Assembly: GCF_018446385.1 (NCBI RefSeq)
Contig: NC_055991.1
Coordinates: 114,733,794 to 114,797,793 of the forward strand
Length of the DNA: 64,000 nt
Direction: 5' to 3'
DNA from: Zingiber officinale
Lineage: Eukaryota > Streptophyta > Magnoliopsida > Zingiberales > Zingiberaceae
This document shows, piece after piece, positions 1 to 64,000 of this stretch (the first letter of the stretch is position 1; each line of letters begins with the position of its first letter). Under the pieces are notes generated by a model, which made no database searches, had not been told where the DNA came from, and worked only from the letters and a program-made list of their open reading frames with translations. The position numbers were made by a program, and so were the translations under genes.

Positions 1-339
1 CCAAGTCAATATCCAACTTTTCAATTTCATCATGTGCACAATAAAACCTATGAATTGTCTTATTTGCACATTTAAGATCAAAATTGTTAAATTATAATTT
101 CTAACTTAAGCACATTAGTTAAATATTAAAATATTATAATTATTGCAAATGACAAATCAAGTACTACCAAAATATGGTGAGCGAGAAGGATTACTAGCTA
201 TTTGAGTGAAATAGTTGCAAATGATCAAGAAAAAATATTTTTGTTTTCCACTAGTGTTCAAATATAATTTATTTAGCATTGGTTGGTGGAATCTTTCAGA
301 ATGGTCTTCTTTTTTTTTTTTAAAAAAAAATGATAATCC

Positions 340-575
340 CAGTTAGTTTCATTAACTATCTCTGGGGTGACCGGTCCGGTCCCACGGAAGTTTCCCACCG
401 ACCACCGGGATAAATCGGGAAGCGCACGCGACGGTCAGCCTAGAAGTCCAGCATCTTTTGATTACGCCTCCCATTTGGAGGAAAAATTTCTACAAATACG
501 TCGTAGCTAAGATTCGAATCACGGGTGTCTGAGAAACAATCTGGATATCCTACCGCGACACCATAGCCCCGATGA
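340..575 (-). mobile_element. tRNA-derived SINE, copy 1
   Basis: Read on the minus strand, the 5' end resembles a tRNA: GGGGCTATGGTG as the A-box side and GTGATTCGAATC as the B-box side (pol III internal promoter). A body follows that is shared with a diverged copy at about 1236-1443 and with a head fragment at 48815-48921. The 3' end lies near 340, next to a homopolymer stretch. No target duplication was found. Assignment to one SINE family rests on my visual alignment of these copies. Confidence 0.65.
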
Positions 576-1235
576 CATTTTTTTTTTTTTAAGATTCTAC
601 TTAAGAATTGAAAATATCCAACTAGATATCATTCAATTTTCAATTTAATCGTAGTGATTAAAGATGATGTGTAGGTGCCTATATGTATGTAGACACAAAT
701 ACAGTTCAGAGTTGGCATTTAGATAGTTCAAAACTATTGATTTTTAAAAAAATTTATCATTAATCTTAACTTTCAAGATCATTACGATTGGTTTAGAATC
801 GTCAAATATGGTTCAATTCATAGTTCATGGTAGTTTAAGATGATTATTTATATATTTTTTTTAAAAAAATAAAAATTTATAAGATGTGAGCGTAATTAAG
901 TTATCTGTCTATCCACTTAAGATAATTAAAGTCAAGTACTATCTTAGTTCCTTCAATATTAAAATCATCTATTTCGTCATCTAAACATTATATTTATTTT
1001 ATTCTTTTTATAACTCTTATCCAATCATTAGTTTCATTGGACATATATATCATCTCTGTTTTTTTATACTAATAGTTTTTTATTTAATATTAATATTATT
1101 ATATTTTAATACGATGAGAGATATATTATATAAATTATATCTTTTAATTAATTTTGTATATTGATAATAGTCTTCTACGTATAATTTTATTATTGATAAA
1201 TTATATTCTTTAATAAATTTATTAATAAAAAAACA

Positions 1236-1443
1236 ATTAACTAAGTTAGGTAACATTAAATCTGGGATGATCGACTTTGTCTCATGAAAATTTTTCATCA
1301 GGATAAATCGAGAAGTACTCGAATGAGCGATTCAGAAATCCAGCATTCCTGGATTACGAGTCTTATTTAAAAAAATATCTTTAAATTATAAGTGCCTGAG
1401 TGATAATTAAATATCCTTCCAGTGCATCATATCCCATAGAGAC
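1236..1443 (-). mobile_element. tRNA-derived SINE, copy 2 (more diverged)
   Basis: It aligns along its length with the copy at 340-575. Shared blocks include GATAAATCG followed by GAAG, the segment around CAGCATtcct/CAGCATctttt followed by GATTACG, and the tRNA-like head with CATCATATCCCATAG. It is more decayed than copy 1: the B-box has lost its TTCGA core. Orientation is minus. Boundaries are approximate. Confidence 0.55.
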
Positions 1444-2105
1444 TAATAAATTTATTAATAATCAACTTGTTAATAAAGTTAGATGGGATCAATCAATTAA
1501 TGAGTTAAAGGTATAATAATTTTGTATTAAAAAAATTAAATTAGTTTATTTATGCATGATTGCATGAAGGCCTCTGCTACTCTTTTAGGTACAAATCTTT
1601 GTCTGATTTATGCATAAATTTAAAGTATTTTTTAAATAAAATCGACCATTTATACGTAGATCTACATTACAAGTGATATCAATTTATGTAATAGATGATA
1701 ATAAATAATAGTATTAGAAAATTTACTAATTCATTAGACTGTATCAATTTATATTAAAGATGGTACTAATCTGTGTTATAAAGTGTCAATTTATGTTATA
1801 AGTAATATCAAATATTAGTGTTATAGATTATACAACACTACCGACAACACAAATTAGTACATAATTATATCATTTAAACACAAATTAGTATAATATAAAA
1901 TTGATATCTATGAATTCTCAATTTTCTTTTCTAAAAAGGAGGATTTTTAAATTTGCATATGAATCACATTAAAATGGCACTCTCAAATCCATGCAAATTT
2001 TATCATTAATATAAGTTTGACAATGCTTTATAATAATTTACTAAAATAAGCTTGACAATGACACTAATTTGTGTTTAAATTTTATATATTATACAAATTA
2101 AAGTT

Positions 2106-2246
2106 TATATATTATATGTTTATCATTGAAAACATTTTTTTTTCAAGCAAATGATACCTAAATTTAGAAATTTTTTTATATATTATATGTTTATCATTGA
2201 AACATTTTTTTTTCAAGCAAATGATACCTAAATTTAGAAATTTTTA
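2106..2246. repeat. 71-bp tandem duplication
   Basis: Two adjacent, nearly identical units, 2106-2176 and 2177-2246, both begin TATATATTATATG and both end with AAATTTAGAAATTTTT. They differ mainly by one A in a run. The high identity implies a recent duplication. No function is apparent. Confidence 0.85.
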
Positions 2247-3877
2247 AAACGCCACACCTAGCTTTAAATTTATCAAAGAACATATTTATTTATTTTTATT
2301 TTATCCATTTTTCTAATCCCTACTGTGCTATATTAAAAAAACAAGGGGTTAAATTTCAAAGAATAATATCAATGTGATGTTACATTTTAAAAATAACATA
2401 ATGTGATGTTAATTTTTAAAATATAACACCATAATGGTGCAGTTTTTAGAGCCTATGTAACATTAAAGTGATACTGATTTTTTAAAAATCAGTATCATAA
2501 TAGTATTATTTTTTAAAAATTATGGCAGAAAGAGTAAAATGAATATCACTTTAGTGTTGAATTTTAAAATATAACATTTAAATATGAAGAGGCAATCACG
2601 ATCTTAACTGAGCGGAGTCAATTTTTATACGGAATAAGGGGCGCTATCCTCCATTTTCAATAGTGAAATCTCTTAATACTATTGATTGCACCTCCGACAA
2701 AAAGGGGCGACCGCCAATGCCGCGCCCCCTGCAGTCCTCAGGGCGTAGCATAAATGATTAGTGCATGATATCTATGACGTAATGGTCAAGAGTTGATTCT
2801 CTATAATTGAGGACTTCGAGTTTATCCCATCATGCGTCTGACATTTATGTATTTGTATGTACCTTCTTCAATATTCATGGGACTGATACTAAGAGATCAT
2901 TAATGGAGCGAAACTTGAGGACTCATGCAACATTAAAGTAGTATTCATTTTAAAAAATCCGTATAATAATAATGTTTTTTTTTAAATCAGTACTGGTGGT
3001 ATTTTTTGAAATTCAATAGGTAGGTGGAAAGAGTAAAATGGAAAACATTTAGGAAATTATAAAATTAGTCTTTTTAAGAATTATAACTTTAATTAATTAA
3101 GTGTTCCTGGATCAATTGACGATTTTTTTTTCTAAGAAAAACTTTCTCACCACCTTCCTACCTACCTACATAGTTAAAGTGAAACCAATCAACTACATAA
3201 CTAACAATATATTCATAGCATTATCATCCTTATTAAACCCCTCGATAGGGATTCCTCCTCAACGTGCAATTCCTTTATTCGATAAGCTAAATTATTTAAA
3301 AGTAGCATTTTTTTAAACATATTTTTACACTTTAATGTGAATCCTTATCACCATTACACGTAATTAAATAAACAAATAGATAAATAATTTTTTTTTTTAA
3401 AAAAAAACTAATCCTCGGATAGAGATTTTGTCGGGGTGAGACATCAACGGCCGGGATCCTCCCATGTTTCGCATTCCCATTGGATCAACGGTCTCCATCA
3501 GACGTTGCTCGCGATCTCCATTCCGCGCCACGTAGCACTAATCACCTACACGCATATTTCTAACGTCTCACGGGAGTTCCAAGTCCACTTTGACGTCACC
3601 CAATCATGCACCGACATTTTGATTGGAGTAATCATCGGGATCCACCTGTCCTCCATTAAATGCCAAGGTAATAATTATGAGTTTCGTGATGAGTTCGGTC
3701 GGGTGCATTTCGGCAGCTGGTGCGCTTTTTCTAGCGACACCTGGCGTTCACCACCAGCTTTGCCGGCTGGAGAAAGTCAAATTAAGAGAGATTTTTCATC
3801 TTGATCCTAAAATTTTAAGGTTTTACATTTCGCTCTTTTATAATTTAGAAAACGTTAAATTACGGCCTGAAACTTTC

Positions 3878-3909
3878 CCACGTAGCTTCTCGGATATAAG
3901 TATATAAAA
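3878..3909 (+). promoter_or_regulatory. Putative core promoter of the bZIP gene (ACGT element and TATA box)
   Basis: A TATA-like sequence, TATATAAAA at 3901-3909, follows a CCACGTAG motif at 3878-3885. A second copy of the same ACGT-core motif, GCCACGTAG, lies at 3527-3535. ACGT cores are the known binding sites of the gene's own protein class (group A bZIP), so autoregulation is possible. This would imply a 5' UTR of about 450 bp, perhaps spliced. Transcription start data are needed to confirm it. Confidence 0.35.
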
Positions 3910-4390
3910 AAACAAATTTTTAAAGGGATGGAAAGGTACTATGTATTTTTTATTTTGTATTTTATTACAAAATAAAAGGAGATAGAAAACTTTTCTCAGA
4001 TTTTAATAGTAAAATGGTGATTTTATAATTATAAGAATGAAGTGGCAATTTCGTAAACTTTGGGGGCGAAAGTGCAACTTCTTTGCGATAAATTAGGGAA
4101 GTCCACAGCGAGCTCTTCAACCGCGCACGTCCTAAGACGCAGGAAACGACGGCTCCTCTTCCGCCATGGACAAACTCTGATCGATCCAAACGAGATTTTT
4201 GCCTTCGGGATTCAATGTGAAAGGTTGAACTTTTTACTCCGAGCAGGTTTGTGCTTCTGTGCTTGGTTGTACTGGATTCGGTTTTTGCGTCTTGCTGATT
4301 CGAAGCTGATTCCTTTCTGAAGTGATTTGGGGGAAACGAGATCGATTTGGTTTCGAAATTGAGGCGGATTTGATCTCGCTCTCGCGAAGA

Positions 4391-7300
4391 ATGAACTTTA
4401 ACAAGCATGCTATTATGGGGGGAGCAGCAGCAGGGGGAGATGGGTTGGGAGCAGAGGCGAACGGCGGCAGCCGGAGCATTGGACTGGCGCGGCAGTCGTC
4501 CGTCTACTCGCTGACGTTTGACGAGTTCCAGAGTTCTCTGGGGGGAGTTGGGAAGGACTTCGGATCCATGAACATGGACGAGCTCATCAAGAACATCTGG
4601 ACCGCGGAGGAGAGCCAGACCTTGGCGAGCGCCGTTGGATCTCGCATCGAAGAAGCTTGCCTCCAGAAGCAGGGATCCTTCACCTTTCCCCGAACTCTAA
4701 GCCAAAAGAGTGTGGAGGAGGTCTGGAGGGACCTTGTCTATCCGGTCCAGGCCCCCCCGGCTACTGCCGGTGCCTCGTACCAGCACCAGCACCAGCACCA
4801 GCAACAGACACTGGGCGAGATTACCCTAGAGGAGTTCTTAGTCAGAGCTGGTGTAGTCAGAGAGGAACCAGCTACATCCAGATCGATTGCTGATGCTGGC
4901 GATAGCAGTGGCCATAACAGATCTATCAGGAATGCGCTCTTCGGTGATCTACAAGTTGCAAACAATGCATCCGGTGTTTCGCTAGGGTTTCTCCCACAAG
5001 ATCGAAGCAGTAGAGATGCGGTTGTTAGCAACCCGACTTCTAATAGTGCTGCAGCTGCTTTGGCGATGATGGTCGCCAATGACGGAATTCCATTGGCAGC
5101 GCCACGGGGTGATGTTAATTTAGCTAGTCCCCGGGGAATTCGAGGGGCAGGCCTCATGGGGTTTGGAGAAGTTGGGTTGAACAATGGCTTGATGTCTGGA
5201 GCTGTTGGTTTGGGTGCAAGAGCAGGTATCGTTACCGCTGCATCTCCAGTGAACCATCTACCTTCAGATTCACTTCCCAAGAGTGGTGGAGATCAATCTG
5301 CTATCTTATCAGTTCCATACGTTTTCAGTGGAGGTCTGAGAGGAAGGAAGTCCGGTGCTGGGGAGAAGGTGTATGAGAGGAGGCAGAGGAGGATGATCAA
5401 GAACAGGGAGTCAGCTGCTAGATCACGTGCCAGGAAGCAGGTCGGCTTTCTTTTGCACTTGTTGAGCTTGATATTATGCAAACATTGCTATATGGCAGCT
5501 AGGCGACAGCATGGTATTTCTCTCTAGAAAATTTCACAGTGCCTTAGGCTATTCATTGACTGGTGGAATTATAACCGCCATTGATTGAAACTGAGTTTTG
5601 ATTTACTTAAAGTATACTCAATAGTTATCACATATATTGCTTGCCTTTCTTTTGTAGCAACAGGATTACGTAGTTTATTCTTTCTGTTAATCATATTCTT
5701 GAACGTCTTGTGGTATAAACTCTTTGCAGACCTTTTTTTAAAGTTGTGGCTGATTCAAAATCTAAACTCTTTGTAGGCCTTTTTGGGTGCTAAATAAATT
5801 GACCATGTTTTCCTTAATTCCTTTGATAGATGTACTTTTACATGTTCTTGATACTTGATTGGATGAACCTTTTCTGCAAGGCACAATTTTACTTCAGTTT
5901 AAGAGTTCTCTTCTATGAAGAATGGTCACCAGTTTTCACAATTCTATTTAGTTACGAGGTTACAAAACAAACAGTGTGCTGACATAATAAATGTTGTAGG
6001 GCTAAATATGCCTCACAGTATAGAGTAACTACATTATTTGCATTTTCCATATAGGGAGATGAGTTATAATAATAGTCTTCAAAGAAGAAGATGATAAGTT
6101 AGTGTCAACCAGCCACCTAGGAAATTCTGATTTATGATTTTACTGGGATTCTTCAACTAAAGTGCCACAGAAGATCTATCTAACTGATAGACTCTAACCT
6201 GAGTGGACAATTTATATAAACCTGTCACTTCATATAGATGTTTAAATATTTGGCTGATTGGGCATCATTATATGAAATTTTAGTACTAAAATGAATAATT
6301 GATCAAACAGAAGAAAACCCACAGGAAAATGTTTGACAAAAGCAAAATCAGTTACACTTTAATGACACGATAATAACCTCTTATCTTTTTAAAACTTGAA
6401 TAATTTTGTTTCAGGATAAGTCATCAAGCTAGGCAGACTCAAATAGACATCATGCTCTTCAATACTATGATTGGCTAGCTGATTGATAGAGTTTTATGCC
6501 TTTGCTTTATTTCTTTTGTTAATGGAAAACAACAAAGTGGTTTTTGGGCCACTGTTTCTGTAATCGACAACTTGTGATTTATAGGTTGAGATTTGGTCTT
6601 TTTTATCACATATATTGACATGATATTCCATCAGGCATATACCATGGAGTTGGAACTAGAAGTGGCAAACCTAAAAGAAGTAAACCAAGAATTGCAGAAG
6701 AAACAGGTAAAACTCTCACAAGAATCAATCTTCTGACAAATACATGATGAGAGAATTGAATAATCCTTCATTTCATATTCATATGAATTATGAATATCAG
6801 ACTACTGAGTATCCTAAGTTCTTATTGTTTTCTTATTTCAATTACAATAAGCCCATAACAATAATGGCAATACTGATATCGGATGTCAGATCTCATTTCA
6901 AAATTGATTAGATCTATAAGAATACGTTTTTGTTAAGTGTTGTTACTGTCTTTCATTTTTTAACCTTAATATTCCACTTTTGGGGGGAACATAGAAGTAT
7001 GAACAAATATCACCCAATTATTAAACAAGTTATTTATGCTTCTTCTGTCTTTTTTTCCCCTAGCCGTGGTTTATATGTAATATATGCAGTTTGTGTGATA
7101 ACTATTTGTCACTTGGATCAGGCTATAATTGAAAAATGCATTAGCAATTTAATGTAGATCATAAATCTTGAGACTAAGCATTTTTTACTTCATGAGTTTA
7201 AATTTCTAAACAAAATATTTTCTCTTCACGCTAGCAATTTTGTAGCTAAATATCCTTTTCTAAACAATTTTTTTCACAAATTTTCAGGCAGAAAAAATGG

Positions 7301-8149
7301 AGATGCAGCAAAAACAGGTGAACCACATGACCAAGGACATCAATTTATCTAATATTTTTTTTAATCCTTCATCAATTCTTTAATTTTCGTGTTTATCCTA
7401 CCACATTCATTCATCTTCATTTAAACTCTCAGTTTTCTTTTCTTCTATATTCTATAACTTGAAAGGGAAAGTTAGGAAAATATATTCTTGGGAATCTACC
7501 AGAATTGAAATGCTAGGGTGTAGCTTGATCTTCTTTTTGAATAAGCAATTGGGTTCTTCATGCCATGTTTTCTCAAATTTTAGCACGGTATTTAGATGTT
7601 CAACAAGTGGATAGCAGATTTGTTCTAGTCATTTTAACTCTGGCTCAGTTGTCTAATATGACACAATCTTAAGGTGTTAGTTCCATTTGTCTTACATGAA
7701 GTTCAATGTTTAAAGCTCAGCAGCTGTCAATTTACTGCGAAAGCGATGAATCAGTAAACACTTTCCCTCACATGAACTGGGCTAACCCAACCCACGACAC
7801 ATGGATGCCTCCAGATACATTATTGTACATTACTACATTATTATACATTACTCACATTAGTAAGATTTTAATGTAGGACCTCAAACTTTAAGGAATGAAC
7901 CAATCTATAGATTTGATGCATAACAACTACAAAAATGCTACTTGCTAAATGACACTACCTTCAATTACTTTGTTGGTAGATTACTTGTTAAGAGAAGCAT
8001 TACCTCCTCAGCATTTTCATGCATACAAAGTCATACTTATGTGCGTACCTAACCTGTTCTACCTGATATTACAGATCCTGCAAATGATTAATGAGCAGCG
8101 AGGACCGAAGAAGCCATGCCTGCGAAGAACACAAACAGGCCCTTGGTAA
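4391..8149 (+). CDS. ABF/AREB/TRAB1-type bZIP transcription factor (group A), 4 coding exons
   Basis: Predicted exons are 4391-5440, 6635-6706, 7288-7317 and 8075-8149. All introns are GT-AG in phase 0 and the protein is 408 aa. The start was chosen at MNFNKHAIM, the usual N-terminus of the family; an upstream in-frame ATG at 4322 would add 23 atypical residues. Conserved group A blocks appear in order: C1 (RQSSVYSLTFDEFQ, then MNMDELIKNIWTAEE), C2 (GSFTFPRTLSQKSVEEVW), C3 (TLGEITLEEFLVRAGVV), then the basic region RRQRRMIKNRESAARSRARK. The leucine zipper spans exons 1-2, and the C-terminal C4 block is RGPKKPCLRRTQTGPW. C1-C4 contain RxxS/T sites that SnRK2 kinases phosphorylate in known members. 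Such proteins bind ABRE (ACGTGGC) sites in the nucleus and mediate abscisic acid and drought responses. A QH-rich run near residues 133-142 is a simple expansion. The subgroup (ABF2, ABF3 or TRAB1) cannot be fixed by eye. Confidence 0.95.
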
Positions 8150-9305
8150 AGTTTTGAATGGACAGTGATAACATGATATATCAAAGTTAGCTTCTACAAA
8201 GGCCCTGCCTCTATTGTAAATCAAAGAATTATATTGCTATTTTCTAGAGGTTCCAAATTCTCTTGTTCTGAGCATCTTACTTTTGAGTGTTTTAATTGAC
8301 TTAGCTTTAGGAAACTGTATCAAACCTCTATTGTATAGATTTCATTCTTGCAGATTGCAGACTTTTTTACCACTAAATCTAGCAACTGTTAACGTTTTTA
8401 ACATATATAATGCGTTAATCTGATAATATTTATGTTCATTGAGATGCAAATTTACTAGGTTTATTGTAACATTAAAAGGTTCATGGTGAGTTTAGCAATA
8501 TGCCCTGGTATTGAATAATTAATAATATTAGTTTTAATTTAGATTTTTTTTTACCAAGTATCTAGATTAGGATAGATGGTTTGGCGTTATATTTGATCCA
8601 TCAAGTGAATTTAAGAAGCACAGTGACTTCTGATGTGGTGTCTAGGTTTATCAATAGTTTAATCCTTCGTAGATATGTCTGTGTGGAAATTGAATCTTGA
8701 CCGTTTAGAAAATGCACTCGGCCTCCTACTATTACACCAAGCCCAAAGGGCAGAATTTTCTTCTTCCAAGTCTCGCCTTGGAAGCTTAATTCAATAGCCG
8801 GAAACCTCCAAGCAAGCCATTAATTAGGCAGCTTCCATGGTTTTATGTTGCACCTTAAATCGTGCAACACACGGCAAGCAACCAAGCCTTGGGGGATCAA
8901 ATTTATGTATTTTGCACCAAAAGTCCATACATTATTTAATTTGCACTCTCAAAAACATTTAAAATATCAAAGGAATATGCTTGTGAAAAAAATAAATAGA
9001 ATAAGTGCCTTGGGAATTTTAAATATTTATAATTAACTCTTTTGAATAAGCCGATTTCATAAATCAATTTACTGTTTATTTGGAAATCGATTTGTTTTAC
9101 TAAAGACATGTATTTGTTCACAATTTCCATTGTTGATTGTTTTTTTTTAATTTTCACTAAGATAGGGGGCTTTGAGTTATTTTACTCCAATTCAATTGAT
9201 AATTAATCGAATAAATAAAAATACCTTTTACATTGGAGAATATGCTCCGAGAGCATCATGACGTGGGCCAACCTAACCACCTCACCTTCGCTAAACCACA
9301 TGGCC
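8150..9305. other. bZIP 3' UTR and intergenic spacer
   Basis: The first 200-300 bp after the bZIP stop are probably its 3' UTR. The rest is AT-rich and shows no gene, RNA or recognisable repeat. The last 70 bp before the Pack-MULE are more GC-rich and were presumably continuous with the DUF1685 promoter before the insertion. Confidence 0.5.
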
Positions 9306-9314
9306 CACTGTGAG

Positions 9315-9586
9315 GAGTCCAGATCCTCTGCGCCCGCCTCCCGTGCGCCCTCTGCGCCCGTCGCTACGCGACAAAAAATCCACGCGCTAAGCACGTGCGT
9401 TTCTCCGCTCCAATAATAAAACTCAACTCCAACGCACATATATCGCTTCCTGCTGATCGGTCTGTTGACCGATCAGCAAGAATGCTGATCGGTCAGAAGA
9501 CCGATCAGCAGGAATGCTGATCGGTCTGACCGATCAGCAGGAATGCTGATCGGTCTTGCTGACCGATCAGCATTCCAGCAGGATTT
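9315..9586 (+). repeat. Left terminal inverted repeat of the Pack-MULE
   Basis: It is the inverted counterpart of 10343-10585. The outer half holds a G-box, CACGTG, at 9392-9397. The inner half (about 9448-9576) is a run of TGCTGATCGGTC blocks alternating with their reverse complement GACCGATCAGCA, so it can fold into several hairpins. It has one more hairpin unit than the right arm, which accounts for most of the length difference of 272 versus 243 bp. Confidence 0.9.
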
Positions 9587-9614
9587 TCATACGCAACTTA
9601 CAATGTTATCTTTC

Positions 9615-10316
9615 TCACTGCAAGACTAGGCAACCTTCTGCAAGGTTACAAGTAGCTCGATCGATAGGGGCTAATGACTGAAATGAGGTTTCCTTTTTCT
9701 CTTCCAGCTTGATCTTTTCCTTCGTAGACTCCTCTAGTCCAAGGGCCCCAAAGATGTAGTCTTCCACTTCTTTGAACCTTGCCTCCGAAAGAGAGACCTC
9801 AGCTAATAGCCTCCAAGCATATTGCTCTGTTGCCTCTTCGAAGTCTTTCTTGCGCTTCAGCACCATATGCCCACTGATCTCCCACACAGCAGGGTTCACT
9901 TGAGTCTCTAGGATCTCCTCACTCACTTCGCCCAAGGCTTGTTTTTCGGCATAACACTGCCAGAATGATACGATAAATAATACCTCTTTATTGACTGATA
10001 AATCTAAGAGCTATATTTTGAATATGACTAGTAAGTTCATGTGATCAATAGAAGTTTACCTGGGGAAAGAGAAAGATCCTCCAGCCTGAATCAGAAATAA
10101 GAACATTAAATGGGATATTGTTCTCTTGAAGACACTTGCAAGACTTGGAAACTACATCAGATAAGTCTTTCAAACTAGTTCCTCCCTCGTAAACAAGGCC
10201 CCTCACTGGATAGTTCAGCAATAGTGAGATCTTCACTCCACCATGGCACAGCAGACCTTTAGCAATTGGAACTCTTTGAGTAGGAGCTCTCTCCACAGGA
10301 AAAGGCATGGACAAAA
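9615..10316 (-). pseudogene. Captured 3' part of a GDP-L-galactose phosphorylase (VTC2/VTC5-type) gene
   Basis: On the minus strand an exon at about 10316-10060 encodes PFPVERAPTQRVPIAKGLL, GVKISLLLNYPVRGLVYEGG and LQENNIPFNVLISDSG. It ends in a GT donor. After a 103-bp intron (10059-9957) the last exon, 9956-9615, encodes CYAEKQALGEVSEE, NPAVWEISGHMVLKRKKD and LLAEVSLSEARFKEV, and ends ...CLVLQ then a stop. This matches the C-terminal part of plant GDP-L-galactose phosphorylase, the committed enzyme of ascorbate synthesis. The N-terminal half, including the HIT-type catalytic motif, is absent. Retention of the intron shows capture at the DNA level, not through mRNA. The exons have no internal stops, so capture is recent or the reading frame is under constraint. 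It could be transcribed from either terminal repeat; I see no evidence that it makes a working enzyme. Confidence 0.9.
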
Positions 10317-10342
10317 AAGAAAAAAAAAAAAGTTAATAAAGC

Positions 10343-10585
10343 AAATCCTGCTGGAATGCTGATCGGTCAGCAAGACCGATCAGCATTCCTTCTGATCGGT
10401 CTGCTGACCGATCAGAATTCTTGCTGATCGGTCAATAGACCGATCAGCAGGAAACGATATGTGTGCGTTGGAGTTGGGTTTTATTACTGGAGCGGAGAAA
10501 CGCACGTGCTTAGCGCGTGAGTTTTTTGTCGCGTAGCGACAGGCGCAGAGGGCGCACGGGAGGCGGGCGCAGAGGATCTGGACTC
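10343..10585 (-). repeat. Right terminal inverted repeat of the Pack-MULE
   Basis: Its reverse complement matches 9315-9586 with few substitutions and one missing hairpin unit. It carries a G-box, CACGTG, at 10503-10508, about 470 bp upstream of the DUF1685 start codon. The inner half has the same alternating GATCGGTC/GACCGATC hairpin blocks as the left arm. Confidence 0.9.
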
Positions 10586-10810
10586 CACTGTGAGGCGTGC
10601 GGGTCCCGCACGACATAACTTGCCCAACCAATTAAGATGCAGGTAGATATTCTGTGTCAACGAGACGCGTAAAAGGAACCAAATTCCAGCTTGTGTTATT
10701 TCTATTATACTTGACGGGGACATGACCACCAAGTGGTGGGCCTGCACGGGCCAGCCAATAAGAACAGTGGGTCTTGGTTGAGTAATTGAAGACAACGCGA
10801 TGCTGTTTTA

Positions 10811-10829
10811 CCACGTCGATAATATAAAA
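10811..10829 (+). promoter_or_regulatory. Putative core promoter of the DUF1685 gene
   Basis: A TATA-like TATAAAA at 10823-10829 is preceded by an ACGT-core motif, CCACGTC, at 10811-10817. It lies about 150 bp upstream of the chosen ATG, a usual distance for a plant 5' UTR. The assignment is by motif and position only. Confidence 0.4.
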
Positions 10830-10976
10830 TGGAAGTCGCCCGACCTCTTCTCATCTGTAAACGCAGCCACCACCGCCGCCGCCGCCAGCGCACATCTCCG
10901 ACCTTCTCCCTCGCGGGGGGAAGAGAGAGAGGAGGAGGCGGCGGATCCGACGCCGATCTTTGGCGATCTTTCCCCC

Positions 10977-11983
10977 ATGGGGCTCCTCAAGATGCGTTCG
11001 TGGTCGCCGGACTCCGACCGCGAGGAAGCGTGGCTTCGCCGCCAGGCGATCCACCGCAGCCGCAGGGGCCGCCTGCGGAGCGTCACCGACGAGGACCTCG
11101 ACGAGCTGCGCGGATGCATCGACCTGGGCTTCGGCTTCGACTGTGTCTCCGCCGCTGACCCCGCCCCGGCAAGGAAGCTCTCGGAGACGCTCCCGGCGCT
11201 CGACCTCTACTACGCCGTCCTCCGCGGCTCCTCCTCCGCCGCGGCCTCTCCGGCATCCGCCTACACGGAATCGTCCTCCGCCTCGCCAGACGTCGACGGC
11301 AGCGTCCCCGTGCCCTTCTCCTTATTCTCCCCAGGTATCGATTCCGGTGGCCACCATCTCGATTCCCACTAACAATTCGCTTCGCCGGCGGCGGATGCTA
11401 ACGTGCGCCGCAAGACAGGTATCCGTGGCTTTCCGCATAGGAATTATATGCGGAGCATCCTGTTACGTCAGATTGAAAGGGGTATGGCTTGAACGGCCGT
11501 CCATCTGGACCACTGGCCGAGTCGTAGCGTGACTTCGTCGGTGGACTTATGGCAATAATTAAATTACAATTTGCATGAAATAATTGATTTTTTTATTAGA
11601 ATTATTTAATTTGATCAACTTCGTTCTGTTCTAAAGAATTTATTACAAATTTAATTGATATAAATAAATAATTATTAGTCCATTTTTGATGAAAATTGTA
11701 ACCATGTCAACATTTAATAGCATTATCTAAACTTGCTGATAACGCAATTTGATAAAGTATACAATTCACAATAAATTCATGAAAACTTCAAAGTTTTTAG
11801 CCCCTTGGCAAACCTCCCAACAATTTTGAATTTCCTTTTTATATTCCTTTAAATATATAATAATATTAATTAATTAATTAATAATTTAATTAATTATGTG
11901 AAGGTGAGACGGCAGAGGAGAGGAAAGGGAGGCTGAAGCAGTGGGCCCAAGTGGTTGCTTGCACCGTGCGCCAGCGTCGCTGA
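10977..11983 (+). CDS. DUF1685 family protein, 2 exons
   Basis: The exons are 10977-11334 and 11904-11983, joined by a GT-AG phase-1 intron of 569 bp; the protein is 145 aa. The start ATG (MGLLKMRSWSPDSDREEAW) begins the conserved block, and longer in-frame upstream sequence looks like untranslated leader. Family hallmarks in order are SWSPDSDREEAWLRRQ, VTDEDLDELRGCIDLGFGFD, LSETLPALDLYYAVL, a serine/alanine-rich linker, and after the intron LKQWAQVVACTVRQ at the C-terminus. DUF1685 (PF07939) is a plant-specific family of unknown biochemical role, so none is assigned. Exon 1 is very GC-rich, as is common in monocots. The Pack-MULE sits in its upstream region. Confidence 0.92.
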
Positions 11984-13778
11984 ACTCAAGTGAAGTCACA
12001 TTGATCATATAATTCAAATGATGAAACCTTATGAAATTTTGATGTTATGATTATAACAGAATGATCCTTCTTCCTCTACCTTTCATTTGATGAGTGCTAA
12101 AACGTACTTAATGATTAGTGGAAACAATTTTCTTTTATTGTTTAATTTTGAGCATTTTTCTTTTGAACAGGTCGCATCTTCATGTTGTTCTTATCGTGTC
12201 TTAATTATCTTTACTCATTTGTTGATTCTTAAGTCCTTATCCTGCACATAATATATCTATCTATCTTAAGTTTGTATATATTTATGAATTCTAATATGCC
12301 TTACAAGCGATCGATCTACATTATACTTGGGATGGCTAGTTTGGTTAGGAAATAACTGATTCAAAATGATACATAAATTGATTTTTAAGAATTATAATTA
12401 GTTTAAAGGGTTAAACAGTGGACTTGTTTGGTTTAAGGTTATGTTATTTAACAAATAATGAGTGATTTAAAGGCCCAATTTTTCTTTATAAATCATGACT
12501 CAATTTTCAATGTAACATTTTGTTTTAAAAGAAAAATATTTGTAATGACAATGCATTGTAAATATTTATAACACGAGATTCACCACTTTAGGGTGTTCAC
12601 CCATGCAGATTCTAGAATAGAGAGGAGAATAATTTTGAACAGCTCTCCTTCATGTTACACGGATGAAATCCACAGGAAGAGAATTCAATTCTCTCTGACC
12701 ATTTTTTCGGATAAAAATTATAGCGTCATAATTGTTAGTATTTTGGATTTTCTTCTAATTTATCTTATGCAATACGTGTAAAATTTTAAATTTTACATAT
12801 TTAGTAAACTAAAATATAAATAACATATTGATAAGAATGTAAACAAAAGATCGAGGGGGACACCTTTCGTATCGTCAAAGTTACGTGTGTTACAATTGAA
12901 AATATCTTGCCGGATCATTGCACCAATTGATTGCCTCGATTAGTTATCCATATAATCAACTGACATCAGGCCTAAGCTTCTAAGTCATAATATAATTAAT
13001 GTTGAAGTGACGGATGCTGTGAATAGTATGAATTCCGTACGAAATGGACCTTACGTTGATGAATTTTCGGTAATTTTCTAATTAAATGTGTGGTATTCTC
13101 AAACACTTTAGACACATTTGTTTCTTGTTTTATTCATTCTATTACTTTATATGATGTTATATTTAAATAACAATATCACTATAATATTAAATTTCAATGA
13201 ATAACATTTCGATCCTGTATTTCAAAAAACAGACTATTATGGTACTGATTTTAAAATTTATGTCATAAGAGTGATGTTGATTTTTAAAATACAGTGTATT
13301 AGTAATGTTGTTCCTTGAGTTGACCACCATATTGTTGACGAGAAAGATAAAATGAAAAATAAATATATTTTTTTAAAAAAACTGAAAATTAAATGCATCA
13401 TTTTGAGAATTCCCATAAGTGTGTGATTTTTTAATAAAAACTCAATGGGTAATAGATTTATGATAATTTTATATAGTACGTGATAGATTTATCATGTCAT
13501 ACCATTTTATACAAGGCAATAAGATAACTAAAGAATTAATGTCAACTAAATAAAAAAAAAACAAAGAAGCTCAGAAGAAATCATCCAAAGTATTTAAAAT
13601 TCTGGGAAACAGTTTATCTGTAGAATCCAACAAAACGTTTTAGCTTTTCAGTAAAAATACCTCACATCCTTGCCCAAAAACTGAACGTTCAGTTGCAACT
13701 CTAATCTTGCAAAGGAGAATAAATGGTTTCATCAAAATTTCTCATTCTTGAACCTAAATCCAATAATTAGCTTCATTA

Positions 13779-13824
<46 letters not shown>

Positions 13825-13874
13825 CAATTTGCACATATTTGAGGGACCAAGATGGAGATGATATTATGAAATTT
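11984..13874. other. Intergenic region, AT-rich, with an (AT)n microsatellite
   Basis: The first few hundred bp probably include the DUF1685 3' UTR. No gene was recognised. An (AT)n run covers about 13780-13823. I looked specifically on the minus strand for the missing last exon of the CYP40 gene (the usual Arg/Asp/Lys-rich tail) and did not find it. The stretch ends where LTR element A begins. Confidence 0.6.
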
Positions 13875-14985
13875 TGTTTGGGTGCGGAAAACATCCAACG
13901 ATTAAATATATATTTTGATTATGTCAAAGGGTCCAAAGTAACGTTGTCTTGTTATCTAACAAAATTCATTGAGCTTACAGTAAAGTCCTAAATTGTCTAA
14001 GGCAAAAGTCCTAGTAGATTCTAGACAGGTGAAAAACTCTAGCGGGTGGTAACCCTAGGTCCTAGGAGGCGATAACCCTAAGTGGTGGAAAGTCCTAGTT
14101 GCGGTTAGGCAGGTGGAAAATCCTAGAAGGTGGTAATCCTAGGTCTTAAGATGTGGTAACCCTAAGCTGAGGAAAACCCTAGGGGATGGTAACCCTAGGT
14201 CCTAGGAGGTGGTAACCCTAGGCTGAGGATAACCCTAGGGGGTGGTAACCCTAGGCAGAAAATTCAGTCGGTCTGGATGACCGATCTAGTAACAGCTAAA
14301 CTCTTCTAAGAGGAGTAGGTGAGGACGCGTTTCGCGATGAGGGAACAGTAGGCGTCGGTTCGACCTAAGGTTTCAGGGAAATCCGAAATCAAAATCGGAC
14401 AATCCGATGACTGTCAAGTACTTATATTTATCTTATATTATTGTGCTAACTTAGTTTTGTAGGATATACCTGTTAGGACCAAAAGTAGCTAGAGGGGGGG
14501 GGGGGGTGAATAGCTCGTCGCGTTCGCTCGGTGCGCTTCGTTGCTTGGCGTTGCTTGTTTCTTCTTGGATGTGCAGCGGAAAATACAGAAACAAATACAA
14601 CCACGCTAACACTAGGATTTTACTTGGTATCCACCTCCAAAGGAGGTGACTAATCCAAGGATCCACACCACGCACGCACCCTCCACTATGAAACACTCCT
14701 TTTCGGTAACTACCGAGGGCGGAGAAGCCCTACAAGACTCTCAGTACAAGAAGAAGAAAGGGAAATACAAGTTAAGCAAAAGCTTACAAGATGTGCAGTA
14801 AAAACCCTAACCCTAACTTCTTCCTCTTGCAATAGATCCGCCTCTTGACTTGGAAAGCTTCCAAGAACCTTCAAGAACTGGCGATCACGTGCTTGTAGAG
14901 AGCTGTGAAGGAGCTGGAATGAATCTGAGAAGAGCTCGTGAAGAGATGCCGAAGACCACGCTCGCCTTTAACGACGCCAGCGGTC

Positions 14986-15240
14986 GGATCCCGATCGATT
15001 CGAATGTTCCGAATCGATCGGGAGGCTTGGATCGATCCACGGATCGATCCGAGCGCCTGATTCGAACGGCGGATCGATCCACGGATCGATCCGGCGCTTA
15101 TCGCGCGAGCAGATCGCCCCGATCGATCTGATCGATCGGGACCTCGATCGATCCACGGATCGATCCGAGCTTCTGTCATTGGAAGAATCGGATCGATCCA
15201 CCGATCGATCCACATCTGAATTGATCCACGGATCGATCCG
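14986..15240. repeat. GGATCGATCC palindrome cluster in the left LTR of element B
   Basis: About 250 bp are packed with GGATCGATCC and variants, often as pairs GGATCGATCCACGGATCGAT with irregular 15-30 bp spacers. The corresponding cluster in the right LTR is 20705-20965, and a looser one lies in the interior at 16800-16980. Every frame across it encodes Ser/Arg/Ile/Asp-rich low-complexity peptide, which explains the spurious open frames here. Confidence 0.9.
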
Positions 15241-18200
15241 GTTTTGCCCAAAACCAAGTCCCAAACCTCCCTAACCAACATCCGGTCAACCTTGACTGTT
15301 GGTACATCATGCCTCGCATCGGTCACTCCCTTGACCTGCCAGGACTCCCCACCAAGTGTCCGGTCAATCCCTTTGACCCACTTGGACTTTTACTCGTCGT
15401 GCCAAGTATCCGGTCACTCCATTGACCTACTTCCCCCAGATGTCTGGTCAACCTTGACCCATCTGGACTTCCTTCCTTGCCAAGTATCCAGTCAATCCCT
15501 TTGACCTACTTGGACTTCCCAACACCAGATGTCCGATCATCCTTGATCCATCTGGATTTCCTTTCTTGCCTGGCTTCACTCACCAGGACTTTCACCTAGC
15601 TTCACTCACTAGGGTTTTCCATCTGCCTAGCTTCACTCACTAGGACTTTCACCTGGCTTCACTCACCAGGATTTCCTTCTACCTAGCTTCACTCACTAGG
15701 ACTTTCACCTGGCTTCACTCACCAGGATTTCCTTCTGCCTAGCTTCACTCACTAGGACTTCCTTCTGCCTAACATGCCAGTTAGGACTTCCCAGTCAAGT
15801 ATCCGGTCAACCTTGACCTACTTGACTCTTCTTCGATCAATATCTTATTGTCAAACATCTAAACCCTAACCAAGACTCAGCTTGGTTAACCAGGTCACCC
15901 TTGACCTGAGGGATATTGCACCAACAATCTCCCCCTTTTTGATGTTTGACAATACCACAATAACACTTACAATCCCACATGTAAGTTAGGCTAATCCTAT
16001 AGTCTCCTTCTTCATGCCACTAGGTAATGAACCCATAAATTAAGCTTTTCATTCTCCCCCTAAGAGGGCAAACTCCCTCTAGGTAATGAAAACCTAACTT
16101 ACTTCCTTTCATTCTCCCCCTATTGGCACACATCAACCCACAAAAAACGCATCAACCCGTCTTTGGACACACATCAACCTATGCTCCAATTTTGGGCACA
16201 CTTCAACAACTCCATTTGTTGAAGACTCTCCCCCTGAAGAGTTGCTCATCGTGATCACAATTTCACTCATTTGATCAACTCAATATTGAAGGTCCCATAC
16301 CCTTCATTATCTTTAACTTCTCCCTCAATGTTGACAAATACCCAACCTTGAGCATTTTCAACCACTTGAGTTGCCACTTGAAATGATGAGGATATCCACT
16401 CCCCATTTATCCCCATTTCAAGTTTAAATGCTCAACCTTGAGCAAGTTCACAACAGAAGGTTAACCACCTTCCAAGGTTCATGAAAAATAATTTTCATGT
16501 CTTTAAAGAGTCCCTCCCCCTAAAGACATGGTGGTAACTTCTATCATTGCACCAACAATGACTTGGAATCCCTAAACCTTTAGGAAACCCAGATTTAGAA
16601 GTTTTGAGGTTCAAATGTTCAAAATTTGAAACAAACCTCAACCTAAACTTCAATGAAGTCTTCCTTTACCATTCCATCCTTGTTTTCAACACGAAAACAC
16701 CCTTTTTATGTATACAAATGTATTTTAAGGGTTTGGAATGGTTACCTAGACTAAAATAGGTTTAAAGTGCTGAAATCAGCTTTCCCAGCCAAAATCAAGC
16801 ATTGGATCGATTGAGTTGGGTTCCAATCGATTGAACCTTCTCGAATCGATCCACCGATCGATTCAGACTACTGATCGATCGGCTGATCGATCCGAGCTTC
16901 TGCTCGTGAGATTTGCCTTCTGAATCGATCCATGGATCGATTCAGCACTCAATCGATCCATGGATCGATCGAGTCTCGATAGTTGCTGAAATTCCATTTC
17001 GGTCAACGAAACCCCTAGAAAATTTTACAAAATCCAAAATTATGAAATTTCGTGTAGACATTGTTTAGGGCATATATTATCAAGGAAAAATAGTTTTCTA
17101 TGAAAATACATCATATTTTCAAAGATTGACACAAACTTGAAAACTTGCAAAAACTTTAGTGTTTTCTTCAAGTTTGTGTCTAACTATTCAATGGTGATTA
17201 CTATCAAAAGATAGCCTTCACCAAGGTTTTCCAAAAACATTTTAAAAACATTTTCAAAACCAATATCCCATCATGTTCCTTGGGCATAATGCACATGACT
17301 TGTACATTAGCTTTCCCAATGATGGGAAAACACATAACTATGTGTTTTGATGAACCTAAAACTCAAAAGAATGCACTAAATCAACATTTTGAGTTTTGTT
17401 CATCTTCCTAACATCTCACTTGTATCTAATGTGCACTAAAACACATACAAGTCATCTTATAGTCCTTGTGAGATGTAAGATTTTGGTTTTGCCCTATTCT
17501 AGGGATCATGCATATCTATCTAGGCATTTTAGATATATACTAGACATCCACCAAGGATGTCACTTGTTAATAATTGTTGTTAAATGCCTTTTGTCCTTAA
17601 TTACAAGGAATTGAACTAATGCATGATAATGTTATGGCATACATCAAAAGGAAATAATTTTCAAAAGAAAATATCCTATAACTGCATGATGTATGAATGT
17701 CATGACATGGTATTTTTGTATTTTTCATAATAAGTCATGAATGCAAAAGTAGACATGATGTCATGGCATATGATGGGCAAACAATCATGGCAAGATTTAG
17801 CATAAATAAAATATACCTAGATTAACTATCTAAGTATCCTTAAAACCTTAGCTAAACTTACAACTTAAACCTAGATTGCCCTTAAGTGCGTCAAGAAAAC
17901 GCCACAACCTAAATTGGCATTTCTAATTCCCTTGATTAATTTATGCCCATTGAAATTAAGCATATTCCTCAAATGTTGGCATATTTCATTTGTCCACAAG
18001 AGTAGCACTTTAAAGTTAAGGCCTGGATTGCCTTAAATTTCCTAAGAACATACCAAAATCCCAACTTGGTAGCTCTTATGAATTTCCCAATATGTGCCTT
18101 TTAAGATTAAAATCAAATTTTCACCACTAGGCACATTTTACTCTTTCAAGGAGTAAATAATAGTTCCATTTCATTTTCAAAGGTTAACAAAAACCTTGAA

Positions 18201-18690
18201 AATGCTCCTTGAGTGTCAATTTCCTCAAAGTTGGGTTAACTACCCTTCTAATTGGAGTTGACACTCTCTAACCCATTTATGGGGTAGAGAAGATGCTCCT
18301 AGGAACCCAACACCTATTGGTGCTCCTTGGATGCTCTAGGTACTCACTAGGGATAACTTCCCTAGATACCTTCCTAGTGACCTTGTTGGGCTTCTTAGAA
18401 GCCTTGGTCACATTTTCTAGGTCAACCCTAGGGATAGCCTCCTTGTGACCTTGTTAGTGACTTTCTTAGACTTCTTAGAAGTCTTAGTCACTTTGGTTGC
18501 AAAAATACTCTTAGGGATGACTTCCTAGTATTCTTGACTTGACCACTAAACCTAGGGTTTGTTCCATAACTATATGGAACCCTATGATAACTAGGCACAT
18601 CCTTCTTAGCCTTTGGTTTGTATCCCAAACCTCTATGGCTATTTGATGGCTTTGACTTTCCTAGCCCTAGGTTTTGCTCATTTTGCCCTT

Positions 18691-20118
18691 TTAGGATATT
18701 TTCCATCCTTTTAGGGTCTTTTCCATTTTATCAAGTCTTGATCTCAAGACTTGATTTTCTATCATTAAATCCTTAGAATTTGGTTTTTCATTAAGTCCAT
18801 GAGCATTTTGGTTTCTAGGCTTGTATCTAAAATCCTTAGAGTTATTGCCTAGACTTTTACCTACATTCCTAACCCTAGGAGTGATAGTCTTAGCATGTAG
18901 GGCCACATGCTTTTCCTTGAAGCCCTCATGCTTTCTATTCTTATGGTAAATTGCATTAAAATGATAAAAATTAGAACTATCATGCTTTTTACCATTTTGC
19001 AAAGGAATAGGCTCAATGAAAGTTACCTTCCTTTTTACCTTGGAGGCTCCCCCTTGACTAGTGCCTCCTTGAGCCTTGACCTTCTTCTTCCCCTTGGGGC
19101 ATTGACTACGATAATGCCCCTTTTGATTGCAAGAGAAGCATATAATATGCTCCTTGCTCTTCTTTGTGTTGGGGATGGTCTCCTTGGGCTTCACCTTGCC
19201 CTTTTGTGCCACTTGGCCCTTCTTCTTGGCTAATTTAGGGCACTTGCTCTTGTAGTGCCCATGTTCCCTACATTCAAAGCATATAATATGATTTTTATTA
19301 TTAATTGAAATATTTATACCTTTGCTTGTAGGGGTGGCATCTTTTTCTTTGGATCCGGAGGTAGAAGCTTCCTCTCGATCGGACCTTGATTCTCCTCCAT
19401 TTGATTTTTCTTGACTTGTGGAGGTAGAAGCTTCTTCCTCCTCTTCTTCTCTTGACCCGGATGTAGAAGCTTCTCCTTCTTCTTGATCCGGTGTCACCAA
19501 GGATTGCTCCCCCTCAATCCTAGAGGTGGAGGCTTCATCATCTTGAATATGAAACAAGGAGTATGCTCCCTCCTTGTTCCCTTCGTTGCATTCCCTTGAG
19601 GATGAAGCTTCTTGGATTTCCTCTTCTTCGGAGGTTGAGCATCTCTCAACCTCGGAATCCTCCTCTTGGTCTTGCTCCAAAGAGTCACCCTCTCTGGATT
19701 TTTCTTGATCTCGACAGTGGAGGATCTCTTCATGAAGCTTGGCCAATTTGCTCCAAAGCTCCTTGGCATCTTCGAATTCTCCAACTTGAGCCAAGATGTG
19801 GCTAGGCAATAAGTTGACCAAAAGCTTGGTCACTTTGTCATTTGCCTCGCCCCTTTGAATTTGCTCCGAGCTCCATCTGCTTTTCTTTAGAAGCTTGCCC
19901 TTGGAGTTCGTTGGAGCTTTGAAGCCTTCCATTAGAGCAAACCATTGCTCTATCTCCATCATAAGAAAGTTTTCGATTCTTGATCTCCAAGAATCAAAAC
20001 TTGTGGAAGTGTAAGGTGGAGCCACCCTTGTGTCAAATCCAAGTCCATCTTGGAATTGCATCTTGAAGTTGAGCTTGATGAAGTCTTGAACTTGAAGAAT
20101 TTGCTCCAACTTCTTCAC
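18691..20118 (-). other. gag-type region of element B (two zinc knuckles)
   Basis: This is the only long open region in element B, about 475 codons on the minus strand. An N-terminal gag/UBN2-like segment (FDSWRSRIENFLMMEIEQWF, then AKELWSKLAKLHEE) is followed by a long acidic, Ser/Thr-rich stretch with repeated EASTS motifs. Two CCHC zinc knuckles follow (CFECREHGHYKSKC and CFSCNQKGHYRSQC), then a basic tail. Order and motifs match gag of Copia-type elements. No protease, integrase or reverse transcriptase follows, so mobility would need proteins from a relative. The EASTS repetition is unusual for gag. Confidence 0.85.
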
Positions 20119-20704
20119 CCTCTAGCTTTTCTTGATATGCTTGACCCTTCCGGTGATGATTCCGGTGAAGAGCAACCTCGCTCTGATACCACTTGTTAGG
20201 ACCAAAAGTAGCTAGAGGGGGGGGGTGAATAGCTCGTCGCGTTCGCTCGGTGCGCTTCGTTGCTTGGCGTTGCTTGTTTCTTCTTGGATGTGCAGCGGAA
20301 AATACAGAAACAAATACAACCACGCTAACACTAGGATTTTACTTGGTATCCACCTCCAAAGGAGGTGACTAATCCAAGGATCCACACCACGCACGCACCC
20401 TCCACTATGAAACACTCCTTTTCGGTAACTACCGAGGGCGGAGAAGCCCTACAAGACTCTCAGTACAAGAAGAAGAAAGGGAAATACAAGTTAAGCAAAA
20501 GCTTACAAGATGTGCAGTAAAAACCCTAACCCTAACTTCTTCCTCTTGCAATAGATCCGCCTCTTGACTTGGAAAGCTTCCAAGAACCTTCAAGAACTGG
20601 CGATCACGTGCTTGTAGAGAGCTGTGAAGGAGCTGGAATGAATCTGAGAAGAGCTCGTGAAGAGATGCCGAAGACCACGCTCGCCTGCGGCTTTAACGCC
20701 GACG

Positions 20705-20965
20705 GTCGGATCCCGATCGATTCGAATGTTCGAATCGATCGGGAGGCTGGATCGATCCACGGATCGATCCGACCTCTTGCTCGAAAGCGCTGGATCGATC
20801 CACGGATCGATCCGGCGCTTATCGCGCGAAGCATCGTCCCGATCGATCGGCCGATCGATCGGGACCTCGATCGATCCACGGATCGATCCGAGCTTCTGAT
20901 TTGGAAAGAATGGATCGATCCACTGATCGATCCACATCCTGGATCGATCCACGGATCGATCCAGC
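20705..20965. repeat. GGATCGATCC palindrome cluster in the right LTR of element B
   Basis: This is the counterpart of 14986-15240. It has the same GGATCGATCC pairs, and the spacers differ slightly between the two LTRs. No protein-coding sense is evident. Confidence 0.9.
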
Positions 20966-21299
20966 ACTTGGTTTTTACCCAAAACCAAGTCCCAAACCTC
21001 CCTAACCAACATCCGGTCAACCTTGACCTGTTGGTACATCATGCCTCGCATCAGGTCACTCCCTTGACCTGCCAGGACTCCCCACCAAGTGTCCGGTCAA
21101 TCCCTTTGACCCACTTGGACTTTTACTCGTCGTGCCAAGTATCCGGTCACTCCATTGACCTACTTCCCCCAGATGTCTGGTCAACCTTGACCCATCTGGA
21201 CTTCCTTCCTTGCCAAGTATCCAGTCAATCCCTTTGACCTACTTGGACTTCCCAACACCAGATGTCCGATCATCCTTGATCCATCTGGATTTCCTTCCT

Positions 21300-21670
21300 T
21301 GCCTGGCTTCACTCACCAGGACTTTCACCTAGCTTCACTCACTAGGGTTTTCCATCTGCCTAGCTTCACTCACTAGGACTTTCACCTGGCTTCACTCACC
21401 AGGATTTCCTTCTGCCTAGCTTCACTCACTAGGACTTTCACCTGGCTTCACTCACCAGGATTTCCTTCTGCCTAGCTTCACTCACTAGGACTTTCACCTG
21501 CCTTCACTCACCAGGATTTCCTTCTGCCTAGCTTCACTCACTAGGACTTTCACCTGGCTTCACTCACCAGGATTTCCTTCTGCCTAGCTTCACTCACTAG
21601 GACTTTCACCTGCCTTCACTCACCAGGATTTCCTTCTGCCTAGCTTCACTCACTAGGACTTCCTTCTGCC
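21300..21670 (+). repeat. Minisatellite (unit about 56 bp) in the right LTR of element B
   Basis: Tandem units combine CTAGCTTCACTCACTAGG with ACTTTCACCTGGCTTCACTC and a short ACCAGGATTTCCTTCTGC join. The left LTR has the same array with fewer units (about 15590-15770). The difference in unit number accounts for nearly all of the 178-bp length difference between the LTRs, so copy number changed after insertion or during replication. Confidence 0.85.
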
Positions 21671-23010
21671 TAACATGCCAGTTAGGACTTCCCAGTCAAG
21701 TATCCGGTCAACCTTGACCTACTTGACTCTTCTTCGATCAATATCTTATTGTCAAACATCTAAACCCTAACCAAGACTTAGCTTGGTTAACCAGGTCACC
21801 CTTGACCTGAGGGATATTGCACCAACAATACCTTGTTTGTAGACTAATATGCTTTGCAGGAATGAAGTTACACAAGAGAACTCTCGGATGAACAGTGTTC
21901 GAGGCGCCTCCGAGCTGTTGGAGGTGCCTCGGGCGCCTTGGCTATGGTTGCGCAGGAAGCAAGGCTGAAGGCACCTTCGAAGGGGCTTGAAGGCGCCTTG
22001 GACAGCTGATGGAAGGCGCCTTCCATGGAGCTTGAAGGCACCTTCGGACGGATAAGCAATGCAGGAAGCGGAGCTTATCAGCACCGACACGGAGGAGATA
22101 ACCCTTGGTTAGAGGCGCCTCCTATGGAGGTTGGAGGCGCCTCCTATAGAGGTTGGAGGCGCCTTCCACGAGCTATTTAAGCCTGGTTCGAGTAGCAGCC
22201 AAAGCACAACAAGAACTTGCAATCCTTCTTCCGTGTGCTGCTAACAAATCGATCCAGCGAAGCCCTAACTCTACTCCGACAACCAGAAGCTTTCCATTTC
22301 AGATTTCCTTATTGTCGGTATAATATTTAGTGCTTTAATTGTTGTATTCTTTTGTTATATTTTCAAAGTTATAGTGGTTGCCCATCGAAAGCACTCTTAC
22401 GTGCAGGCCTTGGAGTAGAAGTCGTCATAGGCTCCAAACCAAGTAAATCTTGGTGTTTGCGTTTGAGTTTAATTATTCCGCTGCGTACTTACGAAATGAA
22501 GAAATTAGCCACGAGCGCTATTCACCCCCTCCCCCCTCTAGCGTTTTTTGATCCTACAATTGGTATTAGAACGGAGTCGCTCTAAATCGGTACAATTACC
22601 ATTTGAGCATTCTTATTCGTCGCTTTTTCGCTCGTGTTTGTTAAAAATAAAATCTTACGCCTTTCGTTTTTTCCATCTAAAACTGTTTTTGAAAAATTCA
22701 TTTTCATCTTTTCACCATTGGCCGGTATTAGCGAAATATCACATTTTCAAAAACTTGTAATAATATTTTTATTAATATTTTATTATTATTATTATTATTA
22801 TTATTGAAATTAGTAAATTGCTATTTTTATTTTTCTTCCGCACTATTAATCTAAGACTAAGTCTTGGAACATTTGTTATTCTATTGTTTGTGTGCGAGGT
22901 TCTTAATCAATAGCCTACCAAGAAAGTTACAACACAACACGTCCACCCCTCTTCTTCGGCAAGGATTTTGGCTACTGAAAGGGCAGAATGAAGTACTACC
23001 TGAAGACAAA

Positions 23011-23588
23011 TGGGGTTGTAAACGAGCCAAACCGAGCTGAGCTTTGGGGTGTTCAAGCTTGTTTGATAAGGTAACCAAGCCGAGCCAAGTCGAGCTTAAA
23101 ATGAACCAAGCTTTTGAAATGAGTGTTCAAGCTTGGCTTGGTTTATTTTTTATGAGTTTGAGCTTGTTTGAAACTTGGCTTGAGTTTGGTTCGTTTAGAT
23201 GTTATCAAGCTTTCAATTCAAGTTTGTTTGATTGTTTGAAACTTTTAGTTGTTTGATTGATTATTGAGCTTGATAATTTAAATTTATTTATTTATTTTAT
23301 TTTATTATTTATTTAGCATATTAAAAGGAGTTTTATTAATGAATATGGTTTGTGAACATTGTTCATGAACATTGTTCATGAACATTGTTCACGAACGTTG
23401 TTCACGAACATTGTTCACGAACGTTAACGAGCTGAACACATACGTGTTCAAGCTTGTTTATTTAGGTTAACGAGCTGTTCAAGCTTGTTTGTTTAATTAA
23501 TCTTATGTATATTGAACGAATATAAACAAACTCTTACCAAGCCGAACACCAAGCTTGTTCACAAACGTTTGGTTCATTTACAGCCCTA
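23011..23588 (+). mobile_element. Non-autonomous hAT-like element, copy 1 (inside element A)
   Basis: The 578-bp element has terminal inverted repeats TGGGGTTGTAAACGAGCC and GGTTCATTTACAGCCCTA. It is flanked by near-identical 8-bp repeats, AAGACAAA (23003-23010) and AAGACAGA (23589-23596). The 8-bp target duplication points to the hAT superfamily. The interior is rich in CAAGCTTG-type motifs and short GAACATTGTTC direct repeats. It encodes no protein. It interrupts the gag-type region of element A. Confidence 0.8.
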
Positions 23589-24841
23589 AAGACAGAGATA
23601 GAGATGTGGATCATCATTCAAATGTGCTTCTCCCTACCAGTCGACAGCACCGGAACACTTGTCCCCTGCGACAAATGGGACGCACCAACTCGTAAGAAAA
23701 TTGAAACCAATGCAAAAGCAATATAAACTCTTCAATGCGGCTTAACCAAAGAAGAATTGAACCGAGTCGGCCCATTCTCAAGCATGAAAGAACTATGAGA
23801 GAAGCTGATCGAGCTCCACGAGGAAACTTCCGATACGAAAGTAAGTAAACGTGATTTAATTTTGAATAAATTATATAATATAAAAATGCAGGAAGGTGAG
23901 ACAGCAAGCCAACTTCATGCTCGCATACAAGATCTACTGAACGACCTCCACGCAATCGGACAAAAGGTGGAAAATTACGACGTCATCAGGTATGCATTAA
24001 ATGCATTTCCTAAGAACACCTTGTGGGCATCAATGGTAGATGCTTACAAGGTCTCTAAGGATCTTTCTTCAATTAAATTAGATGAATTATTCTCATAGTT
24101 TGAATTACATGAGCAGACTAATGCATTGCCGGGAGAGAAAGGTATTACTTTGATTGCAGATACAAGCAGAACGAGAGAATGAAAAATCAAGCGTCGAACC
24201 GAACCCGAGTCCGAAGATGAATCAGACTCAGAAGACGACAAAATTACCGCCGAGCTCGTAAAACTGGTGCGGAAAATGAAGGTTAAGTATGGAGTTACAT
24301 GCTACGGCTGTAACCAGAGCGGACACTACAAGCCGGAGTGTTCGAACCAGAAGCAAAGAAGAAGGAAGGCCTTGAAAGCAATGTGGTCCGAACCCTTTTA
24401 AGATTCCAACAAAGAACACGAGCAAGCAAGCTTCCTTGCTCTACCAGTACAAGTATATGTTGGTGAAACGGAATCCAAATCAGAAATCGAAGCTGAATCG
24501 GAAACCCAGTCCGAAAAAAATCACGGATATGTATCCATTTCCGAAGGGTCAAACAATGTTGTAAGTTCCCTAATTTCTTGTAAAAAATTGATGAATTACA
24601 AAATTTAGTTTCGTATTTATTAAGAAAGTTAGCCAAATCCAATGTCCGAGTTAAGTCACTTCAAAAGGAGGTAACAACCCTTAAAGAAGTGACTAACTCG
24701 AGTTCTTTGACTGAGAAAGTTAAGGAAGAAAATTTCAATTTAAAAACTCAAGTCAAAGAACTCAAGGACTCATTAGAACAATTCACTTTGGGTTCCAAGA
24801 ACCTTGACCTAATTCTTGGAAAACAAAGGATCGTATACAAG

Positions 24842-25452
24842 TAGAGCTGTAAATGAACCAAGCGTTTGTGAACAAACTTGGTATTCGACTTGGTAAGAGT
24901 TTGTTTATGTTCGTTCAATATACATAAGATTAATTAAACAAACAAGCTTGAGCAGCTCGTTAAGCTAAATAAACAAGCTTGAACACGTATGTGTTCAGCT
25001 CGTTAACGTTCGTGAACAATATTCATGAACAATGTTCACAAATCATATTCATTAATAAAATTCCTTTTAATAGGCTAAATAAACAATAAAATAAAATAAA
25101 TAAATAAATTTAAATTATCAAACTCAATAATCAATCAAACAACTAAAAGTTTCAAACAATCAAACAAACTTGAATTGAGAGCTTGATAACATCTAAACGA
25201 ACCAAGCTCGAACTAAACTCAAGCCAAGCTCGAACCAAGCTCAAGCCTAGCTTGAATTGAGAGCTTGATAACATTTAAACGAACCAAACTCAAGCCAAGC
25301 TTCAAACAAACTCAAACTCATAAAAAATAAACCAAGCCAAGCTTGAACACTCATTTCAAAAGCTTGGTTCATTTTAAGCTCGACTTGGTTATTTTATCAA
25401 ACAAGCTTGAACACCTCAAAGCTCGGCTCGGTTCGGCTCGTTTACAACCCTA
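24842..25452 (-). mobile_element. Non-autonomous hAT-like element, copy 2 (inverted relative to copy 1)
   Basis: The 611-bp element has ends TAGAGCTGTAAATGAACC and GGCTCGTTTACAACCCTA. Flanks are TATACAAG (24834-24841) and TATACAAT (25453-25460), an 8-bp target duplication with one mismatch. Its reverse complement aligns along its length with 23011-23588. It also sits in the gag-type region of element A, about 1.25 kb from copy 1, so the pair could form a large hairpin in a read-through transcript. Confidence 0.82.
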
Positions 25453-25689
25453 TATACAATCGAACTGGACTTGAATTTAAGGCTAAATATAAATTTAGAT
25501 ATTATTTGTCTCTAGTAAAACGCTCAAATAGAAACTTAGTCCAAACATGGGTCCCCAAGTCGAACTTGATTAATCAAGTTAGACTTGGTCAATATTGGAT
25601 CCCCAACAATCAAATTCATTACCTTGATAGACCTTATCGAGGCTATGATCCAGGAGGAGCCAATAAAAAGACCATTTTTATAAAATAGA

Positions 25690-27585
25690 ATTGTCTAATG
25701 TTTGATTTAATGTTTTTTATTATTCATGCTTAAACTAGGATAGATAAGAACCTAGGCTTGATTCACACTTGACTAGTTAGACCGAGGAGTTTCAGAAAGA
25801 AAATTAAATATCCAATTTCATTGAAAGACTTTGTCTAGAAGTGATGGATGATCTCATACCCAAGAAGGTCTAGTGGCTCACCACAGCATAGAAGTCAGTT
25901 ATAATAAATATTTAATTAACTAACTGTAAAATTTTAGTCTAACTCAATTATAAATCAATTCTTAGATTGGAATTTAAATTAAAAATTAAATTAATTATCT
26001 CACAAAACTATTAAGGTTCCCTGATTGAAAATCTAGAAAACGGTGAGATGAACGTAGATTTAAAATAGTTAACCAAATTCAAATTAATTCAATTAAGTTT
26101 ATTTAATTAATTTCGCAAAATTAATTTCAAAGTCATAATTATTTCAAAACCTTACTTAATTTCATAATTAATTTCAATTATTTCAAAATCTTATTTAATT
26201 TCATAATTAATTTCAAAATCATAATTATTTCAAAATCTTACATAATTTCATAATTATTTTCAAATCATAATTAATTTCAAAAAGTTAATTAGTTTCAGAT
26301 CATAATTAATTTTAATTAATTAATCAAAGGAAATTATTTCAAATGATTTAATTTTCAAAATCGTAATCATAATTATTTTTAAATATTATTTAAAAAGTTT
26401 TAAAAAATTTAAATTACTCAAACGTATATGTTTTTAAATTCAAACTTATACTTTACATTTAAAATCCAAATTTAATTTAAATTATTTTTAAAATATACTT
26501 CAATATTATAAATATTTTTTAAAGTTAAAGATAAAATCACTTTAACTTTGTCTCACTCTGTCTCATAAGCTGAATATGTTTGATAACATAGAATGAGTGA
26601 GATGAAAAATCAGAAAAATAAAAAATAATTTTTATATTTACATACTTGGACTCTAGAAATTTTTTTGACATTAATTAAGGAGGAGTGAAAGAGGAAGTTT
26701 AATTTTAAAACTATTTTTGAAAATGAAAATAAATTATTTTTGAAAAGACAGAAATTAAGTTTTGGATAAAATATTTTTAAGTATTTTTCAAAAGAGTTCT
26801 TTTACTTAGCTAAGTATTTTAATCAAAATATATTTAAAGCTAAAGTTTTCTTTTTAAGCTAAGTTGTTATAAAAATATTTTTAAAAGCGGAAGTTTTTAT
26901 CATAATATTTTTAAAACTAAAAATATTTTTATCAAAAGTTTTTTAAAAGCTAAGTACTTAAACTTAATTTTTTATCAAAATTTTAAACTAAGCTTTAATC
27001 AAAATCTTTTTTAAACGGAATACTTTTAACTAATTCTTTTTTAAAACCTTTATAAAGCTAAGTATTAAAGCTAAGTTCTTATCAACTTCTTTTAAAAGCT
27101 AAGTATTTCACAAAATAATTATTTTCAAAGTTACAATTTAGTTAAGTTATTTTTTTTAAAAAAAAACTAAGAATTTTCAAAGTACTTCTAAATTAGCTAA
27201 ATGTGTTTCAAAGCACTTATTTTCAAAAGCTAAGTTTAGCTAAGTTTTTTTTTTAAAAAAAAGGCTAACTCACTTTCAAATACTTAAAAATTAGTTAAGT
27301 TTTTAAGTGCTACTCTTCCGGTGAAGCTTAAAGTTAAATAGAATAAATATTTTTTTTACATGTAAAACAACATTCTCTCTGTTTATTATTTTTGATTTAT
27401 GTCAAAAGGGAAAAAAAATCAAAGTTAAGAAAAAGTTAATAATTTAAACATAATTTTTATGAAAGGGAGAGCATAAGGATATTTTTTTAGGAATTATTTT
27501 ATTTATGCTCTTACTTAAATTCCTTTATTATCTTATGTTTTACTTAACTTTGAACTGTGTTGTCATAATAAAAAAAAAGAGAGAT
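25690..27585. other. AT-rich non-coding interior of element A
   Basis: There is no coding signal. The sequence is dominated by repeated AATTAATTTCAAA and AAGCTAAGTATTTT phrases. A related AT-rich tract (about 56.1-57.6 kb, opposite strand) occupies the same position in the related element C. It shares the sequence around a TGTTTGATAAC motif, so this is a conserved non-coding part of the family. Confidence 0.7.
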
Positions 27586-29099
27586 TGTTGGTGCAGGAAA
27601 CATCCGACGATCAAACATGTGTTTTGATTATGTCAAAGGGTCCAAAGTTAAGTTGTATTATTATCTAACAAGGTTCATTGAGCTTGCAGGAAAGTCCTAA
27701 GTTGTCTTAGGCAAAAGTCCTAGTGGATTCTAGGCAGGTGGAAAACTCTAGGAGGTGGTAACCCTAGGTTCTAGGGGGCGGTAACCCTAAGTGGTGGAAA
27801 GTTCTAGCTGCGGTTAGGCAGGTGGAAAACCCTAAGGGGTGGTAACACTAGGTCCTAGGAGGTGGTAACCCTAGGTCTTAGGGGGTGGTAACCTTAGGTA
27901 GAAAGTCCAGTCGATCTGGAGGACCGATCTGGCAACAGGTAAACTCTTCTGAAAGGAGTAAGTGATGAGACGTTCCCCGGTGAAGGAACAGTAGGCGTCG
28001 ATTCAACGTAGGGTTTCAGGAAAATTCAAAGTCATAACCGAACAGTCCGATGACTATCAAGTACTTATATTTATCTTATATTATTGTGCTAAATTGATTT
28101 GTAGGGTATATCTTGTTTGTAGACTAATATGTTTTGTAGGAATGAAGTTACACAAGAGAACTCTCGGATGAACAGTGTCCGAGGGTCTCCGGGCTGTTGG
28201 AGGCGCCTCGGGCGCCTTGGCTATAGCTGCGCAGGAAGCAAGGTTGAAGGCGCCTTCGAAGGGGCTTGAAGGCACCTTGGACAGCTGATGGAAGGCGCCT
28301 TCCATGGAACTTGAAGGCGCCTTCAGGCGGATAAGCAACGCAGGAAGCGGAGCTTATCAGCACCGACGCGGAGGAGAAAACCCTTGGTTGGAGGCGCCTC
28401 CTATGAAGGTTGGGGGCGCCCTCCACGGGCTATTTAAGACCGGTTCGAGTAGCAGCCAAAGCACAATAAGAACTTACAATTCTTCTTCTGTGTGCTGCTA
28501 ACAAATCGATCCGGCGAAGCCCTAACTCTACTCCGACAATCAGAAACTTTCCATTTCAGGTTTCCTTATTGTCGATATAATATTTAGTGCTTTAATTATT
28601 GTATTCTTTTGTAATATTTTTGAAGTTATAGTGATTGTTCATCGAAAGTACTCTTACGTGCAGGCTTTGGCGTAGGAGTCGTCACAAGCTTCGAACTAAG
28701 TAAATCTTGATATTTACGTTTGAGTTTAATTATTCGGCTGCGTACTTACGAAACGAACGAATTAACTACGAACGCTATTCACCTCCCTCCCCTCTAATAC
28801 TTTTCAATCCTACAAAAAGTTCTAAGGATTGATATTTACTTGCCTTCTTTGCAGCAGCTAGCTCTTTCTTAATAGCTCCTAACAATATGAAACAAAAAGA
28901 TTGTCAAAATCCTCTAAATCAACAGGTGAATGCTGGCAGAACCAAGAATGTCGAGTACCATCACTAGGCTCTAATTCAAGTGCTTTCTTGAAGCTCTCCA
29001 CTGCAGAATCCACGTTGTTAAGTGCACGGTGAGCCTGACAGAGTTTAATAGGAGCGGTCATAAACTAATAACGATATATATATATACACACGTGCACAC

Positions 29100-30400
29100 A
29101 AACTAATACAAAATGTTATGAGTGGATCCAGATATGATATCACAGTCAAAGTCAATTTAAGATGACGATCAAAATTAAGGGAAGGTGACTTTCAGCAGGA
29201 CTTTGCTTCCCATCCAGCACTGAGGCCTTTACTACGAGGACGACTGGCCCAAAGGCCGGTTGAACCCAAGCGGCCTAGTGTTCTATTTTTGTGCTAAGAC
29301 ACCTATTATATATTTGATCAGCCAATAGCCGATCAAGTTTAAGGGATGACCGACCTACTATAAAACCGGTGGATAATAAAGTTGGTCAGGTTTACACAGT
29401 TCAGCACGCTCGTCTCCTATATTTACAAAAGATAAATGTTCAAGACAATTCTCATTATAGACTCGGTCGGACTTCCGGATCTCATGTTATCATCTTAGGG
29501 ACGAGCCTCCCAACATATGGACGATCGGCTAAAAGTACCGATCGGATCTCTTGGGACTCGACTCCCCATTCCTCACATTCCTCAGAGGCAAGTATCCTAG
29601 CATATGGCAGGTCGATCATAAAACCGACCGGACCTAAGAAACTTAGCTCCATATTGTTTCAATATCAAAGCTCCAAGAATTGCACAATATATAGTCGTGC
29701 CACCGATAGGCTGGACAACCCTACTATACTAGGTACTCTGCTTATGTAGTACTCTGCCAATATTCAACTAGTTGGCTAAATATTCAGCCAAGATATTTTC
29801 AAAGGACAACATTGTCAGAGAATCACAACAACCTGTCAAAGAGTAACAACTATTTGTCAAAGAATATTCGTTTATTATAACAGATGCATTTGATGGAACC
29901 TTCTTCGAAGGTGATTATTCTCTTAACCGCCTAATTAATGACGTTAAGTTACAAAAGAGGTGCACATGTATAGTCTTCCTTTACTTAATGTCTTCCTTCA
30001 CTCGATAAATATTGACACCCGACATTCTCTGCCACCTCATGATTATGAAGATTATGAGAGATGGTATATAAAGGAATCCTCTCCGTTGGCTAGGTACGTG
30101 AGACAATATATTTTACATACTGCACGCATCTACAATTATTCTCCTTCTTTCCGCTCGGCTACTATACTGATTTGAACGTCGGAGTACCTACGTCAAAACC
30201 TCTTTCCTGGTTCTTGCTCTAACGTTCTGTGGGCTTGCTTTTCCGTATGCATAGAGAGGAGGGAAGCACTCAAAGCCCTTTTCTGCTTCAGCTAATCATT
30301 TTTTTCTCCCGTGCAAAGTCTTCTCTCAACCAATAGCATCGCCACCTGCCCAGCGCGTCATCTCCTCCGGTTGCAACAGGATCACAAACATTAAAACTGA
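29100..30400. other. Intron of the CYP40 remnant with LTR-like sequence, unresolved
   Basis: About 29180-30230 looks foreign to the AT-rich intron. It has a more even base composition, repeated gaccgaccgg/gatcggat phrases, a TATATAAAGGAATCC core-promoter-like site near 30063, and a downstream pyrimidine-rich leader-like stretch. This is what a plant Ty3/gypsy solo LTR looks like, but I could not find matching ends or a target duplication, so family and limits stay open. Open frames here (29369-29749 and 29960-30175) have no family resemblance. Confidence 0.35.
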
Positions 30401-31163
30401 AAATCAATTTCGCCTAGATGTTATTTTAGTTGAATAACATTGATAACAGAGTTTGATAGGGCGGTCTGCCTCATTGTCTTTCCAAAGAATCATATCTAGA
30501 AAAATTGGGAAAATGAAATCAATAATCCACACCATTTGAATCATTGACATGAATAAGACTAACCTGACCTTGCCGGAAATAAGCTTTCGCATTTCCCTCC
30601 CTTTCTCGTATTGCAAACTCAGCATCTAACAAAGCACCTTCCAGGTCTCCTAGCTTTAGCTTGCAAGACTAATAAATAAGATCATTGAGCATGAAGCTGC
30701 AAAAGTATAACTGATGAATTTAGAGGAGTTATAAAATTAGCGTTTATTTATATTTGTATTCTATCTAATTCAAGAGAAACGTTATAGAGAGACCATTTAT
30801 CATTACAAGATCAGGAAAGCAATTTAATTAAGTAAAAAAATTGTGATCACTACATGTAATAAGTCTATTCTAATTTGCAAATAAAAGTTGTTAGTCAAAA
30901 TCTAGGCTAGTATTAGGAGTTTAACATATTCAAATAATTTAGTCCTCGAAGCTAACTATTATATTCAGGTGGGAATGGTTTTGGACTACGGAAATCAGAG
31001 TAGTAGTAAGGTTCAAAATCTCAAGTTGTGCTGAAGTTTCCAGAAAAATACTATTTCGGTAGTGTGCCAATGTTCTAATGCATGGAACTAGTAATGGATT
31101 AGAGTTGAAGAAGGAAGGAAATATTGTCTATGCTGAGCATGATTTTAAATCTTGTACCATGCC

Positions 31164-31375
31164 GGGTGAAGGAGAGCCTTGGGAAGGGGAGCCTTGGTGC
31201 AATGGTGAAGGAGAGCATTGGCGCAATGATAAAGTTGTTGCTTGTGACCAAAAAGGTCACGAGTTCGAATCCTGAAAACAGTCTCTTACAAAAAGCAAGG
31301 TAAGGCTGTGTACAATGGATCCTTCCCTAGGACTCCGCATGGCGGGAGTTTCGTGCACCGGATTTCCTTTTTTTT
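31164..31375 (+). mobile_element. Au-type SINE with 9-bp target duplication
   Basis: The tRNA-like head has an A-box region (TTGGCGCAATGATAAAGTTG) and a B-box region (GGTCACGAGTTCGAATCCTG). The conserved Au SINE body follows (CTTACAAAAAGCAAGGTAAG, GGCGGGAGTTTCGTGCACCG) and a T-rich end. Direct repeats TACCATGCC at 31155-31163 and 31376-31384 flank it. The first 50 bp repeat the GGAGAGCCTTGG start of the family about three times, an unusual head duplication. It lies in an intron of the CYP40 remnant, opposite in strand to that gene. Confidence 0.9.
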
Positions 31376-34300
31376 TACCATGCCAAGTGAAATAGTTGAA
31401 ACATATCATTCCAGTAAATTATTGAAACTTAGTACAACTTAGCATAGATACTGTCTCCTTCCTTCGCTTCATCTCCTTTCTCTTTCAATCTCCACTTTGT
31501 CACCGACACGATGCATCGGAGAGTCGGTAACTATGGCATAGTTCGAGTTTTGAACCTTGATGCCGAGTGGTATCGAGTTTGGTGATTTACCGGAGCGATA
31601 CGTTTAGACCGTTTTGCTTGGTACGGTATGACATTTCAAACCATGGATAATGATTTTGGATGGTGAAAATCATAGTTGAATATCACCAAAGCAAAGTCAA
31701 CCGATGAGAATACAATTCTACATTTTGTTTGCATAGTGAAGAGATTACTGAAACCAAAAATTACCTCAAACAATCAGAATGTCTCAATATTAAAGTAAAC
31801 AATGATCATAAATATATTAATTTAAACAATGATCATAAATTTAAGTACACCCACCAATAACTAGTAGTGTTACCAGTTCTCCAAACAGAACAAAATGACA
31901 AATTAGTCCTTATAAATCTTGGACAAATTAAAAATCGTTGATAATTCAATGATGCAAAGGGAAATATTTAAGCATAATTTGTGCATTCAAAGTATTTCAT
32001 TGAATAATTAGGAGATGGACACAACTGAAAAACTTACGGAACTATTTGTTAGTATAATGGACTTTGTCTCGCGCAACAACAAGCTTTTTGCTGCAAAACA
32101 GAATGTCAAAAATATTTAAATGCAAAAGAGAGATGCCAAGTTCAGTGGCACAAAAAGAACCCAGATAGAAGTTGCATGCCTCATCAATCCCCTCTTTTTT
32201 CCAGCATATATCCAAGTAGCGCAAAGATTTTCTATACTTTCTAAGAGCCATTTTGTAGTCTTGTTTCTGCATGGAGTGTAAGTACCTCATGTTAGTTTTG
32301 ATATGGTCAACCAGGTTAAGTTAGGTCTTATTATGTTTAATCCTTGTGTCTAAGTGTTCAGGAGTTTAGGAACACAAAAAGTCAAGCAGAAGATGCAGAT
32401 AGCAAGAAGGATGACACGGGAAATGAGCCGACGGGCTCAGTGCGTTCGAAGGACGAGATATTGTGGAAGAGTACGTTGGAAGATAAGAAGGAAGCACGCA
32501 GCGTGTTTCTGAGGGACGAGAAGCCGAAGCGGAAGGCTGCTAGAGGAGAAGGCCGGAGTTGCATTCGGGTGAGCTCAACTCTAGATGGCCGGAAAATCAC
32601 CCAAGCGATTGGAGCGAAAGACCGAACAAAGTCTACGTTAAGTTGAACTTGTCCGGGCGCCTGGACCAAGTCCGAGCGCCCGGAGCTGGTCCGGGCGCTC
32701 GGAGCTGGTCCGGGCACTCGGAGTTGGTCCGGGCGATCAGACAGGTTTGGTGTTGAACGGTCCCCGATGCAGACCGTTGCTGCGAATCATCGTTGGGTCC
32801 ATGTCAGCAGCACTCAGAGCGCCCGGACTAGGTCTAGGCGCTCGGACCATGATAAAACTTTATCATCACACCGTTACGTAGCCGTTGCGAGCAGATAAGG
32901 CACACAGCAAGGGGCGCCCAGAGCTGGTCTAGGGGCTCGGAGTCGCCACGTCTGCAAACAGCTATTTTCGACCAGTGAGCTATAAATAGAGCTCTGATCT
33001 TCTTCATTGAGACAATACATTTTGTATTTGAGTTTTCCATTCTGTTCTTCAAAGTTCTATGTGTTTAGCGTTCTGTACAAAACTTCTCCGCCTCCGACTT
33101 GTGTCGAAGGAGTCGACTAGTTGAGCTTCACTTGCTTTGGATTAGCAACCTCCTGGTTGCGAACAAAGTAAACCTTTTTTTTGTCTCATACTTATTTTAT
33201 GCAATTTAATTTCGTTTATTAAAGTATTTGCCTAAATCAAAGTCGAAAGTTTAGGAAAGGGTATTTTTGTCATTTTAGGCAATTCACCCCCCTTTTATCG
33301 GCTGCACTGGAACCAACAATTGGTATCAGAGCGAGGACGCTTTAGAAGGACTAACTGCGGACCGAAATAAAGAAATCGATGGCCGGACCAAGCATTAATC
33401 GACCAAAGTTCAAGTTAGAGTGCACACACTGGAAATGCCGAATGGAGGTATTCCTAAAAACCGACTTCGAAATGCTTTTAATAATCCAGTACGATTTTGT
33501 AGTTCCCAATAGTGGCAAAAAGCGACTACGCTTGCCCCCAGCGCCCCCGCCAACCAATTCCAAGGCCAATAGGGTTTTATAGTTCCCAAGGATCAAAAAG
33601 GAGAGGAGAAAGAAGAATCCCTATGGATGAAGAAGGAACAAAACAACTTCATAGCCAACAACTGAGCGAAATACCACTTGCTAAGCGTATTACTGCCTCA
33701 GGAAGTCAACTGCATCGAAAGTTACTCCTCGGCCAAAGAACTCTGGGAAAAATTCCTAGAGCTCCATGAAGGCACATCCGAAGCAAAGCTTACATGACGA
33801 GACATTCTTCGGAATCAACTAACAAACCTCCGTCTAGAAAAAGGTGAGAAGGGAGCTCAACTACACGCGAAGAACAAGGAGTTGATCACCGGATTGATCA
33901 ATCTCGGTGAAACGGCGACCAACCGGGACTTAGTCCGCTACACGCTCAACGTCTTTCCCAGAACTTCAGAGTGGTCCTCGATCATAGACGCCTACTATAT
34001 ATCAAAAGACCTAGAGGTAAGTACACTAGGTCTCTTTTCAACATTAGAATTATACGAATCTAGATGTGTAGGTGCAAGAAAAGAGTCAAGCCAAAACTTG
34101 GCACTGAGAGCCAACAAGAAGAACAAATCCTCAGATCTTGATGAAGACCAAGAAGCGTATATGGTAAAAGGAAGTTTAAAAAGTTTTTTAAAACTAACAA
34201 CTTTAAAGAGATGCAAACCAATAAAAATCCAAGAAGCAAAAGAAAGGTTTAATGCTACAATTGTCAAAAAGAATGACACATAAAAGATGATTGCCCAGAG

Positions 34301-35307
34301 CTAAAGAAGGAGAAAGGCAAAAGGCCAAGGTGAACCAAGCACAATAATCTCACGGCCACTTAGGATGAAAGTTCTTCATCCAAATCCGAGATAGACACCT
34401 ATGCTAGACTCGCACTAATGGCTAGTTAAGAACCAAGCAACTCGGAAGCTAGCATCGATGAAGGGGGAGCCACATCAGATGAATGCAGCAATGCAGGGAG
34501 AACCACTTTCAGATCCGACATGGTAAGTGAGGTATGTCTCTTACCTCCTGATCAACTATATTTAGGAATAAAGTGTCCAAATCTTTACGTAAGCTTAAAA
34601 CTAAGAATATAAATTTGAAAAAGGAAAATATGAATTTGAAAACAATTTTAGCTAAAACATGTCCACTAGAAGAATTTGATAAAGTTAAAACTGAAAATAC
34701 AAAATTAAAAGAACAAATAGATAATTTGAAAAATTCTGCATGTTCAAATTTTGCTACCTTAAATTTAAGAAATTGTCAAGGGCTAAATTGGTATTATAAA
34801 TTCCATAAGAGTCAAATCAGAAAAGTGACAAGAAAATATGTTCCAAGAAAATTTCTGATTAACCAATAGGTAAGAACCTATATTAAGTTCTAAAAGCATG
34901 TTTAAGTTAAATCTTTATGCATGTTTTAATTTTAATTTGCTTTAATAAATTTGTTGCATGCTTAAAATTGTCTAACTTTTTCAAATAAATTATTTTATAT
35001 CCTTTTTTTTCGAAATTAATTGGATCTTAATTTTTACATGAAAAAGAATTTTATTACTTATCAGTTGGAAAAATTTTAAAAAAATTTTACCGTTAATGAA
35101 TTTTCTACGAATTTTTTTACCGAAATATCAATTTTTAATATTAAAAATTCTCAAAAAGTCAAACTTCGAAAATCTATTTTTTCTGCAGATATACTTTCTA
35201 TTTTACATACTCAAAAATTCTAGAAAAATTTTTCGAGCTCAAAATCTATTATTAAACATTTCTTTAAAGAAAATATGCCTCTGTATAAAATAATTAATTA
35301 TAGCTTA

Positions 35308-36167
35308 TGATCCTGTCCGAGCGCTGAGTTGACGGACGCTGGAGACGTGGCACGCTCCGCTGTCTCCGACTATCGGTGTAGATCTCCGGCGAACCTGCAA
35401 AGAAGCCGAGCCGGGAGGGGTTTCCCGGCGGCGGCCCTCCAACGCTCAAGTCAGGCAACGAGGAATGAGAGAGGCAGCGTAACTGTGGCTACAGTGAGAT
35501 AGCGCATACCTTCGTCGACGTCTGGGGGTCCTTATATAGGACCCCGGGGAGGCGCGGGCACGCTTCTCTATGCGTGCACGCTTCCCCAAACATACCTTAA
35601 CGAGCCCCTGTCAGAAAAGTACCTCTGCCGTCATTCCGCAATCGTCCGAGCATATCCCGGATGTGACGGTGGAAGCTTCCACCGTATGATCCTGTGTACG
35701 GCTCGGCCGCCAACCCTGCTGCCTGTCAGCGGCAGACGTCTCGAGGATGATGTTATCCCTTGTCTCCTTTGTCCTCTTGCGCTTCCTGTCGGTTCCAGGG
35801 CCGAGCGGTTCGGCCGCTCGGCGGGCATATCACTTCTGCCTCGGTCGTATGCTCGGATGAGACTGCTCCTGCCTATCTTTGTTGCCTTGTGCACCGGCCG
35901 AACGGACAGCCCGCTCAGCCCTGAAACCCTTTTACCTTGAGCATCGGAAATCCGACCCCTAGTCGGGTTGTCTTTCATTCGGCTCGGGGGATTCCCGACC
36001 GGTCGACCATCTCAGTCCGGTCGGTTGGGTAGTCGGTCGGCTCTCTCAGTCCGGTCGGCCCTTTCAGTCCGGTCGGTCGGGTCTCGGGGTTAAATCTCTT
36101 AACCTTTGATCCCCACGTGTCGTTGACCTTCCGCCAGCGAGGGTCTCCCGTCCTTACCACCGGATCA
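35308..36167. mobile_element. Solo LTR (probably Ty3/gypsy) inside element D
   Basis: An 860-bp GC-rich block starts TGATCC and ends GGATCA, the short inverted ends expected of an LTR. It is flanked by GCTTA (35303-35307) and ACTTA (36168-36172), four of five bases alike. A TATA-like site (CCTTATATAGG) lies near 35531. Near the 3' end are three or more repeats of a CAGTCCGGTCGG phrase. Its base composition differs sharply from the AT-rich DNA around it. No internal region accompanies it, so it arose by LTR-LTR recombination. Confidence 0.7.
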
Positions 36168-37227
36168 ACTTATATTAAATTTGTTTATTCGTGAAAATTT
36201 TATCACAATTCTGGACTATTGTGTTTAACCGTGACAAAAATTTTCAGAATTATAATTTTAATTTTTTTTTAAAAAAAAACTAGTTTTTAAATTGTAAAAA
36301 TTCAGATTTTCAAAAAATAATTTCCACAACTTTTTCAAGTCTTAGTCACTGTTTAGATAACCCTTAGAATTTTTTTTTTTCCTGATGTTCACCCCTATTT
36401 TTAATGTGATCATAGGAGGAGAGAAAACATTAAGTCTAGGGGGAGGTACAATTTTTTATATTAACTGTTTCAATTTGCATATTAAATGCTTTAATTTGCA
36501 AATTTATTTACTTTTCTATTTTGGTTTAACCCTAACTTAACTTGGGTTGATGCACATAAAAAAAGGGAGAGATTATAAGTATCCCGGGTTAGTTTTGATG
36601 TGGTCAACCAGGTTAAGTTACGTCATGTTGTTTTTAATCTTGTGTCTAAGTATGCAAGAGCTTAGGAACACAAGAAGTCGAGCGGAAGACGCAGCTAGTG
36701 AGAAAGATGGCACGGGAAGGGAGTCGACGGGCTCGTGCGTTTGAGAGACGAGGTGCTATAGAAGAGTACGCTGGTATATGAGAAGGAAGTGCGTTTTCGA
36801 GGGATGAGAAGCCAGAGCAGAAGACTGCTCGAGAAGAAGGCCGGAGTTGGGTTCTGGTGAGCTCAACTCTGGATGGTCGGAAAATCATCCAAGCGATCGG
36901 AGCGGAAGACCGGACAAAATCAACGTTGAGTTAACCTTGTTCGGGCGCCTAGACCAAGTCTAGGGGCCCGGAGTCCCGACCCCCGAACCAGTTTAGTGCC
37001 GAACAGGCGCCCGACGCAGACCGTTGCTACGAATCATTGTTGGGTCTACGCCAGCAACACTCCGAGCGCCCGAACTCGGTCCAGGTGCCCAGACCGTGAT
37101 AAAACTTTATCATCGCACTATTACTTAGTCGTTGCAAGCAAATAGCTGGGGGCACCCGGAGTGAGTCCAGGCACCCGGAGTCGCTACATCAGCAAACGAC
37201 TATTTTCGACCAGTGGATAGACTATGG

Positions 37228-38989
37228 GATATATCAAAAATTGGATACAAAAAAAAGGGAAAGAGATATTTATAGAATAGCTAAAGTGAGAGAAAGGAAA
37301 ACAAGAGATCTTAACCAAATAAAATGTATTAAAGATGAATGTAATAGGGTATTAGTAAATGATGAAGAAATAAAAGAGCGGTGGAAGAGGTATTTTCATC
37401 AACTTTTTAATGAATGTTTAGATGACCAACTTAACTTAGGTAATTTAATTAGGTCAAATGAGCATAGAAATTTTAATTTTTATCGTAGAATTCAAACTTC
37501 AGAAGTAAAACAAAACTTTAAATGAGATGCACAATGGAAAAGCCGTTGGACCAGATGATATTCCGATAGAGGTATGGAAGTGCTTAGGGAAACAAGGTAT
37601 TGAATGGTTTACAAAATTATTTAACATGATATTGAAAACGAAAAGAATGTCTGATCAATGGAGGATAAGTAATTTAGTTCCCTTATATAAGAACAAGGGA
37701 GACATACAAAATTGTGCAAACTATAGGGGTATTAAACTAATGAGTCATACTATAAAACTTTGGGAAAAAGTAATAGAAAAAAGATTAAGGAAGGAGACCA
37801 CAGTGATAGAAAATCAATTTGGGTTCATGTTTGGAAGGTCGACAATAAAAGCTATACATCTCCTTAGACAATTAATTGAAAAATATCAGGAGCAAAAACA
37901 AGATCTACACATGGTATTCATTGACTTAGAAAAAGCTTATGATAGAGTCTCAAGAGAAATTATATGGAGAATTTTAGAAAAGAGAGGTGTTAGCGTAACA
38001 TATATTGAACTAATTAAGAATATGTATGAGGATGTAACGACCAGAGTAAAGACTTCAGGCGGAATAACTGAAACATTTTCAATAAAGATAGGGTTACATC
38101 AAGGATCAGCCCTAAGTCCCTATCTTTTTACACTAATTATGGATGAACTCACTGCGCACATTCAAGACACAGTACCGTGGTGCATGTTGTTTGCAGATGA
38201 TATTATTTTGATAGATGAGACACGTGAAGGAGTAAATGCTAAGCTAGAATCTTGGAGGGAAACACTAGAAGGGAAAGGTTTTAAGCTTAGTAGATTAAAG
38301 ACAGAATATATGGAATTTAAATTTAGCAATATTAGAAGTAATGAAACAATTGTTAAGATAGGAGAGGACGAGTTGTCCGGAACCGAGAGATTTAAATATT
38401 TAGGATCATTTTTACAAAATGATGGAGGGATTGAGAGAGACGTCTTACATAGAATACAAGCAGGATGGGTGAAATGGAGGGGAGCGTCGGGTGTTTTATG
38501 TGACCGTAAAGTACCTCTTAAACTTAAAGGTAAGTTCTATAAAACCGCTGTTAGACCTGCTATGTTATATGGAGCTGAATGTTGGGCTATGACTCGAGCA
38601 CATGAGCATAAGATGAGAGTTGCAGAGATGAGGATGTTAAGGTGAATGTGTGGACATACGAAGATGGACAAAATAAGGAATGAGAGCATTAGAGAGAAAG
38701 TCGGAGTTGCATCTATTGAGGACAAACTCCGAGAGACACGTTTAAGATGGTACGGACATGTACTTAGACGACCAATAAATGCTCCAGTTAGGCGATGTGA
38801 AACTATGATAAACATGCATATCAAACGAGGAAGAGGAAGACCAAAAAAGACTTGGTTAGCAACAATAAAACAAGATAAAATTTATTTAAATATAGATGAT
38901 GATATAATAGGAGATAGAGCTCAATGGCGTAAAAAGATTCATACAGCCGACCCCACCTAGTAAAAAAAGGCTTGGTTGTTGTTGTTGTT
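37228..38989 (+). mobile_element. RTE-clade LINE, 5'-truncated, inserted in the right LTR of element D
   Basis: A perfect 13-bp target duplication, GGATAGACTATGG, lies at 37215-37227 and 38990-39002. The 1762-bp insert ends in (TTG)n, a microsatellite tail as in RTE-type LINEs. It encodes reverse transcriptase in one sense direction: [74 protein letters not shown] and the catalytic FADD in [14 protein letters not shown]-terminal [12 protein letters not shown]...[10 protein letters not shown] tail follows. The endonuclease domain is absent through 5' truncation. One extra base near 37520 and a Trp-to-TGA change near 38643 break the frame, so the copy is dead but fairly young. The RTE assignment is from the sequence style of the RT and the tail. 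Confidence 0.9.
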
Positions 38990-40882
38990 GGATAGACTAT
39001 GGTCTTCTTCATTGAGACACAACACTTTCTGTATTCGAGTTTTCCATTTTGTTCTTCAAAGTTCTGTGCCTTCAGTGTTCTATACGAGGTTTCTCCGCCT
39101 CCGATTTGTGTCGAAGGAGTCAACTAGTTGAGCTTCACTTGCCATATATTAGCAACCTCCCTGGTTGCGAGCCAAAAAATTCCTTTTTTGTCTCGTACTT
39201 ATTTTATACAATTTAGTTTCATTTAATAAAGTATTTGTCTTAATCAAAGTCGAAAGTTTTGATAAAATTACTTTTGTCATTTCAGGCAATTCACCCCCTC
39301 TTGCCAGCGGCACCGGGACCAACATGGAGTATAGTTTCACAAATCTGAGTCAATGTAAATGACAAGCAGCTAGATTTTAGAAAAAAAAGCATGTATAATA
39401 TAAGAGGGATGCGCAGATGTGACAAGACCCACGTATTATATTATGAAGTTGCATACATGATCATGGAGAAAAAAAAATGAAATAATGAAAGCACTATCAA
39501 AACATGGCTAGAATAAATTTCACCTTGAAGTAATCATTCCCAAATGTTTTGGCAGATCCCACAGCATTCATCCACTAAGAAACCTCATTTGGCCTTTTGT
39601 CCAAGTCATTTCGCCACTCAGTATACAAGTCACCATCCTTGAAGAAGTTTGAAGCACCATCATCAGCCCCTTCAGGAAGTTCCCCACAATCAGCAATTAC
39701 TACATCAATCATAGGATGATCAGCCTCACCAACAGGAGTGTACTCAATTGAACGAAGAACTCCCATGCCTTTAAGCACTTTCCCAAATACAACATGCTTT
39801 CCATCTAGATGAGGTGTTCTAGTAGTAGTGATAAAGAACTGGGATCCATTTGAGTTGGGACCAGAATTAGCCATTGAAAGCATTCCTTTTCTTTCATGTT
39901 TCACTAGAAAATTCTCATCCTCAAATTTTAATCCATAGATGGATTCTCCCCAGTTCCATCACCAGCAGATATATCTCCCCCTTGAATCATGAAACCTTTG
40001 ACGACGCGGTGAAAACATGAGCCCTGCAACAAACAGTTACAATGTAGTCCAATTAAAGAAACGATTGTTATTTATAAATATCTAGTCTTTTGGCTGTGAT
40101 TTCTTCCTTAAAAAATGACAATAACAGAGAGAAATTCATACAAGAACCTCACATAAGAAACAGAAAAGTTACCCTTGTGACAACAATTTTACACCAAGAA
40201 GACAAATCATGTCAGGGCAACCTGTGAGTTCTAATTGAAAATTGAACTTCAGGAGCATTACAAATACAGTACCTAACTCAATCCATCAGCAACACAAAAG
40301 CACTTTGTGGAAAATAGTAAAGCACAATTGTCACAAAAGTAATGGACATGAATAAATAATATGCTTATTACAGAAGTATGTAGGCTCAGAGCATGTCGAG
40401 TAGACTTGCTAGAACAGAGCAAGAGAAGCATCAGTATTAATCATAATCTTAGTTCCTTCAACTTTAAGGCTGATCTGATTTTTATCCAAAAGATACCTTA
40501 GTACGGACACAGACAAAAAATCACTCATTAAAGCAAATGGAATTTAATTTCATGCAAAAATTCCAGTAAGATAAGTGCATCATATTCAAGTTTTAAATAT
40601 ACAACCATATCAGAGATTGAACAACACTACAAAACAAATTTACTAAAATCTCACGTTAATTAAAAAATATACACAGATATTAACTGGAGAAAAACATTGG
40701 AATAATGAAAAACATGTATTCATATATCAACTAGAAGATATCTTAAAAATAGAAGTTTTTTCCTAAATCTGTGTACAAGTGAAAATCGAACATCTTCCAT
40801 ATCCCAGACTTTCATGTTTTTCGCACAGATCTGCATCTATCAAGGTAACATGCAATGCAATCTACAACTCCGTAATTATTTG

Positions 40883-41720
40883 TGTTGGGGTTCAATCAAA
40901 GTCTCACATTGAAAAAATTTGGTAAAGATCATGGGGTTAAAAGGATGCAAGATATCTCCATTGGCATGAGGCCTTTTGGGAAGAGCCCAAGAGCAAAGTC
41001 ATGAGGGCCTAGGCCCAAAGTGGACAATATCATGCCATTGTGGAGATATGTGGACATCCTTTGGACACAACAAATGGTATCAGAGTCATGGTACGAACCA
41101 GATACCATGTGGGGTGACCTTGAACGAAGTTGAGGGTGGGTCCGGAGTAGGTCAGGGTGACCGGATACTCGCGGGGGGCGAGTAGGTCAGGGTGGTCGGA
41201 TGCTCGCAGGTAGGCCCGGAGCAGGTCAAGGTGACCGAATACTTGCAGGGGGCAAGTAGGTCAGGGTAACCGGATGCTCACGGGGAGGCCCGAAGCAGGT
41301 CAGGATGACCGAGTACTTGCGGGGGGGCCTGGAGCAGGTCAGGGTGACCGGATACTTGTGGTGAGGCGAGTAGGTCAGGGTGACCGAATGCTCGCAGGTA
41401 GGCCCGAAGTAGGTCAAGGTGACCCGGCGCGGATGCTTGCGGGGAGGCCCAGAGTAGGTCAGAGTGACCAGATGCTCGCGGGGAGGCCCGGACCATGAGA
41501 ATAATTGTGGTCCTTCGTTTGAGGGGAGGATTGTTGGGGTTCAATCAAATTTCCACATTGGAAAGATTTGGTAAAGATCATGGGGTTAAAAGGATGCAAG
41601 ATATCTCCATTGGAATGAGGCCTTTTGGGTAGAGCCCAAGAACAAAGCCATGAGGGTCTAGGTCCAAAGTGAACAATATCATGCTATTATGGAAATATAT
41701 GGACATCCTTGGGCTCAACA
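40883..41720 (+). mobile_element. TRIM (miniature LTR retrotransposon) in intron 1 of the CYP40 remnant
   Basis: The 838-bp element is flanked by a perfect 5-bp duplication, ATTTG (40878-40882 and 41721-41725). Terminal direct repeats of 190 and 189 bp (40883-41072 and 41532-41720) both start TGTTGGGGTTCAATC and end CAACA. A tRNA-Met primer site, TGGTATCAGAG, lies at 41075, and a purine tract, GAGGGGAGGAT, precedes the right repeat. The interior has no gene, only a minisatellite. The two repeats differ by roughly a tenth by eye, so it is not recent. It looks structurally whole for a TRIM. Confidence 0.92.
41130..41500 (+). repeat. Minisatellite inside the TRIM element
   Basis: Irregular tandem units of about 35-45 bp are built on GTAGGTCAGGGTGACCGGAT, GCTCGCGGGGAGGCCCGGAG and variants. 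The array fills nearly the whole interior of the TRIM. Its open frames on both strands (for example 41274-41498 and 41278-41544) are by-products of the repetition. Confidence 0.85.
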
Positions 41721-42757
41721 ATTTGTTTGACAAACCATCAATCATTCAGGGAGCACATCACTTACCATGGCCCACTAATGCGAGAATATACTGATCCTTT
41801 GGTAGTTGGATCGCTACTTTTTTTTTTTCTTTCTTTTTCATGTTCTTTTAGCAGACTACTAACAGCAATGCATAAATACTTTGCAAAAAGGAATCCATGG
41901 TATAAAAGAAGGAAAGCATCTCATTGAAATTTCTCATTTACTGGATAATTCTAGCAAATTGGATACGTATATACGTCATAAAAGACAGAAAACATAAAAC
42001 ATACAAATGCGACTTAGATTATTTAATAAGATAATCCTACCATATTAGATAAATGTATACATCATAGCATGCTTGACAAATAAAACATGTACTAGTTCAC
42101 GATTATATTACCCTCAACAGTGAATTCTCCAAGAAATTTTTCTCCTTTACTCATCCGTTATCCGTAGTTTGATTCCTGAAACCCATCAGAAATAACGAAA
42201 TAAGGACAGCAATGAGAGGACGATTTCTTGGTGTCTGAATATTCCAGTACTCCTCACAGTCGACACTGACAAACCCACGACAGACCAATGCAAATCCTAC
42301 GGAACGACAACAATACCTCCGAAAAGCCCACACTTCTCGCCCCTGATTCCGCAGTATTTCCAGGGACAAAAAAAAAAATCAACGACGGAGGACATGAAAA
42401 TAATGGGAAGGAGATAAGATAAAGAGGGAGAAACCTTGAAGTGGAGCGGAACACCGGTGCCGGGACCGACGTCCTTCTCCCCGGTGCAAAGAGCCCTAAA
42501 ATTTTCCGCCATCCTCGACACCACATCGACGAAGGGCTCCACCACGATCCTCCCCTCCACCCCGCCGCCAATGTTGATGCTTGTGAAGCAGCAGGGGTTG
42601 CATTCGCCTCCGGCGCCGCCGCCGAGTTCTCCACGCCTCTCACCATCTCGATTGAGGAATGCTTCGTCGTCGCGGAACGCCTTCTTGATTCGAAGGACAA
42701 AAAAAGGAGTTTCCCACCATCGGGTAAAATCGGGAACGTTTCATTGCACGTTAGCCC

Positions 42758-45615
42758 TAGACCTGACCACGGTTCGGAACCGACGGTTCGACGGTTCGGA
42801 ACCGCCGGTTCGACGGTTCCAGGCAGGTCGACCCTTAACCTTAACCGCCCAAGACGGTTACGGTTCACGGTTCAGAATCGCCGGTTCACGGTTCGATTCA
42901 CGGTTCGTCACGGTTCAAGATTAATATATTAATAAAAATTAAAAATTAAAAATTAAACATTAAACATTAAAAATTAGAAATTAAAATTTATTAAAAAAAA
43001 GGCTTGCACTTATTTAAGTTGCCTACGTATCCCTTTAGGGGAATCAAAGCCCACGTAGTTCTTTTACATTTTTATCCTTTTACATTTTCATTCACTTCCA
43101 TTTCCTGTTCCTGTCGTATTTGTTCCTTCAGTATCAAAATCTTCAACTTCGTCATCTGAAAGTTGCATTCCTTGGATTCTTTTTCGACTCTGTCCAATCG
43201 TAGAATAATACTTGGACTTCCCATGAGTTGGGAGACAAATTCGATCGTCACATCCAATATATTACTGCCGGCATTGAATGTTTGTTCCATAACAACTATT
43301 AACATCGAACAAACAAAAATTTCTTTGTCGATTATGGAGAGGACGAGAAATCTTTGAGCTTTTTGTGACCATCACTTTAGGAAATCAAAATCCGCTTCAC
43401 TATTTGCTTCATCAAAATCAAAATCAAAAAAAGTTATAAAATAATTCTTCATATGTGGAACTTGAGGATCCCCGTAGACGTTTTGTCCGTTCTTTTAATA
43501 AGAGTTGTGCTTTAAGGTTTTAAATTACTACTAGTAGTTTGTTGAATTTCAGAAATATTAATTTGTGTTCCATATTTTGTATAATATTGATTATAAATAT
43601 CATATAAATAAATTCTAACATTATATATAATATTATTTGGATCGGGAAGAAGAATCTTTAATTGGAATTAAAGCATCATAATATAAAGTTAACATTTCTT
43701 GTAAAACTTCTAATTTAAATCTAGGATCTAAAGCAAATGCAATTAAATAAATTTCAGAAATTAATAAAAATATTTTCCCATTTAGTTTTCATAGCTAAGA
43801 TGCAAGGAGATAAAGATTCATTATTAATATGTTCATTTAAAACTAATACTATATTAGAAAAATTTTCTAAAACTAATTGAGCGGGATAATAAACACAGGA
43901 AAGTTGTTCGGTTGCATCATTAAATACTTTTAAAATTTCACAAATACTACTACAAATATTCCATTGTTGTGAAAATAAATATATATTAGCATTAGTGTTT
44001 TGTGCAAAAATGAACATAATAATTCTTTATATTGAAATGAATCTTGTAATAATTGGTATGTTGAATTCCAACGTGTTGGTACATCACGTGGAAATTTTTA
44101 GGTCTCATTCCATTAATTTTACAAAACCTACCCCATTGTTTCATTATAGATGGATGAGACCATAAATAAGAAATTGCAATTCTAATTGGTTTAATATAAC
44201 TTTCTAAAATTTTAAACCATCTTGAACACATAAATTTAAAACATGGCATACACAACGAATATGAAAAATAAACCTCCAATAATAGGTTGACAAACAAATT
44301 TTAGATCATCTATACAAGCGGTATTAGAACTAGCATTATCTAATGATATTGAAAATATTTTATGAGTTAAACCATATTCTTCTAAAATTAAACATAATAA
44401 TTGTGCGATATTATGAGCATTATGTGATTCATCAAAAACTCTATAAGCTAATAATCTTTTTTGGAGATTCCAAGAGTTATCGATCCAATGGCAAGTCACA
44501 CCCATATACGAATGTGTTTGCCAATGATCACTCCAAATATCGGAACATAAAGAAACTTTATTATCTAATTTACTAAATTCATCAATTAAATTCTTTTTTC
44601 CTTGTTTTACTAATTTTTTAATTGTACGAGTAAGTGTACTCCTAGGAACACGTTTAGCACATGGATTAAGAGATTCTTTACAAAAATCTTCAAATGTGCA
44701 TTTAGATCCAAAACTAAAAGAAAGATGTTCTACGGAAACAAATTTAGCTAATGATTCTCTTAATTTATTATCCGAATATAAAAATAAACCGGAATCGGTA
44801 CTACCGCTAGTTGAAGAAAATCTTGATAATTGTGTTTGAGAACGGTCGAGTCCATATTCCGTCGGGTGCTTCGTTTCTACATGTCGTTTCAACGACCCAT
44901 AGCCGTCGCCGGCTTGGAATTTATAGGAAGCATTGCAGTGCTTACATTTTGCACGCATTTCTCCCGACGGAAGAGTGACCTTCTCAAAATGTTTAGTAAA
45001 AATAGAAGATTTTAGAGGAGGAAGTTCCCGAACCTTAGAAGTAATTGCATCGGTACTTCCTTGTGTGTTGGGTGTCGGATTCGGAAGATGCTCGATCTCA
45101 TCATCGGTGGATTGAATGTTGGGGTCCTCCTCCCGCGGATTCATTATTTGCTTTCCCTTCCGAGCTCGAGATGATGCACCTCCGCGGCCTCCTTCCATTG
45201 TAATTGAAAACGAAAGCGTGTAGAGATTAGAGAATACGAAAATGAGATTAAGAGTAGAGAAGATGTGTGTGAAAAATGATGAAATAAGCTCTCTATTTAT
45301 AGAGTTTTGATAGTAACGGACACTAAATCATAGCCATTGATCAAAAAACGGTCAAATGATCCTAACCGTTGAAAAAAATACCTAAAAACCCCCCACCCTC
45401 TCCCAACGGCTATGAACCGCCGGTTAACCGCGGTTCAAGCCGTTAAAAAAAAAAAATTACGGCTGAACCACGGGTTCAACTGCCAGTTAACCGCCGGTTC
45501 GCGGTTTTACATCAATGAACGGAACCGGCCCGACAACTTGCCGGGCCGGTTCCGATTCGACCCGGTTACGGGCCCGGGCCGGGTCCGGGCCAGACCCGGC
45601 CCGGGGTCGGGTCTA
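42758..45615 (-). mobile_element. hAT superfamily DNA transposon, decayed, upstream of the CYP40 remnant
   Basis: The 2858-bp element is flanked by a perfect 8-bp target duplication, GTTAGCCC (42750-42757 and 45616-45623). The terminal inverted repeats are TAGACCTGACCACGG and CCGGGGTCGGGTCTA, with two mismatches between them. Both subterminal regions are dense in short GAACCG/CGGTTC inverted motifs, as expected for hAT transposase binding. It carries a broken transposase on the minus strand. It sits about 160 bp upstream of the CYP40 exon 1 coding part, in its leader or promoter. Confidence 0.93.
43072..45198 (-). pseudogene. hAT transposase with BED zinc finger, frameshifted
   Basis: The open part runs from ATG at 45198 to about 44290. 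It has a BED zinc finger (MRAKCKHCNASYKF ... LKRHVETKH, the CxxC and HxxxxH pattern) and then the start of the RNase-H-like hAT core, including the acidic residues in LCSDIWSDHW and SISLDNASSN. After that the frame changes repeatedly. Recognisable pieces continue in other minus frames at 44297-43992 (PIRIAISYLWSHPSIMKQW) and 44017-43754. A faint hATC-like dimerisation segment (TFNAGSNILD, then SIILRLDRVEKE) lies near 43300-43200. At least three frame changes are needed, so this copy is not a source of active enzyme. Confidence 0.85.
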
Positions 45616-45623
45616 GTTAGCCC

Positions 45624-46207
45624 TAGGGGCGCCACTAGCAAGTAGCAACAAATAGCGATCCGATCCGATCCGATCCGATCCGATTACGTAAGTTAGTGAC
45701 CGATAAAAAATTTTCATTAAAAAGGTAAAAAATTTTATTATGTCAAACGTTAACTACTAGTTTCATTCTAAGAGATATTAATGAAATACATAGATTATAT
45801 ATATACGGATGTGTTATGCGTGTGCGAAAACTGGATGTGATTATGGACACCTGCTGACGTGGTAAGTAGCTCTCATGTACTGTAGACGTCTCTTATTTAA
45901 AGAGACGTCCAAAATAAAATTATATGTATATATAGAAAAACAGTAGTTTATCAAATGGGCACCTAGCTTTTGAAAATTCTCGCACACCATCTTTGAATGT
46001 TTTTTTTATTTTTAAAAGTGCATATATACCTATAAATATTTTATTTTGCATCTTTATCATTTCAAATTTCAATTTCACAAATATGCAATGACAAAGCTTT
46101 AAATCTTGTATAAGTTTCAATTTAAGGTATTTTCAAAAGAAGTAACAAAATGTTTTTTTAACGAACAATATTTCCTTTCAATTTGATTATTTTATTGGCA
46201 TTTTAAC

Positions 46208-46266
<59 letters not shown>

Positions 46267-47875
46267 GTAATGACATATAGAGACAAAAAAAACTTAAGAA
46301 AAAATATAAAGATATTCATCATTTTATATGACTATCCTTAAATTTTTACCTGAAATTTTTTCTCTCTATCTATCATTTTTCTTGTATATTTTAGAATCAC
46401 ATTTGAACTAAAGCAACAATTAAATGTAATTAGATAACTGACATTATATTGAAAATATTGACCTGTAAGTTGCATTAAATATCATTAATCTAAGTTTAAT
46501 TTAATTAATATTAATTTCAAGATATAATATGCCATTCGAATATTAATTAATAGCATATATATTTAAATGTATAGTAAAATTGATAATAATAATTATGCTA
46601 TTTAATATTTTAAAAGGTTAATTTGCCCCTTCACTTGAGATATTTATCATGAAGATATTCAAATTTTATAAAAAAATCATTTCAGAATGAAATATTTGAG
46701 GTTTGATTTTATGTTGCAAAGCACAATTAACTGAAAAAGTTGTTGAGATGTACTTTGAAAAAAAAAAGGTATTAAAATAAAACAACACTGTGTTTCGGTA
46801 AAATATAAAAATTAGGGGAGATTTTTTTTTTTGTAAATTCTCTTAAATTTCGAGGAAAAACTTAAAGTGTCTTAAAATTTATAAAATCATTATATATAAA
46901 TTTGAGATGCCTTTTATTATTATTATTTTTGTTTTAATTTCTGAACTATTTGATTGAAAAAAATATATTATAATGGAAGAATTCATTGCCTTTTGCACAC
47001 ATTCAAGGGTCACTGATTAATTACTAATTAATTAATTATAATAGAAAATGACAGGCACTGTTGTTGACACTTGTCTCGATGATGTGAGATTGATGTACAA
47101 TTTTTTTTTAAATAGTTCCTTTTAATTAATTAGATCTAATAACGTTAAATCTTAGATAACCTATTTAGTTATGGGGATAAATTCAAAAATACTTACGACG
47201 GCCCATAAATCTAACATCCAGGGACATAGATATGTGGGGTCGAGAAGGTGCGATCGATTCCAGAGGAAAAAAATTAATACAGTAAATTTTTTAAAAAATA
47301 ATTTAATTATAAATTCTAAAAATTTTATGATTTTTTCACAAAATGTTAAATTAAAATAAGAACCCAACCCTTTTTTTCTCTATCTTTGCCAACCTTTTTT
47401 TCTCTCTCCCATTTGTCCTACTTAATTTTTTTCTCTCCCCTACTTGTGTTTTCTTCTTCCTCCTAATTTTCTCCTTTTTTTTCTCTCTAGTGGTCATCTT
47501 CCTCTTATAACCTCCTTATCATTTTTCCCCTAACTCTAATTTTATCTTCAAAATCCTCCATCGCACATTGATGGTGCTGCCATCCACATTACTATCGCCG
47601 CACACTGCTATCGCCAGCACCGCTGTCATTTGTTGCCAACACTGTCGTCATTAGCCAATGCTCCACAATAAACACTTTTAGATTGAGGTAAAGTTTTCTT
47701 ATTTTATTTCTTTTGATTACGAATTCAAGTGTTGGAAAAACATATAGTGTTAATTTTTCATATACTTATATTTTTATTTGTTAGTCAAGTATGTTAAATA
47801 TTTTTATATGTATTGAGATATTCCATATATTTAATGTTTGATTTGTTATATGAAGATGATCAATTTTATTGATTA
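45624..47875. other. Intergenic, AT-rich, with microsatellites
   Basis: No gene was recognised. A (GATCC)n run covers about 45655-45684, directly beside the hAT insertion site. A long (AT)n run covers about 46213-46262. A pyrimidine-rich stretch at 47380-47560, followed by GC-neutral sequence, resembles an untranslated leader, but no coding exon follows that I can identify. Confidence 0.55.
46213..46262. repeat. (AT)n microsatellite
   Basis: An uninterrupted TA dinucleotide run of about 50 bp. A similar run lies at 13780-13823. Confidence 0.95.
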
Positions 47876-47877
47876 TT

Positions 47878-48161
47878 AAGGAATTATTCATGTTCAAGCA
47901 AGTTTGAATAATACTATTGTAACTATTACAGATCTACAAGGTCGAGTGATTTCTTGGGCCTCCGCTGGTACTTCTAGATTCAAAGGCCTAAGAAGAGGGA
48001 CACCCTATGCTGCTCAAGCAGCAACAGTAAATGCTATTCGTACTGTAGTTGATCAGGGTATGCAACGAGTAGAAGTCATGATAAAGGGTCCTGGACTTGG
48101 AAGAGACGCAGCATTACGAGCCATTTTGTAGAAGTGGTATACGACTAAGTTTCGTACGTTT
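47878..48161 (+). pseudogene. rps11: Nuclear plastid DNA fragment: middle part of rps11
   Basis: The sequence encodes [60 protein letters not shown] and [20 protein letters not shown]. This is plastid ribosomal protein S11 (uS11) with a few substitutions from the usual plastid form. Past the codons for ALRAI a one-base shift introduces a stop, but similarity to plastid rps11 DNA continues to about 48161. The N-terminus and C-terminal PPKKRRV end are missing and no other plastid gene adjoins. It is a short, old plastid-to-nucleus transfer (NUPT), not a working gene. Confidence 0.9.
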
Positions 48162-50338
48162 GAAAATTTGACCAGTTAAATCATATCATTAATTGCAACT
48201 CAATATATAATTCACTAAAAGAACTCGCAATTAGCAACTAAATTTAATTTCCGTCACTAATTAGAGACCAAAATGAATTATAGTTGCTAATTTAGCGACA
48301 AAAAATTAAATTAAATTTCATTGTCAATTTTATCTCTATACTTTAATTAACTACGAAAACTTAATTCTGTCACTATTTTAACAACAAAATAAGTTTCTGT
48401 CGCTATTTTAGCGACTAAATTAAGTTTCTATCACCAATTGACTTTCTAATTAAGGTTTTTATTCTTAATTTTTTTCCCAGCATCCTAAAATCTTCCTATC
48501 TGATCGACCTCCTCTATAATCTTTGGGACGCTCCTCTCCACTCCCCTTCGATCTCCAACACGACATGCATCTTGTCGGTTTGATTGATCTTCTCCCCTTT
48601 CCTCTTCTCTCTTAGCGACGGCTTGATGGCGGCCTAACAGTGAGGTCTCACTTTGGCAGCGGGCTTGTAGTGAGGTCTTGCCATGGCCGTGGTCTTGCAC
48701 CGAGGTGGCGATGTTGGGCGCAACCTCAGCAACGTGCCATGGTCAGCTTGAATTCGCCTCCCTGATTGCAAATTCTAGCTACGCCACTGCCAGCATCCCT
48801 TGGTTGCGACTTGTGAGTGTCATTTGGAGAAAAAATTCTTATAAATACATCGTAACTAGGAATCGAACCGTGAATATTTAGATGACAACTTAACATCTTT
48901 CTACTGCACCATAGTCCTAAGGACCTTTTAATAATCTTCTTGGTCGGACAAGGTGTCCCTATTCTCTATTTACAATAAGAGTAAGAAGATTATATTATTT
49001 TTTAAAATAATTCATGTTTTAATTTTACCAACTAATTTTGAGGATAGATACCAACTACAATTTATACCCATTTTAAAAAGACTGACCTATGTAATTATAT
49101 TCATGCTTATTATTGCGATTCAAATTTTGATCGACTTGTCTATTTTCTTAAATTTTTTGCTAATGAAAACTTTCATTGCTACTAAAGAGAGAGTTCGTGT
49201 GTCCAAGTATTTTTTATCCCTCATTTATCTAAAAATGATCAATCTATTCCTATAAAATTTCCCATTGATCAATTGATAAAGAGCGCTGGTGTTAAGGTAT
49301 TGTTACCCTTCATTCATCTGAAAGTGACCAACCCCTCCTATGGAAAATTTTCATCGGCTACCAGATAAATACAAGAAACGCAAATGGACTATGGGAGCAG
49401 TCAACCACCATGAGTCACTCGAGAGCACAGTAGGCATTTATTTGTGCGACATAAAAATCAAACTCTCATTATTTAGAAAACTCATCCGTTCATTTATCAT
49501 CACATCAAACAAATAACTTTGAGCTTGGACAATATCAATGTGCTTCATCCAAAGACTAATTAAATTGGTTACTAATGATATGAATAAAGGAAATGAGTTG
49601 AAAAAAATAAGGGTAAAAAGATGAAAGTGGCATTGATCAACAATGAGGCTCTAAATCCGGCAAGCAATCAAAGCATGTGGCACAACGATGCGAGTATCAA
49701 GACACTTGTTGCTTTCCGAATTTATTCTGACTATAAAAACTTTCTACTAAATCGGTCATACCCGACTAATCGATCGAAAAACTGAATATATAAATTATCA
49801 AAAACAAAAAAAACAGAAACAATGACCACCTATACAATGGCCCTTTTGCCGTTGCTTGATCATCCTTTTCATTTGCATTTGGGGTCTTCTTTGACAATAA
49901 GTGAAAGTGCTACAGCTGATCGAAACACAATCATTTGATCTGCCAGTGGAGGAAGAAAGCAAGCAACGCCTCGAAGTGTTCGTTGGCATTGTGTCCAACG
50001 ACTCCACCGGAGGAGAGAAAGAATGAGCATATTTTAATCACATGAATTATTGCAATATTTAATTTGTATATACAAAGAGAGTCTAAACCAAACAAGACTT
50101 TTCAAAATTTACAGTCATATTATTATATAGACACATCTTTATTAACATCTCACCAAGCATATCAAACCTCACCAACGCAATGCACTTTTCCTAAGTTGTA
50201 AAAACTTTAAAACGTATCAGTGGATGAAGCCACATAGCTTTATTATCTATACATTATGGCTTTGTATAACTAAAGGGAGCTATAATCGACAATATTAAGG
50301 AGGCTCCAAAGCTTCATTCCTCACCTTGCAATTTATGT
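48162..50338. other. Intergenic region with SINE pieces and GTCGCTATTTTAGCGAC-type repeats
   Basis: Around 48200-48450 there are several imperfect copies of a GTCGCTA...TTAGCGAC phrase, a pattern common in terminal parts of plant DNA transposons, but no complete element could be bounded. A SINE head lies at 48815-48921. A piece resembling the 3' part of the same SINE may lie at 49310-49380. No gene was recognised up to the carbonic anhydrase stop codon, which is approached from the other strand. Confidence 0.5.
48815..48921 (-). mobile_element. tRNA-derived SINE, head fragment (same family as 340-575)
   Basis: On the minus strand, GGACTATGGTGCAGTAG gives the A-box side and CACGGTTCGATTCC gives an almost perfect pol III B-box. 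It continues into the family body TAGTTACGATGTATTTATAA. The better-kept promoter boxes suggest this copy is younger than those at 340-575 and 1236-1443, although it is truncated. Confidence 0.65.
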
Positions 50339-53300
50339 TTAGGACCAGAAAGAGGGATTTTTTATGGCATATTTGCTGCCACCCTCCAATCCTTCTCGGT
50401 ACACGAGAGTCCATTTCTCAAAGGTGCAGTTGCTGAAGTCATAGTAGCCACCATGAAGAGAGAGGATCCCTTCACTAACTCTCTGCTCGATCCATGGGTA
50501 GGTCAGCAAGTTGAGCAGGGATCCACTGATGGATTCCTGAAATTAAGAAATCGAACAAGTTAGTTGAGTTAAAAGCTTGGCTTTAAGACATGACACCCTG
50601 TACTGCATGTGTTTATATCAAGAAAATGCAGTCTAGAGAAATGCAGTTTTTCAAATATAGAAATGTATGTTTGTACAAGTTAAATCGAACATATATTTTG
50701 GCCAATAGGCTTCTTTTTTTTTCTAATGATTCCAATAACTTTGCATGATAGGAGATACCCTGGAGTGCATTTGGATGCTTTATGAAACCAAAAGGCTTGT
50801 AAAGAAGAAAGTTTTCTTAGGGAAGTAAGGTTTTAGGAGAGGAATCTAAAGAAAATTGGGAGGTCTTGTGGATAACAATTTGTTTGATTTTTAGTATATT
50901 TTTGATATATCATACAGATTTGGATTTTGTCTATAGAAGGCATATTCCAAACTATGTGAAATTGCTTGTCTTCTGTGTTTATGTTAATCTACCATTTAGA
51001 TGAAGATTCTACCACATAAACTTCTAGTGGAGATTAATCCATATCTATCATCGCTAGATTTAAATCTAAATGGAGATTTCAATCACAAAGGCCAAATAAA
51101 AATGATCATCAATTAAACTTCCTATCCAATCCAGGAATCTTGTCTTAATCCGAGGCAAAGAAATCCCTCTGACATTGGTTCTTATTTTTATGTTGAATTC
51201 AACTTGATCAATAGGCAGATTGTTTGGCCCAAAACAAAATTGAGCAAGGTTGAGTTATGGAGCGACTTTCATTTCAACTGTAATTGAAAATAGACTGACA
51301 GGGACCTTTTTGAAATGGATCTAGCACAATGCTGCACACATTCAATTCTGGAAGTGTTAAGATAAAATGGCACCAATGGAAATTTGAGGCAGTAGATTTG
51401 ACCAAATGATATTAGAACTGTCTTTAACTTCATTGAATGGAATGAGAGACACTTGTACTCCCAACGAAAGAATGACAGTGTACGTATAGGGAAGCCAAAG
51501 AATGTAACAAATCCCAATAGTTTTTGGTATCAGAATGTGTTCTTTTCCTATTTGAATCGTGAATCTTAACGGAGAGGAAGATAAAATCATAAAAGTTGCA
51601 TGCTAAGAAAGCCATATATAGATCAAAGTGAACCATAATCGATGAGGGTAGGATAACAACCTTCTCACAATGTCTGCACTGGACTTCAAAGCTCATATTT
51701 CCTGCAGCAGCTTTTGTGCTTAGCCTTGCACTTTTTCCAATGGACACCCACTCATTGATAAAGCTTCTGTACAAATTGAATAGGAAAATGAGTCTCATTT
51801 GTAATAGGAAATATAATACAAAAACAAAGAGTACCTAAAATTATGACTACCTTGAATTGACATCTTCTTTCATTTTCATAAGAGCCTGAATGCCTCCACA
51901 ACGACTGTGGCCTACGACCAATATATTAGCAACCTACTGGACCAAAACATTTTTCAGCTCAAAATGAATCACTAGCAGTGCAAATATGCTATATAGTTCA
52001 CTTGAAATGTGAGCCTGCTTTATCAATTGACTTGCCTTGAGAGAGTTGACAGCAAACTCAAGTGCTGCACTAGTTTCTGAAACCCCATGCTGCAAGAAAA
52101 ATATGATGGATTAGGAAAATATGATGGATTAGGAAAATATGATGGATTAAGGAATTCCCAAAATCGTTGATAAAGCTATTTGAAATATAGCTAGAGACAA
52201 TTTATGTACATGGAAGATCATATGAATTATTCACCTGAAACGGAGGAACTAAGTTTGCCACGTTTCTGACTGTAAATGCTTCACCAGGTTGAAATCCCAA
52301 TATGTTTGAAGGGCAAACTCTCGAGTCCGCACAAGCAATTACCATGAACTGCACAGGTAACTAAGTTGATAACTTACGCTAAAAAATTTTAGAAGTTGCT
52401 AGAGGAATTACAAGAGTCCAATGAATAAAATCCATGGTTTGTGAAAGATGGTCTAAGATCAAAGCAGCATATACTAGAGGAAAATTTCCACCAACTATGC
52501 ATGTGGGAACTAGGATGAAAGTAAAAACAAAATAAAGTGAAATGCTTCAACTGAAGCGAAAATGTTATTTAAGGATAATCGTGGTTGTCAGAGCACCTTG
52601 GGTGATTGCAGCTCAGAGAGTTTTTGATAATGAATGAGGTTCTCCCTGTTCATTGTATAATATTGTTAGATGTGCAAACCAAATAATTAGTTTGAAAAAC
52701 TAGGTCCAAGTAAAATTCCAATTACGTGTAATTTTTCTGTTTGAAACTCTTGAATCTAAATTCCAATTCTTCAAATGGATCTGATCCAATAAGTTTTTCA
52801 CTGCCCTTATGTTCTCTAATAAATCTGAGAGATTCTTTAGAAGCTTTTCTAATGGAAGTGTGCTTTTCCCTGAAATAAGATGAGAGCACATGTCAAATGA
52901 TTCATTAAAATAAATGAATGAGCAAGCATCAGGCAACACATATATATTCAACTAACAAAACAAACTAGGTGAACGATAGTTAAGTAGCTTTACTGTATAG
53001 GTATTTGTGCTTGAGGAGTGGAAGATGCATCTCGCTCATGACCAATTTTTCTCTCTCTCTCTCTCTTATATATATATATATATATGTGGATCATGCATGG
53101 TGATAGAAAACATAAATATTTAAGCACTTATCTATTAGTTATCAACTGTAATTTTCCCTAGGTGATTACAGTATTTTTCAGAGTTTGAAACTTCATCCTA
53201 AAATTATCTTATTTTTTATCATCGACTATCTTCTTTTTTTTCAAAACATATATATAGTTCAACTTCATGATATTGCATCCAATATTCAAAGTCAGGAAAC

Positions 53301-54424
53301 ATAGATAATAGTATTGTACTTATAGTCCATGTACCCTTAAATGGCCCATCATAGTTTTAAAAAAAAATGTTTGGAGAAAATATGTAATCACATGTGCTCA
53401 TAGTCAGATTCAGTGTGTAATTCAAAAAAAAATTGTCTAAAATGATCTGCAATGAAAGAGAACAAAGAATAAACAGGTCATAGTAAATAGAACACATTCA
53501 AACAAAGAACACATGTAGACTGAATAATTAATAGACAAGATAAACAGAAATACAAAATAAGTCCAAGAGAAGATAGCCAGTTTAATCAACGTGTTTTGAG
53601 TTCAAAAGGCATATAATCAAAATGTGTAAGGTATCTACACAAAAAAACATAACAAGAACAGGCATCAATCTAATTACCACCTCTACTATTTAGATTCAGA
53701 TGCATAATAAAAGCATTCCATCTGTGTATCCCGTACATACATCTTCCTATATAATAAATTCAATATTAATAAATGTCTTATTAGATTATTTTTTCCATGA
53801 GGAGCTGGATGAAAGGAAACTTTCGTGTCCAGTTCTGCAGTAGAGATCTAATTAAGAAATGTCCATCATCTATAACCCCAAAAGAACCAGATTTCGTAAG
53901 CAACATAGAGGACCTAACAAAAAATCTCGCTAAGATTCAGTCATAAGGTTAAGGTGCGCTAAAAAGATAGGTAAAAGCAAAAATAAAAAAAACAAACGAC
54001 TAAATCTGCTAAAAAGCGACACTTCCACACAAGGGACAAGTGCCTATTTGAAACTTAATCCAAGTAATCACCCAAAGCCTGATTCCTCAATAAAACCCTC
54101 CAAATTTATCTCGCATTATTCAAATCCCTGAAATAGTCGAACAATAAGGGAACTTACTCGACAGAACCCACAATTCTGAGGCGTGCATTGCTCCGTCGAC
54201 CCAAAGTTAGGTGCGAGCCACTGATCTAAATAGAAATCCACACAAATTTCAAAACAAAACAACAAATGAACTACCAAACATAAGAATTACCAAGTAAAAG
54301 AGCCAAAAGGGCTCACCTTTACTGCCCGGGATCCCTTCCTGGATTCAGATAACCGAAAGGAAGCCTCGCAAGACAAAGGATCCAAGGCCGAAAAGTCGAA
54401 GGAAGCGCGAATCAACGAAACCAT
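50339..54424 (-). CDS. Beta-type carbonic anhydrase, 9 coding exons, probably organelle-targeted
   Basis: The exons, 5' to 3' on minus, are 54424-54317, 54225-54158, 52869-52726, 52645-52597, 52348-52235, 52089-52036, 51933-51851, 51766-51661 and 50536-50339; phases agree and the protein is 307 aa. The enzyme interconverts CO2 and bicarbonate. Diagnostic motifs are [20 protein letters not shown] (zinc Cys and the Asp-Arg dyad), [23 protein letters not shown] (zinc His and Cys), [17 protein letters not shown] and [18 protein letters not shown]. The first about 60 residues ([15 protein letters not shown]...) are Ser/Arg-rich, consistent with a plastid or mitochondrial presequence as in BCA5-type enzymes. 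The intron after exon 6 (52036) has a GC donor (AAG|GCAAGT); all others are GT-AG. The C-terminus extends about 20 residues past WTL and ends PSFWS. All active-site residues are present. Confidence 0.95.
53046..53085. repeat. (TC)n/(TA)n compound microsatellite in a carbonic anhydrase intron
   Basis: A (CT)n run passes directly into a (TA)n run within the 1.3-kb second intron of the carbonic anhydrase gene. The rest of that intron (52870-54157) is AT-rich and shows no other feature. Confidence 0.9.
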
Positions 54425-54618
54425 GATAGGATCGGCCCTAGGGTTCAGAGGCGATCGCAATCGGCCAAGGAGGCGGAAGAAAACAAATTTAAAGAGAAGG
54501 CAGAAGAAGCACCGTCGCCAAGGTGGCGAAGAAATCGAGAGACGAACTCAAAGTGTAGCTTTTGAAACAATCGGCGCCGACAATGTCTTTATTTCAAACT
54601 CGTGCGGCTCAACTCATA

Positions 54619-55498
54619 GGGTGCGTTTGGTTCAAGTTATCATGTATAATCTTGGTTATGTGATTACCAGGTAATCACATAACCAAGGTTATGGGGAATA
54701 AAACATAACTAGATGTTGTTTGGTTCAACCTAGGTAATACAACAAAAACTTGTTTGTTTGAAGATTTTAATAAATACCTTAGTTTAATATTTTACTGTAT
54801 TACCCTCAGTTACAAAACCAACTATACATAATATTATTATTATTATTATTTATTTATTTATTTTATATTTTTTTACTTTTCTTTTTTCTGTATATTTTTT
54901 TTACTTTTTTATGTATTTTTTTTATTTTTTAATGTTTTTATATTTTTTATATTATTTATATTTATATTTTTTATTTTAATTTTTTTTATTTATTTTATTT
55001 TTAAATTTTTTTATGTTTTAAATTTTTTAAATTTTTTAAAATTTTTTAAATTTTTATAAATTTTTTAAATTTTTATAAATTTTTTAAATTTTTATAAATT
55101 TTTTATTTAAAAAATATTTAAATTTTTTAAAATTTTAAAATTTATATTTTTAATTTTTTTTATTTTTTTAAATTATTTATTTTAAAAAAAATAATAAATT
55201 TTAAAATTTTTTAAACGTTTTTTAATTTTTTTACATTTTTTTATATTTTTTCTCTTTTTTTCATGTTTTTTCTTATCGGAGGGTATTTTTGGTAAAAAAA
55301 ATTCGTTAACCCCGGAATCAAGAAAAACCTTCGTTTTCTAAGGTTTTGCGATTCCGGGCTGCATGACCCTTTTGCTGACGTGTCGGGCATGGAACATTAC
55401 TCGGGAATCATCGAATACCTAAACCAAACAAGGTTTTTGTTGATAACCTTGGATGGATAACCAAGGTTATCAAGAATAACTCTGAACCAAACGCACCC
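54619..55498. mobile_element. PIF/Harbinger-like MITE 195 bp upstream of the carbonic anhydrase ATG
   Basis: Terminal inverted repeats are GGGTGCGTTTGGTTCA and TGAACCAAACGCACCC. They are flanked by a 3-bp duplication, ATA (54616-54618 and 55499-55501). The repeat sequence and 3-bp duplication fit PIF/Harbinger-type elements. Both ends also carry an inner AACCTTGGTTAT motif; on the left it forms a near-perfect hairpin at 54648-54695. The 880-bp interior is mostly a T-rich low-complexity tract (about 54830-55270) with no coding capacity. It lies in the promoter or leader side of the carbonic anhydrase gene. Confidence 0.75.
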
Positions 55499-55501
55499 AT
55501 A

Positions 55502-56085
55502 GAGTTAAACTATGCTACCGGCAAATCTCCCTCCCACGCGGTGCGATTGTTTTAATCCAGATCGTTTATTTAATATAAACGGCCAAGATGTATCTTATGG
55601 AACTAAGCAAACAGTAGATTAACCATCCGCTTATATGTTTATATACGGTGGCCACGTTGATTATTATTATTATTTTTTAATGATTTGCGGTTTAACTCAT
55701 GAGTCATGACACCGAGATTATCGGAATTGATGGGATAGAATGCTTTTCGTTATGATCGAGGGCGAAAAGTATGCGGTCCAAATATGGTATCATAAGATAT
55801 TTTCAAAATATACCATAATTAATTTTTTTAGAAAATAAACAGTTTGTTAATAAACAAACAACCCCTCTTTTATGTATTCCACGTGGACATCTGTCCCTAG
55901 TAGGAGAGGATCCTCTGATCCCCTGTACGTGGATCATGAAATAATTCATAATATAATTATAATTAGATAGTAGTCCTAATTTAATGATAATTAATTATGA
56001 TTATGATTATGATTATGATTATGATTAGATCGGAATCATAATTGAGTTGAGTCAAATTGATTGTAAATTAACTAATTTATTTTAG
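55502..56085. other. Intergenic, with (ATTATG)n microsatellite
   Basis: AT-rich sequence with a run of TATGAT hexamers at about 55995-56027. No gene was recognised. The boundary with LTR element C near 56086 is inferred from where similarity to the interior of element A begins. Confidence 0.5.
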
Positions 56086-56193
56086 TAAGGTATCAGAGCC
56101 CTAATGTCCAAACATGAGTAAGTCTTAAAAAATAGTTATTTTCTTAATTTTCCATCTCACCTATTTTAAGTTATCAAACATGTTCAACTTATG

Positions 56194-56332
56194 TGGTAAA
56201 AATGCGAAATCACTCGCCCCCGCCGCACCCGACCTAAGGCCATCACGAGGGAGGTAAATCATAGCATCCTGAGCGAGCATGTGGCAGGTGGGGTGAGTTG
56301 CACAGGGACCTGAGATTTACGCCCCGACTACA
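56194..56332 (-). mobile_element. 139-bp SINE-like insert with 18-bp target duplication
   Basis: Perfect 18-bp direct repeats, AAACATGTTCAACTTATG, lie at 56176-56193 and 56333-56350 around a GC-rich 139-bp block inside the AT-rich interior of element C. Element A has the same region without the block (a TGTTTGATAAC context near 26575), which confirms an insertion. A long target duplication and lack of inverted ends mean target-primed retrotransposition, so it is a SINE or short processed RNA copy. I could not match it to a known tRNA or 5S head. The strand is inferred from an A/T-rich end on the left. Confidence 0.75.
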
Positions 56333-57723
56333 AAACATGTTCAACTTATGAGTGAGTGTGAGATGGAGTTTACTTTAATTTAAAATATTGGAAATATAAG
56401 TTAGAATTTCAAATAAATGATCATTTAATTATTTTAAAGATTTAAAAATTAATTGAGTTTAGAATTTCAAAGAATTTAATAACTTTTGAAAAGGATTTTG
56501 AAATTAATTTTTTATGATATTTCAAATAATTTTTTAAGTAGTTTTGAAATAATTTTGTAATTAATTTTTCAAGAGTTTTTTCAAATGATTTTGAAATGAT
56601 CATTTTTCAAATGATTTTACAAATAATTTTTGAAATAATTTTCTAAAGGATTTTTAAATCATTTTTCAAATGATTTTACAAATAATTTTTGAAATAATTT
56701 TCTAAAGGATTTTTAAATCATTTTTCAAATGATTTTTCAAATAATTTTGAAATCATTTTTAAAAATTATTTTTGAAGTAAGTTTTCAAAGAATTTTTAAA
56801 TGATTTTTGAAGTAAGTTTTCAAAGAATTTTAAAATGATTTTTAAAGTAAGTTTTTTTTAAGAAAGAATTTTAAAATGAATTTTTAAAATATTTTCAAAT
56901 ATTTTTGAAATGAATTTTTAAAGATTTTTTTAAATGAATTTTTAAAGATTTTTTAAAATGAATTTTTAAAGTATTTTCAAATATTTTTGAAATGAATTAA
57001 AGAATTTTTTAAAATGAATTTTTAAAGTATTTTCAAATATTTTTGAAATGAATTTTTTAAAGAATTTTTAAAGTACCGTGAGTCAAGTTAAACCTATCCC
57101 TTTATTCTAACCCTAATTACCCTGCCAGGTAGACTATTCTTGATTACCCTTGTCGGGTAAATTAAATTTTGGAGGTACCAGCTATTCTGAAGCATTCCCT
57201 TGGATTTTTAAGGTTGAATTAATCTAAATCTTTAATTTAATTTGAATTATAATTTAATTTGAATTTAATTTGAGTTTATTTGAATTTAATTTGAATTTAT
57301 TTTTATTTGTTTTAATTTGAATTTATTTAAATTTATTTTGAATTTATTTATTTTAATTTGAATTTATTTTATTTAATTTGGATTTAATTTGAATTTGGTT
57401 TGAATTTATTTTGAATTTATTTGATTTAATTTGGATTTATTTAAATTAATTTGGATTTAATTTAAATTTAGTTAATTTAATTTGGATTTAATTTGAATTT
57501 ATTTAATTTAATTTGGATTTAATTTAAATTTATTTAATTTAATTTGGATTTAATTTGAATTTAGTCTGAATTTAATTTGAATTTATGTTCTTTTTATTAA
57601 GATAGTTTTTCTAGCTCCCCTTGGATCATAGCCTTGATATGGACTATCGAGGTAATGTATTTGATCTTTGGGGACCTAATATTGACCAAGTCCAACTTGA
57701 TTGATCAGGTTGGACTTGGGTAC

Positions 57724-58756
57724 TCATGCTTGGACTGATTTACAATTTGATCTGTCTAAAGATAGATAAGATCTATATTTCTTTTTAGTTTTATATCCTA
57801 GCCCAGTTCTATTGTAAACGGCTCTTTGTGTCCCAAGGATTAGATCAAGGTTCTTGGAACTCAAAGAAAACCGTTCTAATGTATTTTCCAAATCCTTAAC
57901 CTGAGTTTTCAGACTAGAATTTTCTTCCTCAAGTTTTTGAACTTGAGTTGAATTTCCCGTCTGAACTGGGTCAGGTAAGGTTTTGGTATTAGTCACTTCT
58001 TTAAGGACTGTTATTTCCTTTAAAAATGACTTTACTTTGATATTTGATTTAGCTAATTTTCGTAACAAATAATTAACTAGATTGTTTAGTCGAGGGATAC
58101 TTACAGAGGGTTCGGGCCCTTCAGAAACGGATATGGATCCGTGGCTTCGCTCGGACTCGGCTTCCGACTCACTTTCAGTATCTGCCTCGTACTCGGACTC
58201 AGTTTCTGCCAGAGATGCTAGTACTGGTAGAGCGAGGAAACCCGTCTGCTCGTGCTCGTCGTCGGAATCTTCTGAGGAGGATTCATCCCAGGTTGTCTTC
58301 AGAGCCTTGCTTGTACCTGCACCCAATGCAATACCTTCCTTGGCCGGAGTAGTATCGGTCTGCTCATCTAATTCAAGTAATTTATTTACTAAATCATACT
58401 TACTTGTATCTGAAATACCTTCGTGGAGCTCTGCCAGCTTCTCCCATAATTCCTTAGCGCTGGAGAACGGGCCGACGCGATTCAGTTCCTCCTTCAATAT
58501 GCCGCATTGGAGGGTGTAGGTTGCTCTGGCGTCGGCTTCCACATTCTTGATTAGGGCTGGTTCCCAGTTTTCGCAGGGTGTGGGCTTGCCGTCTCCGTCG
58601 GTTGGTAGTTGTAATCCAGTCTTGACGATCATCCACGTCTCGAACTGGATTTTGAGGAAAGTTTCCATCCGTCCCTTCCAGTATCCGAAATTTTCTCCGG
58701 TGAAGAGCGGGGGATGAGCAGTGCTGTAGCCTTCTTGATGGGCCATTTGAGAAATG
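57724..58756 (-). other. gag-type region of element C
   Basis: This is a long open stretch on the minus strand. It contains the UBN2/gag-like start FTGENFGYWKGRMETFLKIQ, then LEELNRVGPFSSAKELWEKL-type sequence, an acidic ESESEAESE-rich linker, and a coiled-coil-like segment (VQKLEEENSSLKTQVKDLEN). It closes with NLDLILGTQRAVYNRTGLGY, a block also found in element A on either side of a hAT-like insertion. No zinc knuckle was noticed and no pol follows. It is the best-kept reference in this window for what the A/C family encodes. Confidence 0.7.
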
Positions 58757-59772
58757 AATCTTGCACACAAAGAAACAAGAAAGCTTGTTCCAAGACTTAG
58801 TCTTGGATTAGTAATGCAGAATAAAGATAGAAATAACAATTTACAAACTTTGAGAAGACAAATAATAAAATAATAAAAAATATTATTAAAATAATATTAA
58901 AAAGTATTATTTCAAAATTTGCTAAAGGCGATATTTCGTTAATCCCTATCAATTGTGAAAAAGATGAAAATGAATTTTTTGAAAGCAGTTTTGGAGGGAA
59001 AAAATGAAAGGCGTAAGGTTTTATTTTTATCCTAAACAGACGACAAAGCCAAAAGAAAAAAATGCTTGAACGGTGGTTTCACCTATTCGAAGCGACCCCG
59101 CTCTGATACCAATTGTTGGATCGAAAGCGCTAGAGGGGGGGGTGAATAGCGCTCGTGGCTTTTTCACGTTTTACGGTTTCGTACGATTAAGAACAAATGT
59201 AGCGGAATAAAGACAAACACAAAGAGCACGCAAGAGATTTACTTCGTTCGGAGCCTGTGACGACTCCTACTCGAAGGCCCGCGATCCTTGATCGCTTTCC
59301 GTGGGCAACAACTATAAGCTCGATAAGGTTTTACAAGTATTACAATAAGTGCAAGATTGAGAAACAATAATACCGACAACAATAGAATGTAAACAGAAGC
59401 TCCGGGTCGTCGGAAGGTCGCTGCAGCGCTTCAGGAACAATTTTTGAGCAGAGCACAGAAGAAGAAAGCTTTTCTCAATTGATGCTTAGGTCACTGCTCG
59501 AAACCTCCTTTTAAACAGTGTTCAAGGCACCCTAAAGCCCATCCAAGGCACCTTAAACTAGCCGAGTCGCCCGCGTGGATCAAGCCTGAACTGGTCGTGA
59601 CTTATCCCTTCAGGGCGCCTTCTGTGCTTTCCAAGGCGCCTTCATCCACCAGTCCAAGGCGCCTTGAGATTCCTCCAAGGCGCCTCCAAGCTTGCTTCGC
59701 AGCCAGCTTCAGCTTTGCACCCGAGGCGCCTCCAAGCCCCATGGAGGCGCCTCGGACACTGTTCATCCGAGG

Positions 59773-61853
59773 TGTACTTTGTGTTTTTGGTACCTTGATA
59801 ATGGCCTTCTTGCATGTCACGTGGCACATCAAATTAATAAAGAGTGGAACTCATTAAACATAAAGACAAACGCTATAGTATGGAGTCCCAAGTCGTATTT
59901 TTCCAAGGATCAACTAATGAGTGTGTATTCAATCAATAACCATGTAAAATAGAATTAACGCAAGGAAACCTCTTCAACAGTCCTAAGAAGATTGAAACGG
60001 ATTTAATAATTGAACTTCTAACAAATGAGAAGAAACTAAAGACTAACTCAAACCGATCCAAAACTCTCTTCACAACCTCCCTCTAAGTATTCTTAACCTC
60101 ACAGCATCAAATAAGAAAATGAAAAGGCAACAACACTTAGTCTCAATTTGATCAACAACATTCACTTTAACTGCTACTGAATTCCAGGATCAGAAATCAT
60201 ATTAAGAGATTAAACATTTAATCTTAGCAAATCAATCCTCAACTCTAGTTCTAATTCAAATTGCTTCACCTAGAATTACTTCCTTGACCTAATTTCACCG
60301 AAACTACTCCTCATCAGTTCAATAAACTGATTGCAACTGATCTTGCCAAATGAAATTCAGAATTCAAATTAATAATTGATTTTGCTGTCAAAGATTAAGA
60401 AATGAACTTGTGATAATTAATTAGTTTGCAATGAGAACATAGCTAGCTAATGGAGCTCCTGAATTATTAATGAAACTAGGCAAACTAAAAATTCTAATGC
60501 AAAATTGGAAGCAAACATGTTAGTCTCAGTTATTCTATGAAATAATATTCAAATCTGAATGTGGTTCGGTGAGAAGAACTGTAAGTAAATTGAGATTTCG
60601 GACAAACTCAGATCTAAGTGAAAGAAACCATTCTTAAATTCAAATCTAAGATCTAATCCTGGAGATTGATACTTCAACCGAAACTCTAACAGAGAACTAA
60701 AAACAGAGTTTAATTCTAAACTAACTTAGAACTGCAACATTTAGAAATGGGTTGTGTTCAATGAAACAAACAGAAACAATAAAATTCTACAACTGAATCT
60801 AAGATCTAGGGAAAGAAAACACTGTAAAACATTCTCAACTCCATATCAAAGACCAAAATTCCTTCTCGTCGTTGATTTGCGAAGAAGCCGCAGAGAACGC
60901 CCTTGTGGCTCGCAACAGCTTCCTTTGAAATCTTCAGCTAGTGGCTAAAAACCTCCAAGCCGCAGAGAACGCCCTTGTGGCTGGAGATCCTTTCGCGTGA
61001 AGAACAGAGTATGGAAGTGGTGCTCGGAGCTAGAATCGACTGATCAATCCGATTTAAAGAACTCCGAATGAAAATGAAAGAATAACGATTGAAGGAACTA
61101 CTGGAGAACTCTAGTAAAGCTCCTTGAACACCAGAAAACCTCAGATCTTGAGAACGCCCTTGGATCCGAGGGTGATGCAGAACGCGAATGATTGCAATCT
61201 AGAGAACGCCCTTGGATTGTGATGTTGCTCAACACTTGCTAATTGCCGTAGAGTCCTGAGTTCGCTGTTGTAGTTGGAATCAAGGTCTAGATCTGAAGAA
61301 GAAAATGGGAGCTGCGGCGTCGCGCGGAGAAGGAGATGGAATAGTGATTGCGTCGCGAAATCGAGCCCAGGAGCTACTGTAGCTTCTCAATGTTTTTAAA
61401 CCTCACCTCATCTGATCCAACGGTCCAGAAAAATACGGGCTTGATCAACGGTTGGATGAGCTTAGATCTAGATAAAAATCTCTGGATCTTCATCAATGGT
61501 CCAGATCTACCCCTCCTTAGGTTGGATGAACCAGATGCTTGATGGATGGCTCAGATCTAACTAATCTTCAATGGACGGTCCAAATCAATCCAGAGCTTGA
61601 TCGCTCCTTTAAACCCAAGATTTGAGCCCAAGTTTGGTTCAGATTCATCCCAATCCAAGATCCTTTGATGCCTACAAGATAATAAACAAATATTAGCATC
61701 AAATTAACCCATAATAAAATAATTTGCAATTAAGTCCAAATTCGATACAATGAATAAAATATGATGTAAATATGGGTTCTATATTTGAAAACTACATCAA
61801 ACCACTATTATATGAATGAGATTAGTATAGTAAAATCATGGTTATCAAATTCC
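59773..61853 (-). mobile_element. Probable LTR of a Ty3/gypsy element (left boundary uncertain)
   Basis: On the minus strand a purine tract, AAGTATGGGGGAATT, at 61854-61868 is followed by TGATAACC, the usual look of a polypurine tract and LTR start in plant gypsy elements. Going left from 61853 there is about 2 kb without coding sequence. It contains four copies of a GAGAACGCCCTTG phrase (60889, 60965, 61151, 61203). The far end was not found. I set the limit where similarity to element C stops, so it may begin anywhere from 59773 to about 60000. Confidence 0.45.
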
Positions 61854-64000
61854 CCCATACTTACTCTTGAACGTCCCTTGAAAATCAAGAAAACTAAAAA
61901 AATCCTACTTAAATGGCACCCCCTAAGCGAATTCCTTAACATGATTAGAAAATAAAGAAGGTAAATCATCTAAGATTATCACATTCCAAAATCTCAAGCA
62001 TTCATGGACTCCAACTTTACTCTTAGTTAACAACATAATAACTTCCATCTATCATGAGTAAATTGAAATTGATTTCACACTAAAAATCTCACAAGATAAA
62101 ATTTTTGTGGCCCTCATTCTATCTCACATGTAATCACAATAGTGGAGGGCGCTCATGCTACTTGTGCTTCTTACCTTGCCATATGCTTGCTTATCTTCTA
62201 CTCTCTACCATGATCATAGAAAACAATCACATTTATAAAGGTTAATCATTGAAAAGAGAATGCAAAAGTATGAAAAAGGAAAGATGAAAAAGAATGTTTT
62301 GATTTAAGTTCTAGTGGAAGACATGGATACAAAGAATGTTATCTAATGAATACCGACCATTCTTCTTTATTTCTCTTCCCTTTCTTCCTGGACTAAAATT
62401 GTACCAATTCTGTTGGAGTTCAATGTAAGCAAGAACCATGTCATCAATTCTCTGTTAAAGTACACCAGCTTCATTTCAATTCAATTCTCAGCTTTTATGC
62501 ATTTTCATTCCTAATCATTCCTACATAGTTCCTGAGTCAAATGTTCATTGCTCACTTAAGCTTTTTTAGGTTCGCAGCAATATCAAATCTGAATTTCAGT
62601 TTTTACTGTTTAAAGTACCACTTCTCTAATGTTCTAAGAATTTCAGAACAAACTTTGAAACTTAGCCAATTCTGCACAGTGAGCAACTCAACTTCCCTTC
62701 TCTGAATCTTTCTTCTGAACCTAATAACTACTGGTCAGAATTTGCAACACAATCTTTGCACAAAACTGATACTTAATTTCCTTTTCCTGAATTCAATCTT
62801 AACATTTCTGCATTTCTTGGATTCTGCCTTTCCATCTTCTCTTCAGATTTCAGAGCTTTCTGAATTAAAGAAATGTCAACCCAAGAATCTGCAAGAGGTT
62901 TCTAGATACATGAGATGGAATGGTTTTCTACAAATTATTTTCGAATTTTAATCTATTTTGATCAGATTAAGCAAGCTCATTGTTGTTTCAGAGCTTCTAA
63001 ACAGTGAACATTCCATTTTCAGATTGTTTCATTTCCAGCATTACTCAATTCCATAATTCAAATCCACTGCTCGAATTCAATTAAAGCTCAAGCTCTCCCC
63101 CACACTTAAACTTCATTCCGTCTCGGATTGAAAAGGCCACCATATTTATTCAATTTATAACCTAAACAGATACAGCTGCAAATCTCAACTCTAGGTTCTG
63201 AAATTCTGGGCACTTCCAGGTTATGAAATTTCTACATTCTGCAGCCATTGATCCTTTAATACCATTTGTCTATTCATGTTGCCAGGTTCCCCTTGAACTT
63301 TATCAGATGTTTGATACTACTTCCAACTTTTGATACGCATTGGATACTTAAACATCATTTTCATTATATCTGGATCTACACTGTTTCAGCAGATTCTAAT
63401 ATCCACTCTCTGCTGCATCCAGTTCCAAAACTACATTCACAGATTGTAGCCTTCAACGTTTAAACAGTTTCAAGTGCTTCTTGAATTTGTACAGCATCTC
63501 CAGAAATTACTACAACCAATGAACTATTTCAAATATCTTCAATTCTGAATTTGTTTCTTTTCCTAATTCTGCAACTTCTGAACAGCTTATCAAAGCTTGT
63601 TCAATCTTCAATTTCCGTATTAATAGAAATCTAAGATACCATTTGTTACTGCATTTTGTAGCATTTCCTTTTAAGCTTATCCTTTATTTAAAGGTCACTT
63701 CAATTTCCGGCACAACATTGATACTAAGCTTTTCATTCTCATATCCTGCACAATACAATGTTCAATCTGCACAGTTCTCTCATTTCAAAAAAATGCAATT
63801 CATTTCAGAACACCAGAACATAATGTTATTACCAACCAAAAGAAATCCTTCAAAAGAATCAATCACTTAGCACTTTCACTTCCCATTCTTGAACCACTCC
63901 AATGTTCTTCATGCAAACAAAATATAATCCACAAATATCATCCAAAAATTCCTTCCCCCACACTTTAACTAAATCCTCCTTGGCCAAAATATTCATCATA
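61854..64000 (-). mobile_element. 3' interior of the same probable Ty3/gypsy element, running off the window
   Basis: Pyrimidine-rich, gene-free sequence with further CTCCCCCACACTT runs (63095-63110 and 63954-63966). On minus these read as purine tracts such as AAGTGTGGGGGAAGG. Long non-coding 3' stretches with repeated purine tracts are typical of some large plant gypsy lineages. No pol or gag sequence is visible within the window, so the lineage is not assigned. Confidence 0.4.

Follow-up and report, generated by a model that had tools for sequence, protein, structure and literature searches.

How the last exons of an ascorbate-pathway gene came to lie between long inverted repeats in the ginger genome, and whether they do anything there, are the questions raised by a window of 64,000 nucleotides of Zingiber officinale (C6:114733794-114797793). 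The original prediction was that a recent Pack-MULE had captured the last two exons of a VTC2-type gene, GDP-L-galactose phosphorylase (GGP), and that transcripts of the captured copy could tune ascorbate synthesis. The ginger genome is described as phased, 3.1 Gb in size and organized in 11 chromosome pairs (PMC8342452), and we searched an assembly of 3,090,333,446 bases in 211 contigs, in which neighbouring contigs (for example C5/C6, C7/C8 and C15/C16) are treated as homologous pairs.

Structure of the element

Positions 9315-10585 of the window form a 1,271-bp non-autonomous Mutator-like element, flanked by an exact 9-bp target site duplication, CACTGTGAG, at 9306-9314 and 10586-10594. Its inverted arms measure 272 bp (9315-9586, plus strand) and 243 bp (10343-10585, minus strand); their outer parts are 93.5% identical over 229 columns, and their inner 48 bp are identical. 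The left arm ends in the 18-base family terminus GAGTCCAGATCCTCTGCG, for which a zero-mismatch genome search returned 77 matches (40 forward and 37 reverse; reversed control pattern, 0). The perfect duplication and both repeat lengths had been predicted as found here.

The interior carries no transposase gene, and consists of 732 bp of GGP sequence on the minus strand (9587-10318) and 24 bp of A-rich filler (10319-10342) that resembles the interior of another family member, L030. Read in the direction of the gene, and compared with the parent, the captured piece begins in exon 5, of which the first 5 bp and the acceptor site are missing (10060-10318), continues through intron 5 (9957-10059, 103 bp), which retains GT/AG and has a 10-bp deletion relative to both parent alleles, and ends with the coding part of exon 6 (9615-9956), terminating in GCLVLQ-stop, followed by 28 bp of 3′ untranslated sequence (9587-9614). 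The spliced frame, which had been expected to be free of internal stops, contains none; read from the ATG at 10306-10308, it is 196 aa long. The predicted combination of two exons and an intron thus held for the intron, exon 6 and the stop, with exon 5 truncated and the intron shortened, while the GGP interior, placed originally at 9587-10342, ends at 10318, where the filler begins. This right border of the capture falls inside an A-tract common to parent and filler, which would be compatible with microhomology and proves nothing.

Within the left arm, an array of short palindromic units (CTGATCGGTC...GACCGATCAG) at 9447-9579 has a strong predicted RNA fold: the stretch 9445-9586 folds at -108.7 kcal/mol, compared with -45.2 (sd 3.8) for shuffles (z -16.6). 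In a fold of the whole element, the arms are able to pair across 235 bp. The palindromic units recur at 29-bp spacing in 9447-9579 and 10353-10453, their number differs among copies, and the left arm is 272 bp long in the window copy as against 301 bp in L002 and L003.

The parent gene

The original prediction proposed looking for a VTC2-type parent in the same genome, and one was found: 9587-10318 corresponds to a single unbroken genomic stretch, intron included, of an intact six-exon gene on C16 (L013, 98% identical) and of its allele on C15 (L014, 96%). Identity to the parent ends exactly at the element arms, and the parent loci on C16 and C15 have no flanking arm sequence. When spliced, the six C16 exons encode a 436-aa protein with the motifs HLHFQ and KKRP; we claim a complete protein for the C16 allele only. 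Plant GGP has been described as having an H-phi-H-phi-Q motif, a KKRP signal and 430-431 aa (PMC6878703), and the GGP/VTC2-type name we propose rests on these two published motifs and on length. Neither the fragment nor the parent found a usable match in Pfam, NCBIfam or PDB, and at a cut-off of E ≤ 1 the C16 parent protein matched no Pfam family and no PDB sequence; the Pfam and PDB nulls carry no weight against the GGP name. The captured part starts downstream of both HLHFQ (the histidine triad) and KKRP, and the fragment contains neither.

A protein search of the genome located further GGP-like loci on C7/C8, C5/C6, C13/C14 and C3/C4. The matches at C13:33223334-33224599 and C14:25572218-25573483 are each in one piece (424 residues, 72%, one internal stop), and look like an old intronless GGP copy.

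A single capture and its copies

Searching the genome with the GGP part of the element yielded 19 matches, and scoring all of them gave nine full copies, two partial ones (C4:51.64 Mb and C22:22.70 Mb), both alleles of the parent, and six matches to exons of other GGP genes. A single-copy event is excluded by the nine full copies; the element is real as first described, and the view of it as a single element is incomplete by the other full and the two partial copies. Every full copy (9/9) carries the same 3 substitutions (9592, 9724 and 10136) and the same 10-bp intron deletion, none of which is present in either parent allele, and we therefore conclude that one capture was followed by amplification.

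Exact 9-bp target duplications, each of a different sequence, surround seven of the nine full copies; L017 has an imperfect duplication and L004 has none. On the homologue C5, flanking sequences that align at 96-98% join at one CACCGTGAG with nothing inserted, from which it follows that the window insertion is heterozygous. With this site included, the homologous or near-homologous counterpart was empty at 8/8 compared sites, representing eight of the nine copies (L007, with a repetitive left flank, was left out), although for L008 the counterpart belongs to a tandem cluster and could be a paralogue. As a control, another insertion of the family, L022/L023, was present on both homologues. The parent elsewhere in the genome, the empty homologous site and the distinct duplications at other copies bear out the predicted capture by a Mutator-like element, and the C5 site, with its single target copy, is the empty allele that was to be looked for and agrees with the predicted recent insertion.

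The site of L004 and its counterpart L080 (C2:10.98 Mb and C1:10.24 Mb) differs in that 64 bp present in the counterpart are missing beside the L004 insertion; this could be either an insertion accompanied by a deletion or a later loss.

Age and donor allele

The copies are close to one another: relative to its nearest copies, the window copy shows no substitution of its own, nothing separates L002 from L003 across 1,302 bp, and among L005, L006 and L007 there is one indel at most. Compared with the parent alleles, the window copy shows 8 differences in 732 columns from C16 and 18 in 731 from C15, and the two alleles differ from each other at 18 of 741. Using a rate of 5.5e-9 per site per year, which we derived from a Ks of 0.7 and 63.57 My given in PMC8342452, the capture would date to roughly 1 My ago and the allele split to about 2.2 My, both rough figures from small counts in a mostly coding segment. 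When the C7/C8 paralogues serve as outgroup, the element joins the C16 allele at four sites and the C15 allele at one (10223), while 9948 is ambiguous, suggesting that the donor was probably the allele now on C16.

Probable arm exchange among family members

Three lineages of copies can be told apart, and their interiors differ by 1-2 of 732 positions, as opposed to 7-10 of 242-243 in the left arm and 4-6 of 233-267 in the right arm (the arm of L017, which has an internal deletion, was excluded). The excess of arm over interior divergence gave Fisher values of 3e-5 to 3e-4, which serve as a guide only, nearby sites being non-independent. CpG decay accounts for few of the left-arm differences, since just 1 of 10 differences (L001/L004) and 2 of 9 (L001/L008) are CpG transitions. 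In the window lineage, the left arm differs at 3 of 160 positions from arms of other family members and at 9 of 160 from the left arm of L005. We consider gene conversion or arm exchange with other family members the likely explanation of the arm divergence.

Related elements and a candidate transposase

Four 6.3-kb relatives are bounded by the same terminus and are 96-99% alike over long stretches. Two of the four contain an intact 725-aa frame, and in one such protein (L053) we identified MULE (E 6e-30), FAR1 (E 3e-21) and SWIM (E 9e-8) domains; exact 9-bp duplications surround L052 and L053. A 6.3-kb relative of this FAR1/MULE/SWIM kind is likely to be the mover of the Pack-MULE copies, which would then transpose in trans. 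The Jittery group (group 36) is described as having an N-terminal FAR1, a MULE transposase domain and a C-terminal SWIM finger (PMC6446971). The ginger autonomous relatives are alike in domain order and have arms within the 39-292 bp listed for that group, whereas the ginger family makes a 9-bp target duplication and the table for the group gives 8 bp or "not indicated" (PMC6446971). Domain order only thus suggests Jittery-type membership for this transposase.

Other family members carry interiors of their own. L025 (1070-2406; C16:114.70 Mb), with an exact 9-bp duplication, contains part of a NAC-type gene (Pfam NAM, E 7.7e-26). L020 (C1:92.80 Mb) and L056 (C12:64.06 Mb) have a common 1.9-kb interior with a coiled-coil-like frame, for which Pfam gave no match, and 175 bp of the autonomous element. 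Downstream of the transposase in L053, a frame at 4147-4551 has GYPP-type repeats and no Pfam match, and is possibly host-derived.

Possible effects on neighbouring genes

A DUF1685 gene (PF07939, E 1.3e-21) has its ATG 391 bp downstream of the window copy, and the start of its first coding exon occupies 10977-11369 on the plus strand. Pfam families were found in three of the seven flank reading frames tried (DUF1685, SOK and NAM), the other four having no Pfam family. Mutator-like elements have a known preference for genes (PMC6446971), and these gene neighbours may reflect it.

Could the main effect of the insertion therefore be on this neighbour, with the copy on one homologue altering the expression of that allele? 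The short distance to the ATG and the intact, element-free promoter region on the other homologue speak for this reading, and in ginger the alleles with the largest expression differences are reported to sit nearer transposable elements (PMC8342452). However, between the gene and the insertion a TATA-like stretch near 10822 appears by eye to be undisturbed, and we regard such an effect as unlikely on balance.

Possible effects on the parent gene through RNA

It was also proposed that antisense or hairpin transcripts act on GGP. If the copies supplied small or antisense RNA, the output of the parent GGP gene, and through it ascorbate, would be lowered. The fragment has 712 21-mers, 566 of which match the C16 parent exactly and 484 the C15 allele, and the arms can pair as described above, so that matching small RNAs, if made, would target parent GGP and silencing of the parent gene by the copies is possible. 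In maize, gene pieces captured by transposons have been reported to serve as reservoirs of siRNA, with the capacity to affect donor genes (PMC13317346). On the other hand, only 26 of the 712 21-mers match each of the C7 and C8 paralogues, meaning that other GGP genes would escape, and the same sequence features occur in Pack-MULEs generally and are not distinctive here. Taken together, we judge this effect to be fairly improbable. An extension of the idea, in which the dose of matching copies would differ between haplotypes and probably between clones and GGP output in a clonal crop would be tuned by small RNAs of all nine, strikes us as quite doubtful.

Reads bearing on this proposal can be assigned in one place only. 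None of the 1251 21-mers and none of the 1248 24-mers of the element is missing from the other eight copies, and unique-hit filtering, as originally suggested, would therefore discard every internal read; small-RNA reads are assignable to the window copy only at its junctions with the flanks.

Protein-coding potential of the fragment

A working enzyme is ruled out, the histidine-triad motif not having been captured. That the fragment nonetheless yields a functional C-terminal GGP peptide of 196 aa would accord with the open spliced frame and with the GT/AG borders present in the window copy, L004 and L008. Against such a peptide stand the absent catalytic motif, frameshifts in four of the nine copies (L005, L006, L007 and L017), and loss of the ATG in L002 and L003. 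All five coding substitutions since capture change the protein, a number too small to test selection. Because the histidine-triad motif is missing and 4/9 copies are frameshifted, a protein role is unlikely, and we find the peptide reading highly improbable. Passenger DNA devoid of protein function is the most likely status of the captured GGP piece.

Classification and meaning

Pack-MULEs are recognized by long terminal inverted repeats, a target duplication of 8-11 bp, an interior derived from a host gene and the lack of a transposase. The ginger element has such arms, a 9-bp duplication, a host-gene interior and no inner transposase, and it was inserted precisely into what the other homologue preserves as an empty site. 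A Helitron or another class is excluded by the inverted arms and the 9-bp duplication. The notion of a processed (retro) copy or a segmental duplication of GGP that gained its flanking repeats later has similarity to the gene alone in its favour and virtually no chance of being correct, given that the intron is retained, that parent identity stops precisely at the arms, that nine copies have the same arms and borders, and that the empty sites, which refute such an origin, show arm-to-arm units to have been inserted.

We conclude that the element is almost certainly a young, multicopy Pack-MULE, several parts of its history being our reconstruction. In the scenario we favour, a Mutator-like element of the FAR1/Jittery-type transposase family would have picked up the 732-bp genomic GGP piece, and this one capture would have been multiplied by repeated transposition, helped by the related 6.3-kb autonomous element, into nine full copies, largely after separation of the haplotypes.

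As a case the element is new, and as a kind it is known. Like the Pack-MULEs of rice and other plants, it combines inverted arms, a 9-bp duplication, an intron-bearing gene fragment, absence of transposase and amplification once the capture had occurred; in rice, roughly one Pack-MULE in three is multicopy (36%, 481/1337, quoted in PMC8277862). It differs from them in its host, ginger, in having captured GGP, and in that empty counterparts are directly visible in a haplotype-resolved assembly. Among the matches listed by our literature search, no title or abstract described a ginger Pack-MULE that carries GGP. Duplication of part of GGP by a Mutator-like element has been proposed for grasses, from synteny only (PMC6878703). 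That case concerns the same gene family, said to have been moved by such an element, but its element features are said to be undetectable now and the whole gene works, whereas in ginger the element is intact and holds a 3′ fragment only.

The ginger copies offer an intact, datable instance in which part of GGP has been duplicated by a Mutator-like element. As nine near-identical partial copies, they confound the annotation of ginger GGP and the mapping of reads to it. Nearly all of them are heterozygous in a phased genome, which makes allele-versus-allele tests possible for the donor gene and for the genes beside the insertions.
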